Source: Allocatelliglobosispora scoriae
GTDB lineage: Bacteria > Actinomycetota > Actinomycetes > Mycobacteriales > Micromonosporaceae
Length of the DNA: 64,000 nt
NCBI RefSeq assembly: GCF_014204945.1
Contig: NZ_JACHMN010000002.1
Coordinates: 4,115,001 to 4,179,000, forward strand
Direction: 5' to 3'
Under the pieces are notes generated by a model that saw only the letters and a program-made list of their open reading frames with translations, did not search any database and was not told the DNA's origin. Positions 1 to 64,000 of the stretch are shown piece after piece (positions within the stretch are counted from its first letter, which is position 1; every line of letters begins with the position of its first letter). A program made the position numbers and the translations under genes.

Positions 1-101
1 AGCACCGTGATGTGGAACTCGGATCCGGTGTCCCGGGCCGTCAGCGCCTCCGTGAAGCGCTGCGCGACCATGCCGTGCCCGACGACGACGATGCGTTTCA
101 T
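1..101 (-). CDS. nirB: Assimilatory nitrite reductase large subunit NirB, N-terminal fragment
   Basis: Only the first 33 codons are in the window and the gene runs off the left edge. The translation begins MKRIVVVGHGMVAQRF, the FAD-binding Rossmann start typical of NirB, which reduces nitrite to ammonia with NAD(P)H in the cytoplasm. Its ATG overlaps the TGA of the upstream oxidoreductase gene in an ATGA junction, so the two are translationally coupled. Identity rests on a short stretch plus context: it follows nitrate reductase genes on the same strand. Another NirB-like FAD oxidoreductase is the main alternative. Confidence 0.75.
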   Translation of the reverse strand, partial: MKRIVVVGHGMVAQRFTEALTARDTGSEFHITV

Positions 102-1522
102 GAGGCGACTCCCTGAGTGGCGAGCCAGCCGAGGATGCCGCCGACCGCGTCGACGCAGCTTCCACAGCCGGTGGTTGCTCTGGTGCAGGCCGCGACGTCG
201 GCGATGTCGTGCGCGCCCCCCTGCCAGGCGCGGATGATCGCGCCCTTGGTCACGGTGTTGCACTGGCAGACCGTGGCCGCGTCCGGCATCAGCGCCGGTG
301 TGACGGCCTCGACCGCGTCCGAGCCGCCGAGCGTCCGGCCGAGCAGCAGCGCCCGGCGGTCGGCGGGCACCTGGGCGCCGCGGTCGAAGAGCTGGATGAC
401 CTGCCCGACGCTCGGGTTGTCGCCGAGCAGCACCGCGCCGGTGACCCGCCCGTCGCGGATGCGCAGCCGGGCATAGGTACCCCGGCTCGGGTCGGCGAAC
501 CGCAGGTCCTCGGTGTGCGCCGAGCAGTCGTCGCCGCTGAGCGTGCCCATCGCGGCGAGGTCGATGCCGGTCGCCTTCAGCCGGGTGATCAGCGGGGCGG
601 CTCGATAGATCGCGTCCGGGTCGGTGCCGGTGAGGATCCGGGCCACGACGCTCGCCTGGGCCCAGGCCGGTGCGACGAGGCCGGAGAGGCCCTCGCGGTG
701 CTGGGCGCAGTCGCCGATCGCCGAGATGTCCGGGTCGGAGGTGCGCATCCGGTCGTCGACGACGACGCCCCGGTCCACGGTGAGCCCGGCTGCTCTGGCG
801 AGGGAGGTCTCCGGGCGTACCCCGCAGGCCAGGACGAGCAGGTCGGCGCGGAGCTCGCGCCCGTCGGTGAGGGTGAGCACCACCCCGTCGGGCGTCTGCG
901 CGAAGCTCGCGCCCATCGCCTCCAGGTGGACCCCGATGCCGTGCCCGGCGAGGGTGGCGACGAGGACCTCACTCGCGCCGTTGTCGAGCTGGCGCTCCAT
1001 CAGGAAGCCCATCGGGTGCACCACCTCGACGGCGAGCCCTCGGGCGGCGAGCCCGCGAGCGGCCTCCAGGCCGAGCAGGCCGCCGCCGAGCACCAGGGCG
1101 CGCTCGGCGCCCTCGGCGTCGGCGAGGATGCGCCGGCAGTCGTCGAGCGTGCGGAAGACGCTGACCCGGTCCGGCAGGTCGTCGGGGTCGATGCCGGGCA
1201 GCGGCGGGATCCAGGCGTGCGATCCGGTGGCGAGCACGAGGTGGTCGTAGTCGTGCAGCTCGCCGTCGGCCGTGGTGACCGTCTTGCCGGCGGTGTCGAT
1301 GGCGGTGACCTCGGTGCCGAGCTCGGCGTCGACACCGCCGTCGGCGAGCGCGATGCCGGCCTCGGTGACCTTCCCGGCCAGCAGGGACGACAGGAGGATT
1401 CGGTTGTAGGCCTGGTGCTGCTCAGCGCCGAGCACGGTCACCTTGACGGAGCCGAGCGCGCGCAACTCCGCGGCGCATCGGGCGCCGGCCATGCCATAGC
1501 CGACGACGACGACTCTGCTCAT
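98..1522 (-). CDS. FAD-dependent oxidoreductase with C-terminal BFD-like [2Fe-2S] domain, nitrate reductase electron-transfer subunit
   Basis: 474 residues. The N-terminus (MSRVVVVGYGMAG) is a Rossmann FAD-binding motif followed by a pyridine-nucleotide disulfide oxidoreductase fold over about 290 residues, with a second GGGLLGLEAA nucleotide motif. The C-terminal ~50 residues carry CQCN and CTRATTGCGSC, the four-cysteine pattern of a BFD-like [2Fe-2S] domain. The arrangement matches the NasB/NasC-type electron-transfer subunits that pass electrons from NAD(P)H to assimilatory nitrate reductase. ATGA overlaps on both sides, with nasA upstream and nirB downstream, place it in one operon. The frame stays open upstream inside nasA, but the coupled ATG is the sensible start. 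Subunit naming differs between species, so no symbol is given. Confidence 0.85.
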   Translation of the reverse strand: MSRVVVVGYGMAGARCAAELRALGSVKVTVLGAEQHQAYNRILLSSLLAGKVTEAGIALADGGVDAELGTEVTAIDTAGKTVTTADGELHDYDHLVLATGSHAWIPPLPGIDPDDLPDRVSVFRTLDDCRRILADAEGAERALVLGGGLLGLEAARGLAARGLAVEVVHPMGFLMERQLDNGASEVLVATLAGHGIGVHLEAMGASFAQTPDGVVLTLTDGRELRADLLVLACGVRPETSLARAAGLTVDRGVVVDDRMRTSDPDISAIGDCAQHREGLSGLVAPAWAQASVVARILTGTDPDAIYRAAPLITRLKATGIDLAAMGTLSGDDCSAHTEDLRFADPSRGTYARLRIRDGRVTGAVLLGDNPSVGQVIQLFDRGAQVPADRRALLLGRTLGGSDAVEAVTPALMPDAATVCQCNTVTKGAIIRAWQGGAHDIADVAACTRATTGCGSCVDAVGGILGWLATQGVAS

Positions 1523-3630
1523 AGGTCTTCTCCTGGCTCCACCCGGACGGCGCAGACCTTGAACTCCGGCATCCGGGAGATCGGGTCCAGGGCGTCGCCG
1601 GTGAGTGAGTTGGCGCGTGCGGCGCCGGGGAAGTGAAAGGGGGTGAAGACGGTGTCCGGGCGGATGTGCTCGGTGAGCCGCGCCGGTGCGGTCATCGTGC
1701 CGCGCCGGCTGGTGACCCGGCATTCCTGGCCTGCCACGATGCCGAGGCTCGCGGCGAGATCGGGGTGCATCTCGACGAACGGCTTGCCCTGCAGACCCCT
1801 GATGCGGCGCGTCTGTGCGCCGGACTGGTACTGCGTGAGGACCCGGCCGGTGGTCAGGTAGAGGGGGTAGTCGGCATCCACGTCCTCAGCGACCGGACGG
1901 TGCTCGACCGGGACGAACCTCGCCCGCCCATCGGGCGTGGCGAACGAAACTTCGAAGAGCCGCGGCGTGCCCGCCCGGTCCACTGACGGGCAAGGCCAGA
2001 ACACGCCGTCCTCGGCGTCCACCCGCTCCCACGTGACGCCCGCGTAGTCGGCCACACCGCCAGCGGTGGCACGCCGCAGCTCCTCGAAGACGACTCGCGG
2101 ATCGGAATCGAACCGCGCGCCGTAATCGCCACCGAGCCGGCTAGCCAGCTCGGTGATCACCGCCAGATCCGTCCCTGTCCCCGGCGGTGGCTTGCGGAGG
2201 GCCCGGCGCCGAAGCACTCTGCCCTCAAGGTTGGTCATCGTGCCGTCTTCCTCGGCCCACTGCGCGGTCGGGAGGACCACATCAGCGAGGGCCGCGGTTT
2301 CACTCAGCACGAAGTCCGCAACTAGGAGCAACTCTAAGTCACGAATGCGCGCTTCTGTGTAAACAGCATTAGGCGCGGAGATTACCGGATTGGACCCGAA
2401 GACCAACATTGCCTTGGGTCCGTCCACTGTGCCAAGGGCACTGAGCAGCTCATATGCGGAAATCCCGGGTCCCGGAATCTCGTCGGGTGACATGCCCCAC
2501 ACCTCGGCCATATGGGCCCTGGCGGCGGGATCGTCAATTTTCCGATAGCCGGGCAATTGGTCGGCCTTCTGGCCGTGCTCGCGCCCGCCCTGTCCGTTTC
2601 CCTGGCCGGTCAAACAGCCATAACCGCTGCCAGGACGCCCTGGCAGCCCCAGTGCGAGAGCCAGGTTGATGAAAGCCGTGACGGTGTCGACACCCTTGCT
2701 GTGCTGCTCGGCGCCGCGAGCTGTGAGAATGATCGCTCTTCCGCTCGCGAGTGCGCGCGCCGTCGTTTCCAGATCCGCGATGGGTACGCCGGTGAGCCGC
2801 TCGACCCGCGCCGGCCAGTAACCCGCGACCGCCTTGCGCACCTCGTCGAAGCCGGTGGTCCGCGTCGCGATGTAGTCCTCGTCGATGAGGCCTTCCATGA
2901 TCGCGATGTGCAGCAGCCCGTTGGCGAGCGCGAGATCCGTCCCCGGCGTCGGTGCGAGGTGCAGTGTCGCCGCCCGAGCCGTAGCCGTGGCCCGCGGATC
3001 GATGGCGATCTGCACGCCGCCCCGGGCCCGCTGCTCGGTCAGGTAGCGCGCGAACGGCGGCATCGTCTCGTTGACGTTGGCCCCGACGATCAGGATCGTG
3101 TCGGCGTGGCTCAGCTCGGCCATGGGGAAGGGCAGGCCGCGGTCGACCCCGAAGGACCGGATCTGGGCGGCGGCGGCGCTCGACATGCAGAAGCGCCCGT
3201 TGTAGTCGATGTTCTTGGTCCGGAGCGCGACCCGGGCGAACTTGCCCAGCGCGTAGGCCTTCTCGTTGGTGAGTCCGCCGCCGCCGAAGACGGCGATCGC
3301 GTCCCGGCCGTGCCGCTCCTGGATGCCCTTGATCTTCGTGACGATGAAGTCGTAGGCGTCTTCCCAGCTGGCGGGCTTGAGGACCCCGTCTTCGGGGTCG
3401 CGCAGCAGCGGGGTGGTCAGCCGGTCGGGGTGGTCGAGCAGCTCCGCCGCGGTCCAGCCCTTCTGGCAGAGCCCGCCCCGGTTGGTGGGGAAGTCCCGTG
3501 CGACGACCTCGACCCGGCGGTCGGCGTGCTCACGCAGGATCATCCCGCACTGCAGCGCGCAGTACGGACAGTGCGTGGCGACCTCAACGGGGGTGGTCAT
3601 GCCGTCGAGCGTGACTTCCGGCAGTTTCAC
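1519..3630 (-). CDS. nasA: Assimilatory nitrate reductase catalytic subunit (molybdopterin, 4Fe-4S)
   Basis: 703 residues, normal for the cytoplasmic assimilatory enzyme that reduces nitrate to nitrite. Cys21, Cys24, Cys28 and Cys55 form the N-terminal 4Fe-4S domain, followed by the molybdopterin oxidoreductase domain and a C-terminal molydopterin-dinucleotide-binding domain. No signal peptide is present, as expected for Nas and not Nap. A GTG start is used at 3630; an internal ATG at 3600 (MTTPVEVATHC) is an alternative. The TGA overlaps the start of the electron-transfer gene. The stretch from about 2050 to 2750 has many A/T-ending codons and a TTA leucine codon (2335-2337), unlike the rest of the gene, which suggests a recombined segment. 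This gene is called nasC in Bacillus nomenclature. Confidence 0.92.
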   Translation of the reverse strand: MKLPEVTLDGMTTPVEVATHCPYCALQCGMILREHADRRVEVVARDFPTNRGGLCQKGWTAAELLDHPDRLTTPLLRDPEDGVLKPASWEDAYDFIVTKIKGIQERHGRDAIAVFGGGGLTNEKAYALGKFARVALRTKNIDYNGRFCMSSAAAAQIRSFGVDRGLPFPMAELSHADTILIVGANVNETMPPFARYLTEQRARGGVQIAIDPRATATARAATLHLAPTPGTDLALANGLLHIAIMEGLIDEDYIATRTTGFDEVRKAVAGYWPARVERLTGVPIADLETTARALASGRAIILTARGAEQHSKGVDTVTAFINLALALGLPGRPGSGYGCLTGQGNGQGGREHGQKADQLPGYRKIDDPAARAHMAEVWGMSPDEIPGPGISAYELLSALGTVDGPKAMLVFGSNPVISAPNAVYTEARIRDLELLLVADFVLSETAALADVVLPTAQWAEEDGTMTNLEGRVLRRRALRKPPPGTGTDLAVITELASRLGGDYGARFDSDPRVVFEELRRATAGGVADYAGVTWERVDAEDGVFWPCPSVDRAGTPRLFEVSFATPDGRARFVPVEHRPVAEDVDADYPLYLTTGRVLTQYQSGAQTRRIRGLQGKPFVEMHPDLAASLGIVAGQECRVTSRRGTMTAPARLTEHIRPDTVFTPFHFPGAARANSLTGDALDPISRMPEFKVCAVRVEPGEDL

Positions 3631-3805
3631 TCCAGAGTCCCGTCTGTTTCCGCCGTGCTAAGTCCCACTCACCCGTTCGGACGAGGACCGTGAGGTCGGT
3701 TCCGCGCCGCAACTCGCCCCGTACGGTCTGAACAGCAGGTGTCGCCTTCATGACCAGGACGTCCGGATGACCCTGGATGGATGAAAAGATCAATTCACGG
3801 TTGAG

Positions 3806-3817
3806 ACATTCGTAACT
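3806..3817 (-). promoter_or_regulatory. Candidate nitrogen-regulator motif upstream of nasA
   Basis: The minus strand reads AGTTACGAATGT here, about 180 bases upstream of nasA and facing it. The same 12-mer with one C/T change lies just upstream of narK (7372-7383). The GTTAC part resembles the a-half of an actinobacterial GlnR site, but the expected GAAAC half at the right spacing is poor. The shared motif is seen directly; regulator identity is inference. The rest of 3631-3921 shows no other clear feature. Confidence 0.35.
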
Positions 3818-3921
3818 CTCTGCGACGGTTGTTTATACCGGCTGTGAGCTGGGGATTCATTCATCGTAAGGATCTTGGTGAAGGGATGACTATTGGTCAT
3901 ACCGCTAGTAACCTTCTCCTC

Positions 3922-4191
3922 ATGACTGCGAAGGTGACTCTCTCGTTTTCGGACGACACGATTGCCGAAGCCCGGCGCTACGCCGAACGCGACGGCATGT
4001 CCTTGTCGGCCTGGATGGATCGGGCGGCAAAGGAGAAGGCACTGCGCGAGCTCTTTGAGGCTCATGCCAATGTGATGCGGCGCGCGGGATGGGACACGTT
4101 GGAGAAGCAGGCGCTCGCGGATGAGGCCGACTTCGAAGTTGCATCCGCAGCGCTGCGAGGGCGCGGTGGAAAGGCCGGGCGTGCTGCGTAG
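3922..4191 (+). CDS. Type II antitoxin-like small protein
   Basis: 89 residues beginning MTAKVTLSFSDDTIAEARRYA. A short beta-strand-like N-terminus followed by helices is typical of ribbon-helix-helix antitoxins that bind DNA and neutralise a partner toxin. It overlaps the start of the MazF-like gene by 11 bases, the usual antitoxin-first arrangement. No clear Shine-Dalgarno precedes this ATG, so it may be leaderless. An in-frame ATG at 3886 with a nearby GAAGG would give a 101-residue form. The family was not recognised by name; the function is inferred from size, position and fold pattern. Confidence 0.7.
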   Translation: MTAKVTLSFSDDTIAEARRYAERDGMSLSAWMDRAAKEKALRELFEAHANVMRRAGWDTLEKQALADEADFEVASAALRGRGGKAGRAA

Positions 4192-4474
4192 AGGCGAGAT
4201 CTGGCGAATCGAAGGTGCGAGGGAGAGGCTCGGGCTGGTCATCAGCTCCGACGTCTACAACGGCACGGATGTGCCGATCGTGATCGTGGCCGAGGTGGTT
4301 GACGAGGAAGAACTGCGTGACTCGCCGCTCGCCGTCTCCATGGGGGAGTTCGTGATCATGCCGGACCGAGTTTCGTCACCGATGAAGAAGTGGTTCACCG
4401 ACCTCGTGGACGTCGCCGACACCGACACCATGAACCGGGTGGCCCGAGCTTTGAAGATCATCCAAGATCTGTAG
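4181..4474 (+). CDS. MazF/PemK-like endoribonuclease toxin
   Basis: 97 residues from a GTG that overlaps the antitoxin stop. The start VLRRGEIWRIEG matches the conserved opening of MazF/PemK proteins, and GLVISSDVYN with PIVIVAEVV fits the following strands of the fold. The C-terminal MNRVARALKIIQDL resembles the final helix of the family. Members cleave mRNA and are held inactive by the co-encoded antitoxin. The pair sits alone between divergent nasA and a convergent MarR gene, with a strong hairpin after the stop. Confidence 0.8.
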   Translation: MLRRGEIWRIEGARERLGLVISSDVYNGTDVPIVIVAEVVDEEELRDSPLAVSMGEFVIMPDRVSSPMKKWFTDLVDVADTDTMNRVARALKIIQDL

Positions 4475-4493
4475 AAACGCCGCAGAGCCGGTT

Positions 4494-4523
4494 GATGCCG
4501 CGACTCGTCAGAGTCGCGGCATC
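4494..4523. terminator. Hairpin terminator between toxin and marR
   Basis: A perfect 13-bp stem (GATGCCGCGACTC and its complement) with a GTCA loop lies between two convergent genes. There is no clear T-tract on either side, so this is a factor-independent-like but U-poor terminator that could serve both strands. Confidence 0.7.
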
Positions 4524-4540
4524 GGCCGTTCCGGGGCCTC

Positions 4541-5044
4541 TTACTCGTCGGCGAGGGCGCGCTCGGCTTCGACACAGGCCGGTGAGTGCTGGATTCGGTC
4601 CGCGACCAGGGCGAACGTCTCCTGCAGCGCCGCCAGCTGCTCCGGGGTGATCAGGTCGAAGAGGCGCCGGCGCACCTCGGCCACGTGGAACGGGGCGACC
4701 CGCTCGATCGTCTCCAGACCCGTCGGGGTGAGAACCGCATACTGCCCGCGCCGGTCGCCGGGGCAGCTCTCGCGGGCCACCAGGCTGTCGCGCTCCATCC
4801 GGGTGATCTGATGCGACAGCCTGCTCTTCTCCAGCAGTGTCGCCCTGGCCAGCTCGCTCATCCGCAGCCGCCGCTCGGGCGACTCGGACAGGTGCACCAG
4901 GATCTCGTAATCACTCATCGAGAGGCCGTGCTTCTGCAGCTCGCGCTCGAGGTGAAGGGTGAGAAGTCGGCTGCCGGCGAGGTAGGCACGCCATGCACCC
5001 TGCTCACTGTCGGTGAGCCAGCGAGGTTCAGTGATCACCGGCAT
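4541..5044 (-). CDS. MarR-family transcriptional regulator
   Basis: 167 residues with the winged-helix layout of MarR proteins: an N-terminal dimerisation helix (WRAYLAGSRLL), helix-turn-helix (LRMSELARATLLEKSRLSHQITRME) and wing (SLVARESCPGDRRGQYAVLTPTG). These are dimeric repressors, often of adjacent stress or detoxification genes. The gene lies downstream of the nitroreductase gene on the same strand, separated by a 41-base palindrome, so that gene is a possible target. ATG at 5044 is chosen; an ATG at 5062 would add six residues. Confidence 0.9.
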   Translation of the reverse strand: MPVITEPRWLTDSEQGAWRAYLAGSRLLTLHLERELQKHGLSMSDYEILVHLSESPERRLRMSELARATLLEKSRLSHQITRMERDSLVARESCPGDRRGQYAVLTPTGLETIERVAPFHVAEVRRRLFDLITPEQLAALQETFALVADRIQHSPACVEAERALADE

Positions 5045-5141
5045 GGCAGCAACACTACACATTTTCGCCCTTCCTCCTCTTCGTGCTTTTCGCCACCTCG
5101 ACACCGTCGAGTGGCTCGCTGTTCCGGCCATGATCACTTGA

Positions 5142-5182
5142 CCAAGATCGCCGCAACTCTTCAAGAGTTGCGGCGATCTTGG
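5142..5182. repeat. Long intergenic palindrome, family A copy 1
   Basis: Perfect 20-bp arms around a single central base, sharing the core CAACTCTTCAAGAGTTG with copies at 5904, 23389, 23557 and 27366. It follows the stop of the nitroreductase gene, so it may act as a terminator, but no T-tract is present. Confidence 0.8.
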
Positions 5183-5193
5183 AGGGCCACAGC

Positions 5194-5784
5194 TCAGACC
5201 GTCGTGACGACGTCCTCGAAGTCGAGCCGCGGGTTGCGGTTGAACCACGCCTGCTCGCCCGGCTTGCCGATGTTGACCACCGCGAGCACCGTGTGCTCGC
5301 CATCACCGAAGAACTCCTTGTTGAGCGCCTCGGCGTCGAAGCCGGTCATCGGGCCCGCGGCGAGCCCGGCCGCGCGTACGCCCAGGATGAAGTAGCCCAC
5401 CTGCAGCGCGCCGTTGAACTTCGCGGCGTCCGCGCGGGTGGTGTCCTCGAGGAACCAGTCCTTCGCGCCCGGGAAGTGGGGGAAGGTGCGGTGGAACTTC
5501 TCGTGGAAGTTCAGGTCGGCCGCGAGGATCGCCGTCAGCGGGGCGGTCGAGGTCTTCGCCCGGTTGCCCTCGCCGAGGGTGTTGACGAGGCGCTCGCGGG
5601 CCTCGGCCGAGCGGACCAGCACGACGCGCAGCGGCTGCATGTTGAGCGAGGTCGGCGCGAACTTGACCAGGTCGTAGATCGCCTGGACCTGCTCGTCGGT
5701 GACGGGCTCGTCCGTGAACGTGTTGGCGGTGCGGGCCTCGCGGAAGAGCAGGTCCTGAGCGGCGGGGTCGAGGACAAGGCTCAT
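5194..5784 (-). CDS. Nitroreductase-family protein, RutE/HadB-like (malonic semialdehyde reductase family)
   Basis: 196 residues, the usual length for the RutE/HadB branch of FMN-dependent nitroreductases. Typical features are FREARTANTFTDEPV near the N-terminus, FAPTSLNMQPLRVV as the FMN-phosphate-contacting segment, and GAKDWFLEDTT. RutE reduces malonic semialdehyde in uracil nitrogen recycling, but many homologues act on quinones or other substrates and no other rut gene is visible, so the substrate is unknown. A GGAG ribosome site precedes the ATG. It lies upstream of the marR gene on the same strand and downstream of narK. Confidence 0.85.
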   Translation of the reverse strand: MSLVLDPAAQDLLFREARTANTFTDEPVTDEQVQAIYDLVKFAPTSLNMQPLRVVLVRSAEARERLVNTLGEGNRAKTSTAPLTAILAADLNFHEKFHRTFPHFPGAKDWFLEDTTRADAAKFNGALQVGYFILGVRAAGLAAGPMTGFDAEALNKEFFGDGEHTVLAVVNIGKPGEQAWFNRNPRLDFEDVVTTV

Positions 5785-5903
5785 GGTGTTTCTCCAAGGG
5801 TGCGGCGTTGGTGAAGCGTGCAGCTCTATCTTGATGAACCTTCAATTAGTTCGCCAGCAGAAGTTGAAAGTGTCACTGAGGGGAATATGCGCTCGGCCGC
5901 ATA

Positions 5904-5928
5904 GCACCAACTCTTCAAGAGTTGGTGC
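5904..5928. repeat. Intergenic palindrome, family A copy 2
   Basis: Perfect 12-bp arms (GCACCAACTCTT and complement) around one base, downstream of the narK stop in the 214-base gap before the nitroreductase gene. Apart from the nitroreductase promoter that must lie here, I see nothing else in the gap. Confidence 0.8.
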
Positions 5929-5998
5929 CGAAGCACGGGGCTGCCCGCCCGGCTTGGCGGCGGGCGGGCAGCGTGCCTGCGTCTCTGGAGGAAGGAGG

Positions 5999-7363
5999 TC
6001 AGACGCGGGCGGGGGCGAGGCTGGGGACCTGCTCGGTGAGGATGCGCTTGCGGAGGTAGAACCACCACGTGACGGCGAGGCAGGTGGCGTACATGATGCC
6101 GAACCAGGTGAAGGCCGTCGCGATGCCGCCGGTGGCGGTGTAGGAGTCGCTGATCGCGCGGGGGAGATAGAAGCCGCCCATCGCACCGATGGCACCGGCG
6201 ATGCCGAGCGTGGCGGCGCTCTCCCGCTTGGCGGTGATCAGGTCGGGGGACTTGGCGGCGAAGATCGCCGGGATCATGCGGTAGGTGGAGCCGTTGCCCG
6301 CGCCGGCTGCGGCGAAGAGCAGCCAGAACGAGGCGAGGAAGAGCGGCATGATCTTGTCGGCGACGGAGGTGACCACACCGTACGAGCCGATGCCCATGAG
6401 AATGAAGCAGGCGGCGGTGATCCTGGCGCCACCGATGCGGTCGGCGAGCCAGCCGCCCAGCGGGCGGGTGAGCGAGCCGATGAGCGGGCCGGTGAAGGCG
6501 AGCGTGATCGTGGCGAGGCCGACCTTGCCGAGGATCGGCGCCTGCGGGAACTGCAGTTTCAGCACCAGCGGGAAGGCCGCGGAGTAACCGAGGAACGAGC
6601 CGAAGGTGCCGATATAGAGGAACGACATGATCCAGGTGTGCGGGCGCTTGATCGTGGCGAACTGGGCCTTGATCGGCGACTTCGCGACATCGAGGTTGTT
6701 CATGAAGAAGCGGGCGCAGAGCGCGGCGGCGAGCACCAGCGGCACCCACATCAGCCCGCCGTAGACGAGCCCGGCGGCGAGCGCCATCGGTACGAAGAGC
6801 TGCATCGTGCTGATGCCGATGTTGCCGCCCGCGGCGTTGAGGCCGAGCGCGACGCCCTTCTCCTTCTCCGGGAAGAAGAAGGAGATGTTCGTCATGGAGG
6901 AGGCGAAGTTGCCGCCGCCGAAGCCCGCGCTCGCCGCGATCGCGAGCACCGCCCAGTAGGGCGGGGCCGTCGTCACCGCGAAGATCATGCCCGAGAGCGG
7001 GATGAAGAGCAGCAGGGCGCTGATCGTGGTCCAGGTACGCCCACCCAGCCGCGTCACCGCGAACGTGTAGGGGATCCGCATCAGCGCGCCGATGAGGTTG
7101 GGCAACGCCACCAGCCAGAACTTCTGGTCGACCGTGTAGGGGAAGAGTGTGGCCGGGAGTGCGACGACCACCACGCTCCAGAGCGTCCAGACGGAGAAGC
7201 CCAGGTGCTCGGCGAAGATGGAGAAGATGAGGTTGCGCCGCGCGATCCGGCGACCCGTCGCGGCCCAGAAGCGCTCGTCTTCGGGGTGCCATTCGGTGAT
7301 GGTGCCCGGGCGCGACGCTGCGCCGGTCTGAGTCACGGCCGGAGCCGTCTGAGTGGCGGTCAT
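5999..7363 (-). CDS. narK: Nitrate/nitrite MFS transporter NarK
   Basis: 454 residues with about 12 hydrophobic segments. The nitrate signature GGGNFASSMTNISFFFP followed by ALGLNAAGGNIG is clear, and a second glycine-rich stretch (AAGAGNGSTYRMIP) matches the C-terminal half motif. The protein moves nitrate (and possibly nitrite) across the cytoplasmic membrane and would feed the nas/nir operon 2.4 kb away on the same strand. The start MTATQTAPAV is chosen because upstream residues are not protein-like. A nearby 12-mer shared with nasA suggests co-regulation. Confidence 0.93.
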   Translation of the reverse strand: MTATQTAPAVTQTGAASRPGTITEWHPEDERFWAATGRRIARRNLIFSIFAEHLGFSVWTLWSVVVVALPATLFPYTVDQKFWLVALPNLIGALMRIPYTFAVTRLGGRTWTTISALLLFIPLSGMIFAVTTAPPYWAVLAIAASAGFGGGNFASSMTNISFFFPEKEKGVALGLNAAGGNIGISTMQLFVPMALAAGLVYGGLMWVPLVLAAALCARFFMNNLDVAKSPIKAQFATIKRPHTWIMSFLYIGTFGSFLGYSAAFPLVLKLQFPQAPILGKVGLATITLAFTGPLIGSLTRPLGGWLADRIGGARITAACFILMGIGSYGVVTSVADKIMPLFLASFWLLFAAAGAGNGSTYRMIPAIFAAKSPDLITAKRESAATLGIAGAIGAMGGFYLPRAISDSYTATGGIATAFTWFGIMYATCLAVTWWFYLRKRILTEQVPSLAPARV

Positions 7364-7371
7364 GGCGAGCA

Positions 7372-7383
7372 AGTTACGAACGT
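7372..7383 (+). promoter_or_regulatory. Candidate nitrogen-regulator motif upstream of narK
   Basis: AGTTACGAACGT lies 8 bases before the narK start codon, on the opposite strand. It matches the motif upstream of nasA at 11 of 12 positions. The 290-base gap to rplM must also hold the rplM promoter, for which no convincing -35/-10 pair was found. Confidence 0.35.
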
Positions 7384-7653
7384 GTGATTGCCACGTTGTT
7401 CCAATGGGCGTACCGGTGGTGTGAATCCGGCCGCACCTTGCGGGCCCCGACCCTGTGAGATGGGACGTCGTGTCCGTTATCTCCACAGGCGGGGGGCCAT
7501 TTTGACCAGGCGGAAGGCCTACGGGTATCGTTAACCGCTGTTGTGCGAAAAGGCGGCACGGACCTGTCAGGTACGCTTGTCGTTCGTGCGTCGGTCCGGT
7601 CTGGACTGGCGAGCATCGCAGTAGACAGTCCGACGACCAGACAAGGTAAACCT

Positions 7654-8097
7654 GTGCGTACGTACAGCCCTAAGCCGGGTGAGATCGAGCGTCAGTGGCA
7701 CGTGATCGACGCTTCTGACGTCGTTCTGGGCCGGCTCGCCACCCACGCCGCCGATCTCCTGCGCGGTAAGCACAAGCCGATCTTCGCGCCGCACGTTGAC
7801 ACCGGTGACTTCGTCATCGTCATCAACGCGGGCAAGGTCGCACTCACTGGCAACAAGCGAGCCACCAAGGTCGCGTACAGCCACTCCGGCTACCCGGGCG
7901 GCCTTCGGGCTGTTCGCTACGACGAGCTGCTGAGCAAGCGCCCGGAGCGGGCGATCGAGCTTGCGGTGCGGGGCATGATCCCCCACAACAAGATCGGCCG
8001 TCAGATCATGTCGAAGCTGAAGGTCTACGCGGGTCCTGAGCACCCGCACGCCGCTCAGCAGCCGGTGCCGTTCGAGTTCAAGCAGATCGCGCAGTGA
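7654..8097 (+). CDS. rplM: Ribosomal protein uL13
   Basis: 147 residues starting at GTG with the family N-terminus [20 protein letters not shown], followed by [19 protein letters not shown] and the [11 protein letters not shown] motif. It is a component of the large ribosomal subunit. An AAGG ribosome site precedes the GTG. The frame is open upstream for 37 codons, but those residues are not L13-like. It is followed immediately by rpsI, the standard two-gene operon. Confidence 0.98.
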
Positions 8098-8117
8098 GCG
8101 CGGGCGAAGGAACCACT

Positions 8118-8594
8118 ATGACCGAGACCGATATCGAGACGTCGGTGCAGACTCCGGCTGCCGTCGCGACCGTCGAAGCGCCTGTCGTCACCCGCGCGCC
8201 GCGCGGTGACCGGCCGATCCAGACCGTTGGCCGCCGCAAGCAGGCCATCGTCCGGGTTCGCCTGATCCCGGGCACCGGCAAGATCACCTGCAACGGCCGC
8301 GACCTCGAGAACTACTTCCCGAGCAAGGTTTCGCAGCAGACTGTGCGCGAGCCCCTCGTGATCGCCGAGAAGGCCGAGCAGTTCGACGTCTTCGCGAACC
8401 TGCACGGCGGCGGCATCACCGGCCAGGCCGGCGGCCTGCGTCTGGCGATCGCCCGCGCGCTGATCGAGTTCGAGCCCGATGACCGTCCCGCCCTGAAGAA
8501 GGCCGGCTTCCTCACTCGCGACCCGCGGGTGAAGGAGTCCAAGAAGTACGGTCTGAAGAAGGCCCGTAAGGCTCCGCAGTACTCGAAGCGTTGA
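8118..8594 (+). CDS. rpsI: Ribosomal protein uS9
   Basis: 158 residues. The conserved core begins [27 protein letters not shown] and ends with the basic tail [12 protein letters not shown] that reaches the P-site of the small subunit. The ~35-residue acidic N-terminal extension is common in actinobacteria. ATG at 8118 has an AAGGA site; a GTG overlapping the rplM stop (8094) is a less likely start. Confidence 0.98.
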
Positions 8595-8610
8595 TCTTCG
8601 CTTAATCATC

Positions 8611-8650
8611 GGCCGGGTCGGCTCCCTGGGATCCAGGGTGCTGCCCGGCC
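8611..8650 (+). terminator. Terminator after rplM-rpsI
   Basis: The outer stem GGCCGGG/CCCGGCC encloses the palindrome CCCTGGGATCCAGGG, followed by a short TTTG. It lies directly downstream of rpsI and upstream of glmM. Confidence 0.75.
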
Positions 8651-8729
8651 TTTGTGCACGTCGGGCATCATCGTTGTAAGGACCGCTGCACTCCCCGCAG
8701 CTTCATACCCCCAGAAAGTAGGCACGCGC

Positions 8730-10058
8730 ATGGGCCGCCTGTTCGGCACCGACGGAGTCCGTGGCCTGGCCAACGGAGACCTCACTCCGGAGCTCGCCAT
8801 GTCGATCGCGCTGGCGGCCGTCCGGGTCCTCACCCAGGCCGACAGCTCGCGTGCGCCGATCGTCGTTCTCGGGCGGGACCCGCGAGCCAGCGGGGAGATG
8901 CTGGAGGCTGCGGTCGTGGCCGGGCTGACCAGCGCGGGGGCCAATGTGGTCCGGGTCGGCGTGCTGCCCACCCCCGGCGTGGCCTACCTCACCGCGGAGA
9001 CCCGTGCCGACTTCGGCGTGATGATCTCTGCCTCGCACAACGACATGCCCGACAACGGGATCAAGCTCTTCGCCGCCGGTGGGCACAAGCTCCCCGACGA
9101 TGTCGAGAACGCGATCGAGGCCCGGATCGGCGAGTCCTTCAAGCGCCCGACCGGCGCAGCCGTGGGACGCGTGCACGACCTGGTCGACGGCATCGAGCAC
9201 TACGTCACGCACCTCGTCGAGTCGGTCGACACCCCGCTCGACGGGATCAAGGTCGTGATCGACTGCGCCAACGGTGCGGCCTCGGAGTCGGCCGTCGCCG
9301 CGTACGAGCAGGCCGGGGCGACGGTCATCTCGATCAACTCCGAGCCCGACGGCCTCAACATCAACGAGGACTGCGGCGCCAACCATCGCGAGCAGCTCAT
9401 CGCCGCGGTCGCCGAGCACGGCGCGGACCTCGGGCTCGCCTTCGACGGCGACGCCGACCGCTGCCACGCGGTCTCCGCCGAGGGCGAGGACGTCGACGGC
9501 GACAAGATCATGGGCATCCTCGCGCTGGCGATGCGCGATGCGGGCACGCTGACCGACAACACCCTGGTCGCGACCGTCATGAGCAACCTCGGCCTGCGCA
9601 TCGCCATGCGCGAGGCGGGCATCACCCTGATCGAGGCGAAGGTCGGCGACCGCTACGTCCTCGAGGAGCTGCGCAGCCGTGGACTCGCCCTCGGCGGCGA
9701 GCAGAGCGGCCACATCGTCGTGCCGGCCTACGCGACCACCGGGGACGGCGTACTCACCGGTTTGCTGCTCATGGCCCGGATGGCCGAGACCGGCGAGACC
9801 TTCGGCAAGCTCGCGGCGGTCATGACCAAGCTGCCGCAGCGGCTCATCAACGTCCCCGCGCCCAAGACCACCGTGGACCACCCGGCGGTCACGGCCGCGG
9901 TGAGCGAGGCCACCGCGGCGCTCGGCGCCACCGGTCGCGTCCTGCTCCGCCCGTCCGGAACAGAGCCGCTGGTACGCGTGATGGTGGAAGCCCCGACCAT
10001 GGAGCTGGCCGAGTCCATCGCCGAGCGGATCGCCGCCACGGTTCGGTCCGCCGCCTAG
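8730..10058 (+). CDS. glmM: Phosphoglucosamine mutase
   Basis: 442 residues with the GlmM N-terminus [12 protein letters not shown]. Ser102 in [14 protein letters not shown] is the phosphoserine loop. The Mg-binding loop is FDGDADRC and the phosphate-binding loop [12 protein letters not shown] lies near the C-terminus. It interconverts glucosamine-6-phosphate and glucosamine-1-phosphate on the way to UDP-GlcNAc and peptidoglycan. glmS, the preceding step, lies 1.4 kb downstream on the same strand. Its TAG overlaps the stop of a convergent gene. Confidence 0.98.
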
Positions 10059-10627
10059 CCGAAGTCGGCGGTGCACTCCACGGAGCTCGTGCCGGTCCGC
10101 GAGATCGCCTCGTCGCCGTCGATGAAGATCTTGCAGGAGAGGCCCTGGTCGATCGGGGTCCCGCCACCGGCGTCCTTGCCGTAAGCGGTGAGCTTCAGCC
10201 CGCCGTCGCCCTCGTTGAGGGTGACCTCCTTCGACCACGGGACGGTCGCGTCCTGGTTGTCGTTGCTGCCGCCGAAGGCGGACCAGGTGACCAGCACCTT
10301 GCCCTTGCCCTTCACCTCGTAGCGGACCTTGTGCGGCTTCGAGGTCTTCTCCTCGCCGCCACCGCTCGCCGCGGCCTTGGTCTTCGTGGTGGTCACGCGC
10401 GGCGTCGTCGTCACGGCGTCGGAGTCGTCGGAGTTGGTGGCGAAGTAGCCGCCGACCCCGCAGACGGCGCAGATGAGGACCACGACCGCGGCGATCAGAC
10501 CGACCAGCAGGCCGCTGTTGGACGAGGGCTGCGGTGGCGGTGCGGACGACGGCTGCTCCCACGGCGGCCGCCCCGGCGGGAAGCCAGGCGGGGTGGGATC
10601 GGGGCCGGGAGGGACCGGGTAACTCAT
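10055..10627 (-). CDS. MmpS-like membrane-anchored protein, copy 1
   Basis: 190 residues: a proline-rich cytoplasmic N-terminus, one transmembrane helix ([18 protein letters not shown]), a Ser/Thr/Lys linker and a ~90-residue exported beta-rich domain. Two cysteines sit in CKIFIDG and SVECTADF, the pattern of the MmpS C-terminal disulfide. In mycobacteria MmpS proteins partner MmpL exporters; no mmpL gene is in this window. The next gene is a clear paralogue. The stop codon overlaps that of glmM in a CTAG tetranucleotide. The family call is from architecture. Confidence 0.75.
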
Positions 10628-10779
10628 GCTCCGACGCTAAACGGGGCTGCTCGCGCATCGATCCAGGTGCGCTCGTCGGCCGCTCGGATGGTGCGCTGAC
10701 CAGGGCCGGTCGGTGGTGCGCCGACCGGCTGGCCCTCCGCGGTCATGCCGGAGGGCGCTACGCACGTCCGCGGTGAGCG

Positions 10780-11355
10780 TCAGCTCACGAAGATGACGGT
10801 GCACATGGCCGACTTGGTGCCGCTGCGCGACGACTTCTCTTTGCCGTCGATGAAGACCTTGCAGGTGACCTGCTGGTCGTCGAGGCTGCTGTCCCGGCCG
10901 ATGACCGAGAGCACGCCGCCGAACGAGTCGTCGGTGATGACGAACTCCTTGGTCCACGGGAGCTGGGCGTCCTCGGACTCGGTGCTGCCGGAGCTCTTGC
11001 TCCAGGTCACCCGAGCGGCACCGGTGCCACCGACCTGGTAGGTGATCGTGTGCGAGTCCGCCTTGTCGCCGGTCGTCACGCCGAGGCTGGACTGGATCTC
11101 GTCGACCTTGTCGCTCGCCGTGTCGTAGAGGAAGTAGAAGCCGCCGGCGCAGAGGGCGCACACGAGCAGGAGGACACCGGCGATGATGCCGATGATCATG
11201 CCGGCTTTGCTCTTCTTCGGCGGCGGCACCGGCTGCCCGTACGCGGGCTGGCCATAGCCGGGCTGTCCGGGCGGCGGCTGCTGCGGCGGGAAGCTCGGCG
11301 GGATGGGAGCGCCGTACTGGGGCTGCTCGGGGCTTGATGGGGGTGGGTAGCTCAT
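10780..11355 (-). CDS. MmpS-like membrane-anchored protein, copy 2
   Basis: 191 residues with the same plan as the neighbour: MSYP start, a Pro/Gln/Tyr/Gly-rich region, KKSK positive cluster, one transmembrane helix (GMIIGIIAGVLLLVCALC) and an exported domain with CKVFIDG and AMCTVIF. The TW/PW-S-K-E motif is shared by both copies (ARVTWSKSSG, LPWTKEF). It transcribes away from glmS and towards the first copy, and the pair probably arose by tandem duplication. Export or periplasmic accessory function is inferred only. Confidence 0.75.
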   Translation of the reverse strand: MSYPPPSSPEQPQYGAPIPPSFPPQQPPPGQPGYGQPAYGQPVPPPKKSKAGMIIGIIAGVLLLVCALCAGGFYFLYDTASDKVDEIQSSLGVTTGDKADSHTITYQVGGTGAARVTWSKSSGSTESEDAQLPWTKEFVITDDSFGGVLSVIGRDSSLDDQQVTCKVFIDGKEKSSRSGTKSAMCTVIFVS

Positions 11356-11485
11356 GCCGACACGGTAGGCCCACGGTCAACTTCGTGGCCAGTGGACCTA
11401 CCCGTATGGGTTCGATCAAATTGCGTGCGTGAAAGTGTGCCATCCGCGCATGCAAAGTGAGCGGAACTCGGCTACGCTACGGAAC

Positions 11486-13366
11486 ATGTGTGGGATCGTG
11501 GGGTACGTCGGCAGCCGGCCAGCGCTCGACATCGTCGTCGATGGGCTGCGCAAACTGGAGTACAGGGGCTATGACTCCGCCGGTGTCGCGGTGGTCGCCG
11601 AATCAGCAGACGTCGATTTGATCGTCGCCAAGCGGGCGGGCAAGCTCGCCAACCTGGATCGCGCTCTCGCCGAGGAGGCGATCGAGGGGATCGAGGCCGG
11701 TTTGACGGGAATCGGACACACGCGATGGGCCACCCACGGCGGCCCGACCGATCGCAACGCCCACCCGCACGTCTCGGCCGACGGCCGGGTCGCCGTCATC
11801 CACAACGGCATCATCGAGAACTTCGCCCGGCTCCGCGCCGAGCTGGAGGCGGCCGGGGTCGAGTTCGCCTCCGACACCGACACCGAGTGCGTCGCGCACC
11901 TGCTCGCGGCCGAGGTCGCCGCGATGCCCGTCGCCTCGCCCGCCAACCTCGCCGAGGCGATGCGCCGCGTCGTCGCCCGGCTCGAAGGGGCATTCACGCT
12001 GCTCGTCGTCGACCGCCTGGTGCCCGGCGCCGTCGTCGGCGCCCGGCGCAACTCACCGCTCGTCGCCGGCCGCGGCGTGGGGGAGAACTTCCTCGCCAGC
12101 GATGTCAGTGCCTTCATCGAGCACACCCGGGAGGCGGTCGAGCTCGGCCAGGACCAGGTCGTGCTGATCACCGCGGACGCGATCGAGATCACCGACTTCG
12201 ACGGCAAGCCGGTCGAGGGCCGCGACTACCACGTGGACTGGGACGCCCGTGCCGCCGAGAAGGGCGGCCACGACTGGTTCATGCTCAAGGAGATCGAGGA
12301 GCAGCCGCAGGCGGTCGCCGACACGCTGCGCGGCCGTATCGGCATCAACGGCGGCATCGTCCTCGACGAGGTCCGCCTCACCGACCAGGACCTGCGCGAT
12401 GTCGACAAGATCTTCATCGTGGCGTGCGGCACGGCTTACCACGCCGGTCTCGTCGCGAAATACGCCATCGAGCACTGGACCCGCATCCCGTGCGAGGTCG
12501 AGCTCGCCAGCGAGTTCCGCTACCGCGACCCGGTGCTCGACCGGTCGACGCTCGTCATCGCGATCTCCCAGTCCGGCGAGACGATGGACACCCTGATGGC
12601 CCTGCGCCACGCCAAGGAGCAGAAGGCCCGGGTCCTCGCCGTCTGCAACACCAACGGTTCGACGATCCCGCGCGAGTCCGACGCCGTGCTCTACACCCAC
12701 GGCGGTCCCGAGATCGCCGTCGCCTCGACCAAGGCCTTCCTGACCCAGCTCGCCGCCTGTTACCTCGTCGGCCTGCACCTGGCCCAGGTCCGCGGCATCA
12801 AATACGCCGACGAGGTGGCCTCGGTCATCGACCAGCTGCAGCGGATGCCCGACGCGATCACTGAGGTCCTCTCCACCATGGACGAGGTCCGCGCGCTCGC
12901 CAGGCTCCTCGCCGATCAGGACACGATGCTCTTCATCGGTCGGCACGTCGGTTACCCGGTGGCGCTGGAGGGTGCGCTGAAGCTGAAGGAACTCGCCTAC
13001 ACCCACGCGGAGGGCTTCGCCGCCGGTGAGCTCAAGCACGGGCCGATCGCGCTGATCGACGAAGGCACCCCGGTGGTCTGTGTGGTGCCGTCACCGGCGG
13101 GCCGCAGCGTGCTGCACGACAAGATCGTTTCAAACATCCAGGAGGTACGCGCACGGGGCGCCCGCACCATCGTCATCGCGGAGGAGGGTGACGACGCCGT
13201 CATCGCCTATGCCGATCACCTGATCCGCGTGCCGAGGACGCCGACCCTGCTCGCCCCGTTTGTCACCACCGTGCCGCTGCAGGTGCTCGCGTGCGAGATC
13301 GCGACGGCTCGTGGCCACGATGTCGACCAGCCCCGCAACCTCGCCAAGTCGGTCACTGTCGAATAG
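11486..13366 (+). CDS. glmS: Glutamine-fructose-6-phosphate aminotransferase (isomerizing)
   Basis: 626 residues. The mature N-terminal nucleophile is Cys2 in MCGIVGYVGSRPA, followed by a class II glutaminase domain with RWATHG and two SIS isomerase domains (ACGTAYHAG, ISQSGETMDT). The C-terminus (PRNLAKSVTVE) is the conserved family end. It makes glucosamine-6-phosphate for GlmM. No glmS ribozyme is expected in this phylum and none is seen. A TACGCT element ends only 7 bases before the ATG, so a leaderless transcript is possible. Confidence 0.98.
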   Translation: MCGIVGYVGSRPALDIVVDGLRKLEYRGYDSAGVAVVAESADVDLIVAKRAGKLANLDRALAEEAIEGIEAGLTGIGHTRWATHGGPTDRNAHPHVSADGRVAVIHNGIIENFARLRAELEAAGVEFASDTDTECVAHLLAAEVAAMPVASPANLAEAMRRVVARLEGAFTLLVVDRLVPGAVVGARRNSPLVAGRGVGENFLASDVSAFIEHTREAVELGQDQVVLITADAIEITDFDGKPVEGRDYHVDWDARAAEKGGHDWFMLKEIEEQPQAVADTLRGRIGINGGIVLDEVRLTDQDLRDVDKIFIVACGTAYHAGLVAKYAIEHWTRIPCEVELASEFRYRDPVLDRSTLVIAISQSGETMDTLMALRHAKEQKARVLAVCNTNGSTIPRESDAVLYTHGGPEIAVASTKAFLTQLAACYLVGLHLAQVRGIKYADEVASVIDQLQRMPDAITEVLSTMDEVRALARLLADQDTMLFIGRHVGYPVALEGALKLKELAYTHAEGFAAGELKHGPIALIDEGTPVVCVVPSPAGRSVLHDKIVSNIQEVRARGARTIVIAEEGDDAVIAYADHLIRVPRTPTLLAPFVTTVPLQVLACEIATARGHDVDQPRNLAKSVTVE

Positions 13367-13940
13367 CGCCGCGGCGCTTCCCGGGGTCGATCAGTGCCAC
13401 CGGCAGCTTGATCGGCCAGGGTCGCTCCACCGCGACGACCTCGGTGAAGGAGCCGGTCGGCAGATAGGTGCCGGTGCTGTGGTCCAGTGTGTAGGTATGG
13501 ACCGTCAGCTCCGGCTCCTGCTCGATCCGCCAGAAGCACTCGATGCCCGCCTGGGCGTAGTGGCGTGGCTTGCGGACCCTGTCCATGGGTCGAGATCCGG
13601 GTGACACGATCTCGACCGCCAGCAGCACCTCGGCTGGAGTCACCGGACTGTCGCGGGTCTCCCCGGCACGCACGGCCACCAGCACGTCCGGGATGAAGGA
13701 CTTGAAGCGACTGACGTGCATATCGATAGCCTGAGCTGCCGTCATGCCGTCGGGTGCGTTGTCGAAGAGCCAGCTGAAGAGGAAACCTGAAACGGCTTGA
13801 TGGGGATGGGTGGGAGCTGGGGACACGTGGAGGACTCCGTCGATGAGCTCGTAGCGCTTGCCGTCATACGGAATTGCGTCGAGGTCGTCGATCGTCAACA
13901 GGCGTCCAGGCTGGTCCATCCTGTTCAGGGTAACGGTCAT
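13353..13940 (-). CDS. Uma2-family (DUF820) PD-(D/E)XK nuclease-like protein
   Basis: 195 residues. YELIDGVLHVSPAPTHPHQ, SFIPDVLV and EVLLAVEIVSPGS match the Uma2/DUF820 fold, with D and ExV residues in the positions of the PD-(D/E)XK active site. MDRVRKPRHYAQAGIECFW is also typical. The cellular role of this large, often multicopy family is unknown. Its 3' end overlaps the end of glmS by 14 bases on the opposite strand. ATG at 13940 is chosen over an upstream GTG because of family length. Confidence 0.85.
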   Translation of the reverse strand: MTVTLNRMDQPGRLLTIDDLDAIPYDGKRYELIDGVLHVSPAPTHPHQAVSGFLFSWLFDNAPDGMTAAQAIDMHVSRFKSFIPDVLVAVRAGETRDSPVTPAEVLLAVEIVSPGSRPMDRVRKPRHYAQAGIECFWRIEQEPELTVHTYTLDHSTGTYLPTGSFTEVVAVERPWPIKLPVALIDPGKRRGAIRQ

Positions 13941-13977
13941 CTCAACCCTCCGGGGAAGGACCGACACTAGCTGCTTG

Positions 13978-15552
13978 TCACTTTAACCTGTCGTCATGAC
14001 CGGAAGCAATGGCACCCACTGCCGCCAGCCCCGGATTGCCGCTGTCCCAATAGGACGAGTGAGCGTGCCCGAGCTCGCCCCCGTCGGCGCTGGTGAAGCG
14101 GTGCCCGCCGAACCCCGTGTCCGAGGGGTTCACCCCGTGCCACAGCCGCGTCATCGGATCACCGAGGTAGGGTCCGAGCATCTGGTCCAGCGCCGCCTGC
14201 AACGGATTGGGCGCGGCGAGCTGGATGGGATCGTGTCGGGCATGGCTGGACCAGACGGCGCCGGGATCGAGATGCAGGTCGGCGGCGTGGTCGACCCCGA
14301 CGCCGGCCGAGCCGAGGAAGACCAGATCGTCGGCGGCGACACCCCGATCGCGGGCCGTCTCGCCGATGACGAGCGAGCCGTAGCTGTGCCCGACGAGTGT
14401 CTGCTGGCCGATCTCGCCGTCATGGGTGATCGTCAGCCCCTGCTGGAAGTCGTGCAGTGCATGCTGGGCCGCGTGGGCATAGGCGGCGGAGGTGGCCTGC
14501 ATCGCGTCGGGGCTGTCGAAATCGAGCCAGAGGATCGATGAGGTGCTCAGGGTCGGGTCGGCTGCGGTGGCGGCGGCCGACATCGTCGCCGTGCGGTCGA
14601 TGAGCCCGGCGACACCGCCGTTGAGCTCGCTCCCGGCACCGGGAACGTAGGTCAGCACGTTGTCGGAGCGATCCGGGTCGCCGAGGGCGAGGATCACCCT
14701 GCCGTCGCCCCGGGTGTCGAGGCCGAGCAGATAGCCACGGGGCTCGCCGCCGTCCAGACGCCGTTCGAGCGCGCTGAGACCGGCGAGGCGGGACTCGATC
14801 CTGGCCAACTCGTCCTCGGCTCCCCGCTTGCCGTGCAGGGCGTCGCGCAGTCCGCTCAGCCGGGCGTGCTCCCGGCTGAGCCATTCGCGATTGGCGAGGT
14901 CGCGATCGGCGGCGGGCACCCCGTCGAGCGACCCGATGACGTCCGGCTGGTGCGCGATCAGCCAGCGGCGCTGCGCCGGGGTGAGCCCGGACCACCAGAG
15001 CCGCACCGCACCCGCCCCGCCGCCGGGCGGGCAGCTCGGCGGCGCCTCGGTCCAGTGGGTCTCGGCCGCCTTGGCCAGCTCGCTGAGCGCCCGGCTGGTC
15101 TCGGCGTCGGCTCGGCTCGCCATCGTCAGGGCGGCGCTGATCCGCTCGGCGGTCCTCGCGGCGAGTGCGGCCTCCCACGGTGCGGGCGGTGCTCCGCGCA
15201 CATCGAGCTCGACACGACCCTCGGCGGTCACCACCACGCGGGTGTCCTCGACCCCGTCCACCCCCGCGATCAGCAACCTCCTGGCCCGCTCGATCGCCTC
15301 GGCGTGCGTGGCGAGCACCTGCTGGATCTGCGTCAACGGCACCCGCAGCGCGGCGAGGTCCGCGCCGATCGCGGCCACCTGGGCGGTCGCGGCGGTCGCG
15401 GCCGGACCCGCCCAGTCGGCCCGCAGGCCCTGCCCGGAGCCGGTGATGTGCGCCTCGCCGTCGCCGACCGAGGCGGCGAGCCGCCGCCACGCATCGCCCG
15501 CGGACCGCCACGCGTCGATGTCGGCGCTCGCGAGTCGGGCGAAGGTGATCAC
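13978..15552 (-). CDS. DUF1023-type alpha/beta hydrolase with N-terminal helical domain
   Basis: 524 residues. The first ~250 are helical and resemble WXG100/ESX-like helical hairpins. The rest is an alpha/beta hydrolase with GHSYGS as nucleophile elbow, an aspartate-containing FLGSAGVGVDHA segment and a late histidine (ELGHAHSSYWD), the usual DUF1023 arrangement. Start is a GTG overlapping the stop of the small upstream gene (GTGA), so the two are coupled. DUF1023 proteins often accompany ESX/type VII secretion partners in actinobacteria. No Sec signal is seen, and the substrate is unknown. Confidence 0.82.
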   Translation of the reverse strand: MITFARLASADIDAWRSAGDAWRRLAASVGDGEAHITGSGQGLRADWAGPAATAATAQVAAIGADLAALRVPLTQIQQVLATHAEAIERARRLLIAGVDGVEDTRVVVTAEGRVELDVRGAPPAPWEAALAARTAERISAALTMASRADAETSRALSELAKAAETHWTEAPPSCPPGGGAGAVRLWWSGLTPAQRRWLIAHQPDVIGSLDGVPAADRDLANREWLSREHARLSGLRDALHGKRGAEDELARIESRLAGLSALERRLDGGEPRGYLLGLDTRGDGRVILALGDPDRSDNVLTYVPGAGSELNGGVAGLIDRTATMSAAATAADPTLSTSSILWLDFDSPDAMQATSAAYAHAAQHALHDFQQGLTITHDGEIGQQTLVGHSYGSLVIGETARDRGVAADDLVFLGSAGVGVDHAADLHLDPGAVWSSHARHDPIQLAAPNPLQAALDQMLGPYLGDPMTRLWHGVNPSDTGFGGHRFTSADGGELGHAHSSYWDSGNPGLAAVGAIASGHDDRLK

Positions 15553-15845
15553 CGGCCGCCGCCCATGGCGGACCGGTCGGACTCCTCATAGGCCGCTGCG
15601 GCCCGGCGCAGGGCCCGGCCCGTGGTCTCGGTCCGCTCGGCGAAGAGGGTCATCGATGACGCGATCGCGATCGAGAGCCGCTCAAGGGCGATCGATGCCG
15701 CCCATCCCGGCGGCACGGCGGCCAGCTCGTGACCGCGCCGCGTCTCCTGCGCGAGCTGGGCTGCGGCATCATCGAGACGGTCGGCGGTCTGCCGCAATCG
15801 CCCGGTGTGGACGGTGATCGTCTCGGCGGAGTTCGGTGGTCTCAT
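15549..15845 (-). CDS. ESX/WXG100-like small helical protein
   Basis: 98 residues beginning MRPPNSAETITVHTGRLRQTADRLDD, almost entirely predicted helix with a central PPGWAAS turn. This is the size and helix-turn-helix layout of WXG100/EspC-type type VII secretion substrates. It is translationally coupled to the DUF1023 hydrolase, so the two may interact or be co-secreted. No type VII secretion machinery (EccC and others) is present in this window. Family assignment is by pattern only. Confidence 0.65.
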   Translation of the reverse strand: MRPPNSAETITVHTGRLRQTADRLDDAAAQLAQETRRGHELAAVPPGWAASIALERLSIAIASSMTLFAERTETTGRALRRAAAAYEESDRSAMGGGR

Positions 15846-15884
15846 GACGACGATGCTGCTGGGCCGCGCGAGCTGGAGAAAGGC

Positions 15885-15928
15885 CTGTGGATAACCGCGG
15901 AGGCCACATCGTGGCCGGTTATCCACAG
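15885..15928. promoter_or_regulatory. Palindrome carrying two perfect DnaA-box sequences
   Basis: TGTGGATAA (15886-15894) and TTATCCACA (15919-15927) are identical 9-mers in inverted orientation inside 13-bp arms. An inner GGCCAC/GTGGCC stem lies between them. Both match the classical DnaA box. The element lies in the divergent promoter region between the ESX-like gene and acpS. Confidence 0.6.
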
Positions 15929-15969
15929 CTATTGCCCGGCTCCCCCCACGCGACTATAGGGTGGTCGCT

Positions 15970-16344
15970 GTGATCGTGGCCGTGGGTAATGACGTGGTGC
16001 TGGTTGATCGGTTCGCGCGGGCGCTCCAACGCACGCCGCTGCTGGTCGACCGCCTCTTCACCGAGGCCGAGCGGACGACGCGGTCCGGCAACCAGCGCGG
16101 GCCCGAGTCGCTCGCCGCCCGGTTCGCGGCGAAGGAGGCCGTCGCGAAGGCGCTGGGCGCTCCGACCGGGCTGCACTGGCACGATTGCGAGATCGTCGTC
16201 GACCCGGACGGTCGCCCGTGGTTGACGGTCTCGGGCACGGTGGCGGCGGCTGCGGCCGAGCGCGGCATCCATCGCTGGCACCTCTCGCTGTCCCACGACG
16301 GCGGCATCGCGGCCGCTGTGGTGATCGCGGAGCGTGACGGCTGA
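15970..16344 (+). CDS. acpS: Holo-[acyl-carrier-protein] synthase
   Basis: 124 residues. [15 protein letters not shown] gives the first metal-binding Asp, and [18 protein letters not shown] gives the conserved Glu and Lys. [23 protein letters not shown] is the family C-terminus. It transfers phosphopantetheine from CoA to acyl carrier protein for fatty-acid (and possibly polyketide) synthesis. GTG at 15970 fits family length and has AGGGTGG upstream; a GTG at 15961 is an alternative. nnrD follows 14 bases later. Confidence 0.93.
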
Positions 16345-16358
16345 TCAGGGGAGGATCC

Positions 16359-17798
16359 ATGCGGGAAGCCTGGCGGTCGGCGGAGGTCCGCGCGGCCGAG
16401 AAGGTGCTGATGAGGAGCCTGCCCGAGGGCACGCTGATGGCGCGGGCCGCAGCGGGTCTCGCGCGGCGCTGCGTCGTGACGCTGCGGGAGGGACGGCCGG
16501 GCAGGGTCTACGCGGCTCGCGTCGCCATCCTGGCGGGCCCCGGTGACAACGGCGGCGACGCCCTCTACGCCGGTGCGGAGCTCGCCCGGCGGGGTGCCCA
16601 GGTGACGGCGGTCCCGCTGCATGCGGATCGGCTGCACCCCGGTGGTCTCGCGGCGTTCCGAGCGGCCGGTGGACGCCTCGCCGAGCGGTTGCCGGCCGAG
16701 GTGGACCTCATCGTCGACGGGCTGCTCGGCATCGGGGCCAAGGGTGCGTTGGCCGGCCGGGCGGCGGAGCTGGCCGAGGCCGCCAACGAGTCGACCGCGC
16801 TGGTCATCGCCGTCGACCTGCCGTCCGGGGTCATCGCCGACACCGGTGACGTGCCCGGTCCGGCCGTGCGCGCCGACGTGACCGTGACCTTCGGTGCGCT
16901 CAAGCCCGCGCTCGTCGTCGGCCCGGCCGCCCCGCTCGCGGGCCAGGTGGAGCTGGTGGAGATCGGGCTGACCCTGCCGGGGACACCGGCGCTGCGGATC
17001 GCCGACGCGGCGATGATCGCCGAGTGGTGGCCGGTCGCGGGCCCGCACGACAACAAATACTCGCGCGGTGTCGTCGGGCTCTCGACGGGCTCGGCGACCT
17101 TCCCCGGCGCGGCGCTGCTCTCGACCCGGGGTGCCCTGGCCGGCCCGACGGGACTGGTGCGCTACGCCGGCCCGGCGCACGCGGTCGTCGTGACACTGCA
17201 CCCGACGGTGATCGGCTCGCCCCGCGTCGCCGACACGGGCCGGGTCCAGGCATGGGTCTGCGGCAGCGGTCTCGGCCAGGACAAACGTGCCGGTGACGAG
17301 CTGCGGGCGGTGCTGGCGTCGCCCGTCCCGGCGGTCCTCGACGCCGACGCGATCACCCTGCTCGTCGACGGCACCCTCGCCAATCACCTGCGCGCCCGCA
17401 ACGCACCGACCGTGATCACCCCGCACGACGGCGAGTTCACCCGCCTCGCCGGGGAGGCGCCCGGGGAGGACCGGGTGGCCGCGGCGTTGAAGCTCGCCGC
17501 CTGGACCCGCTCGGTGATCCTGCTCAAGGGCGATCGCACGATCGTCGCGGATCCGAGCGGCGAGGCCTGGGTCAACCCGACCGGGCACCCCGCGCTCGCC
17601 ACGGGCGGCTCGGGGGATGTGCTCGCCGGGCTGCTCGGCTCGCTGCTCGCGGCGGGGCTGCCCGCGACCAGGGCGGCGGTGGCAGCGGCGTTCGTGCACG
17701 GGCTGGCGGGGCGGCACGCCGCCGAGTCCGGTCCGGTCACCGCCACGGAGATCGCCGAGGCGCTCCGCTCAGGCATCAACCTCGTGACCGGTGGGTAG
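16359..17798 (+). CDS. nnrD: Bifunctional NAD(P)H-hydrate epimerase and dehydratase
   Basis: 479 residues. The N-terminal epimerase domain (YjeF_N, to ~200) shows AGPGDNGGDALYAGAEL. The C-terminal ADP-dependent dehydratase domain (~220-479) shows GPHDNKYSRGVVG, TPHDGEFTRL, LLKGDRTIVADP and ATGGSGDVLAGLLGSLLA. It repairs hydrated NADH and NADPH. Its position between acpS and alr is the conserved actinobacterial order, and the genes are probably cotranscribed. Confidence 0.96.
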   Translation: MREAWRSAEVRAAEKVLMRSLPEGTLMARAAAGLARRCVVTLREGRPGRVYAARVAILAGPGDNGGDALYAGAELARRGAQVTAVPLHADRLHPGGLAAFRAAGGRLAERLPAEVDLIVDGLLGIGAKGALAGRAAELAEAANESTALVIAVDLPSGVIADTGDVPGPAVRADVTVTFGALKPALVVGPAAPLAGQVELVEIGLTLPGTPALRIADAAMIAEWWPVAGPHDNKYSRGVVGLSTGSATFPGAALLSTRGALAGPTGLVRYAGPAHAVVVTLHPTVIGSPRVADTGRVQAWVCGSGLGQDKRAGDELRAVLASPVPAVLDADAITLLVDGTLANHLRARNAPTVITPHDGEFTRLAGEAPGEDRVAAALKLAAWTRSVILLKGDRTIVADPSGEAWVNPTGHPALATGGSGDVLAGLLGSLLAAGLPATRAAVAAAFVHGLAGRHAAESGPVTATEIAEALRSGINLVTGG

Positions 17799-17807
17799 GC
17801 TGAGGGC

Positions 17808-18929
17808 ATGTGGCAGGCCGAGGTACTAGTTGACCTGGATGCGATTCGCTCAAACGTGACTAAACTGCGCGCGGCAACCACGGCGCAGGTGATGGCGGTC
17901 GTCAAGGCCGACGGCTACGGGCACGGTGCTGTGCCCTGTGCCCGGGCGGCGCTGGAGGGCGGGGCGACCTGGCTCGGTGTCTGCACGCTCGCCGAGGCGC
18001 TGGAGCTACGCGCGGCGGGGATCGAGGCGCCGGTGCTCGCCTGGCTGATCGGTCCGGGCCAGCCCCTGCACCAGGCTATCGAGGCCGACGTCGATCTCAG
18101 CGCCGCCGGGGTGGACCAGCTCGCCGAGATCGTCACGGCGGCGACGGTCGTCGGGGAGCCTGCTCGCGTACACCTCAAGATTGACACCGGCCTGCACCGC
18201 AACGGCGCGACAGCTCAGACGTGGCCGGCCCTGCTGGAGGCCGCGGCGAAAGCCGAGGCCGACGGTCTGATCGAGGTCATCGGCGTCTGGAGCCACTTCG
18301 TCTATGCCGACGCGCCGGGTCACGAGACGATCGACCAGCAGCTCGTCGCCTTCGGCGAGGCGCTCGACGTGGCCGAGAGCTTCGGCATCACCCCGCAGCT
18401 GCGTCACATCGCCAACTCGGCGGCCACGCTGACCCGCACCGATGCCCACTTCGACCTGGTCCGCCCGGGGATCGCGGTCTACGGACTCTCGCCGATCGCG
18501 GGGGAGACCTTCGGCCTGCGCCCCGCGATGACCGCGCACGCCCGGGTCCTGCTCACCAAGCAGGTCGGTCCGGACGAGGGCGTCTCCTATGGCCACACCT
18601 ATCAGACGAGGTCCGACACGACGCTGGCGCTGGTCCCGCTCGGCTATGCCGACGGGGTGCCCCGGGCCGCCTCCAACGTGGGTCCGATCGCCGTCAACGG
18701 CAAGCGCTACACGATCGCCGGTCGGGTCTGCATGGACCAGGTGATGCTCGACTGCGGCGATGACGGGGTGCACCCCGGCGACGAGGCGATCCTCTTCGGG
18801 CCCGGTGACCGGGGCGAGCCGACGGCGACCGACTGGGCCGACGCGATCGGCACGATCAACTACGAGATCGTGACCCGCTTCGGCAGCGGCCGGGTGCCGC
18901 GGACCTTCGCGGGTGAGCGGCATGGCTGA
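17808..18929 (+). CDS. alr: Alanine racemase
   Basis: 373 residues. Lys33 in MAVVKADGYGHG forms the PLP Schiff base; LALVPLGYADGVPR and RVCMDQVMLD are the other signature segments around the active-site Tyr and substrate Arg. It supplies D-alanine for peptidoglycan. It starts 9 bases after the nnrD stop and its end overlaps the start of the following hydrolase gene, so it is part of a tight operon. Confidence 0.97.
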   Translation: MWQAEVLVDLDAIRSNVTKLRAATTAQVMAVVKADGYGHGAVPCARAALEGGATWLGVCTLAEALELRAAGIEAPVLAWLIGPGQPLHQAIEADVDLSAAGVDQLAEIVTAATVVGEPARVHLKIDTGLHRNGATAQTWPALLEAAAKAEADGLIEVIGVWSHFVYADAPGHETIDQQLVAFGEALDVAESFGITPQLRHIANSAATLTRTDAHFDLVRPGIAVYGLSPIAGETFGLRPAMTAHARVLLTKQVGPDEGVSYGHTYQTRSDTTLALVPLGYADGVPRAASNVGPIAVNGKRYTIAGRVCMDQVMLDCGDDGVHPGDEAILFGPGDRGEPTATDWADAIGTINYEIVTRFGSGRVPRTFAGERHG

Positions 18930-20073
18930 CGCGGTGGTCCCGGCGGCGTCGACGCCGGCGAAGGCGGCCAAGCCGTCCGGAGGCAGGTCGACAGCGCGCA
19001 AGGTCGGGCTGATCGGTGCGATCGTGGGTGTCGCGGCGGCGGGGATCGCCGCGGGAGTGGCTGCGGAAAGGGCGTGGGTGCGGCGATCCAGGGCGGGTGT
19101 CGAGGACCCCTATGCGGATGAGCCCTTCGGCAGGCTGCCCTTCGACGAGTCGCTGACGGTCACGACGGCCGACGGTGTCGATCTCTATGTCGAGATCGTG
19201 GAGCCGGCCGACGGTGTGACGCTCGACTTCAACGATGCCGATCCCGAACCTACCGTGATCTTCGTGCACGGGTTCTGCCTCGACATGGGGACCTTCCACT
19301 TCCAGCGGCGGCTGCTCGACGGCGGCGAATACCGCATGGTCCTCTATGACCAGCCGGGCCACGGCAAGTCCGGGCGGCTGTCGGACGGGGAGTACGACCT
19401 GCCAGCGCTCGGTGAGGCCCTGCGGGACGTGATCCGCGAGACGACCACGCCCGACAGCGACATCGTGCTGGTGGGGCACTCGATGGGCGGCATGGCGATC
19501 ATGGCGTGTGCTGAGCGCTACCCGGAGATCTTCGCCAACCGGGTCGTCGGCGTGGCTCTCATCAGTACGTCCGGCGGCCGGGTCCAGGGCGTCAAGCTGG
19601 GCGGCCTGCCCGAGCTGATCTCCCGCACGAGCGCTCCGCTGCTGCCGGTGCTCTCCGGCGCGTCCCGGATGAGCGGCCCGATGATCGACAAGGCCCGGCA
19701 GGCCTCGTCGGACCTGGCATGGCTGCTGACTCGGCGGTACGGCTTCGGCGGCAAACAGCCGAGCCCGGCACTCGTCTCCTACGTGGAGCGGATGAACTCC
19801 GGCACGACGACCGAGACCGTTGCCCGCTACCTGCGGACGCTCTCCAGCCACGCGAGGTACCCGGCGCTCGCGGCGATCGCCGACAAACCCGTCCTCGTCA
19901 TCGTCGGCGACAAGGACCCGATCCTGCCGCTGAAGCACTCCGAGGAGATCGTTCGCCACCTGCCGCAGGCGGAGATGGTCGTCGTCCCCGACTCCGGCCA
20001 CGTCGTCCTGTTGGAGCACGCCGACGCGGTCAACGAAGCCCTGCTCGCCTTCCTGGCTAAAGTCATGCCGTGA
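18922..20073 (+). CDS. Membrane-anchored alpha/beta hydrolase
   Basis: 383 residues from ATG 18922 (GTG at 18913 is possible). An Ala-rich N-terminus contains one hydrophobic segment (KVGLIGAIVGVAAAGIAAGVAAERA) that probably anchors it. The hydrolase domain has FVHGFCLDMGTF as oxyanion region, VGHSMGGMA as nucleophile elbow, an Asp in IVGDKDPILP and a His in DSGHVVLLEH. This gene sits between alr and tsaE in many actinobacteria. Substrate is unknown; a lipase or peptidase role cannot be told from sequence. Confidence 0.88.
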   Translation: MADAVVPAASTPAKAAKPSGGRSTARKVGLIGAIVGVAAAGIAAGVAAERAWVRRSRAGVEDPYADEPFGRLPFDESLTVTTADGVDLYVEIVEPADGVTLDFNDADPEPTVIFVHGFCLDMGTFHFQRRLLDGGEYRMVLYDQPGHGKSGRLSDGEYDLPALGEALRDVIRETTTPDSDIVLVGHSMGGMAIMACAERYPEIFANRVVGVALISTSGGRVQGVKLGGLPELISRTSAPLLPVLSGASRMSGPMIDKARQASSDLAWLLTRRYGFGGKQPSPALVSYVERMNSGTTTETVARYLRTLSSHARYPALAAIADKPVLVIVGDKDPILPLKHSEEIVRHLPQAEMVVVPDSGHVVLLEHADAVNEALLAFLAKVMP

Positions 20074-20531
20074 AGTTGTCGACTGTTGAGGAGACTCGCG
20101 CCTTCGGCACCCGGCTCGCCGGGCTGCTTCGGGCCGGTGACCTCGTCATTCTTGGTGGCCCCCTCGGTGCGGGCAAGACGGCGCTGGCTCAGGGGATCGG
20201 GGAGGGGCTGCGCGTCGTGGGCGCCGTCACCTCGCCGACGTTCGTCATCGCGCGGGTGCACCGGCCCGATCGCGAGGCCGGTGGGTCGGTGCCGATGGTG
20301 CACGTCGATGCGTACCGGTTGGGGACCGTGACCGATCCGCGGGCCGAGATCGACGATCTCGACCTGGACGCGGACCTGGAGGACTCGGTCACGCTGGTGG
20401 AGTGGGGCGAGGGGTTGGTGGAGCAGCTCTCCGACGCGCACCTCGAGGTGCGGATCTCGCGGCTCGACGACGACACCCGCGTCGTGGAGCTCGTCGGCCA
20501 CGGCGGCGACTGGGCCTCTCGACTCGCCTGA
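20070..20531 (+). CDS. tsaE: tRNA t6A37 threonylcarbamoyladenosine biosynthesis ATPase TsaE
   Basis: 153 residues with Walker A GGPLGAGKTAL, TSPTFVIARVH switch and VEWGEGL near the C-terminus, all TsaE hallmarks. With TsaB and TsaD it completes N6-threonylcarbamoyl transfer to A37 of ANN-decoding tRNAs. GTG start overlaps the hydrolase stop (GTGA). The partner genes tsaB-rimI-tsaD are 3.4 kb away on the opposite strand, instead of directly downstream. Confidence 0.95.
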   Translation: MKLSTVEETRAFGTRLAGLLRAGDLVILGGPLGAGKTALAQGIGEGLRVVGAVTSPTFVIARVHRPDREAGGSVPMVHVDAYRLGTVTDPRAEIDDLDLDADLEDSVTLVEWGEGLVEQLSDAHLEVRISRLDDDTRVVELVGHGGDWASRLA

Positions 20532-20547
20532 GCCGTGTTCCGCGGTT

Positions 20548-20624
20548 TGATCACACCGTTTTCCCGCAAGATGGCCTGATCATGGTGCTTGATCGCACCA
20601 TGTTGGGGGAAAACGGTGTGATCA
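20548..20624. terminator. Nested palindrome between convergent tsaE and DUF397 genes
   Basis: Perfect 18-bp outer arms (TGATCACACCGTTTTCCC and complement) enclose a second stem, CATGGTGC/GCACCATG. The position between two converging genes suggests a bidirectional terminator; no long T-tract is present. Confidence 0.7.
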
Positions 20625-20665
20625 CGCGCTCGCTGCCCGCCGAAATCGACGTGATCTTCGGAGGC

Positions 20666-20869
20666 TCAGGCGGGAATCGTGAACTCGTCCTTCATGGCTC
20701 CATCGAGGAACGCGTCCCATTCGGCGGGGGTGAACTCCAGGACGTGGCCGTCCTCGCCGAGCTTGCTGTTTCGCACGCCGATGCTGCCATCGGCGGCGAA
20801 GGCCACCTCGACACCGTCTGACGTGGTCGCTGTGAACCAGCGGCCATCGAACTTCTCCGTGGAACTCAT
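20666..20869 (-). CDS. DUF397 domain protein
   Basis: 67 residues. DGVEVAFAADGSIGVRNSKLGEDGHVLEFTPAEWDAFLDG is a recognisable DUF397 domain. Such proteins usually accompany an XRE-type Scr1-like regulator; here no regulator gene is adjacent, so this is an orphan copy. Some DUF397 members act as small partners or toxins of the paired regulator, but no function can be assigned here. Confidence 0.9.
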   Translation of the reverse strand: MSSTEKFDGRWFTATTSDGVEVAFAADGSIGVRNSKLGEDGHVLEFTPAEWDAFLDGAMKDEFTIPA

Positions 20870-20928
20870 GTGTTCGTCGACTCCGATCGGCTCAGGGGAG
20901 CGGACATGGCGGGCTCCTCGAGGAGTGA

Positions 20929-20992
20929 TGATCGCAGATCTTGGCGGCGACGGCCCGCCTTGGCGAGCCCATCACGCCAAGATCTGCGATCA
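20929..20992. terminator. Palindrome downstream of the GH8 gene
   Basis: Perfect 18-bp arms (TGATCGCAGATCTTGGCG and complement) with a 28-base loop, ending 6 bases before the GH8 stop codon on the minus strand. Likely terminator for that gene; it has no T-tract. Confidence 0.65.
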
Positions 20993-20998
20993 CTGGAG

Positions 20999-23305
20999 CT
21001 ACGGGACCCAGTAGTTGCCGCTCGCGACGATCATGACCTGCAGCTGGATACTCGTGGAGTAGTAGTCGGAGCTGCTGAACCCCGTGTTCACCATCTTGGT
21101 CCACAGCGCGTCCAGCCACGCCTGGCTGCCCGGATCGGTCATCGCCGCCACCGCGAACGGCGCGAAGAACGCCGGCTCGCTCCCCGACGAGATCTGCGTC
21201 CCCGCCAGCGAATACCCCACAGCGATGCTGTTCGGATTCGAGCCGGTCTTCGCCTTCACCCAGGTGTTCAGCTTCCGAGCCGAGGTGAGCGAAGCACTCC
21301 CGCCCCCGGTGACGGCGTCGGTTCCGATCCGCCACGGCACCCGGCAGGAGTTCCACCAGTATTTGCCGTCGTTCGGGTCCTCCAGCACCTCGCCCGGTGC
21401 GGGCTTGGGGGTGGTGTTGGTCGTGACGACGAAGTCCGGCAGCAGGCCCGTACCCGACGCGTAGTTGGTTTGAAGGTTTGTGATCAAGGTCTGGTGGGCG
21501 GTGCGGATCGTGTCCCAGGCCGTGTCGCCCGTGGCCGTGCGGAAGGCGCGGAAGTGATCCAGGTGGAAGTCCGACGGACGGGTCGTCCAGTAGAGGGCGT
21601 CGCCCGACGTGCTCCAGTCTCCGAGCAGCATCAGGTGCATGGTCGGGTTGACCTCGCTGGCCTTGATCGCGTTGATGTGCCGGATCGCGAGCTGCTTGTA
21701 ATTGTAGGTCCCGGCGCTGCCCCACTGCTTGTCGGCGAGGAGCAGGCCCATCGCGACATCGAGGTCGCCGTCGGTCGCGGAGTCGGAACCGTTGACGCTG
21801 ACGCAGGAGGTGTTCTGCTCGGCCGCGAGCAGGTCGGCGTTGTTGACCGACGGGTGCGCGAGCATGTATTTCACCATGCCGTCGAAGATGGTCTTCGCGT
21901 TGGCGTCGGCACCGGCCATCGTGGCGACGATGACCATGCCGTAACCCTGCGCCTCGGCGACGTAGGGGTGGTCGGCGTCGGGGGAGATCACCTCGTACCA
22001 GCCGTTGCCGCAGTTCTGCTTGACGAAGGCGGCCTTCCACTGGTTGTAGTAGTTCACCACCGCAGCATCCAACGTGGACTGTGCGCCGGACGGCTTCAAC
22101 GTGCCCGCGACGTAGGGGAAGAGGTGGCTGCCGAAGGGCACCGCCGGTCCGCCGCTGCTCGCGCTGGTCGTCGCGGTGACGGCGTTCGACGCCGGCGAAG
22201 TGTTGCCGGCCGCGTCGCGCGCTCGCACAGTGAAGGTGTACGCCGTGCTCGCGGCCAATCCGGTGACGCTGGTGCTCGTGCCGGTCACGGTCTTGGCGAC
22301 GGAGGAGCCGTTGTAGACGTCGTAGGCGGTGACGCCGACGTTGTCGCTCGACGCGGACCAGGAGAGGTTCACGCTGCTGCTGGTGACACCCGTCGACGCC
22401 AGACTGCCCGGGGCGGTGGGGGCCTGCGTGTCGCCGCCGGAACCACCGGTGACGGTGAGGCGGTCGACGTTGGGACCGCCGTTGGGGGTGGTCGCGGTGG
22501 CCCGGATCGTGTTGGTGCCCGCGGCGAGCGCGGCGGTGACCGACTTGTCGACCCAGGTGTCCCAGTTGGCCGTGGCGCCGAAGGAGAGGCCGGTCGCGAC
22601 CGCGGTGCCGTTGACCGTGATGGTGAGCGGCCGGTCGACCGTGGTGCCGTTGCTGTAGCGCAGGGTCAGCGACTGGCTGCCCGCGCTCGCGGCGGTGACG
22701 GTCCACTCGATGTAGCCGCCGGTCACGTTGGTGTAGTCGACGAATCCGGTGCCGGTGTAGCCGGTGTGGTTGGTCGCGACGGCTGCTTGTGCCAGAGCGG
22801 CGCTCTCGGCCTGGTACTCCGCGGCGGGCGTCGTCGTGGCGACCTCGAAGTCCACATAGTCCAGGTTGGCGGGGCCGTTGGCGCTGGTGGCGGTGACGCG
22901 GATCGTGTTGCCGCCCGCGGTGACCGGCGCGGTGAAGGTGCGGTTGGCCCAGGTGTCCCAGGTGGTGGTGCTGTTGAATGCCGCCGCCGCCAGGACCACC
23001 GTGCCGTTGACGGCGATGTCGGCCGGGCGGGCGAGCGTGGTGCCGTTGCTGTAGCGGATCGTGATCGTCGCGGTCCCGGCGGTGGCGGCGTTCACCGTCC
23101 ACTGGGTGTAGCTGCCGACGACGTTGTCGTTGTTGACGAAGCCGGTGCCGGAGTAGTTGAGGTGATTCGCCTCGACCACTCCGCTGACCACGGTCGCGCT
23201 CTCCGCCTCGTAGCGGGTCGGTGCGGCGTGCGCGATGCTCGCCGGCACCAGGGCCGCGACCAGGCCCAAGACCACAGTGGATGCTGCCCACCGTCTGGAT
23301 CCCAT
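20999..23305 (-). CDS. Secreted glycoside hydrolase family 8 enzyme with two CBM35/6-like modules and Fn3
   Basis: 768 residues. Signal peptide ends near AHAAP (~28). Two carbohydrate-binding-like modules follow (~30-160, YEAESATVVSG; ~163-290, YQAESAALAQA), then a fibronectin III module (~295-385) and a GH8 catalytic domain (~390-768). EAQGYGM holds the general-acid Glu and DGDLDVAMGLLLA the second conserved acidic segment. GH8 members cut beta-1,4-glucans, chitosan or xylan, and the substrate is not decided by these motifs. A strong GAGGGAGG ribosome site, promoter and palindromic operator lie upstream. The gene sits in an accessory insertion between tsaE and tsaD. Confidence 0.9.
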   Translation of the reverse strand: MGSRRWAASTVVLGLVAALVPASIAHAAPTRYEAESATVVSGVVEANHLNYSGTGFVNNDNVVGSYTQWTVNAATAGTATITIRYSNGTTLARPADIAVNGTVVLAAAAFNSTTTWDTWANRTFTAPVTAGGNTIRVTATSANGPANLDYVDFEVATTTPAAEYQAESAALAQAAVATNHTGYTGTGFVDYTNVTGGYIEWTVTAASAGSQSLTLRYSNGTTVDRPLTITVNGTAVATGLSFGATANWDTWVDKSVTAALAAGTNTIRATATTPNGGPNVDRLTVTGGSGGDTQAPTAPGSLASTGVTSSSVNLSWSASSDNVGVTAYDVYNGSSVAKTVTGTSTSVTGLAASTAYTFTVRARDAAGNTSPASNAVTATTSASSGGPAVPFGSHLFPYVAGTLKPSGAQSTLDAAVVNYYNQWKAAFVKQNCGNGWYEVISPDADHPYVAEAQGYGMVIVATMAGADANAKTIFDGMVKYMLAHPSVNNADLLAAEQNTSCVSVNGSDSATDGDLDVAMGLLLADKQWGSAGTYNYKQLAIRHINAIKASEVNPTMHLMLLGDWSTSGDALYWTTRPSDFHLDHFRAFRTATGDTAWDTIRTAHQTLITNLQTNYASGTGLLPDFVVTTNTTPKPAPGEVLEDPNDGKYWWNSCRVPWRIGTDAVTGGGSASLTSARKLNTWVKAKTGSNPNSIAVGYSLAGTQISSGSEPAFFAPFAVAAMTDPGSQAWLDALWTKMVNTGFSSSDYYSTSIQLQVMIVASGNYWVP

Positions 23306-23321
23306 GGTTCCTCCCTCAATA

Positions 23322-23340
23322 GTTAGGCAACCTGTCTAAC
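23322..23340. promoter_or_regulatory. Candidate palindromic operator for the GH8 gene
   Basis: GTTAGGCAACCTGTCTAAC is an imperfect 19-base palindrome (arms GTTAG/CTAAC) between the predicted -10 and the ribosome site. That position suits a repressor. The binding protein is unknown. Confidence 0.5.
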
Positions 23341-23351
23341 CATTGACATGG

Positions 23352-23380
23352 ATATGACCATCCAGCGAACGGACTGTCAA
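23352..23380 (-). promoter_or_regulatory. Candidate sigma-70-type promoter of the GH8 gene
   Basis: On the minus strand a perfect TTGACA (-35) is followed after 17 bases by TCATAT (-10, weak), about 46 bases upstream of the ATG. Spacing is ideal and the -10 matches only partly. Confidence 0.5.
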
Positions 23381-23388
23381 GGGTCGCC

Positions 23389-23419
23389 TTAGCACCAACT
23401 CTTCAAGGGTTGGTGCTAA
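23389..23419. repeat. Palindrome, family A copy 3
   Basis: TTAGCACCAACTCTT and its near-complement (one mismatch) around one base. Together with the copy at 23557 it brackets about 140 bases that hold no gene. Within them GATCGCGTTGTTTCC and GGAAACAGCGCGATC form a further imperfect stem (about 23448-23514). Confidence 0.75.
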
Positions 23420-23556
23420 CGGGGCGCGTTGCCTGCGGCACGATCGCGTTGTTTCCCTGTTCCTGGCCCCTCGGAGGACACGCGAGGGCCTTGTTTCCCG
23501 GAAACAGCGCGATCATGCACCGCAAGCGCCCGACGCGCAGGACCCGGTGCGCCGGT

Positions 23557-23589
23557 TTTAGCACCAACTCTTGAAGAGTTGGTGCTAAA
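23557..23589. repeat. Palindrome, family A copy 4
   Basis: Perfect 16-bp arms (TTTAGCACCAACTCTT and complement) around a single G, ending 5 bases beyond the stop codon of the small minus-strand gene. The flanking A and T runs make this copy the most terminator-like of the family. Confidence 0.8.
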
Positions 23590-23594
23590 GGGGG

Positions 23595-23849
23595 TCAGCG
23601 GTCGACGGGGGTGAAGTCCCAGGCGTGTGCGGAGCGGGCGACCAGCGCGGCCGGGGGGTCCGGCAGCGGCGTCGGGGTGCCGTGCCAGCGGGAGATCACC
23701 ACGATCCGGCCGTCCGTCGAGGAGAAGACCTCGCTGGAGACGTGATTGGGCTGGATCTCCAGGCCGGGCACGGCGATGTCGCTGACCCAGTTGAGCAACT
23801 CGGGAAAATGGTTGGGGTAAGCCCTGATCTCCCACATGCGCACGATCAC
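23595..23849 (-). CDS. Small ABM-like (dimeric alpha+beta barrel) hypothetical protein
   Basis: 84 residues from GTG 23849 (MIVRMWEIRAYPNHFPELLNWV). The alternating strand-helix pattern and the opening IVRMWEIRA resemble antibiotic-biosynthesis-monooxygenase-type ferredoxin-like folds, in which ISRWHGTP would be the central strand. No catalytic residues can be named. The gene lies between tsaD and the GH8 gene on the same strand. A TTG at 23858 would add three residues. Confidence 0.6.
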   Translation of the reverse strand: MIVRMWEIRAYPNHFPELLNWVSDIAVPGLEIQPNHVSSEVFSSTDGRIVVISRWHGTPTPLPDPPAALVARSAHAWDFTPVDR

Positions 23850-23907
23850 GCTAGGCAAACTACACCGCTCTCAACGAAGCGGCTCAGTCGCTGCGCTCCT
23901 TCACTCC

Positions 23908-24960
23908 TCATGCCGGCACCGTCACGAGGGTGATGGGCATCGCCGAGTCCGCAGGCAGATCCAGCTTGCTCGGAGCCACTCCCGCCGCGACGAGGTGGGA
24001 ACCGAGTGCCGCGACCATCGCGCCGTTGTCGGTGCAGAGCTTGGGGCGCGGCACCCGGACCGTGATCCCGTGCTTGACCGCGCGCTCCTCGGCGAGGAGT
24101 CGCAGGCGGGAGTTGGCGGCGACACCACCACCGATGACCAATGTGGAGACTCCGTTGGCGAGGCACGCGTCGATCGCCTTGCGGGTCAGCACGTCGCAGA
24201 CCGCCTCCTGGAACGAAGCGGCCACATCGTTGACCGGCACCGGCTCCCCGCTGCGTTCGCGAGCCTCGACCCACCGCGCGACCGCCGTCTTCAGCCCCGA
24301 GAAGGAGAAGTCGAACCGGTGCTCCACCATGTCCCGCGGCATCGTCAGCCCGCGCGGGAACGCGATCGAGACCTTGTCGCCCTCGCGAGCGGCCCGATCG
24401 ATGTAGGGGCCGCCGGGGAACGGCAGTCCGAGCAGCCGGGCCACCTTGTCGAAGGCCTCACCGGCCGCATCGTCGATCGTCGAGCCGAGCGGCGTCACCC
24501 CGTGCGCCAGGTCCTCGACGAGCAGCAGCGACGAGTGCCCGCCGGAGACGAGCAGCGCGATCGCGGGCTCGGGCAGCGGCCCGTGCTCCAGGGTGTCGAC
24601 GGCGACGTGCGCGGCGAGGTGGTTCACGCCGTAGATCGGCTTCTCCGCCGCGAGTGCCAGGCCCTTCGCCGCCGCGACGCCGACGAGCAGCGCGCCTGCG
24701 AGGCCGGGACCTGCGGTGACGGCGATGGCGTCGATGTCGGCGAGCGTCACCCCGGCGTCGGAGAGCGCCCGGCGGATCGTCGGGACCATCGCCTCCAGGT
24801 GGGCGCGGCTCGCCACCTCGGGCACCACGCCGCCGAAGCGGGCGTGTTGATCCACACTGGACGCGAGCGCGTCGCCGAGCAGGGTGTGCCCCCGCACGAT
24901 GCCCACGCCCGTCTCGTCGCAGCTCGTCTCGATCCCCAGGACCAGTGGCTCAGTTGTCAC
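23908..24960 (-). CDS. tsaD: tRNA N6-adenosine threonylcarbamoyltransferase TsaD
   Basis: 350 residues. [15 protein letters not shown] opens the ASKHA fold, [10 protein letters not shown] carries the metal-binding His pair, and [10 protein letters not shown] and [13 protein letters not shown] are family motifs. It transfers the threonylcarbamoyl group to A37 of tRNA with TsaB and TsaE. GTG start lies inside the end of rimI (11-base overlap), so the three-gene tsaB-rimI-tsaD operon is translationally coupled. Confidence 0.97.
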
Positions 24961-25387
24961 GCGACATCACCCATGCGTCAGTGTTGCTTGGCTGGTAATA
25001 ACCCTTGCGTACTCCGATGAGCTCGAAACCGAAGCTCAGGTACAGCTTCTGTGCCCCCGTGTTGTCGGCGGCCACCTCCAGCAGCGTCTGGCGGGTCCCC
25101 GCTCGCCGGGCGTGCTCGATCAGCGCCTCGACGAGCATTCGCCCGATCCCTCGGCGCTGGGCGTCGCGGCGTACGGCGACGTTGTTGATCCACGCCTCGT
25201 CCGGCGGGCTGACGGCGAGTCCGGCATAGCCGAGCAGCTCCTCGTCCTCCACCGCGGCGAGGTAGAGGTGCCCGTTGGCGAGCTCGTTCCAGAACATCGG
25301 CGCGCTCCACCGCTCCTCGCCGAAGAGATCGGTCTCGATCGGCAGCACGTCCTCGATCTGCCACCAGCGCAGGCGCTGCAGTCTCAT
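24950..25387 (-). CDS. rimI: Ribosomal protein S18-alanine N-acetyltransferase RimI
   Basis: 145 residues, GNAT fold. Motif A is [18 protein letters not shown] (acetyl-CoA pyrophosphate loop), and [26 protein letters not shown] is the conserved B-region. It acetylates protein N-termini, classically S18. ATG at 25387 overlaps the tsaB TGA. Placement between tsaB and tsaD is the usual actinobacterial order. Confidence 0.93.
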
Positions 25388-26052
25388 AGCACCGTCTTGC
25401 GCGCGCTCGGCTCGACGGCGTCCGGCCGTCGCAGATAGAGCGGCTGCAGCGTCTCGGTCGGGGCCGCGGCGCGCACCCGAGCAGCGGCGCCACGGGCAAG
25501 TTCCAACGCCGACGGGTACGCCGAACCCGCCCCGACGGGTAGGCCCAGCTGGTCGGCGTACCGGACGGCGCCCTCGCCGACCGCGCTCGCCGCGCCGAAC
25601 TGGCTGACGGTGACCCCGACGGTGGCCGGGTTGTCCACGCTGGGACCGTGCAGCCGCACCCCGTCGCGGTAGACGGCCCAGTAGACCTCCTTGCGCCGTG
25701 CATCCGTCGCCACCAGCAACGGCACAGCACCCGCCAGCGCGCCCAGCCCGTCGAGCGAGCACACCCCGTAGGTCGGGATCCCCAGCGTGTCGGCCATGAC
25801 GACGGCGGTGACGAGACCGACCCGCAGGCCGGTGAAAGGGCCGGGGCCGAGGCCGGCGACGATCGCGGCCAGGTCGCGCGGCTTGGCGCCCGCCTCGGCG
25901 AGGGCCGCGTCGATTCCCGGCGCGAGCTGCTCGCCGTGCGCCTTGCCGTCGATGGTGACCCGCTCGGCGAGGAGCGTGACCGAGGTCGGCGCTATCTCCA
26001 CCACGGCTGCGGTGATGGCCGGCGTCGACGTGTCGAGAACGAGGATGAGCAC
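25384..26052 (-). CDS. tsaB: tRNA t6A37 biosynthesis protein TsaB
   Basis: 222 residues from GTG 26052 (MLILVLDTSTPAITAAVVE). ASKHA-type N-terminus with LAAIVAGLGPGPFTGLRVGLVTA, the TsaB signature. It scaffolds TsaD and TsaE. It is the first gene of the operon and is divergent from the ABC exporter, with only 76 bases between the starts for both promoters. Confidence 0.95.
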   Translation of the reverse strand: MLILVLDTSTPAITAAVVEIAPTSVTLLAERVTIDGKAHGEQLAPGIDAALAEAGAKPRDLAAIVAGLGPGPFTGLRVGLVTAVVMADTLGIPTYGVCSLDGLGALAGAVPLLVATDARRKEVYWAVYRDGVRLHGPSVDNPATVGVTVSQFGAASAVGEGAVRYADQLGLPVGAGSAYPSALELARGAAARVRAAAPTETLQPLYLRRPDAVEPSARKTVL

Positions 26053-26128
26053 ACGGCCAGGATATCTGTGGCGAATCGGCCCGAATAATCGGTTGCCCGC
26101 TGTCATATGATCTCGTAACGTCAGAATC

Positions 26129-28009
26129 GTGCCCCGCCCCTTACCCCTTCCTGACCCCGGCGTGCCCGACAGCAGATCAGCGCTGCGATTCCTCTTCTGG
26201 TTGGTGCGGCAGCAGTGGCGCACGCTCATCATCGGCATGGGCTTCGGGATCGCGTGGATGGTGGCGCAGGCGCTGTGGCCCTACACGATCGGCCGCGCGA
26301 TCGACCTGGGCGTGCGCGGTGAGGACACCCGCTCACTGATCATCTGGGCGACGGCGTTCTTCCTGCTCAACGCGGTGATGGCGGCGTCGGGCATCATGCG
26401 GCACCGGTTCGCCGTCTACAACTACCTCAACGCTTCCTACCGGGTCATCCAGCTCACGGTGAATTCGGCCAACAAGCTCGGTGCGACGCTGCCCAAGCGG
26501 ATCGCGGCCGGCGAGGTCATCAGCATCGGCAACTCCGACGTCAACCACATCGGCGGCGCGATCGACATCATGCTGCGGGGTTCCGGCGCGGTCGTCTCGC
26601 TCGTCGTCGTCTCGGTCATCCTGCTCAACATGTCGTGGCTGCTCGGACTGGTCGTGCTCATCGGCGTACCCGTGATGATGTCGGCGGTCGGGCTCCTGAT
26701 CAAACCGCTGCACGTGCGGCAGGCCGCCTACCGGGAGCAGCAGGGCAAGCTGATGAGCCAGGCGAGTGACATCGTCGCCGGGCTCCGGGTGCTGCGCGGG
26801 GTCGGCGGCGAGTCGGTCTTCTCCGGGCGCTACTTCTCCCAGTCGCAGGACCTGCGCAACGCCGGTGTCCGGGTCGGCAAGGTCGACGCCCTGCTCGAAT
26901 CGGCCCAGGTGCTGCTGCCGGGGCTGTTCCTGGCGCTGGTCACCTGGCTCGGCGCGCGGTTCACCATGTCCGGCGCGATCGAGCTGTGGCAGTTCATCGC
27001 GCTCTACGGGTACGCGGCCTTCCTCGTCATCCCGCTGCGCACGATCGTCGAGGCGACCGACAAGATCACTCGCGGTCACGTCGCCGCGCGGCGGATGGTG
27101 CGCCTGCTCCGGCTGGAGCCCGAGATCACCGATCCGGCGGAGCCCGCGGAGCTGCCCGCGGGCGGTTTCGAGCTGCACGACCCGGCGTCCGGGCTGACCC
27201 TGCCGGGTGGACGCTTCACCGTGCTCGCCGCGTCGGCTCCCGAGGACGCGACGGAGATCATCGAGCGGCTGGGGCGGTACGTCGACTCCGACGTCATCGC
27301 CCGCCCCTTCGTCCGCCTGCCGAGCCAGGGCGGCCGACCGGCACCGGCTCCAGACCGGATGACACCAACTCTTGAAGAGTTGCGGCTGGTGGAGAGCGTC
27401 CGGCGGGAGGGTGCACTGCTGTCGGAGGTGCGCGAGCAGGTGCGGGTCGAGGAGAGGCAGGCCGAGGAGGTGGCTGGTGGCGTACCCCTCCGGTTGGTCG
27501 GACGGCGCACCCTGCGTGAGCTGATCCTCGTGACCGACAACGACGGCCAGATCTTCGCCGGGCCGCTGCGCGCGGAGCTGGACCCGACCGATCGCGCGAC
27601 CGACTCCCAGATCTGGGCGGCGCTCGCCGCCGCCAGCGCGACCGACGTGGTCGAGGCGCTGCCCGAAGGGCTCGACGCGGTCGTCGCCGAGCGCGGCCGG
27701 GAGTTCTCCGGCGGCCAGCAGCAGCGGCTCCGGCTGACGAGATCACTGCTCACCGGGGTGCCGACGCTGCTCATGATCGAGCCGACCAGCGCCGTCGACG
27801 CGCACACCGAGGCCCGGATCGCGGGCCGGATCGGCGACTACCGGCAGGGCTTGACCACGCTCGTCGCCTCCACCAGCCCGCTGATGCTCGACCGCGCCGA
27901 CCACGTGATCTACGTGGAGGACGGTGCGGTCGTCGCCGAGGGCACGCACCGCGAACTGCTGCGCACCGAACCGCGATACCGCGCGACGGTCACCCGAGCG
28001 GAGGACTGA
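26129..28009 (+). CDS. Heterodimeric ABC exporter subunit with degenerate nucleotide-binding domain
   Basis: 626 residues: type IV exporter transmembrane domain (~1-330, about six helices) and a C-terminal NBD (~345-626). Where its partner has GPSGAGKST, this protein has AASAPEDAT, so Walker A is lost and the Lys is replaced by Asp. The Q-loop Gln reads as Asp (VTDNDG), Walker B is shortened (LLMIEPTS) and the switch His is replaced (TTLVASTSP). The signature FSGGQQQRLRLTRSLL (526-530 onward) and the D-loop SAVD are intact. A ~60-residue insertion before the Q-loop contains a family A palindrome. Start is GTG. The next gene, 5 bases away, encodes the complementary half. The transported substrate is unknown. 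Confidence 0.88.
   Translation: MPRPLPLPDPGVPDSRSALRFLFWLVRQQWRTLIIGMGFGIAWMVAQALWPYTIGRAIDLGVRGEDTRSLIIWATAFFLLNAVMAASGIMRHRFAVYNYLNASYRVIQLTVNSANKLGATLPKRIAAGEVISIGNSDVNHIGGAIDIMLRGSGAVVSLVVVSVILLNMSWLLGLVVLIGVPVMMSAVGLLIKPLHVRQAAYREQQGKLMSQASDIVAGLRVLRGVGGESVFSGRYFSQSQDLRNAGVRVGKVDALLESAQVLLPGLFLALVTWLGARFTMSGAIELWQFIALYGYAAFLVIPLRTIVEATDKITRGHVAARRMVRLLRLEPEITDPAEPAELPAGGFELHDPASGLTLPGGRFTVLAASAPEDATEIIERLGRYVDSDVIARPFVRLPSQGGRPAPAPDRMTPTLEELRLVESVRREGALLSEVREQVRVEERQAEEVAGGVPLRLVGRRTLRELILVTDNDGQIFAGPLRAELDPTDRATDSQIWAALAAASATDVVEALPEGLDAVVAERGREFSGGQQQRLRLTRSLLTGVPTLLMIEPTSAVDAHTEARIAGRIGDYRQGLTTLVASTSPLMLDRADHVIYVEDGAVVAEGTHRELLRTEPRYRATVTRAED
27366..27382. repeat. Palindrome family A copy 5, in frame inside the ABC gene
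   Basis: CAACTCTTGAAGAGTTG, the same 17-base core as the intergenic copies, here encoding part of TPTLEELRL in the insertion of the degenerate NBD. Flanking bases on the left (ACAC) also match the intergenic copies. Confidence 0.75.
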
Positions 28010-28014
28010 CCACG

Positions 28015-29754
28015 ATGAGGGAGATCCTTCCCATCGCGGACGGCAAGGCTGTCCGCGCCTATGCCGTCAAGCTGATCCGCACCCACCGGCGCGGTCTGGG
28101 CTGGACCGTCGGCCTGCACAGCCTCGCCGCCATCGCGATGCTCGCCGGACCCAACCTGCTCGGCCGGATCATCGACAGCGTCAGCCACCCCGGCGGCACC
28201 ACCGGCCGGGTCGACCTGCTCGCGCTGCTGCTCGTCGCATCGATCGCCCTGCACGCGTTCATCATCCGATTCGCCGTCTACCAGGGCGCCAAGACCGGTG
28301 AGCACATGCTCGCCGACGTGCGCGAGGAGTTCGTCGACCGCGTCCTGGCCGTGCCGCTCTCCACCGTGGAGAAGGCCGGCACCGGCGACCTGATGGGGCG
28401 GGTCTCCCGAGACGTCGGCTCCCTCAACCACAGCGTGCGGCGGGGAGTGCCGGAGATCTTCGTCGCCGTCGTCACCGCGCTGCTCTCAGCCGCCGCGCTG
28501 ATCCTGGTCAGCCCGCTGATGACGCTGCCGTTCCTGCTCGGCATGCCGCTCGTCGTCGCCTCCTGCCGCTGGTACCTGCGCCGCGCCACCCCCGGCTACC
28601 TGCGGGAGAACGCCGCCTACGCCGACATCACCGACTCGCTCTCCGAGACCGTCGAGGGTGCGCGGACCACCGAATCGCTCGGCTACGGCACGCGGCGGCG
28701 CACGGACATCGACAGGAAGATCGCCGGATCGTACGCCGCCGAGCGCTACACGCTGGGTCTGCGGACGCGCCTGTTCCCCTTCTTCGACGCCGGGTTCGCC
28801 GTCTCGATCACCGCGACGATCCTCTTCGGCGGCTACTTCTACTACCGCGGCTGGGTCTCGATCGGCCAGGTCGCCGCCGCCGTCACCTACACCCAGCAGC
28901 TCGTCTGGCCGATCGAGCGGATGCTCAACTGGCTCGACGAGCTCCAGGTCGGCGGTGCCGCGCTCGCCCGGCTCATCGGCGTCGGCCTCGTCGCCGACGA
29001 ACGCAGCGACTCCGGACTGCGACCCGGTGACGAGCCGCTGCGCGCCACCGATGTCCGCTACTCCTACGTGGCCGGCCGTGAGGTGCTGCACGGGGTGTCG
29101 CTGCAGCTCAAGGCGGGGGAGCGGCTCGCCATGGTCGGCCCGTCCGGCGCTGGCAAGTCGACGCTGGGCCGGCTGCTCGCCGGGATCCACCCGCCCACGC
29201 AGGGCCGCGTCACCGTCGGCGGCGCGGACATGTCGGCGCTGCCGCTCGCGGTCCGCCGCAGCGAGGTCGCCCTCGTCACCCAGGAGCACCACGTCTTCCT
29301 CGGCACCCTCCGCGACAACCTGCTGCTCGCCCTGCCCACGGCGGCCGACGAGGAGCTGTGGGCGGCGCTGCGCGCGGTCGACCTCGACGGGTGGGTCGCC
29401 GGGCTGCCGGAGGGGCTCGACACCGAGGTCGGATCGGGCGGCTTCACCGTGCCGCCCGCGCAGGCACAGCAGCTCGCGCTCGCCCGGCTGGTGCTGGCGG
29501 ACCCGCACACGCTCGTGCTCGACGAGGCGACCTCGCTGATCGATCCGCGGGCGGCCCGACACCTGGAGCGTTCGCTGGCGGCGGTGCTCTCGGGGCGTAC
29601 GGTGATCGCGATCGCGCACCGGCTCTTCTCCGCCCACGACGCGGACCGGGTCGCGGTGATCGAGGACGGCCGGATCGCGGAGCTCGGTTCGCACGACGAG
29701 CTGGTCGCGGCCGACGGTTCCTATGCCGCGTTGTGGCGTTCCTGGAACGCGTAG
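28015..29754 (+). CDS. Heterodimeric ABC exporter subunit with intact Walker A but degenerate signature motif
   Basis: 579 residues: transmembrane domain (~1-320) and NBD (~340-579). Walker A GPSGAGKST with Lys381, Q-loop VTQEHH, Walker B TLVLDEATS and switch His in AIAHRL are intact. The LSGGQ position reads VPPAQ. Paired with the upstream subunit, only one composite ATP site (this Walker A with the partner's SGGQ) can be functional. This is an extreme form of the asymmetry known from heterodimeric exporters. It starts 5 bases after its partner's stop and is followed by a palindrome. Confidence 0.92.
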   Translation: MREILPIADGKAVRAYAVKLIRTHRRGLGWTVGLHSLAAIAMLAGPNLLGRIIDSVSHPGGTTGRVDLLALLLVASIALHAFIIRFAVYQGAKTGEHMLADVREEFVDRVLAVPLSTVEKAGTGDLMGRVSRDVGSLNHSVRRGVPEIFVAVVTALLSAAALILVSPLMTLPFLLGMPLVVASCRWYLRRATPGYLRENAAYADITDSLSETVEGARTTESLGYGTRRRTDIDRKIAGSYAAERYTLGLRTRLFPFFDAGFAVSITATILFGGYFYYRGWVSIGQVAAAVTYTQQLVWPIERMLNWLDELQVGGAALARLIGVGLVADERSDSGLRPGDEPLRATDVRYSYVAGREVLHGVSLQLKAGERLAMVGPSGAGKSTLGRLLAGIHPPTQGRVTVGGADMSALPLAVRRSEVALVTQEHHVFLGTLRDNLLLALPTAADEELWAALRAVDLDGWVAGLPEGLDTEVGSGGFTVPPAQAQQLALARLVLADPHTLVLDEATSLIDPRAARHLERSLAAVLSGRTVIAIAHRLFSAHDADRVAVIEDGRIAELGSHDELVAADGSYAALWRSWNA

Positions 29755-29772
29755 CCTGCTTTGGGGCGCGGC

Positions 29773-29843
29773 CCTGTCACGTTTTGCAGCAAAGCGTGGC
29801 CATTTCGCTCCGCGAGGCCACGCTTTGCTGCAAACGTGACAGG
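29773..29843. repeat. Long intergenic palindrome, family B copy 1
   Basis: Left arm begins CCTGTCACGTTTTGCAGC and the right arm is its complement with one A missing; stem about 28 bp. It shares GTCACGTTTTGCAGCAAAGC with copies at 37273 and 56536. It lies directly after the exporter operon and before the glycosyltransferase gene. Confidence 0.8.
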
Positions 29844-29886
29844 AGGCGGGACGGACGCCGATATCGTTGACCATGTTGTGACAGAC

Positions 29887-30858
29887 ATGCTGCTCAGCGT
29901 CGTGATCGCGGTTCACGGAGTCGAGGACTACCTCAAGGAGTGCCTCGACTCGATCCTCTGCGACCTGCGCACGGATGTCGAGGTGATCGCCGTCGACGAC
30001 GCCTCGCCCGACGGCTGCCCGGCCCTGCTCGACTCCTATGCCGACCCCCGCCTCCGCGTGATCCACCTGACCGCCAACGTCGGGCTCGGTCCCGCCCGCA
30101 ACGTCGGGCTCGACGCCGCCCGGGGCCGCTACGTCTGGTTCGTCGACTCCGACGACTGGCTGCCCGCAGGGGCCGTCGCCGAGGTGCGAGCGGCGCTCTC
30201 CACCGAGCCGGACGTACTCCTCATCGACCACGACCGGGTCTCCCCGCGCGGCATCCACCGGCCCAGCCAGACCTCGGCCGTGCTGCGCGAGGCGATCGGC
30301 TCGGTCACGGTCGCGGACCAGCCCTCGCTGCTGCGCGCGCACACGACCGCCTGGAACAAGGTCGTCCGCCGCTCACTGCTCGCGGAGGCCGGGCTTCGTT
30401 TCCCACCCGGCTGGTACGAGGACCTGCCCTACTCCCAGCCGCTGCTCCTCGCCGCGCGGCGGATCGAGGTGCTGGACCGGGTCTGCTACCACTACCGGAC
30501 CAGGGCCAGCGGGGCGATCACGAGGACGGCGAGTGACCGCCAGTTCGAGGTGTTCGGGCAGTACGACCTGCTCTTCGCGAAGCTCCGGCCGCAGGACGAG
30601 CAATTTCGGGGCCTGCTGTGCGAGCTGATGGTCAACCAGCTCCTGGTGATGCTGGGCAGCCCCGAGCGGGTCGCGGCCGACCGCCGCCACGCGTTCTTCC
30701 GCGAGATCGTCGCGGTGACGCGTCGGCATGCCCCGGCGAGCGGCTATCCGATCCCGCCGGGCGTCATCGGCGCGAAGCACCGAATGGTCGCCTGGAACGC
30801 GTACCCCGCCTACGCCGCGTCCCGCCACATCTTCCGCGCCCTGAAGTCGAAGCCCTGA
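29887..30858 (+). CDS. Family 2 glycosyltransferase
   Basis: 323 residues from ATG 29887 (GTG 29878 would add three). LLSVVIAVHGVEDYLKECLDSIL, EVIAVDDASPDGC (nucleotide-binding Asp), GPARNVGLDAARGRYVWFVDSDDWL (DxD metal motif) are classic GT-A fold motifs. No membrane segment is seen. GT2 enzymes of this type decorate cell-wall glycans, teichoic acids or capsules; donor and acceptor are unknown. It stands alone between two palindromes. Confidence 0.9.
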   Translation: MLLSVVIAVHGVEDYLKECLDSILCDLRTDVEVIAVDDASPDGCPALLDSYADPRLRVIHLTANVGLGPARNVGLDAARGRYVWFVDSDDWLPAGAVAEVRAALSTEPDVLLIDHDRVSPRGIHRPSQTSAVLREAIGSVTVADQPSLLRAHTTAWNKVVRRSLLAEAGLRFPPGWYEDLPYSQPLLLAARRIEVLDRVCYHYRTRASGAITRTASDRQFEVFGQYDLLFAKLRPQDEQFRGLLCELMVNQLLVMLGSPERVAADRRHAFFREIVAVTRRHAPASGYPIPPGVIGAKHRMVAWNAYPAYAASRHIFRALKSKP

Positions 30859-30894
30859 CGCATTCCGCGCCCCGCCCTCTTCGCGCCCCACCAT

Positions 30895-30972
30895 AATTCG
30901 CGTTGATCAAGGGAAGACTCGCCATCCGGGGTGTCCGATTCGCGGCGAGTCTTCCCTTGATCAACGCGAATT
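30895..30972. terminator. Very long palindrome between convergent GT2 and ROK genes
   Basis: Perfect 29-bp arms (30895-30923 and 30944-30972, beginning AATTCGCGTTGATCAAGG) with a 20-base loop. It is placed between converging genes, so a bidirectional terminator is likely. This is the longest perfect stem in the window. Confidence 0.75.
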
Positions 30973-30988
30973 TAAGGGCGGGTGGGGG

Positions 30989-32167
30989 TTAGCCCAGGGG
31001 GTCGGTTAGGAGTTGCTCGAAGGCTAGCTCTGCCGCGCCGATCAGGGAGGCGTCGTCGCCCAGGCCGGGCGTACGCAGGCGGACGTGCTCGCGGCAGGCG
31101 GGGAGGGCCATCGTGTTCAGGCGGGTCCGGACCTGTGCCGCGGCTGCCAGATAGACGTCCCGCAGCCCGCCGCCGAAAATGATCATCTCGGGGTTGAAGA
31201 TGTTGACAAGGTTGGCAACGCCGAAGCCGAGCCAGTCGCCGACGTGGCGGACGCCCTCCTTCGCCTCGATGTCGCCCCGGGCGGCGGCGTCGATGACGGT
31301 GAGGACCGCGTCGTGGCCGAAGTGCCCGTGCCGCCCCGACTCCCGCAGCAGCGCCGCCTCGCCGATCTCGGTCTCCCAGCAGCCACGGGAGCCGCAACCG
31401 CAGCCGTGCCCGCCCGGCCGGACCACCATGTGGCCGACCTCGCCGCCGTAGCCGCCGTGGCCCGTCACCCGTCGGCCGCCCGCGATGATCCCGGCGCCGA
31501 CACCGACGTCGCCGTAGAGGTAGATGATGTTGTCGCAGCCCACGGCGGCACCCCGGACGTGCTCGGCGAGAGCGGCCAGGTCTGCCGCGTTGCCCACGGA
31601 GATCGGATGGTCCACCGGCAGGGAACCGCGCAGGGCGGCACCCAGCGGTTCGTCCACCCAGCCGAGGTTGGGGCCGAGGCGGACCAGGCCGTCGACACGG
31701 CGTACCAATCCGCTGACCGCGACCCCGGCCCCGACGCACACGGAGTTGGCCGCGACCCCGCGGTGCATCTGCGTCACCAGGTCCGCGATCGGGCCGATCG
31801 TGTCGGCGGCCGTGACCACACCCCGGTCGTGCGGCGCCTCGCGCCGGTCCAGCACCACGCCGCCGAGGCCGATCCGGGCCGCGCGGACCCGGTCGACCTC
31901 GATGGAGAAGGCGTAGGCGTAGACCCGCTCCGACTCCGGCCGGACGACCGGGGAGGGCCGTCCGGCCCGACCGGTCTCCCGCGGAGCGCCCTCGCTGACC
32001 AGCCCGGCGTTGGCCAGGTCGGTCGCGAGGGCGCCGATCGTCGAGCGGTTGAGCCCCATCGCGGTGGTGATCTCGGCCCGGGAACTCGGTCCGTGCGCGT
32101 GCACGTACCGCAGCAGGGCACCGAGGTTCTGCCGCCGGATCTCCTCCTGGCTGGGGGCTGCTGGCAT
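30989..32167 (-). CDS. ROK-family transcriptional regulator
   Basis: 392 residues. N-terminal winged helix (LRYVHAHGPSSRAEITTAMGLNRSTIGALATDL) and ROK sugar-kinase-like domain with GYGGEVGHM and the zinc motif CGCGSRGCWE. It is the last gene of the xylF-xylG-xylH operon, 37 bases after the permease, and probably represses that operon until its sugar ligand appears. An XylR-type xylose regulator is plausible. A divergent frame inside the gene is an artefact of base composition. Confidence 0.9.
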   Translation of the reverse strand: MPAAPSQEEIRRQNLGALLRYVHAHGPSSRAEITTAMGLNRSTIGALATDLANAGLVSEGAPRETGRAGRPSPVVRPESERVYAYAFSIEVDRVRAARIGLGGVVLDRREAPHDRGVVTAADTIGPIADLVTQMHRGVAANSVCVGAGVAVSGLVRRVDGLVRLGPNLGWVDEPLGAALRGSLPVDHPISVGNAADLAALAEHVRGAAVGCDNIIYLYGDVGVGAGIIAGGRRVTGHGGYGGEVGHMVVRPGGHGCGCGSRGCWETEIGEAALLRESGRHGHFGHDAVLTVIDAAARGDIEAKEGVRHVGDWLGFGVANLVNIFNPEMIIFGGGLRDVYLAAAAQVRTRLNTMALPACREHVRLRTPGLGDDASLIGAAELAFEQLLTDPLG

Positions 32168-32204
32168 GGCGACTATGACACTCCAGAGTGGATGGTCGTG
32201 GCGG

Positions 32205-33401
32205 TCAGCGTGTGACGACGGCGCGACGGCGGGACAGCGCGTCGACACCGGCCGCCAGCAGCAGCACCGTGCCGGTGATTATGTACTTGGTGCTGGCGTT
32301 CTGGTTGAGCAGGGCCATACCGTTGATGATCACAGCGATCACCATGCCGCCGAGCACTGCGTCGATCATCCGACCGCGACCGCCGAAAAGGCTGGTCCCG
32401 CCGATGACCGCGGCGCCCACGGCGTAGAGCAGCACGTTGCTGCCACCGGTGTTGGAGTCGACCGAGCTGTCGTGCCCGGCCGCGACGATGCCGCCGACCG
32501 CGGCCATTCCGGAGCAGATGACGAACGCCGAGATCTTGATGCGGTCGACGTTGATGCCGGCCCGCCGGGCCGCCTCGGCGTTGCCGCCGACGGCGTAGAT
32601 GTGCCGGCCGTACGCGGTGCGCCGGAGCACGAAGGTCCAGACGATGAGCATGACGCCGATCACCGGAACGATCACCGGAACACCCTTGACCGTGGCGAAG
32701 AGCGGGTTGGCGGCGCGCTCCAGGGTGAGTACCCAGGCGAGGAAGGTGATCATCGCGCCGACGGTGACGATCCGGGCGACCACGACGCTGATGGGGTCGG
32801 TGGTGACGCCGCGCCGGTTGCGCCGCATCCAGCGGATCAGCTCGATCGCGGTGAAACCGACGATGACGACGACCGCCAGCACCCAGCTCAGGAGCGGGGT
32901 CATGTTGCGGTTGCCGATCCCGACGATCACCTCGTCGCGGATGGAGATGTTGGTGCCCTCCTTGAGCAGCGCCAGACCGACGCCCTGGAAGGCGAGGAAG
33001 GCTGCCAGGGTCACCACGAACGAGGGGATCCCCATCTTCGCCACGAGCAGTCCGAGGATCAGGCCGATCACCGTGCCGGTCACGATCGCGGCGAGGCAGG
33101 CGGCGTACCAGGGCCAGCCGTGGTTGGTCAGGGTGACGCCGAGGACCGCCGCGCAGACGCCGCTGGCGAAGCCGGCCGACAGGTCGATCTCGCCGATCAG
33201 CAGGACGAAGACGAGGCCCATCGCGATGATGGTGACCTGCGCGCCCTGGGTGAAGAGGTTGGCGATGTTGCCCGGGCTGAAGAAGACCGGTCGCACGATG
33301 CCGAAGACGGTGCAGAGGACGACGAGTCCGAGGACCGCCGGCAGCGAGCCCATCTCGCCGCCGCGAACGCGGGCCCAGTAGTTGAGGAGGTGGTCTTTCA
33401 C
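32205..33401 (-). CDS. xylH: Sugar ABC transporter permease (XylH-like)
   Basis: 398 residues with about ten membrane segments. VFVLLIGEIDLSAG is the hallmark of the BPD_transp_2 (ribose/xylose) permeases, and GNAEAARRAGINVDRIKISAFV is the coupling loop. GTG start overlaps the ATPase stop (GTGA). With XylF and XylG it imports a pentose or related sugar. Substrate by homology style is xylose, but arabinose, ribose or galactose cannot be excluded. Confidence 0.85.
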   Translation of the reverse strand: MKDHLLNYWARVRGGEMGSLPAVLGLVVLCTVFGIVRPVFFSPGNIANLFTQGAQVTIIAMGLVFVLLIGEIDLSAGFASGVCAAVLGVTLTNHGWPWYAACLAAIVTGTVIGLILGLLVAKMGIPSFVVTLAAFLAFQGVGLALLKEGTNISIRDEVIVGIGNRNMTPLLSWVLAVVVIVGFTAIELIRWMRRNRRGVTTDPISVVVARIVTVGAMITFLAWVLTLERAANPLFATVKGVPVIVPVIGVMLIVWTFVLRRTAYGRHIYAVGGNAEAARRAGINVDRIKISAFVICSGMAAVGGIVAAGHDSSVDSNTGGSNVLLYAVGAAVIGGTSLFGGRGRMIDAVLGGMVIAVIINGMALLNQNASTKYIITGTVLLLAAGVDALSRRRAVVTR

Positions 33402-34183
33402 TGGCCGTCTCCGTTCAAGACCTCGGCGGGCAGGCCGAGGTTGCCGCTGCGTCCAGACGTGATGAGCTCGACGATCTGGGAGTGGGTGACATCGGTCGTG
33501 TTGACCTGGGCGACCATCTGCCCCAGGTAGAGCGCGGCGATCCGGTCGGAGACCGCGAAGACGTCGTTGAGGTTGTGCGAGATCAGCACGACGGCGAGGC
33601 CGTTGTCGGCGAGCCGGCGGACCAGCTCCAGCACCTGGGCGGTCTGCGCGACACCGAGGGCGGCGGTGGGCTCGTCGAGGATGACCAGCTTGCTGTTCCA
33701 CAGCACGGCCTTGGCGATCGCCACCGTCTGGCGCTGACCGCCGGAGAGGCTGGCGACCTGCTGGCGGATCGACTTCACCGTCCGCACGGAGAGGCTGGCC
33801 AGCGTCTGCGTGGCCATCTCCTCCATGGTGGCGTCGTCGAGGATGATGCCGCCGACGGCCTTCTTCTCCCGGCCGAGGAACATGTTGGAGACGATGTCCA
33901 GGTTGTCGCAGAGCGCGAGGTCCTGGTAAACGATCTCGACCCCGAGGTTGGCGGCGTCCCGGGGGTTGCCCACGGAGACCTGCTTGCCCTCGAAGAGGTA
34001 CTCGCCCGAGTCGCTCGGGTAGATCCCGCCGATGCACTTGACCAGCGTGGATTTTCCGGCGCCGTTGTCGCCGACGAGTGCGGTGACGCTGCCGGCTTCA
34101 GCGGTGAAGGCGACATCGCGCAGGACATGGACGGGACCGAAGCTCTTGTTGATCCCGCGCAGTTCGAGGAGGGGTGTGGACAC
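33398..34183 (-). CDS. xylG: Sugar ABC transporter ATP-binding protein (XylG-like, single domain)
   Basis: 261 residues from GTG 34183 with a TAGGAG ribosome site. Walker A GDNGAGKST, signature LSGGQRQTVAIAKAVL, Walker B LVILDEPTAALG and His in LISHNL. It has a single NBD, about half the length of the two-domain RbsA/XylG of E. coli; single-domain forms are common in actinobacteria and must homodimerise. It is separated from xylF by a perfect 18-bp hairpin. Confidence 0.88.
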   Translation of the reverse strand: MSTPLLELRGINKSFGPVHVLRDVAFTAEAGSVTALVGDNGAGKSTLVKCIGGIYPSDSGEYLFEGKQVSVGNPRDAANLGVEIVYQDLALCDNLDIVSNMFLGREKKAVGGIILDDATMEEMATQTLASLSVRTVKSIRQQVASLSGGQRQTVAIAKAVLWNSKLVILDEPTAALGVAQTAQVLELVRRLADNGLAVVLISHNLNDVFAVSDRIAALYLGQMVAQVNTTDVTHSQIVELITSGRSGNLGLPAEVLNGDGQ

Positions 34184-34213
34184 TCGGGTGCTCCTAGGGG
34201 TGGGGTCACCAGT

Positions 34214-34251
34214 CTGATGCGGGGTGCCGTCGAGACGGCACCCCGCATCAG
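34214..34251. terminator. Intra-operon hairpin between xylF and xylG
   Basis: Perfect 18-bp arms (CTGATGCGGGGTGCCGTC and complement) with a 2-base loop, in the 79-base gap between the two genes. Such structures can stop part of the transcripts or protect the upstream message, giving excess binding protein over ATPase. Confidence 0.75.
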
Positions 34252-34262
34252 GGTTGATCAGA

Positions 34263-35348
34263 TTAGGCGACGCCGGCCTTGGTGCAGAGCGCGGCGAAGT
34301 CGGCGGTGCACAGCTCGGCCTTGGTGACGTAGCCGTCGGCGACGACATCCTTCACCGAGTCGAAGAAGATCGCCTTCGGGATGAGCAGGACGGCGGGGAC
34401 ATCACGCTTGCCCTCGCTGTCGTTCACCGTCTGGGTGGTCGACTTCTTCTCGCCCTTGGCGAGACCGATCGCCAGCTCGGCGGTCGCGTCGGCCTCCTGC
34501 TTGACGGCCTTGTAGACGGTCATGCACTGGTCGCCGGCGAGGATGTTCTGCAGGCCCTGCACGGTGGCGTCCTGGCCGGTGACCGGGACCTTGCCGTTCA
34601 GCTTCTGCTTCTTGAGGACCGCGATGGCCGCGTTGCCGAGGCCGTCATTGGCGGCGAGAACGCCACCGATCTTCGGCTGAGCGGTGAGCATCTGCTCGAA
34701 GATCTTGCCACCCTCGGTGTTGTCCCAACCGGGAACCGGCGTGACCGGGCCCTTCACGTAGTCGCCGGAGGCGTACTTCGGGTCGAGGACCGACTCGGCA
34801 CCCTTGCGGAACAGGGTGGCGTTGTTGTCGGTCGGGGAACCGGCGAGCTGCGCGATGATCGGCTTGGTGACAGCCTTCTCGGTCAGGCACTTGCCGAGGC
34901 CCTCACCCTGCAGCTTGCCAACGGACTCGTTGTCGAAGCTGACGTAGTACGAGGCCGAGCCGCCCAGGGTCAGGCGGTCGTAGTCGATGGTGGGGATGCC
35001 CTGCGCCTTCGCCTTGTCCAGGACGGCCTTGCCGGTACCCGAGTCCAGGTTGACGATGACGAGGACGGTCACGCCATTGGTGATCATCTGGTCGGCGATC
35101 GTCTGGAACTGGGCCTTGTCACCCTGGGCGTTCTGGATGTCGTAGGCGATGTTCGCGGACTTGAACGCCGCCTCGAGGTACTTGCGGTCAGCGGTCTCCC
35201 AGCGGGCAGAGGACTTGCTGTCCGGCAGGATGACGCCGATCTTGGGGGTCTTGGCGGCGGGCGTGCCGGTGTCGTCGGAGTCGCCACAGGCGGCGAGGCC
35301 CCCGAGGAGCAGCGCTCCGGTAGCAGCGATGGTGAGGAGCCTACGCAT
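34263..35348 (-). CDS. xylF: Sugar-binding lipoprotein (XylF-like)
   Basis: 361 residues. Lipoprotein signal with lipobox LGGLAAC; mature domain begins KIGVILPDSKSSARWETADRKYLEAAF, typical of XylF-type type I periplasmic binding proteins, with VLAANDGLGNAAIAVL later. It captures the sugar outside the membrane for XylGH. AAAGGA precedes the ATG. The 228-base upstream region contains a GC-rich leader hairpin (about 35397-35424) and must hold the operon promoter; I found no convincing operator. Confidence 0.88.
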   Translation of the reverse strand: MRRLLTIAATGALLLGGLAACGDSDDTGTPAAKTPKIGVILPDSKSSARWETADRKYLEAAFKSANIAYDIQNAQGDKAQFQTIADQMITNGVTVLVIVNLDSGTGKAVLDKAKAQGIPTIDYDRLTLGGSASYYVSFDNESVGKLQGEGLGKCLTEKAVTKPIIAQLAGSPTDNNATLFRKGAESVLDPKYASGDYVKGPVTPVPGWDNTEGGKIFEQMLTAQPKIGGVLAANDGLGNAAIAVLKKQKLNGKVPVTGQDATVQGLQNILAGDQCMTVYKAVKQEADATAELAIGLAKGEKKSTTQTVNDSEGKRDVPAVLLIPKAIFFDSVKDVVADGYVTKAELCTADFAALCTKAGVA

Positions 35349-35576
35349 CGGTGCAGGTCCTTTCGAGTGAAGGGGTGTGTTGCCGGGAAAGAGAGCCGCG
35401 CGCCTTCCGGAAGCGCGCGGTTCAGATAAGTGAGACCGGTCACTCGCTTGTTTGTTGTGTCCGGCAACGTATTGCCCAGCCGGGGGTTTGCGCAAGCCTA
35501 GAGTTTGTTGGTGGGGATAACAATTTAGAAACGTGCCCGCAACCAGGCGTTGGGGAGATCGCTTTCTACCTCGGAA

Positions 35577-36053
35577 TTACCCTTTGGCGATCTCCGCGAC
35601 GGTTGCGGCGGTGAGTCGGACGAGCGCCTCCGGTGCGAGCCGGACCTGGAGCCCGCGCCGCCCGGCCGAGACGAAGATCTGATCCGCGTCGAGGGCCGAG
35701 GCATCGATGACCGTCGTCAGCTTCGTACGCTGTCCGAGCGGGCTGATGCCGCCCCGCACGTAACCGGTCGCCTTCTCGGCCGCGGCCCGCTCGGCGAGGG
35801 CTCCCTTCTTGCCGCCCACGGCCGAGGCGAGCGCCTTGAGGTCCAGCTCGCCGGTGACGGGCACGACGGCGACGGTGAGCGCGCCGTCCACGGTCGTGAT
35901 CAGTGTCTTGAAGACCCGGGCCGGGTCGGCGCCGATCGCCTCGGCGACGACGGCACCGTAATTCGGGGTCTCCGGGGAGACCTCATAGGTATGCAGCGAG
36001 TGCTCGACCTTCTGCTTGCTGAGCAGGACGGTCGCAGGGGTTCCGTTGGCCAC
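35577..36053 (-). CDS. ybaK: Cys-tRNA(Pro)/Cys-tRNA(Cys) deacylase YbaK
   Basis: 158 residues from a GTG. HSLHTYEVSPETPNYGAVVAEAIGADPARVFKTLI, the lysine-rich GKKGALAERAAAEKATGYVRGGISPLGQ and the late VSAGRRGLQVRLAPE segment define the YbaK family, which hydrolyses mischarged Cys-tRNA(Pro). It is 18 bases downstream of the methyltransferase gene on the same strand, probably cotranscribed. Confidence 0.93.
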   Translation of the reverse strand: MANGTPATVLLSKQKVEHSLHTYEVSPETPNYGAVVAEAIGADPARVFKTLITTVDGALTVAVVPVTGELDLKALASAVGGKKGALAERAAAEKATGYVRGGISPLGQRTKLTTVIDASALDADQIFVSAGRRGLQVRLAPEALVRLTAATVAEIAKG

Positions 36054-36071
36054 GGACCCGAGTCTAGAAGC

Positions 36072-37238
36072 TCAAACGGGGTTGGCGATGATCGCGAAGG
36101 GCCGCCCGGCGACCATGGTGAGCAGCACCGATGCTCCCGTCGGCCCGGCGAGGCGGAGCTCGCGGCGCAGCTGCTCGACGTCGAGCGCCGATCCGCGCTT
36201 GAGGATCTCGACCCGGCCGACCCCGCGGTCGCGCAGCGCCGTGCGGAGCCGCTTGAGCGAGAAGGGGAGCAGCTCGTCGACGGCGAAGCAGCGGCCGAAG
36301 GGCGAGGAGACCGGTTCGTCGCTCCAGACGTAGGCGATGGTGGGGTCGCCGATCCATCCGCCGTGCGCCTGCGCGAACTCGGCGACGAGGTGCGACCGGA
36401 CCACCGCGCCGTCGGGGTCGGTGATGAAGGCCCCGGGCTTCGCGACCGGCGCCTCGGCGAGGCCGCCTCCGGTGAGCTGGTGCGCGATCGTGCCGCGGAT
36501 CACCGTCGCCCGGCGGGGCACCGTCGCGAGGGGGCCGCACCAGGCCGCCGCCTCCACCACCTCGCCGTCGACGCTGACGAGCTCCAGCTCGGCGCCGTGG
36601 GGGAGCAGCGCCGGATCGATGCCCGGTGCGAGCTTCAGCACGGTGATCGGCACCCGCCCGGCGAGCCCGACCACGAAGTCCCACGGCGGCGAGTATGCGG
36701 CCGGATCGAAGACCCTGCGCCCGCCGCTGCGCCGGGCCGGATCGCAGAAGGCCGCGTCGTATCCGTCGAGGTCGGCGGCGGTCGCGTCACCGTGCCGCAC
36801 GTCGATCAGGCTGTCGAGCCCCAGCGTCGCGACGTTCGCGCCGGTCACGGCCGCGGTCTCGGCATCGGCCTCGATCGCGGTCACCCTGATGCCGGCCCGC
36901 GCGCAGGCCATCGCGTCGGCCCCCAACCCACAACCGAGATCGATGAGGGTACGCACACCCGCACCCCACAGCCGCTGCGCCCGTCGAGCCGCCACCACGG
37001 GCCGGGTCGCCTGCTCGAGACCGGCCCGGGTGAAGAGCAGCCGCTCGGCGTCCGGGCCGAACTTCCCGACCGCCCTGCGCCGCAGCGCGACCTGGGTCAG
37101 CGCCGCCGAGGCGAGCTCGGGATCGATGCCCTGCCCGCGCAGCCGGCTCGCCGCCGCCAGCGGATCGACCTCGCCGAGCTGATGAGCGGCGAGCAGCGCG
37201 GCGTGGCCGGCCGGTGTGGTCAGGGGAAGGGGATGCAC
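36072..37238 (-). CDS. Class I SAM-dependent methyltransferase, THUMP-like-domain family
   Basis: 388 residues from GTG 37238. A helical N-terminus (~1-90) precedes a Rossmann fold with LIDLGCGLGADAMACA (SAM motif I), IEADAE and DPARRSGGRRVFDP, which resembles the catalytic DPPR-type loop. The C-terminal ~80 residues match the THUMP-like domain of this family. The DPAR motif suggests RNA or DNA base methylation, unproven. The frame is open further upstream but that part overlaps the family B palindrome. Confidence 0.85.
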   Translation of the reverse strand: MHPLPLTTPAGHAALLAAHQLGEVDPLAAASRLRGQGIDPELASAALTQVALRRRAVGKFGPDAERLLFTRAGLEQATRPVVAARRAQRLWGAGVRTLIDLGCGLGADAMACARAGIRVTAIEADAETAAVTGANVATLGLDSLIDVRHGDATAADLDGYDAAFCDPARRSGGRRVFDPAAYSPPWDFVVGLAGRVPITVLKLAPGIDPALLPHGAELELVSVDGEVVEAAAWCGPLATVPRRATVIRGTIAHQLTGGGLAEAPVAKPGAFITDPDGAVVRSHLVAEFAQAHGGWIGDPTIAYVWSDEPVSSPFGRCFAVDELLPFSLKRLRTALRDRGVGRVEILKRGSALDVEQLRRELRLAGPTGASVLLTMVAGRPFAIIANPV

Positions 37239-37272
37239 CCGCCGATTCTCCCTGACCCGGGCACCGCGCCGA

Positions 37273-37350
37273 CCCCCGGTCACGTTTTGCAGCAAAGCGT
37301 GGTCTCCTGGCGCAGCCAGGCCACGCTTTGCTGCAAAACGTGACCGGGGG
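37273..37350. repeat. Long intergenic palindrome, family B copy 2
   Basis: The outer arms run from CCCCCGGTCACG through the shared CACGTTTTGCAGCAAAGCG to the exact complement, and a CCTGGC/GCCAGG stem lies inside the loop. This copy lies between divergent genes, so it cannot simply be a downstream terminator. The gap up to groES (37239-37560) otherwise holds two CIRCE sites and the groES leader. Confidence 0.8.
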
Positions 37351-37369
37351 CAGCTCAGGAAGCGTTGTG

Positions 37370-37396
37370 TTGGCACTCTGCTTGACGGAGTGCTAA
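37370..37396. promoter_or_regulatory. CIRCE operator 1 (HrcA site)
   Basis: TTGGCACTC and GAGTGCTAA separated by nine bases; one mismatch to the CIRCE consensus. HrcA would repress groES-groEL here until heat shock. Confidence 0.9.
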
Positions 37397-37415
37397 CTCC
37401 CGACATAACCTTCGC

Positions 37416-37442
37416 TTAGCACTCTCGAACGTCGGGTGCTAA
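37416..37442. promoter_or_regulatory. CIRCE operator 2 (HrcA site)
   Basis: TTAGCACTC and GGGTGCTAA separated by nine bases; one mismatch in the second arm. It is spaced 46 bases from the first CIRCE, about 119 bases upstream of the groES start. Confidence 0.9.
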
Positions 37443-37560
37443 CTTCGGGTTAGCGCTCACGACCTCGTGAGGGCATTGGAATCGACCGGAACCGGCACCC
37501 GCGACGACGGGACCGATCGATAGTCAGGTTCGTTTACAAGTACCCCAGGAGGGTATGCCC

Positions 37561-37869
37561 GTGACTACCGCGACGAAGGTTGCGATCAAGCCGCTCGAGG
37601 ACCGCATTCTGGTCCAGGCGAACGAGGCTGAGACCACCACCGCGTCGGGCCTCGTGATCCCCGACACCGCCAAGGAGAAGCCCCAGGAGGGCACCGTCAT
37701 CGCTGTCGGCCCCGGCCGCTTCGACGACAACGGCAAGCGGGTTCCGCTTGACGTTCAGGTTGGCGACAAGGTCGTCTACTCGAAGTACGGCGGCACCGAG
37801 ATCAAGTATGCCGGCGAGGAGTACCTGGTGCTCTCCGCCCGCGACGTCCTCGCGGTCATCGAGAAGTGA
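37561..37869 (+). CDS. groES: Co-chaperonin GroES
   Basis: 102 residues from GTG 37561 ([24 protein letters not shown]). The mobile loop is [19 protein letters not shown] and [19 protein letters not shown] is the C-terminal half. The AGGAGGG site at 37547 is well spaced from this GTG but only one base from the ATG at 37555, so GTG is preferred. It caps GroEL during protein folding. Controlled by the two CIRCE sites. Confidence 0.97.
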
Positions 37870-37875
37870 CCTGCT

Positions 37876-37915
37876 GACGCCCCGGCACTCCACGCACGTG
37901 GAGGGCCGGGGCGTC
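37876..37915 (+). terminator. Hairpin between groES and groEL
   Basis: GACGCCCCGGC...GCCGGGGCGTC outer stem with inner CTCCAC/GTGGAG, nearly continuous over 18 pairs. It sits inside the operon, so partial termination or mRNA processing is more likely than full stop. Confidence 0.75.
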
Positions 37916-37923
37916 GCTAATAG

Positions 37924-39594
<1,671 letters not shown>

Positions 39595-39617
39595 TCGACG
39601 AAGCACCAGCAACACTT

Positions 39618-39651
39618 CGGCCCCGGCGCTCCCTCACGAGCGCCGGGGCCG
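39618..39651. terminator. Terminator after groEL
   Basis: CGGCCCCGGCGCTC and its complement form a perfect 14-bp stem with a 6-base loop, followed by a short T-containing stretch. It lies between convergent groEL and the septum-formation lipoprotein gene. Confidence 0.8.
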
Positions 39652-39663
39652 CTTGCTGTCAGA

Positions 39664-40557
39664 TCACGACCAGCGGGGTACGCCCTTGCCGCCCGTACCC
39701 TTCGCCGACTTCGTCATCGAGCTGTTGCGGATGTAGACGAAGCACCGCATGATCCGCCGACCCTTGTCCCAGTGGGTCTTGCTGTAGGTCGAGTAGGCGT
39801 AGTCGGTCCACTGGGACCGGGCCCGGTCGAGGCTGACCCCGATGTAGCCGGCGACGAGCTTCATGCAGCGGCTGTGGATGGGCGCCCAGGAGGCGTCGGT
39901 GCCGGCCGTCGGGGCCTGGGCGGGAGTGAAGGCGAAACCGCCGACGAACTCCGTGTTGTGCTTCGCCGTGCAGCTGACGATCGGCCACTTGTCGTTCTTC
40001 ATGTTCACGCAGACCGGCGTGGCGGGCTCCGCCTTCAGGCTCTTGCTCCGCGAGGCGGCGCTGTTGCTGCTGCTGTTGAAGGGGTACTGGCCGAGGTCGC
40101 AGCGGTACCAGTGGACTCCGGCAGACCAGGCGCTGTTGGTGGGGAGCGCGATGTCGATGTAGGTGTCGAGCGAGTACCACGACCGGCCCAGATACGCCGT
40201 CGCCTGCTTGTCGCACTCCGCGAATGCCGTCGCCTGTGCCGCGATCGCCGCCGGGTCCTTGGACGACAGCGACGGCGGCGACGTGAGCCGGGCCGCCGCA
40301 CCGGTGAACTCGCCGACGAAGGCAGTCTCGGCGAAGTGGGTCGAGTCGCACGGCACCACGTTGTCGTCGCGGCGCGCGTCCTGCTCGAGCCAGCTCGACC
40401 GGTAGCAGTCGCCGGCCTTCGGCAGGTACGCCACCGCGGCCGGCAGGGCGGCCCATTCGTTGCCGACATCGCCGTCCGTGCCGGGCGGTGGCGACGCCGA
40501 ACAGCCCGCCAGTGCCGCCATGAGTAGGGCCGCCAGAACCGCAGGCGCTCTCCGCAT
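39664..40557 (-). CDS. Septum-formation-family lipoprotein
   Basis: 297 residues. Lipobox LAALAGC near residue 19. The extracellular part has several Cys pairs and the segments VPCDSTHFAETAFVGEF, AECDKQATAYLGRSWY and HWYRCDLGQY, typical of the actinobacterial 'septum formation' domain. Members are linked by name to cell division but their role is poorly defined. No operon partner is visible. Confidence 0.8.
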   Translation of the reverse strand: MRRAPAVLAALLMAALAGCSASPPPGTDGDVGNEWAALPAAVAYLPKAGDCYRSSWLEQDARRDDNVVPCDSTHFAETAFVGEFTGAAARLTSPPSLSSKDPAAIAAQATAFAECDKQATAYLGRSWYSLDTYIDIALPTNSAWSAGVHWYRCDLGQYPFNSSSNSAASRSKSLKAEPATPVCVNMKNDKWPIVSCTAKHNTEFVGGFAFTPAQAPTAGTDASWAPIHSRCMKLVAGYIGVSLDRARSQWTDYAYSTYSKTHWDKGRRIMRCFVYIRNSSMTKSAKGTGGKGVPRWS

Positions 40558-40700
40558 CCGTGTCTCCCCGGGTCATCGGCCTGGTCGGGGGTCGATCAAG
40601 CCGCTGTGGTCGCGGATTCTAGCGACTCCCCGCATCCCGTAAGACCCCGGTAAGGGGCGTCGATGTTGAGGTCTCTTACCTTCAGGCGGAGACTGATGTC

Positions 40701-42197
40701 ATGGTGGGCAGAGGAAGAGCAGCGATCGCCGGTGTCGTGGCGGCCGCGGTCGCGTTGGGTGCGGGCGAGCTGATCGCGATCATCACCGGCGCGCAGAGCG
40801 GTCCCGTGGTGGCCGTCGGCGGCTGGATCGTCGACCACGTGCCGGAGGGCGGCAAGGAGCTGGCGATCCGGCTCTTCGGGACCTATGACAAGATCGCGCT
40901 CCAGATCGGCACCGTCATCATCCTGGCCGGGTTCGCCGCGCTCATCGGCATCCTGGCGGCGCGCCGGTTCGCCCTCGGCATCGCCGGGATCGGACTCTTC
41001 GGGGTCGTCGGCGCCGCTGCCGCGCTCACCCGGCCGCACGCCGATCCCGCCTGGGTGCTGCCGTCGCTGATCGGTGCCGGGCTCGCCGTCGTCGCCCTGA
41101 AGCGGCTGCTGCTGCTCGCCGAGACGACCGATGCGGCCCAGGCCGCCGGGCAGCCCGACGGGCGGCGCCGCTTCCTGCGTATCGCCGGGTGGACCGGGGT
41201 CGCCGCGGTCGTCGTCGGCGGTGCGGGGCGCATGTTCACCCAGCGCCGGGGTGTCGCCGAGGCGCGGGACCAGGTGACCCTGCCGGCGCCGACCAACTCG
41301 CCGCTGCCGTTGCCGGACAACACCCTGCCGGGCTATGTGACCAGCAATGACGACTTCTACCGCATCGACACCGCGCTGATCGTGCCGCAGGTCGACCCGA
41401 AGACGTGGAAGCTGCGGATCCACGGCATGGTCGAGCAGGAGATCACGATCACTTACGACGAACTGCTCGCGATGCCGATGATCGAGCGCTACATCACGAT
41501 CGCCTGCGTCTCCAACGAGGTGGGTGGCGACCTCATCGGCAATGCGCGCTGGCTCGGCGTACCCGTCAAGGATCTGTTGGAGCGCGCGAAGCCGCTGCCC
41601 GGCGCGGACCAGGTGGTGAGTCGGTCCGTGGATGGCTGGACCTGCGGCAGCCCGACGGCGACGCTGATGGACGGCCGGGACGCGCTGCTCGCGGTCGGGA
41701 TGAACGGCGAGCCGCTCCCGATCGACCACGGCTTTCCCGTGCGGGTGATCGTGCCGGGGCTCTACGGCTATGTCAGCGCGTGCAAGTGGATCGCCGAGTG
41801 GGAGGTCACGACCTTCAACGCCTTCGACGCCTACTGGGTGCCGCGGGGCTGGTCGGCGCAGGGGCCGATCAAGACCGAGTCCAGGATCGACACGCCGCGC
41901 GGCTCGAAGTCGGCGGGCGAGGTCGTGATCGCCGGGGTGGCGTGGGCGCAGCACCGGGGCATCGACAAGGTCGAGGTTCAGGTCGACGAGGGGCCGTGGC
42001 AGGTCGCGGAGCTGCTCGGCGCGGTCTCCGAGGACACGTGGCGGCAGTGGCGGCTGAAGTGGCAGGCGACGCCGGGGGAGCACCGGCTCACCGTGCGGGC
42101 GACGGATCGCGACGGCGTCACGCAAACGCAGGACGAGGCCCCGCCCGCCCCGGACGGAGCCACTGGCTGGCACTCCGTCCGGGTGAGCATCAAGTAA
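40701..42197 (+). CDS. Membrane-anchored sulfite-oxidase-like molybdopterin oxidoreductase
   Basis: 498 residues. N-terminal ~150 residues hold about four membrane helices; an export-like RRRFLRIAGWTG follows. The molybdenum domain (~200-400) shows ITIACVSNEVGGDLIGNARWLGVPVKDLL with the Mo-ligand Cys, and GLYGYVSACKWI. A C-terminal Mo-co dimerisation domain (~410-498) follows. The enzyme likely faces outward and oxidises sulfite or reduces an S- or N-oxide; substrate and electron partner are unknown. Confidence 0.9.
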   Translation: MVGRGRAAIAGVVAAAVALGAGELIAIITGAQSGPVVAVGGWIVDHVPEGGKELAIRLFGTYDKIALQIGTVIILAGFAALIGILAARRFALGIAGIGLFGVVGAAAALTRPHADPAWVLPSLIGAGLAVVALKRLLLLAETTDAAQAAGQPDGRRRFLRIAGWTGVAAVVVGGAGRMFTQRRGVAEARDQVTLPAPTNSPLPLPDNTLPGYVTSNDDFYRIDTALIVPQVDPKTWKLRIHGMVEQEITITYDELLAMPMIERYITIACVSNEVGGDLIGNARWLGVPVKDLLERAKPLPGADQVVSRSVDGWTCGSPTATLMDGRDALLAVGMNGEPLPIDHGFPVRVIVPGLYGYVSACKWIAEWEVTTFNAFDAYWVPRGWSAQGPIKTESRIDTPRGSKSAGEVVIAGVAWAQHRGIDKVEVQVDEGPWQVAELLGAVSEDTWRQWRLKWQATPGEHRLTVRATDRDGVTQTQDEAPPAPDGATGWHSVRVSIK

Positions 42198-42203
42198 CGC
42201 GGG

Positions 42204-42557
42204 CTATCGCTGGCTCGGCACCAGACGCGCCTCGAGGCGGCGGACGTCGACTCGGCCATGCCGGCGATCGGCGAGGTCGAGCCATCCGACGTTCTGCAGG
42301 CGCAGGCGCTCGGTCTCCGTGAAGCCGCCCCAGACGCCGTAAGGCTCTCTGGATTGAAGTGCATGTGCGGCACATTCCGCACGAACAGGACAATTGGTGC
42401 AAACCTTCTTGGCGGCTATCTCGCGACGTCCTCGTGACGAACCGCGTTCACCATCCGGGTGGAAGAACTGAGCGCTGTCGCGTCCGCGACAAGCACCCTC
42501 ATGTTGCCATTCCCAGATGTCAGCGATTGGACCAGGAAGTCTGCGGACGTTGGTCAT
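42204..42557 (-). CDS. whiD: WhiB-family iron-sulfur regulator, WhiD/WhiB3-like
   Basis: 117 residues. LPGPIADIWEWQHEGACRG, FFHPDGERG, CTNCPVRAECAAHAL (with GAC, the four [4Fe-4S] cysteines) and EPYGVWGG match the WhiD/WhiB3 branch. These redox- or NO-sensitive proteins bind sigma factor and control sporulation or redox balance. The ~30-residue C-terminal extension after the GVWGG helix is longer than in WhiD. GGAGGAG lies before the ATG. Divergent bldM confirms the conserved whiD-bldM-guaB locus. Confidence 0.88.
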   Translation of the reverse strand: MTNVRRLPGPIADIWEWQHEGACRGRDSAQFFHPDGERGSSRGRREIAAKKVCTNCPVRAECAAHALQSREPYGVWGGFTETERLRLQNVGWLDLADRRHGRVDVRRLEARLVPSQR

Positions 42558-42829
42558 CGGACTCCTCCCGATGGCTTGAGCGTCGCAGGCGGCGCAGTGG
42601 GGTCGTTTGACCAAGTAATCCCCCGTGGGCGCGGGACTCAAACATCGGTCCTCAAGCACCGTCGGAATACGCTACTCCTCCTACGGACGGCTGTCACACG
42701 CCATCTGTCACGGTCATCCCGCCTCGCCCGATCCGGCGAGGGATCAAAGAGTTTTCGACAGTTTCCGGGGATTTCGCGTAATGATCTGGGTTTCTCGTGG
42801 TCTTCTCCGTAGAGGAGAGGGGGATAACC

Positions 42830-43681
42830 GTGCAGACCGTCCTCGTATGCGTCCGCTCCGTGCCGGCCGCCCAGAGTGTCGCCGCCTGTGCCCACCGTCT
42901 GGGGATCGGGTCCGCAGTGCGGACCGCGGTCACCACGACCGACGCTATCGCCCAGCTAGTCAGCCACCCTGCCGACATCATCCTGGTGGATACCGGGCTG
43001 AGTCGGCCGGACACGGTCGGCTTCACCCGAAGGGTCCTCGCGGTGGCTCCGGCCGCCACGATGGTCCTCTTCGGCTCTGAGGACCCGCAGACCGCGCGGG
43101 CCGCGATCGACGCGGGCGCGCGCGGCCTGATCGGTGGTGGCGACCATGAGGTGGTCGCCGCCGCGGCCAAGGCGCTCTTGCTGGTGATGGAGAGAATCCC
43201 AGCCGGTACGCCGGCCGGCCGCCACGTCGGCCAAGCGATGTCCACCCAGTCCCTGACGAGGCCGACCGGCCAGACATCGTCGGGTGCCTGGACCAGTGCG
43301 CCGGTCGGCAGATCGGCGCCCGGTGTCAACGGGCCGGTACGGGCGGGGTGGCCGACCCGGCCGCCGCTGCCCGGGCAGACCGGCACGTCCACGATGGTTC
43401 CCGCGCAGCGTGCCGATGCCACGCTCGACGGTGACCAGATCTCCCTGGAGACCCGGCAGCTGCCGGTGGGGCGCCCCGTGCGTTCCGTCACCCTGACCGA
43501 GCGGGAACTGCAGGTCCTGCGCGGCATGGCGGACGGGCGAAGCAATGCGGAGATCGGGCGCGAGCTCTTCGTCTCCGAGGACACCGTGAAGACCCATGCC
43601 CGCCGCCTCTTCCGCAAGCTCGGTGCTCGTGACCGGGCGCACGCGGTGGCGGCGGGTTTCCGCCAGGGTCTCGTGGTGTGA
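42830..43681 (+). CDS. bldM: BldM-like orphan response regulator with pseudo-receiver domain
   Basis: 283 residues from GTG 42830 with GAGGAGAGGG upstream. The C-terminal LuxR-type domain (LTERELQVLRGMADGRSNAEIGRELFVSEDTVKTHARRLFRKLGARDRAHAV) is very close to BldM. The N-terminal ~115 residues keep the receiver fold (IILVDTGL has the central Asp) but lack the acidic pair, so phosphorylation is unlikely. A ~85-residue Pro/Gly/Thr-rich linker makes it longer than Streptomyces BldM (~200). It controls development with WhiD nearby. The 270-base gap to whiD holds both promoters and a CCTCGCC/GGCGAGG leader hairpin (42722-42741). Confidence 0.85.
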   Translation: MQTVLVCVRSVPAAQSVAACAHRLGIGSAVRTAVTTTDAIAQLVSHPADIILVDTGLSRPDTVGFTRRVLAVAPAATMVLFGSEDPQTARAAIDAGARGLIGGGDHEVVAAAAKALLLVMERIPAGTPAGRHVGQAMSTQSLTRPTGQTSSGAWTSAPVGRSAPGVNGPVRAGWPTRPPLPGQTGTSTMVPAQRADATLDGDQISLETRQLPVGRPVRSVTLTERELQVLRGMADGRSNAEIGRELFVSEDTVKTHARRLFRKLGARDRAHAVAAGFRQGLVV

Positions 43682-43729
43682 CCCTGGCTCGTGGTGCGAC
43701 ACGTGCTGGTCGCGCCACGAACGCATGAC

Positions 43730-43778
43730 CGATGCCGGTGTGACGCCCATCCCGCACTTGGGCGCCCCACCGGCATCG
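43730..43778. terminator. Terminator between convergent bldM and DUF5319 genes
   Basis: CGATGCCGGTG and CACCGGCATCG form an 11-bp stem around a 27-base loop that can fold further (GGCGCC). Placed between converging genes. Confidence 0.65.
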
Positions 43779-43780
43779 TT

Positions 43781-45816
<2,036 letters not shown>

Positions 45817-45826
45817 GGACACGCTA

Positions 45827-46951
45827 ATGCGCGACATTGTGGAGATCGGCCTCGGAAAGACTGCTCAGCGGGGATACCACCTCGACGAGGTGGCGATCGT
45901 GCCGAGCCGGCGGACTCGTGACGTCGACGACGTCGCCACGACGTGGCAGTTGGATGCCTACCGGTTCGAGATTCCCTGCGTGGCCCACCCGAGCGACGCG
46001 ACGATGTCCCCGGCCTCGGCGATCGCGCTGGGCCTGCTCGGCGGCCTCGGCGTGCTCAACGTCGAGGGGCTCTGGACGCGCTACGAGGACCCGACCAAGC
46101 TCCTCGCCGAGCTGCGCGCCCTCGCCGACGCCGACGAGCCGCTCACCCCGCGCCTGCAGGAGATCTACGCCGAGCCGATCAAGCCGGAGCTGATCGCCGA
46201 GCGGGTCCGCGAGATCCGCGAGGGCGGCGTGACGGTGGCGGTGCGGGTCAGCCCGCAGCACACGCTGGCGCTCGCACCGGTCATCCTCGACGCGGGCGTC
46301 GACCTGCTCGTCATCCAGGGCACCGTCGTCTCCGCCGAGCACGTCTCCACTGAGGACGAACCGCTCAACCTCAAGGAGTTCATCGCCGACCTGGACCTGC
46401 CGGTGATCGTCGGCGGCTGCACCAACTACCAGACGGCGCTGCACCTGATGCGTACCGGTGCGGCCGGCGTCATCGTCGGCATCGGCGCGGACTACCTCTC
46501 CACCAGCGACTCCGTGCTCGGGATCCGGGTGCCGATGGCGACCGCGATCGCCGATGCGGCAGCGGCCCGCCGTGACTACCTCGACGAGACCGGTGGCCGC
46601 TATGTCCACCTGATCGCCGACGGCGGCATGCACACCTCGGGCGACATCGCCAAGGCGATCGGCTGCGGTGCCGACGCCGTCATGCTCGGCGCGCCGCTGG
46701 CGCAGGTCGAGGGCGCACCTGGTGGCGGCCTCTGGTGGCACTCCTCGGCGAGCCACCCCAAGCTGCCGCGCGGCGCCATCGGGATCGTCCAGGAGCCGCT
46801 CGGCTCGCTGGAGCAGGTCCTTTATGGCCCGGCCGACGACCCGGACGGTCAGCTCAACCTCTTCGGCGGGCTCCGGCGGGCGATGGCGAAGTGCGGTTAC
46901 CGCGATGTCAAGGAGTTCCAGAAGGTCGGTCTGGTCCTCGATCGAGCCTGA
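45827..46951 (+). CDS. guaB3: GuaB3-family IMP dehydrogenase-related protein
   Basis: 374 residues, IMPDH-like barrel without CBS domains. [26 protein letters not shown] is the conserved nucleotide-binding part. At the position of the catalytic loop the sequence reads GIGADYLSTSDSVLG, with no cysteine, as in other GuaB3 proteins, so it is not an ordinary IMPDH. A GMP-reductase activity has been proposed for the family. It is probably cotranscribed with guaB. Confidence 0.92.
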   Translation: MRDIVEIGLGKTAQRGYHLDEVAIVPSRRTRDVDDVATTWQLDAYRFEIPCVAHPSDATMSPASAIALGLLGGLGVLNVEGLWTRYEDPTKLLAELRALADADEPLTPRLQEIYAEPIKPELIAERVREIREGGVTVAVRVSPQHTLALAPVILDAGVDLLVIQGTVVSAEHVSTEDEPLNLKEFIADLDLPVIVGGCTNYQTALHLMRTGAAGVIVGIGADYLSTSDSVLGIRVPMATAIADAAAARRDYLDETGGRYVHLIADGGMHTSGDIAKAIGCGADAVMLGAPLAQVEGAPGGGLWWHSSASHPKLPRGAIGIVQEPLGSLEQVLYGPADDPDGQLNLFGGLRRAMAKCGYRDVKEFQKVGLVLDRA

Positions 46952-47015
46952 CCGTTCCACGGGAGTCGCCCTCCTTCGGTAGCGTGTGGTCTACACGCGA
47001 TGCGGGGAGGGCTCC

Positions 47016-48455
47016 ATGGATCGACGATTCGGCGCTGCGGCGGCCTGTGCGGCGCTGATCCTGGTCGGCTGCTCGGCAGGCCGACCGATCGCGCTGCCCG
47101 ATCCACCGGAGCCGCAGTCGGTCTCGTCGTCCCCGTCCGTGCCCGGCGTCGGCGACCCGGGCGTCCACGATCCCTATTTCGCTCATTACGGCAACGGCGG
47201 ATACGACGTCACGGCTTACGCGCTGAAGATCAAGTATGACCCGGCCTCGGGTAACCTGACCGGCGACGTGACGATCACCGCGACCGCGAAGCAGGAGCTG
47301 CGACAGTTCAATCTGGACCTGCACGGCTTCACCATCGACAAGATCGAGATCGACAAGGCGGCCGCCACCTTCAGCCGCGCCGCCGACGAGCTGACGGTCA
47401 AGCCCGCCACCGCGATCGCGTCCGGTGCCACCTTCGCGACCCGGGTGACCTATGCGGGCATCCCGCAGCCGATCACCGGCTCGGGGCTCGGCAGCACCGG
47501 CTTCCTGAAGTCGGACGAGACGGTCTTCGTCGCGGGGCAGCCCGAGGCGGCGAGCACCTGGTTCCCGGTCAACGACCACCCCAGCGACAAGGCGCTCTAC
47601 ACGATCGCGATCACCGCGCCGACCGCCAGCGAGGTGATCAGCAACGGTGTCCTGGAGGGACAGGACAAGCAGCCCGGCTGGACGACCTGGCGCTGGCGCG
47701 AGGATCAGCCGATGGCGTCTTACCTGGCGACGCTCGCGATCGGCAAGTTCCGGGTCGTCGAGAGCACGCACAAGGGCAAGCCGGTGCGCATCGCCATCGC
47801 GGCCAGGATTCCGGTCGGCCAGGTCGATGAAGCGGTGGCGAAGACTCCCGAGATCTGTGACTACCTGGGCGGCTTCTTCGGCGATTACCCCTTCGACGCC
47901 TACGGCGCCATCGTCATCGACGATCCGAGGGTCGGCTTCGCACTGGAGACCCAGAGCCGCCCGATCTATGCCGCCTCGATGATCGGCGGCGGCGACCGGG
48001 GCGGGATCGTCGCCCACGAGCTGACCCACCAGTGGTTCGGCGACAGCGTCTCGATCGCCGACTGGCGCCAGATCTGGCTCAATGAGGGCTTCGCGACCTA
48101 CGGCCAGTGGATGTGGGTGGAGCACGTCGGCGGCGACACGGTCGACGAGAGCTTCGAGGACAATTTCAGCAACGCGTCGAGCGCGATCTGGCAGGTCGCA
48201 CCGGGGGATCCGGGGCGGACCAGGGTCTTCGACCGGTCGGTCTATTACCGGGGTGCGATGACGCTGCACGCGCTGCGGCTGACGGTCGGCGACGACAAGT
48301 TCTTCCAGATCCTCAAGACCTGGGCGGCCGAGAAGCGCAACGGCAACGCCACGACGGCCGAGTTCGTCGCGCACGCCGAGAAGATCAGCGGTGCCGAGCT
48401 GAGCGCGCTCTTCGACGCCTGGCTCTTCGGCAAGGGCCGCCCCGCGCACCCGTAG
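47016..48455 (+). CDS. M1-family zinc metallopeptidase lipoprotein
   Basis: 479 residues. Lipobox LILVGC near residue 24; ~170-residue beta-sandwich N-terminal domain; catalytic domain with the zinc motif HELTH (334-338) and Glu357 in NEGFATY. The aminopeptidase GAMEN motif is replaced by FALETQ, seen in some M1 branches. It lacks the C-terminal helical domain of long aminopeptidases. It would act outside the membrane on peptides. GGGGAGG precedes the ATG; 64 bases separate it from guaB3. Confidence 0.9.
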   Translation: MDRRFGAAAACAALILVGCSAGRPIALPDPPEPQSVSSSPSVPGVGDPGVHDPYFAHYGNGGYDVTAYALKIKYDPASGNLTGDVTITATAKQELRQFNLDLHGFTIDKIEIDKAAATFSRAADELTVKPATAIASGATFATRVTYAGIPQPITGSGLGSTGFLKSDETVFVAGQPEAASTWFPVNDHPSDKALYTIAITAPTASEVISNGVLEGQDKQPGWTTWRWREDQPMASYLATLAIGKFRVVESTHKGKPVRIAIAARIPVGQVDEAVAKTPEICDYLGGFFGDYPFDAYGAIVIDDPRVGFALETQSRPIYAASMIGGGDRGGIVAHELTHQWFGDSVSIADWRQIWLNEGFATYGQWMWVEHVGGDTVDESFEDNFSNASSAIWQVAPGDPGRTRVFDRSVYYRGAMTLHALRLTVGDDKFFQILKTWAAEKRNGNATTAEFVAHAEKISGAELSALFDAWLFGKGRPAHP

Positions 48456-48487
48456 CCAAGTGGTTACCTGGCGGTAATAATGTCGCC

Positions 48488-50206
48488 ATGCGCTACGACG
48501 TGGTGGTGATCGGGTCCGGGTTCGGTGGCAGTGTCGCCGCGCTGCGGCTCGTGGAGAAGGGCTACTCGGTCGCCGTCCTGGAAGCCGGACGCCGGTTCGC
48601 CGACGCGGACTTCGCCAAGACGAGCTGGCGGACCCGCCGGTTCCTGTGGGCGCCCGCCCTCGGCTGCTACGGCATCCAGCGGATGACACTGCTGCGCGCC
48701 GATCGAGGAGCCAAGGGCGCCGGGGTGCTGGTGCTCTCGGGTGCCGGGGTCGGCGGCGGCAGCCTCGTCTACGCCAACACGCTCTACCGCCCGCCGGCCG
48801 CGTTCTTCAACGACCCGCAGTGGAGCGGCATCACCGACTGGGCCGGCGAACTGGATCGGCACTATGACCAGGCCGAACGGATGCTGGGTGTGGTCTCCTA
48901 CGACCGGATGACCGCCGCCGATGGCGTGATCAAGGCGGTCGCGGAGCGGATGGGCGTGGGGCGGACGTTCCGGTTGACGCCGGTCGGCGTACACCTGCAG
49001 GCCCCGGCGGGGCAGACGGTGCCGGACCCCTACTTCGGCGGCGCGGGACCCGAGCGGTCGGGTTGCCTGCACTGCGGCGAGTGCATGACGGGCTGCCGCC
49101 ACAACGCCAAGAACACCCTGGTCAAGAACTACCTCCACCTCGCCGAGCAGGCGGGTGCCGTGATCCACCCGTATACGACGGCGAGCACCGTGCGGTCGCT
49201 GCCGGGCGGTGGCTACGCGGTCGAGGTGACCCGGACGGACGCCCGGTTCGCCAAGCGGCGCCGCGCCGTCGGGGGCGGGGTGATCGAGGCGGACCAGGTG
49301 ATCTTCGCCGCCGGTGCGCTCGGTACGCAGCGACTCCTGCACCGCTCCCGCGAGGCGGGCCACCTGACCGGCCTGTCGGCCAGGCTGGGCGTGCTCACCA
49401 GGACCAACTCCGAGGCGCTCCTCGGTGCCGCCGTCGCCCGCGGTGACGCCAAGCGGCGGAACCTGGACTTCACCCACGGTGTCGCGATCACCAGCTCCTT
49501 CCACCCGGATGAGAGCACCCATGTCGAGCCGGTGCGGTACGGCAAGGGTTCCAACGTGATGGGGCTGCTGCAGACGCTCCTCGTCGACGGCGGGCCCCGG
49601 CGGAAGTGGCGGGCGTTCAAGGCGATCGTGACGCAGCCGGGGCTGACGCTGAAGGCGGTCACCGTGCGCGGCTGGTCGGAGCGGACGATCATCGCCCTGG
49701 TGATGCAGACGCTGGACAACTCGCTCACCACGGTGTGGCGTCGGGGCGGTCTGCGGGCGACCCGGGGACACGGGGAGCCCAACCCGACGTGGATCCCGGT
49801 CGGCAACGAGACGGTCCGGCAGATCGCCGACGAGATCGGCGGCTTCCCGGGCGGTTCCCTGCCGGAGGTCTTCGACGTCCCGATCACCGCGCACATCCTC
49901 GGCGGTGCCGTGATCGGTGCCTCGGCGCAGGACGGGGTCGTCGACGCCTATCACCGGGTCTTCGGGCAGCCGGGCCTGCACGTCGTGGACGGGGCGGCGG
50001 TCTGCGCCAACCTCGGCGTCAATCCATCGCTGACGATCACGGCGCAGGCGGAGCGGGCGATGTCCTTCTGGCCCAACGCCGGTGCCGACGATCCGCGACC
50101 GGCGCTCGGGTCGGCGTACACCCGGATAGAAGCGGTTGCACCGATCAATCCGCAGGTCCCCGCGGGCGCGCCCGCCGCGCTGCGCTGGGGCTCCCAGAAC
50201 GGGTGA
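48488..50206 (+). CDS. GMC oxidoreductase, cholesterol-oxidase-like (ChoD type)
   Basis: 572 residues. FAD-binding N-terminus MRYDVVVIGSGFGGSVAALRL, SGAGVGGGSLVYANTL, and the C-terminal TAHILGGAVIG...GLHVVDGAAVCANLGVNPSLTITA, all GMC-family. A cysteine cluster GCLHCGECMTGCRHNAKNT (CxxCxxCxxxC) sits in the middle and could hold an iron-sulfur cluster. The closest type known to me is mycobacterial ChoD, also located next to guaB3. Sterol activity is doubtful; substrate is unknown. No signal peptide. Confidence 0.85.
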   Translation: MRYDVVVIGSGFGGSVAALRLVEKGYSVAVLEAGRRFADADFAKTSWRTRRFLWAPALGCYGIQRMTLLRADRGAKGAGVLVLSGAGVGGGSLVYANTLYRPPAAFFNDPQWSGITDWAGELDRHYDQAERMLGVVSYDRMTAADGVIKAVAERMGVGRTFRLTPVGVHLQAPAGQTVPDPYFGGAGPERSGCLHCGECMTGCRHNAKNTLVKNYLHLAEQAGAVIHPYTTASTVRSLPGGGYAVEVTRTDARFAKRRRAVGGGVIEADQVIFAAGALGTQRLLHRSREAGHLTGLSARLGVLTRTNSEALLGAAVARGDAKRRNLDFTHGVAITSSFHPDESTHVEPVRYGKGSNVMGLLQTLLVDGGPRRKWRAFKAIVTQPGLTLKAVTVRGWSERTIIALVMQTLDNSLTTVWRRGGLRATRGHGEPNPTWIPVGNETVRQIADEIGGFPGGSLPEVFDVPITAHILGGAVIGASAQDGVVDAYHRVFGQPGLHVVDGAAVCANLGVNPSLTITAQAERAMSFWPNAGADDPRPALGSAYTRIEAVAPINPQVPAGAPAALRWGSQNG

Positions 50207-50234
50207 CGCCTCGGGCGGTCGGTAAGGTTGGGGC

Positions 50235-51788
<1,554 letters not shown>

Positions 51789-51889
51789 CGTGAATCACGC
51801 GAAGCGGGCGGTGTCACGTTACCGTCACTCTTCTCGGCATTAAACGGACATCTTGTCATGATCTTCGAGGCGCGGGAGAATCAAACCTC

Positions 51890-52864
51890 GTGACCACCGA
51901 TGTAGCACTTGAGCCGTTGCGCCGCATCGCCGCTTATGCCGTCATCGTCGACGAGCAAGACCAGGTTCTCCTGGTCCGCAACTCCCCGCACTCCGGCACG
52001 CCCGGTGTCTGGTCCCTCCCTGGTGGGGCCGTGGACCATGGCGAGCACCCCAACGACACCACGGTCCGGGAGACCGCGGCCGAGACGGGGCTCTCCATCA
52101 CCATCACCGGTCTCCTCGATGTCCTCTCCGACCTGCGGTCCATGCCGCATCGCCGGGTGACCATCCATACCGATCGCCTGATCTACACCGCCACCATCCG
52201 CGGCGGAGCCCTGCGCGAACGGGCCGGCCAGCCGACCGACCTGGTCCGCTGGGTGCCCCGGCAGGCAGCCGCCGAGCTGCTCCTGCGCCCGTTCACGGCG
52301 ACCGCGCTCGGCCTCGGCACGGGACACCGTGTCGAGCGCATCCTCTCCGCCGATCTGCTCCCCGATGAGGTGCCGGAGTTCCCGAGCTTCCACATCATGG
52401 AGGGGCCCGACGGGCTGCACCGGGCGCAGCGCTTCGCGGCCTACGCGGTGGCGACGGACATCGACAACCGGGTGCTGCTGACCAGGGTCTCCCCGGGCTA
52501 CCCCGGCGAGGGCCGCTGGCACCTGCCGGGCGGCGGGACCGACTTCGGCGAGCAGCCCAGCACCGCTCTCATCCGGGAGCTGCTCGAGGAGACCGGCCAG
52601 GCCGGCCGCCTCGGCAAGCTGCTCGGCGTGGCGAGCCACCGTGACCCGGCGTCGCTGGGTCCCGAGGGCTACCCGATCGACTGGCACGGCGTCCGGGCCT
52701 TCTACCGGGTCATGGTCGACGCGGCCACGACGCCGCTCGTGCACGACAAGGGCGGCTCCACCTCGGGCGCCTCCTGGCTCGACCGCGCCGAGGTCGAGGC
52801 ACTCGCCGATCATGAGATGACCGAGGTGACCGCGGAGGCGTTGCGCGCGGCCGCTATAGGTTAG
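51890..52864 (+). CDS. Double-NUDIX hydrolase, copy 1
   Basis: 324 residues, two NUDIX domains in tandem. Domain 1 (~10-140) has GGAVDHGEHPNDTTVRETAAETG, in which the first Glu of the EE pair is Ala. Domain 2 (~180-324) has an intact box, GGGTDFGEQP followed by RELLEETG. NUDIX enzymes hydrolyse nucleoside diphosphates linked to another group; substrate is unknown. GTG start with GGGAG upstream. The next gene, 4 bases later, has the same architecture. Confidence 0.88.
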   Translation: MTTDVALEPLRRIAAYAVIVDEQDQVLLVRNSPHSGTPGVWSLPGGAVDHGEHPNDTTVRETAAETGLSITITGLLDVLSDLRSMPHRRVTIHTDRLIYTATIRGGALRERAGQPTDLVRWVPRQAAAELLLRPFTATALGLGTGHRVERILSADLLPDEVPEFPSFHIMEGPDGLHRAQRFAAYAVATDIDNRVLLTRVSPGYPGEGRWHLPGGGTDFGEQPSTALIRELLEETGQAGRLGKLLGVASHRDPASLGPEGYPIDWHGVRAFYRVMVDAATTPLVHDKGGSTSGASWLDRAEVEALADHEMTEVTAEALRAAAIG

Positions 52865-52868
52865 GGGC

Positions 52869-53810
52869 GTGGAGAAGAGACGGCGGATCGGGGCCTACGG
52901 CCTCGCCTATGACGAGCGCGGCCGGGTGCTGCTCGTCCGATCATCGATTCGGTCGAACACCCCCGGCACGTGGTACCTCCCCGGTGGCGGCATCGATCAC
53001 GGGGAGGATCCCCGCGTCGGTGTGGTGCGGGAGTTCATGGAGGAGACCGGCCTCGTCGTCGAGATCTCCGGGCTCCGCGATGTCAGCTCCGACGTCGTCG
53101 AGTTCCCCTGGCGCGGCGTCCTGCTGCACCACGATCGGGTGATCTTCGACGTCGTCGTGACCGGCGGCGAGCTCACCACGGAGACCGACGGCTCCTCCGA
53201 CCTGCCCGAATGGGTCGACCCGGCCGACCTGTCGAGTCTCGATCTGGTGCCCTTCGCCGCCCGGCTGCTGGGCCTCGGTGACGGCGCCGTGCCGGTGCCG
53301 GAGACGCCCGAGAATCCGGTCGGGGACGACAGCGGCGAGACGGATCTCAGCGGTCGCCCGCCGTCCGACGCGACGAGCAACAAGATCAAACGCTTCGGCG
53401 CGTACGGTGTGGTCACGGACCCCGACAACCGCATCCTGCTGTCGCTGATCGCCGCCGGTTACCCCGGCGCGGGGCTGTGGCACCTCCCCGGCGGCGGGGT
53501 CGACTTCGGCGAGCAACCCGCCGAGGGTCTCGTCCGGGAGGTCTTCGAGGAGTCCGGCCAGCGTGGCGTGGTCGCCGACCTGATCGATGTCTCGTTCTTC
53601 CACGACCCGGCCGCGGTGGGCCCGGAGGGTGTCCCGCTGGACTGGTATTCGGTGCGCGCCCTCTACCGGGTCGCGGTCGCCGAGCCCGCTCCGACCAGGG
53701 TGACGGAGGCCACGGGCGGCTCCACCGAGCAGGCCCGCTGGTTCACTCCCGCCGAGGTGGCGGGGCTGACGCTCACCGATTTCGCCCTGTCCGCTTTGCG
53801 TCATCTGTGA
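52869..53810 (+). CDS. Double-NUDIX hydrolase, copy 2
   Basis: 313 residues. Domain 1 (~1-135) has GGGIDHGEDP with REFMEETG and domain 2 (~175-313) has GGGVDFGEQP with REVFEESG, both complete NUDIX boxes. An acidic linker joins them. The gene overlaps its ribosome site with the previous stop, so the two genes are cotranscribed and give four NUDIX domains in a row. Probably a tandem duplication of a gene that was already double. Confidence 0.88.
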   Translation: MEKRRRIGAYGLAYDERGRVLLVRSSIRSNTPGTWYLPGGGIDHGEDPRVGVVREFMEETGLVVEISGLRDVSSDVVEFPWRGVLLHHDRVIFDVVVTGGELTTETDGSSDLPEWVDPADLSSLDLVPFAARLLGLGDGAVPVPETPENPVGDDSGETDLSGRPPSDATSNKIKRFGAYGVVTDPDNRILLSLIAAGYPGAGLWHLPGGGVDFGEQPAEGLVREVFEESGQRGVVADLIDVSFFHDPAAVGPEGVPLDWYSVRALYRVAVAEPAPTRVTEATGGSTEQARWFTPAEVAGLTLTDFALSALRHL

Positions 53811-54345
53811 TCTTGCGAACGGCCCGCACCATATTGATCAGGTAGACTTGTGGGCTGTGAGCGTCCGTCCAGTGGCCGCCGGCGGCGTTGCCCGCCATCT
53901 GTGCGTGAAGTGCGCACACGGCGGCGCAGTGCGCCTGGCCAGCGACGATTTGACGGGCGCTCGATGTGAGACGACATGATCGTCGGGGGTAACCGACCCC
54001 CAGCGAGAATTGTCCAAATCGGTGAACGGAGCAGATCATGCTCCGCCGTGGGGTATCGCCAAGGCGTGCCCGGGTGTGCGATCGTGTAGCTCGCGCCGGA
54101 CGGCCGCCGAGGCGGCGGAGAGGAACCGTTCGGCAATGGAGGGACACGTGCCGAGAGCCATTTGGCGTCGGCGTCGCACGACGGACAGCCCGCGCCCCGC
54201 AGGGCGGCAATGGGCAGGCCGGTTGCGTCAGGGTGGCCACGCCGCCCGACAGATGCTGCTGGTCCGGGTCGGTCGTCGACGGACCGCACCGCTCAACAGC
54301 GCTCCCACTCTCAGCTCTGCCAGCATCGCTGAGATCAACAGCATC
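53811..54345 (+). other. Structured leader upstream of pssA, with a possible small ORF
   Basis: Long gap without a convincing gene. A 40-codon GTG frame at 53857-53979 (two Cys in HLCVKC) follows a TAGACT element by nine bases but is unsupported otherwise. Two hairpins follow: GGGGGT-AACCG-ACCCCC (53985-54001) and CGGAGCA/TGCTCCG (54027-54045). A GTG at 54148 with a good GGAGGG site is in frame with pssA and would add 66 Arg-rich residues. Confidence 0.4.
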
Positions 54346-55125
54346 ATGCCGATCAGCCCCGCGCCGATGGGTGTGGCGACGAAGCCACTCGACCCGCCGG
54401 CTCCCGGCCCTGTCGTCATCCCGCTGCTGCCAGGCGAGCGCACGCTCGACCGGCGGGTCAAATTCTGCCTCGTCCAGGCGTGCACGCTGGCGAGCCTCTT
54501 CCTGGGCATGACCGCGATCATGCTGGCGATCGGTGGCGCCGACCCCCGCTGGGGCGCGGCCTGCCTGCTCGCCTGCATCACCTTCGACGGTGTCGACGGC
54601 GCGCTCGCTCGGAAGTTCGGCGTGGCCAGCCCCTTCGGCGTCCAGATGGACTCGCTGGGCGACATGACCAGCTTCGGCATCGCCGCGCCGATCGTCATCT
54701 ACTCCTCGCTGCGGGGTGACCTGCCCAACGGGCTGCTCATCGCCGCCTGCGCCATGATGGCGGCGTGCGCCGCGATCCGGCTCGCCCGGTTCAACGTCTC
54801 GCCTAAGGACGGCCGCTTCTTCAGCGGTGTCCCGACGACGATGGCCGCGACCGTGCTCGCCCTCGGCGTTCTGCTCAACCTGGGTCTGCCGCCGGTCGCC
54901 ATGGTCGTCGGTGTGGTGCTGATCGCGGTCGCGATGGTCTCCAGCTTCCCCTACGCCAAGCTGGTCAAGGTCTTCAAGCTGCCGCCGTGGATGCTGCTGC
55001 TCGTGCTCTTCGGCGCCATGTTCAGCGCCAAGCTCACCTTCGGCCTCGTCGTCCTGGCCTACCTGGTCAGCGGTCCGCTGCTCTGGCTCCACCAGCGCAA
55101 GCAGCAGCAGCCCGCCGCCGTCTAG
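54346..55125 (+). CDS. pssA: CDP-diacylglycerol-serine O-phosphatidyltransferase
   Basis: 259 residues from ATG 54346. The CDP-alcohol phosphatidyltransferase motif reads DGVDGALARKFG...GVQMDSLGD, giving the catalytic Asp set, and six to eight membrane segments follow. It makes phosphatidylserine, which Psd (encoded by the convergent gene) decarboxylates to phosphatidylethanolamine. The start is uncertain: there is no good ribosome site here, and GTG 54148 is an alternative. The usual psd-pssA operon is here split into convergent genes. Confidence 0.9.
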   Translation: MPISPAPMGVATKPLDPPAPGPVVIPLLPGERTLDRRVKFCLVQACTLASLFLGMTAIMLAIGGADPRWGAACLLACITFDGVDGALARKFGVASPFGVQMDSLGDMTSFGIAAPIVIYSSLRGDLPNGLLIAACAMMAACAAIRLARFNVSPKDGRFFSGVPTTMAATVLALGVLLNLGLPPVAMVVGVVLIAVAMVSSFPYAKLVKVFKLPPWMLLLVLFGAMFSAKLTFGLVVLAYLVSGPLLWLHQRKQQQPAAV

Positions 55126-55136
55126 ACAAAGCTCCA

Positions 55137-55176
55137 CGAGAAAGGGCCCGCCCCACAGGGGGCGGGCCCTTTCTCG
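55137..55176. terminator. Bidirectional terminator between pssA and psd
   Basis: Perfect 18-bp stem (CGAGAAAGGGCCCGCCCC and complement) with an ACAG loop; the stem itself supplies AGAAA/TTTCT runs on either strand. Lies between the two convergent genes. Confidence 0.85.
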
Positions 55177-55188
55177 TTGCTTCGTCTA

Positions 55189-56427
55189 CTAGAGCCAGCG
55201 GGCGATCACGGTCTTGGCACCGACGACGCGGTCACCGGGCGCCACCAGCGCCTCGGCCTTGTCAGCGGGCAGGTAGACGTCGGTACGCGAGCCGAAGCGG
55301 ATCAGACCGAAGCGCTCACCTTTGGCGAGCAGGGAACCGATCGGCGCCCGCTGCACGATCCGGCGGGCGATCAGCCCGGTCCGCTGGGCGACGACGACCC
55401 GGCCCTGGCCGTGTGCCGACTCCAGCACGGTGTAGGCGGCGACGTTGTGCTCCGCCTCCGGCTTCATCGCGGCCGCGTAGCCGCCGTCCTCGACGAAGTA
55501 GTCCACCACCTTGCCCGCGATGGGCGCCCGGTTGACGTGCACGTCGAGCACCGAGAGGAAGACCGCGATGCGGAGGAACTCCTCGTCGGCGAAGCGCTCG
55601 TCGTAGAGGCGCTCGACCGAGAGGACCTTGCCGTCGCTCGCCGCGACGACCGAGGCGACGTCCGAGGGGACCTCGCGCTCCGGGTCGCGGAAGAAGGCGG
55701 CGACCGGGGCGGCGGCGATGGCGGGCACCAGCCACGCCTTCGACTTCGGCCGGATCAGCTTCAGCAGGGCGGCCACGCCGAGGGTGATGCCCGCTGCGGC
55801 GACACCGTTGGAGTCGATGTTCATCGAGCCGGCGAGCGGCACGGACGAGGGCCGGTACGCCGGGGCCAGCTTCGCGGCCAGCTTCGCGTCGGCGTCGCTG
55901 AACCGGAGGCGGTGCACGCGTACCGGAGGAGTGTTGCGCAGGACCAGGTCGGAGCCGACGCCGTTGAGCGCGGCCTGCCGGTCGAGCTCGTCGACTGCGC
56001 CACCGGCGATCCCCGGCACGGCGACCGCCGCGATGACGAGCACACCGCCGTCGCCCACCAGGTGCGTGACGCTGTCCATGATCGATCGCGCGTCGTCCGC
56101 CGTGCCCACGACCGCCTCGCCGACGACCACGATCTCGGCGGGCTTGGCGTCACCGGTCGAATCGACGACCGTGACCAGGTCGGCGACATCAGGGCTGAGC
56201 GAGGCGATGTAGGCCCGCAGCACGGGTGCGCGCTCGTCACCGACGATCGTGAGGGTGTCGCCCTCGCGCAGCGCGGTGAGCGCCTCGGCGAGGACGAGCG
56301 AATCGGGAGAGACACCGATCAACAGGGCGGTCTTGGGCCCGGAGCGGCGGTGCAGCTCGGCGGTGAGCGTGCGGGCGGCGCGGTCGCCGATGCGAACCTG
56401 GCCGAGCGGTCCGACTGACTGGGACAT
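55189..56427 (-). CDS. psd: Phosphatidylserine decarboxylase with N-terminal methyltransferase-like domain
   Basis: 412 residues. The C-terminal ~200 residues are Psd: FFRDPEREVP, VFLSVLDVHVNRAPIAG, HNVAAYTV and the autocleavage site GS in LIRFGSRTDVYLP, where Ser becomes the pyruvoyl group. The N-terminal ~190 residues form a Rossmann-like fold (TALLIGVSPDSLVLAEAL, DLVTVVDS, GVLVIAAVAV) resembling SAM methyltransferases. That domain is not part of ordinary Psd, and a catalytic role is not evident. The start MSQSVGPLGQVRIG is chosen because upstream residues overlap a repeat. Confidence 0.9.
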   Translation of the reverse strand: MSQSVGPLGQVRIGDRAARTLTAELHRRSGPKTALLIGVSPDSLVLAEALTALREGDTLTIVGDERAPVLRAYIASLSPDVADLVTVVDSTGDAKPAEIVVVGEAVVGTADDARSIMDSVTHLVGDGGVLVIAAVAVPGIAGGAVDELDRQAALNGVGSDLVLRNTPPVRVHRLRFSDADAKLAAKLAPAYRPSSVPLAGSMNIDSNGVAAAGITLGVAALLKLIRPKSKAWLVPAIAAAPVAAFFRDPEREVPSDVASVVAASDGKVLSVERLYDERFADEEFLRIAVFLSVLDVHVNRAPIAGKVVDYFVEDGGYAAAMKPEAEHNVAAYTVLESAHGQGRVVVAQRTGLIARRIVQRAPIGSLLAKGERFGLIRFGSRTDVYLPADKAEALVAPGDRVVGAKTVIARWL

Positions 56428-56535
56428 GAGAGCGGGCTCCTTGATCGTGGTGCGGGTTCGTCCTACCCGACGCGCCAACCGTGATCCTAGACCGTTCACC
56501 GAAGCCCGGCCTGCCAGCCAGCTTCCTCGCGCTCT

Positions 56536-56607
56536 CCGGTCACGTTTTGCAGCAAAGCGTGGCCTCGCTTCGCGTCCAGGCCACGCTTTGCTGCAAAACG
56601 TGACCGG
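56536..56607. repeat. Long intergenic palindrome, family B copy 3
   Basis: CCGGTCACGTTTTGCAGCAA and exact complement; stem of about 30 pairs with a short loop. Lies between the psd start and the end of the small membrane gene on the same strand. Confidence 0.8.
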
Positions 56608-56688
56608 GTCGGGTTCGGGCCGGGACAGCCGGACGGCGTGCCACCGAGGAGGAAAGCTCGGTGGCACGCCGTCCGGTGGCGCGTGGTG

Positions 56689-56877
56689 CTACTTTCGCGA
56701 GCCGCGCAGCGCGCCGGCCAGGCCGATCAGGCCGACCACGATCAGGCCGCCCGCGACGAACCAGCCGAAGTCCGGCAGCTCGATCGAGATGGTGTGCCGC
56801 AGCAGCCAGCCGGTGGCGATGACCACGAAGACGAGACCGAAGACGAGCGAGAGGACATCGGTGCTGTGCTTCTTCAT
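56689..56877 (-). CDS. Small two-helix membrane protein
   Basis: 62 residues: MKKHSTDVLSLVFGLVFVVIATGWLL (helix 1) and FGWFVAGGLIVVGLIGLAGAL (helix 2), ending in a basic GSRK. Its ATG overlaps the stop of the PspC/LiaF gene (ATGA), so it belongs to that envelope-stress unit. LiaI-like membrane partners occur in such loci, but similarity here is only in layout. Confidence 0.75.
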   Translation of the reverse strand: MKKHSTDVLSLVFGLVFVVIATGWLLRHTISIELPDFGWFVAGGLIVVGLIGLAGALRGSRK

Positions 56878-58181
56878 CGGGATACCTCCGCGTGCCCTGC
56901 AGTGACGTTGACAGTGATCCGGAGCTTGCCGCCGCCGGCGCCGTCCTCACCGAGGTCGGTCACGGTGAAGTCGTTGACCCGGACCCCGCTGGAGTCCCGA
57001 TCGAAGAGCTTGACATCGCCGAGCTTGACGTTGGCGATCGCCTCGACGTCCACATTGTCGGGGAGCTTGATCTCGAACTCGCCCCCCTCGATCTGGACCG
57101 TGAGGTCCCGGTCCTGGCCGGTGAAGTCGAGCTCGCTCAGGTCGAGCGTCGCCTGGCCGAACTGGTGCTCGTAGCGGTCGTTGAGCTGGCTCAGGCTCGT
57201 CGGCTGCCAGGTCACGTCACCACCGGCGCTGCGTGAGCGCTTCCAGTCGCCGGACGGGCCGACGATGGCGAGCGCCACCGTGAGGACGATGCCGAGGGCG
57301 ATCAGGCCCCGGGCCCGACCGATGAAGGCACCGACGACGAGGCCGAGACCCACGGTGATCAGCCCGGCCGCGATGTAGCCGCCCGCCGGGATGGAGGCGA
57401 CATTGCTCAGATCGATCATGCCGAGTACGCCGATGACCAGCAGCCCGATCGAGAAGACGATGCTGCCCAGGCGGGAGTGCTCCTTCGGCGGCAGCGGCAG
57501 CACCACGGCCGGCGGCGGAGCTGCCGGTGCGTAGGGGCCGTGCGGTGCGAAGGGGGGACGGTAACCGGCTGACGCCGACGCGGCGGTCGGATCCTCCGAC
57601 CCGTCGGCGGGGGGTGTCCAGACAGGCTGTTCTTCCATGACCGGTACCTGACCTCCTCGATTGCGGTTGGAGAGCGCGACCACGAGCCCGACGATGAGCG
57701 CGCCGATCACCGCCACGTGCCAATTGTCGGTGACACCACCGAAGGCGATCAATGCGATGACGCCGATGATCACCGTGAGAACCGGTGAGGTGCTGGAGCG
57801 GCCCCGGCCGAAGAGGGACTCGATCGGTGAGGCGGAGTCGCCGTCGGCCGGCGTACCCAGCCAGAGTGCGAGATAGAGCAGGATGCCGAGACCGCTGAAG
57901 AACGCGAGCGCGATGAACAGCACCCGCCACAGGATGGGATCGGTGTTCGTCGCCCTGCCGATGGCGCCCGACACACCGGCGAAGACGCGCGGTTGGCGCG
58001 GGCGGATCAGACCGTACCGGGCGGCGAAGGCACCACTGGGTGGCGGTGCCTGTGCCCCCGGCGGAGGGGTACCACCGGTCGGCGGGCTGGGTTCAGCCGT
58101 CGATCCGGCCTCCGTCGGGGCGTCGGTGCCCTCCGGGGTCGGGGTCGCACCGGGCGGCGGCGCGTCGTGATTATCGGTCAT
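56874..58181 (-). CDS. PspC-domain / LiaF-like membrane protein
   Basis: 435 residues. Pro-rich cytoplasmic start (~1-50); PspC domain (RYGLIRPRQPRVFAGVSGAIGRATNTDPILWRVLFIALAF); two further pairs of membrane helices; and a C-terminal beta-rich domain (~320-435: LDLSELDFTGQDRDLTVQIEGGEFEIKLPDNVDVEA) like the LiaF cell-wall-active-antibiotic-response domain. LiaF restrains a LiaS-type kinase. The kinase and regulator genes are divergent, 129 bases away. Confidence 0.88.
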   Translation of the reverse strand: MTDNHDAPPPGATPTPEGTDAPTEAGSTAEPSPPTGGTPPPGAQAPPPSGAFAARYGLIRPRQPRVFAGVSGAIGRATNTDPILWRVLFIALAFFSGLGILLYLALWLGTPADGDSASPIESLFGRGRSSTSPVLTVIIGVIALIAFGGVTDNWHVAVIGALIVGLVVALSNRNRGGQVPVMEEQPVWTPPADGSEDPTAASASAGYRPPFAPHGPYAPAAPPPAVVLPLPPKEHSRLGSIVFSIGLLVIGVLGMIDLSNVASIPAGGYIAAGLITVGLGLVVGAFIGRARGLIALGIVLTVALAIVGPSGDWKRSRSAGGDVTWQPTSLSQLNDRYEHQFGQATLDLSELDFTGQDRDLTVQIEGGEFEIKLPDNVDVEAIANVKLGDVKLFDRDSSGVRVNDFTVTDLGEDGAGGGKLRITVNVTAGHAEVSR

Positions 58182-58226
58182 GGCTAAATCCTGGGGTACG
58201 ACGTTGCCGAGCCGCCTCCGGCACCG

Positions 58227-58284
58227 ACCCTGAGGCCACCCTGATCCTGCGACCCTGAGCGCATCCCGCAAGGTCAGGGTCGCA
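58227..58284. promoter_or_regulatory. Heptamer array in the envelope-stress divergent promoter
   Basis: ACCCTGA occurs at 58227, 58238 and 58252, and its complement TCAGGGT at 58274. The last two form the palindrome TGCGACCCTGA/TCAGGGTCGCA. The spacing of the first pair is 11 bases, one helical turn. This would suit binding of the neighbouring response regulator to control both divergent units. Confidence 0.55.
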
Positions 58285-58310
58285 TCCGGTGGTCATCGGC
58301 CGATGGGCGT

Positions 58311-59561
58311 GTGACGATCGGAGGAAGCCCGGAATCGTCCGCTCAGACCGAGGAGCTCGTCATCACCGTCCCCCCGCTGCGCCGCAGCCGCTCCGACCGC
58401 ATCGTGGCCGGAGTGGCCGGAGGCATCGCCGCGCACACGCGGGTCTCCCCGGCCATCGTCCGGCTCGCCTTCGTCGCCCTGCTCGCCTGGAACGGCATCG
58501 GCGCGGTGATCTACGCCATCTACTGGGCCGTGGTGAAGGACGACGTCGAGGGCCCACCCGTCGAGCGCGACCGGCGCCGCGTGCTGTCGTATGTCGCGCT
58601 CACGATCTGCGTCGTCCTCGGCGTCTACTTCCTGCTGCACTCCGACACGATGGCGGCCGCGACGGGTCTGCTGATCGCCCTCGTCGCGGTCGGCGCCGGG
58701 GTCATCTGGCACCAGGCCGACCCGGGGCGAGCCCGGTCCACCTGGATCGGCCGAGCCCTGGGCGAGCGCGATCGCCCCGCCTTCGTGGTGCGCTTCATCG
58801 GCGGTGCGATCCTCGTCTCGGTGGGCGTGATCGGGGTCGCCCTGATCAACTGGCCGCTCAAGGGCGGTGGGCCGGACACATCCTCGCTGATCACGGCACT
58901 CGTCTTCACCCTCGTCGCGCTCGCCGGGGTCGGCGTGGTCGTGGCGCCGATGCTGTGGCGCACCTTCGGCGCGCTGCGGTCGGAGCGGGAGGGCCGCATC
59001 CGCGAGCAGGAGCGGGCCGAGCTCGCCGCCATGATCCATGACCAGGTGCTGCACACGCTCGCCCTGATCCAGCGCAACGCCGGTGATGTCGCCACGGTGA
59101 CCCGGCTCGCCCGCGGGCAGGAGCGCTCGCTGCGCAGCTGGCTCTACAAGCCGACCGGTTCGGCGGAGGAGTTCTTCGCGGCCGGCATCGAGCAGGCGGC
59201 GGCCGAGGTCGAGGACACCTACGCCATCGTGGTCGAGACCGTCGTGGTCGGCGATCGAAAGGTCGACGAGCACACGGCGGCACTCGTGGCGGCGACGAGA
59301 GAAGCGCTTGTCAACGCCGCCCGGCACGCTAAGGTCACCACCGTCGCCCTCTACGCGGAAGTGGAGCCCACGGAGATCAGCGTCTTCGTCCGGGACCGCG
59401 GAGTCGGCTTCGACATGTCGACTGTGGAGGAGCACCGGCACGGCGTACGCGGGTCCATTGTGGGCAGAATGGCGCGGCACGGCGGCAAGGCGGAGATCCG
59501 CAGCGAACCGGGCGAGGGCACCGAGGTCCGCCTCACCCTGCCAACGAAGGAGAACTCATGA
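58311..59561 (+). CDS. PspC-domain sensor histidine kinase (LiaS/NarX type)
   Basis: 416 residues from GTG. N-terminal PspC domain (LRRSRSDRIVAGVAGGIAAHTRVSPAIVRLAFVALL), several more membrane helices, then a HisKA_3-type kinase: His in AAMIHDQVLHTLALIQ, ATP-binding ATREALVNAARHA (N box), DRGVGFD (G1) and a final GEGTEVRLTLP. It shares the PspC domain with the divergent LiaF-like protein, which suggests they interact in the membrane. It overlaps the regulator gene (ATGA). Confidence 0.92.
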   Translation: MTIGGSPESSAQTEELVITVPPLRRSRSDRIVAGVAGGIAAHTRVSPAIVRLAFVALLAWNGIGAVIYAIYWAVVKDDVEGPPVERDRRRVLSYVALTICVVLGVYFLLHSDTMAAATGLLIALVAVGAGVIWHQADPGRARSTWIGRALGERDRPAFVVRFIGGAILVSVGVIGVALINWPLKGGGPDTSSLITALVFTLVALAGVGVVVAPMLWRTFGALRSEREGRIREQERAELAAMIHDQVLHTLALIQRNAGDVATVTRLARGQERSLRSWLYKPTGSAEEFFAAGIEQAAAEVEDTYAIVVETVVVGDRKVDEHTAALVAATREALVNAARHAKVTTVALYAEVEPTEISVFVRDRGVGFDMSTVEEHRHGVRGSIVGRMARHGGKAEIRSEPGEGTEVRLTLPTKENS

Positions 59562-60211
59562 GCACGGAAGAGCGGCGCCTGCGGGTCTTCCTCGTCGATG
59601 ACCACGCGATGTTCCGGGCGGGGGTCCGCGCGGAGCTCGGCGTCCACGTCGACGTCGTGGGGGAGGCGGCCACGGTGCAGGAGGCGATCGCGCAGATCGC
59701 CCGGCATACCCCCGATGTCGTGCTGCTCGACGTCCACATGCCCGACGGCGGTGGCCGGGCGGTGCTGGAGGCGATCCGCAAGACCACGCCCAACGTCAAG
59801 TTCCTCGCGCTCAGCGTCTCCGACGCCGCCGAGGACGTGATCGGGCTCATCCGTGCCGGGGCCAGGGGTTACGTCACCAAGACCATCTCGCCGGACGAGC
59901 TCGCCGGCGCGATCCGCCGCGTCGCCGACGGTGACGCGGTCTTCAGCCCGAGGCTCGCCGGGTTCGTGCTCGACGCCTTCGCCGCCCGGCCCGATGCCGC
60001 GCTCGCCGATCCGGAGCTGGACCAGCTCACCAACCGCGAGCGCGAGGTGCTGCGCCTGCTGGCGAGGGGCTACGCCTACAAGGAGATCGCGAAGGAGCTC
60101 TTCATCTCCATCAAGACGGTCGAGACGCACGTCAGCAATGTCCTGCGCAAGCTGCAGATGTCCAACCGCTACGAGCTGTCCCGCTGGGCGGCCGACCGCC
60201 GCCTGGTGTGA
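59558..60211 (+). CDS. NarL/LiaR-family response regulator
   Basis: 217 residues. Receiver domain with acidic pair VDDH, phosphoacceptor Asp in VVLLDVHMPD and Lys in YVTKTI; C-terminal LuxR helix-turn-helix (LTNREREVLRLLARGYAYKEIAKELFISIKTVETHVSNVLRKL). It is coupled to the kinase and probably binds the ACCCTGA array upstream of the locus. Confidence 0.94.
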   Translation: MSTEERRLRVFLVDDHAMFRAGVRAELGVHVDVVGEAATVQEAIAQIARHTPDVVLLDVHMPDGGGRAVLEAIRKTTPNVKFLALSVSDAAEDVIGLIRAGARGYVTKTISPDELAGAIRRVADGDAVFSPRLAGFVLDAFAARPDAALADPELDQLTNREREVLRLLARGYAYKEIAKELFISIKTVETHVSNVLRKLQMSNRYELSRWAADRRLV

Positions 60212-60226
60212 CGAGGCCGGGTCGCC

Positions 60227-60253
60227 GGCCCTACCGGGTCATGAGGTAGGGCC
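60227..60253. terminator. Terminator between regulator and chorismate mutase
   Basis: GGCCCTACC and GGTAGGGCC form a perfect 9-bp stem around a 9-base loop, between convergent genes. Confidence 0.65.
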
Positions 60254-60271
60254 CTTCCACTGACAGCTTGC

Positions 60272-60580
60272 TCAGAGCGCGCCTCGGCCCGCTCGGAGGA
60301 TGAGCAGGGCGAGCTGGGTGCCGTCGGCCCCGAGCTCCTGGCGGAAACGGTCGAGGATCTCGCGCTCGCGCGACAGCACGAGCCTGGTGCCGCCGGACGC
60401 GACCCGGGTCGCCCCGACCCGCTGGGAGATCGCCGCGCGCTCCCGCCACAGGGCGATGATCGTGGCGTCGATCTCATCGATTCGTTCTCGCAGAGCGACG
60501 ATCTCCTCTGCCGCGGCGTGCTCCTTGGTGCCGGTGCCGCTGATGCCGTCGGCCAGTTTCGGTGCGGTGGTGATGCTCAT
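60272..60580 (-). CDS. aroQ: Chorismate mutase, AroQ type
   Basis: 102 residues, all helical. EIVALRERIDEIDATIIALWRERAAISQRVGATR and RLVLSREREILDRFRQELGADGTQLALLILRAGRGAL match the short AroQ-delta enzymes such as mycobacterial Rv0948c, including the C-terminal GRG. It converts chorismate to prephenate for Phe and Tyr. In mycobacteria this form needs complex formation with DAHP synthase for full activity. GGAG precedes the ATG. It is preceded by a leader peptide and terminator that look like attenuation control. Confidence 0.92.
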   Translation of the reverse strand: MSITTAPKLADGISGTGTKEHAAAEEIVALRERIDEIDATIIALWRERAAISQRVGATRVASGGTRLVLSREREILDRFRQELGADGTQLALLILRAGRGAL

Positions 60581-60625
60581 CTCTCGTTCTCCTAGCTGAA
60601 GGTCGGGATTGACGAGCCCGGACGC

Positions 60626-60660
60626 AAAAAAGCCCCGGACTCTTCGGGAGTCCAGGGCTT
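60626..60660 (-). terminator. Attenuator-type intrinsic terminator in the aroQ leader
   Basis: On the minus strand a 13-bp stem (AAGCCCTGGACTC with GAGTCCGGGGCTT, one wobble) and CCGAA loop is followed by six T residues, 45 bases before the aroQ ATG. The loop side CTCCCGAAG (minus strand) is perfectly complementary to CTTCGGGAG in the leader (60702-60710), which offers a competing structure. Confidence 0.75.
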
Positions 60661-60675
60661 GGCAGGTCTGTGTGA

Positions 60676-60750
60676 TCAGACGCGACCAGCGGCTGGGGAA
60701 GCTCCCGAAGCCGCAAAATAAAATCGCACCTGCTTGATCACGCTCCCCAT
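60676..60750 (-). CDS. Predicted Phe-Tyr-Phe attenuation leader peptide of aroQ
   Basis: 24 codons from ATG 60750 to TGA 60676. Codons 10-12 read TTT TAT TTT (Phe-Tyr-Phe, residues RFYF), the end products of the pathway begun by the mutase downstream. The stop lies 15 bases before the terminator hairpin. Ribosome stalling at these codons when Phe or Tyr is scarce would be expected to favour read-through. No strong ribosome site precedes the ATG. Confidence 0.65.
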   Translation of the reverse strand: MGSVIKQVRFYFAASGASPAAGRV

Positions 60751-60768
60751 CTTGCCACAGCCAACGGG

Positions 60769-60811
60769 GTGTGCGCGAGCCCTCCCAGCAAATGGGAGAG
60801 CTCGCGCACAC
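60769..60811 (-). terminator. Terminator downstream of the 5'-nucleotidase gene
   Basis: GTGTGCGCGAGC and its complement form a perfect 12-bp stem, with an inner CTCCC/GGGAG stem. Located 28 bases after the nucleotidase stop and just before the aroQ leader. Confidence 0.75.
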
Positions 60812-60839
60812 GGCGATACGCATACCGGGAGATGAATCC

Positions 60840-62705
60840 TTACGGCAGGCGCGTGATCCGGTTGGCAGCCGTCGGGGAGACCGGAGCCGCCCCGAGGTAG
60901 GCGACGAGCGCGTCCACGTCGAAGCCGGGCGCGAAGACCCGACCGGTGCCGAGCTTCAGGTTGGTGAAGCCGTCACCGCCGTTGGCGAGGAAGTCGTTCG
61001 TCGTCACCTTGTAGGTCGCCGCGGGGTCGATCGGCGTCCCGTTGAGCGCGATGTTCGACACGCGGGAGCCGAGGGGGCCGGAAGCGGTGTAGGTGTAGGT
61101 GAAGCCGCTGCTCACCTGCAGGATGCGCGTGGTGCTCTGGCCCGCGTACCCGGCGAACTGCTGCTCCAGCACCTCCTTGATCTGCGCTCCGGTGAAGGCC
61201 TGCGTGACGACCAGGTTGTTGAAGGGCTGGACCGTGAAGGCCTCGCCGTAGGTCACCGCGCCGGCGGGCTCGCCACCGGGCGAGGCCGAGTAGGCGATGT
61301 CGGCCCGGACGCCGCCGGGGTTCATGAGGGCGATCACGGCACCGTTGGACGCCGCGGTGTAGGCGAGCTGCGCGTCGGCGATGACATCGCCCATCACGCT
61401 CTCGCCGCTCGGCAGGGCCGTGCGGGTGATGTCGGCGGTGATGGCGCCCACCACGCGGTTGGCGAGCGGTGCGACGGCGACGCGGTACTTGTCGGCGATC
61501 ACCTTGGCGGCCGGGTCCACCAGGGCGGGGTTGCGCACGAAAACGCCCGGCGCGGAGGTCTGCCAGGTGCCGTCGGGGTTGCGTACGCCGTTCTCCGCGA
61601 TCACGTTGCTCGCCGAGACGGACGTGAACTTGAAGGTCCGCTTGTCGAGCGTGTAGTCGATGTTCGTGACGAGCTGGCCGTTGGTGCCGGCGCTGGTCAC
61701 GACCGTGCTGGCGCCCGAGGAGTTCGGCAGCGCGCAGGAGTAGAACCGGTGCGTGTGGCCCGAGACGACGATGCCGTAGGCCGGGTCGAGGCCGCCGACG
61801 ATGTCGGTGATGGGTCCGGCGAACGAGGCACAGCTCGACGGGTCGGCCGGCGTGACGTTCTGCGTACCGCCCTCGTGGATCAGCAGCACGAGCGACCTGA
61901 TGCCGATGAAGCGCAGCAGCTTCGCGTAGAAGTTGGCGACCTCGATCTCATCGCGGAACTCGACCGTGGTGATGCCGGCCGGGTTGACGATGGTCGGCGT
62001 CGCCTCCAGGGTCATGCCGACATAGGCGACCGGCACGCCCTGGACGATCCGCAGCGAGATCGGGTCGAGGATCGGCAGCTTGGTGTGCTTGTCGAGAACG
62101 TTTGCAGCGAGGTAGCGGAAGTCCGCTCCGCTGAACCCGTCGCCGTCGGCGCAGCCGTCGGTCGGGTGACAGCCGCCGCGCTGCAGGCGCTTGAGCTCGG
62201 TGATGCCCTCGTCGAACTCGTGGTTGCCCACGGAGCTCAGGTCGAGCCCGGCGTTGTTCATCAGCTCGATCGCCGGCTCGTCGTGGAACGCGGCGCTGAC
62301 CAGCGGCGACGCGCCGACGAGGTCACCGGCGCCGACGGTCAGCGACGACTTGCCCGCTGCCGTCGCCTCCGAGCGCAGCCGCTTCACCAGCGTGGTGAGG
62401 TACTCCGCGCCACCCGCGGGAGTGCCGTTCACCGCCGCGCCGCTGCCGGTCGGCGGGTCGATGGCGCCGTGGAAGTCGTTGAACGCGAGCAGGTTGCCGC
62501 GCGCGGTGAGGGCCTGTGCCGTGGCCGCCCCGTAGGTCACCGAGACGGGGGTCATCGGGGTCCAGCGCTCCGCAGCCGCAGTGGGCTGCGAATTCGCCAG
62601 CGGTAGCGTGGCGATGACCGCGGCAGCGAGGGCGGGAACGCCCAGGGTGCGAACGAGGCGGGTAAGCCTGGTTTGCGGTTGCCTCTGCCGACCAAGATCG
62701 GACAT
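60840..62705 (-). CDS. Secreted bifunctional metallophosphatase/5'-nucleotidase
   Basis: 621 residues. Signal peptide (LGVPALAAAVIATLPLA, cleavage near AAA-ER ~46). Metallophosphoesterase domain: NLLAFNDFHG, VGAGDLVGASPL, SSVGNHEFDEG, SGHTHRFYS, giving the dimetal ligands. C-terminal 5'-nucleotidase domain (~390-610): MNPGGVRADI, VVTQAFTGAQIKEVLEQQF, TYKVTTNDFLANGGDGF. It releases phosphate and nucleosides from nucleotides outside the cell. No sortase motif or C-terminal anchor is seen, so it is likely free. Confidence 0.93.
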   Translation of the reverse strand: MSDLGRQRQPQTRLTRLVRTLGVPALAAAVIATLPLANSQPTAAAERWTPMTPVSVTYGAATAQALTARGNLLAFNDFHGAIDPPTGSGAAVNGTPAGGAEYLTTLVKRLRSEATAAGKSSLTVGAGDLVGASPLVSAAFHDEPAIELMNNAGLDLSSVGNHEFDEGITELKRLQRGGCHPTDGCADGDGFSGADFRYLAANVLDKHTKLPILDPISLRIVQGVPVAYVGMTLEATPTIVNPAGITTVEFRDEIEVANFYAKLLRFIGIRSLVLLIHEGGTQNVTPADPSSCASFAGPITDIVGGLDPAYGIVVSGHTHRFYSCALPNSSGASTVVTSAGTNGQLVTNIDYTLDKRTFKFTSVSASNVIAENGVRNPDGTWQTSAPGVFVRNPALVDPAAKVIADKYRVAVAPLANRVVGAITADITRTALPSGESVMGDVIADAQLAYTAASNGAVIALMNPGGVRADIAYSASPGGEPAGAVTYGEAFTVQPFNNLVVTQAFTGAQIKEVLEQQFAGYAGQSTTRILQVSSGFTYTYTASGPLGSRVSNIALNGTPIDPAATYKVTTNDFLANGGDGFTNLKLGTGRVFAPGFDVDALVAYLGAAPVSPTAANRITRLP

Positions 62706-62835
62706 TGGGGATGCCTCCGATAGGAAGGGAAACGATCGTCACCGATCATCATGGTGCTCCGGAGGTAACAGCGCCAGGAGCGTTCGGTGTTGTCTTGATG
62801 GCGATGTCGGTGCGCCGGAATAGACTCGGCGCACC

Positions 62836-64000
62836 ATGCATGCACTCTTTGACCTCCCCGCAGCCACACCCGCTGAGAGCGCCGCTTCGCCGTCGGCGGC
62901 CGTCGTGCCGTCATCGCCGGAGCCGAGACGCCCGGCCGTCGATCCGGAGAAGCTGCTGGAGGGTCTCAACGACCCGCAGCGTGCAGCCGTCATGCACAGC
63001 GGATCGCCGCTGCTGATCGTGGCGGGCGCCGGCTCCGGCAAGACCCGGGTGCTGACGCAGCGCATCGCCTACCTGCTCGCCGCGCGCCACGTGCACCCGG
63101 GCGAGGTGCTGGCGATCACGTTCACCAACAAGGCGGCCGGCGAGCTCAAGGAGCGGGTCGCGCAGGCGGTCGGCCCCCGGGCCAGGATGATGTGGGTCTC
63201 CACCTTCCACTCGTCCTGCCTGCGGATCCTGCGTGCCGAGCACGAGCACGCCGGGCTGAAGAGCACCTTCTCGATCTATGACGCGGACGACTCGCGGCGG
63301 CTGATGACGATGGTCTCCCGGGAGCTCGACATCGATCCCAAGCGCTACCCGCCGCGCGGGCTCGCGGCGCAGGTCAGCAACTTGAAAAACGAGCTGATCG
63401 ACCCGGAGTCCTTCACCCCGGCGGGCCCGCAGCAGCGCATCCTCGGCGAGGTCTACACGCTCTACCAGGCGAAGCTGGCGCAGGCGCACGCGCTGGACTT
63501 CGACGACATCATCATGCGCACCGTCCACCTGCTCCAGTCGCACCCCGACATCGCGGAGAAATATCGCCGCCGCTTCCAGCACGTCCTCGTCGACGAGTAT
63601 CAGGACACCAACCACGCGCAGTACACGCTGGTCAAGGAGCTGGTCGGCCAGACCGGCGAGCTCTGCGTCGTCGGTGACGCCGATCAGTCGATCTACGCGT
63701 TCCGCGGTGCCACGATCCGCAACATCCTGGAGTTCGAGCGCGACTACCCGCAGGCGCGCACGATCCTGCTGGAGCAGAATTACCGCTCCACCCAGACGAT
63801 CCTCACCGCCGCCAACGCGGTGATCGACCGCAACACCGGCCGCAAGGCCAAGCGGCTCTGGTCCGACCAGGGCGAGGGCGAGCGGATCGTCGGCTATGTC
63901 GCCGACACCGAGCACTCCGAGGCCGACTGGGTCGCCCGCCAGATCGACAAGCTCGCCGACGCCGGTGAGGCGCGCCCGGGTGACGTCGCCGTCTTCTACC
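62836..64000 (+). CDS. pcrA: ATP-dependent DNA helicase UvrD/PcrA, N-terminal part
   Basis: 388 codons to the right edge; the gene continues outside. Superfamily 1A motifs: Q motif LNDPQRAAV, motif I VAGAGSGKTRVLTQRIAYL, Ia ITFTNKAAGELKERV, motif II VLVDEYQDTN, motif III VVGDADQSIYAFRGA and motif IV EQNYRSTQTILTAAN. It unwinds DNA in nucleotide-excision and mismatch-type repair and in replication restart. The first ~38 residues are a Pro/Ala-rich extension typical of actinobacteria. Confidence 0.96.
   Translation, partial: MHALFDLPAATPAESAASPSAAVVPSSPEPRRPAVDPEKLLEGLNDPQRAAVMHSGSPLLIVAGAGSGKTRVLTQRIAYLLAARHVHPGEVLAITFTNKAAGELKERVAQAVGPRARMMWVSTFHSSCLRILRAEHEHAGLKSTFSIYDADDSRRLMTMVSRELDIDPKRYPPRGLAAQVSNLKNELIDPESFTPAGPQQRILGEVYTLYQAKLAQAHALDFDDIIMRTVHLLQSHPDIAEKYRRRFQHVLVDEYQDTNHAQYTLVKELVGQTGELCVVGDADQSIYAFRGATIRNILEFERDYPQARTILLEQNYRSTQTILTAANAVIDRNTGRKAKRLWSDQGEGERIVGYVADTEHSEADWVARQIDKLADAGEARPGDVAVFY

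Follow-up and report, generated by a model that had tools for sequence, protein, structure and literature searches.

Two adjacent genes in the window, the 64,000-nucleotide stretch of Allocatelliglobosispora scoriae DNA analysed here, probably encode, one half each, a heterodimeric ABC transporter of type I (ABCB-like) with the capacity for one nucleotide site only. Their motifs place the halves with the known heterodimeric exporters that have a single degenerate site (TM287/288 and Rv1273c/72c type), and the pair, whose first subunit has no P-loop, is no one-off: it is a trait common to a large family of actinobacterial pumps across the bacterial class. The coordinates of the genes and motifs are collected in Table 1.

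Both reading frames are open throughout, and 5 bases separate the stop codon of subunit 1 from the start codon of subunit 2. Each half begins with an N-terminal ABC_membrane domain (PF00664; Pfam cut-off 28), as expected of a type I half-transporter, with 86.8 bits over residues 34–301 of subunit 1 and 105.1 bits in subunit 2. The nucleotide-binding domain of subunit 2 (NBD2) matches ABC_tran (PF00005) with 87.7 bits at a cut-off of 25, whereas that of subunit 1 (NBD1) is matched in its C-terminal part only, at 21.9 bits and below the cut-off, and is nevertheless alignable across the entire NBD2 (probability 99.9). Among the NCBIfam matches listed, none reached its curated cut-off (best 25, against 107 and 177). 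The same genome contains 25 ABC_membrane matches, six of which sit in three pairs of the P-loop-less/signature-less kind; an ORF with a P-loop pattern is present in each of the pieces surrounding the other 19.

Table 1. Genes and sequence features of the transporter pair, in window coordinates.
Feature	Position	Strand	Remarks
Subunit 1, half-transporter (TMD + NBD1)	26129..28009	+	626 aa, GTG start; ABC_membrane match
Subunit 2, half-transporter (TMD + NBD2)	28015..29754	+	579 aa, ATG start; ABC_membrane and ABC_tran matches
Walker A position, subunit 1 (aa 365-378), VLAASAPEDATEII	27221..27262	+	no Gly-rich loop, no Lys; predicted 2-residue turn
Insertion in NBD1, about 57 aa (about aa 392-448)	27302..27472	+	from alignment; low model confidence
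Genome-wide dispersed palindrome, one copy within the NBD1 insertion, CAACTCTTGAAGAGTTG	27366..27382	+	inside the insertion
Q-loop position, subunit 1, TDNDGQIF	27533..27556	+	Gln replaced by Asn471
ABC signature, subunit 1, FSGGQ (within FSGGQQQR)	27704..27718	+	intact
Walker B / D-loop, subunit 1, LLMIEPTSAVD	27767..27799	+	Asp lost, Glu retained
H-loop position, subunit 1, LVASTSPLML (containing STSPL)	27860..27889	+	switch His gone
Walker A, subunit 2, GPSGAGKST	29137..29163	+	intact
Q-loop Gln423-Glu424, subunit 2	29281..29286	+	intact; reads VTQEHHVF
Signature position, subunit 2, VPPAQ	29449..29463	+	LSGGQ lost
Walker B, subunit 2, LVLDE (Asp503, Glu504)	29512..29526	+	intact; reads LVLDEATS
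Switch His535, subunit 2	29617..29619	+	intact; reads IAHRL

The first-pass annotation of this DNA held that Walker A of subunit 1 is lost, and VLAASAPEDATEII at the P-loop position indeed has neither the Gly-rich loop nor the Lys. Likewise borne out were the replacement of the Q-loop Gln and the switch His in subunit 1 and the perfect state of its signature. The Walker B motif of subunit 1, which had been described as shortened, is of normal length; only its Asp is replaced (Ile550), and Glu551, at the position of the catalytic Glu, and the D-loop are present. Subunit 2 was found as originally described, with Walker A, Q-loop, Walker B and switch His intact and VPPAQ in place of the signature (the signature region as a whole reads VPPAQAQQLALAR). 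The two sets of losses are complementary, and the best reading remains the one then put forward, namely a heterodimer in which one composite site is complete and the other dead. The live site would be built from Walker A, the Q-loop, Walker B and the switch His of subunit 2 together with the SGGQ of subunit 1. At the opposite site, subunit 1 would contribute no P-loop, no Gln, no His and only part of the adenine-binding region, and subunit 2 no signature; given these motif losses in both subunits, probably no nucleotide is bound there.

In the predicted structures, single-chain models of modest confidence (pTM 0.55 and 0.60), the strand and helix that flank the P-loop position are joined by 2 residues in subunit 1 (strand 363–368, helix from 371) and by 7 residues in subunit 2 (strand 371–375, helix from 383). 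Foldseek places 9iqg_A first for subunit 1 and 9iqg_B first for subunit 2; these are the partner chains of a known degenerate-site heterodimer, mycobacterial MsRv1273c/72c. The bacterial heterodimers with one degenerate site TM287/288, TmrAB and BmrCD also rank high structurally for both subunits, and among PDB sequences subunit 1 is matched best by YheI, a chain of BmrCD with the motif LILDQSLSAVD. In VIA-align many ABC exporters, homodimers included, lie within 1 Z unit of the top match, and thus a match in fold does not set such degenerate halves apart. Chains of IrtAB are among the close structural matches as well, as would suit an importer with an exporter fold such as IrtAB, or else an ATP-gated regulator or channel, instead of an active exporter. 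We regard this as improbable: the one composite site seems to have everything that hydrolysis requires (Walker A, Walker B Glu, His and SGGQ), the nearest matches are multidrug-type exporters, and no gene for a partner receptor or channel was recognised next to the pair.

The combination of losses is conserved among relatives. Of 83 related loci that were read, 76 are complete pairs of this kind, two are outgroup pairs and five are cut off. The check proposed with the first-pass annotation, whether the two losses (Walker A in subunit 1, the signature in subunit 2) co-occur in related genomes, found both in 76/76 complete pairs, with the partners on the same strand and in the same order. Because the loci were picked, not at random, but either for how well they scored with the profile of the family itself or through a related-locus search, 76/76 is a description of the family rather than a random sample; several of the pairs share a genome, and some Nonomuraea pairs are near-identical. 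Excluded before the count were the loci cut off (L023, L205, L206, L214 and L216) and those used as outgroup (L111 and L112, with a P-loop present and best NBD1 scores of 151 and 145 bits). On reading, the pattern flags that had suggested a canonical subunit 2 signature at L005, L212 and L215, and a subunit 1 switch His at L117, proved false. The switch His of subunit 2 is readable in 75 pairs; the frame of L102 departs from the family after the D-loop. Among subunits 1, the Walker B Glu is retained in 65/76, with the full Asp-Glu in 12 of these 65, so the universal loss is that of Walker A, not of Walker B.

Homologues of subunit 1 with an intact Walker A had been named as an observation that would make this gene a pseudogene or a sequence error; they account for 0/52 aligned rows inside the family and, at 160 bits or more, for 0/55 readable loci (56 loci in total). 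Below 160 bits, where the rows look like outgroups, 5 are without Walker A, 8 have it and 1 is unreadable, and on account of these mixed states the genome tallies were made at E ≤ 1e-50. By these tallies, which are lower bounds since few candidates were scored per genome, a P-loop-less NBD1 occurs in at least 167 of 394 genomes of the class and at least 60 of 138 genera; the gene pair within the family was found in at least 185 of 300 genomes at E ≤ 1e-100. The idea that subunit 1 decayed in this strain, or was misread in sequencing, draws on its missing ATP motifs and on the NBD1 insertion, which falls on gaps in the remaining 51 rows of the alignment's first block and is not seen in relatives. 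It is scarcely credible, as the frame is open, the same motif losses are fixed in all complete pairs across many families, SGGQ is retained in 76/76 subunits 1, and an identity of 54–71% to distant relatives makes purifying selection evident; the conserved homologues rule it out.

The nucleotide-binding and signature-bearing parts of the domains have diverged to different degrees. Mean pairwise identity is 0.425 and 0.621, respectively, for these parts of NBD1, and 0.598 and 0.744 for the two parts of NBD2; in NBD1, the part for the dead site is thus the loosest, and the part for the live site is kept. In the tree of the transmembrane domains, subunits 1 and subunits 2 form separate clades of shared ancestry (each SH-aLRT 99), a single loss of Walker A suffices, and the same 10/21 division of loci appears within both clades. 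This mirrored division, the adjacency of the two genes in constant order and the complementary losses support the two halves as one complex, a putative heterodimer. That subunit 2 would instead work with another half, subunit 1 being an accessory protein, is very unlikely on the same grounds, and a homodimer of subunit 2 would have no signature at all, one of subunit 1 no P-loop.

The more serious alternative is an ordinary degenerate-site exporter, in which other contacts would keep ATP at the dead site. Degenerate sites in the studied examples consulted do bind ATP (PMC8421411, PMC12038006, PMC7756269), and the Walker B Glu retained in most subunits 1 is not explained by a wholly dead site alone. 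The closest likeness is the mycobacterial exporter MsRv1273c/72c, like the window pair composed of adjacent type I half-transporters with one consensus and one degenerate site. Its degenerate half carries just two substitutions, Asp for Glu (D497) and Gln for His (Q528), and ATP is bound at the degenerate site in the structures described (PMC12038006); in subunit 1 of the window, by comparison, Walker A itself is absent. The asymmetry goes further in another system: Pdr5, described as the most extreme asymmetric case, has one site changed in nearly all motifs and LNVEQ as the signature of its partner NBD, yet with Walker A Lys replaced by Cys the inactive site still holds ATP (PMC8421411, PMC7756269). 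At the degenerate site of ABCG5/G8, signature and Walker A are both changed, the latter only from Lys to Arg (PMC7756269).

Pdr5 and the fungal PDR transporters are ABCG-type, single-chain and eukaryotic, and ABCG5/G8 has the type II fold, whereas in the type I pair of the window the transmembrane domain precedes the NBD and belongs to the ABC_membrane family. The window pair has lost the entire loop, not single residues, and a P-loop pattern of the kind that could bind ATP at a degenerate site is present in subunit 1 of none of the 76 pairs; in the degenerate halves of TM287/288, TmrAB and BmrCD that were compared or described, the P-loop is retained. Where the loop is missing in subunits 1, an acidic PED/PEE-like stretch is common, the model of subunit 1 has a mere 2-residue turn, NBD1 has some 20 fewer residues before the signature (median 128 residues, versus 148 in NBD2, in 76 pairs), and the signature of subunit 2 is lost as well. 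On balance we consider continued ATP binding at the dead site unlikely. Counting against the one-site reading, loss of a P-loop is not harmless in studied relatives. Judging by the title of a TAP study, Walker A lysine mutations in TAP1 and TAP2 reportedly both interfere with translocation; in ABCB1, mutation of either Walker A blocks function (PMC7756269).

Since the nucleotide pocket looks gone in subunit 1, we infer a one-ATP exporter. In the likeliest cycle, substrate would load while the transporter faces inward; the sandwiching of one ATP at the only site would then close the NBDs, which would pivot about a permanently protein-packed dead side, and hydrolysis at Glu504 of subunit 2 would reopen them, one ATP being presumably consumed per cycle. 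Whether this is an obligate single-nucleotide exporter family is in our estimation evenly poised. In such a family the degenerate site would no longer be a nucleotide site, and its role as permanent "glue" would have passed to two protein elements in direct contact, the PED-type turn in subunit 1 and the PAQAQQ-type loop in subunit 2, an arrangement that became fixed a single time and has been maintained throughout a bacterial class.

What a degenerate site does is unsettled in the field, and a pocket-less family bears on the matter. A review reads this site as the place where ATP sits as a permanent glue over many cycles (PMC7756269), and a single-site pair would be a natural test of that model for the second ATP. 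A widespread natural family without the pocket would demonstrate that one nucleotide can suffice for ABC transport, and would offer a system in which one ATP per cycle is countable without a second bound ATP confusing matters, as well as one in which single motifs could be cleanly restored or removed. In addition, annotation calls such genes ABC transporter ATP-binding proteins (plasmid examples), although one member of every pair probably does not bind ATP.

Literature searches, in which subscription papers were thinly covered, recognised no paper on this family, which is weak evidence of absence. RamA/RamB (lanthipeptide export) and StrV/StrW (streptomycin) are at most candidates for studied members. 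No match was found in phage records at E ≤ 1e-20, no tRNA in the 64-kb window, and nothing in a scan for sigma-70-type promoters and terminators. Plasmid members of the family have varied neighbours with no common substrate among them. When the flanking ORFs of 22 loci and the window were clustered, spurious high-GC frames blurred the clustering, and all that it showed was that five loci, L003, L004 (the Hamadaea tsunoensis pair), L007, L011 and the window, have flanking ORFs in common; those in the window we take, from their translations, to be alr, a hydrolase gene, tsaE, tsaB, rimI and tsaD.

The window holds two neighbouring half-transporters (subunit 1 and subunit 2), both of which match the Pfam family ABC_membrane; only subunit 2 reaches the ABC_tran cut-off. 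Read from the alignment, subunit 1 has VLAASAPEDATEII at the Walker A position, Asn471 in place of the Q-loop Gln, LLMIEPTSAVD as Walker B and STSPL in the switch region, together with the signature FSGGQQQR. Subunit 2 is intact in GPSGAGKST, VTQEHHVF, LVLDEATS and IAHRL, and carries VPPAQ at the signature position. The complementary losses described in the first-pass annotation are borne out, with one correction: subunit 1 has an unshortened Walker B, in which Asp is replaced and the Glu position and D-loop are retained.

Features of the window and further P-loop-less pairs of the same genome
Feature	Position	Strand	Description
Subunit 1 ORF	26129-28009	+	626-aa half-transporter
Subunit 2 ORF	28015-29754	+	579-aa half-transporter
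Insertion in NBD1 of subunit 1	27302-27472		~57 aa, in-frame, after the helix following the P-loop position (alignment)
Palindrome, five copies	5154-5170; 5908-5924; 23396-23412 (1 mismatch); 23565-23581; 27366-27382
L087	C1:1103200-1108000		further P-loop-less pair
L088	C2:534700-539300		further P-loop-less pair

Scanning genome contigs yielded 23 loci; 22, from Micromonosporaceae and Streptosporangiaceae, are clearly related to the pair, and one (L025) is a remote match. A P-loop occurs in 0 of 52 aligned subunits 1, and all readable signatures are FSGGQ (51/51; L023 is cut off). Searching with the profile of the subunit 1 nucleotide-binding domain (NBD1) found relatives throughout the class; Walker A is present in none of the 56 loci scoring ≥160 bits (L141 not aligned there), and below 160 bits P-loop-bearing and P-loop-less states are mixed. 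The 83 loci examined, picked by profile score or as related loci, comprise 76 complete pairs of this kind, five that are cut and two outgroup pairs (L111 and L112), whose best NBD1 match bears a P-loop. The two losses occur together in all 76 complete pairs, the co-occurrence that the first-pass annotation had proposed to check: subunit 1 is without a P-loop and has SGGQ (76/76 each), whereas subunit 2 has the P-loop (76/76) and never a canonical signature (0/76, three flags proving false on reading). The AHR-type switch is found in 75 of 75 readable subunits 2 and in no subunit 1 of the 76 pairs (one flag false on reading). The sequence that stands in place of the subunit 2 signature also follows a conserved type, mostly xxPAQAQQ(L/I/V)ALAR. 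In L102, the subunit 2 frame departs from the family past the D-loop, possibly through a frameshift or assembly error.

Among the 76 pairs, Walker B of subunit 1 takes several forms: 53 have replaced the Asp and retain the Glu, 12 retain Asp-Glu and 11 show other states. Judged from sequence, the loss common to all pairs is therefore that of Walker A, and decay of Walker B is secondary or partial. That the subunits 1 of L089, L090, L095, L097, L101-L104, L107 and L220-L222 lack Walker A and hold the full Asp-Glu suggests that Walker A went before Walker B.

The surviving composite site contains all the catalytic motifs, with subunit 2 supplying the P-loop, Gln423, Asp503, Glu504 and His535 and subunit 1 the SGGQ; phosphate loop and signature are both missing from the opposite site. 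In the proposed mechanism, closure would be driven by one ATP and reopening by one hydrolysis, the dead side would be held together through protein contacts, and, from the motifs and models, we infer that no ATP is bound there. The family goes further than the following known systems. According to a review (PMC7756269), the NBD2 signature is changed in all human degenerate sites, where ATP may be permanent glue, and every motif of Pdr5 is altered; the authors of the Pdr5 structure regard PDR as the most extreme case and find ATP in its inactive site (PMC8421411), and MsRv1273c/72c has ATP bound at both sites (PMC12038006). ABCB1 is blocked by mutating either Walker A (PMC7756269), so the P-loop-less state needs compensation elsewhere in the protein.

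AlphaFold2 models built from 20-row (subunit 1) and 19-row (subunit 2) alignments have mean pLDDT of 74.9 and 70.5 and pTM of 0.55 and 0.60, respectively, and predict a strand-helix joint at the P-loop position of 2 residues in subunit 1 versus 7 in subunit 2. The top Foldseek matches, 9iqg_A for subunit 1 and 9iqg_B for subunit 2, are the two chains of MsRv1273c/72c; in VIA-align 9iqg_A has Z 25.4, but many exporters lie ≤1 unit away, and therefore fold alone does not discriminate. Ahead of the signature, NBD1 is shorter (median 128 versus 148 aa in NBD2) and less conserved (mean pairwise identity 0.425, the lowest value, versus 0.598), and its signature part is retained (0.621). The ~57-aa insertion is confined to the window's subunit 1 among the aligned homologues and holds one copy of a 17-base REP-like palindrome, CAACTCTTGAAGAGTTG, of which each genome strand has 282 exact copies (0 in the reversed control). 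Copies often form inverted pairs ~44 bases apart and also occur within coding frames; none was seen in the loci retrieved from other genomes. Two Nonomuraea members (L018 and L020) have different insertions in NBD1, consistent with relaxed constraint there.

A maximum-likelihood tree was built by a quick method, with SH-aLRT as its only support measure, from the transmembrane domains of 31 pairs and 14 further exporter halves. In it, the 31 subunits 1 and the 31 subunits 2 stand apart on separate branches, each at 99, and both clades split identically into 10 and 21 loci. P-loop loss requires one change on this tree. Among the outgroup pairs, the consensus halves cluster with subunits 2 (95) and the degenerate-type halves, weakly (81) and with long branches flagged, with subunits 1. 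Tentatively, given the weak support, these groupings suggest as the likely ancestor a TM287/288-like heterodimer, with the P-loop disappearing later from its degenerate half.

Within the class, the NBD1 profile matches at least 167 of 394 genomes (60/138 genera) at E ≤ 1e-50, and in a phylum sample at least 26 of 396, 12 of those outside the class, in 6 families; at E ≤ 1e-100 the window protein matches at least 185 of 300 Micromonosporaceae genomes (30/44 genera). The window's own genome has three P-loop-less pairs (the window's, L087 and L088), and each of its remaining 19 ABC_membrane matches lies in a piece with a P-loop-pattern ORF. The clade that includes L088 is more distant, with VLHDPTTAVD in subunit 1 and the D-loop Asp lost in subunit 2 (DEATAEAGSAG). 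The pair L225, on the Streptomyces globosus plasmid NZ_CP030864.1, adjoins dpgABC-type, P450, aminotransferase and RiPP maturation genes, and because of these neighbours some family members may serve natural-product export.
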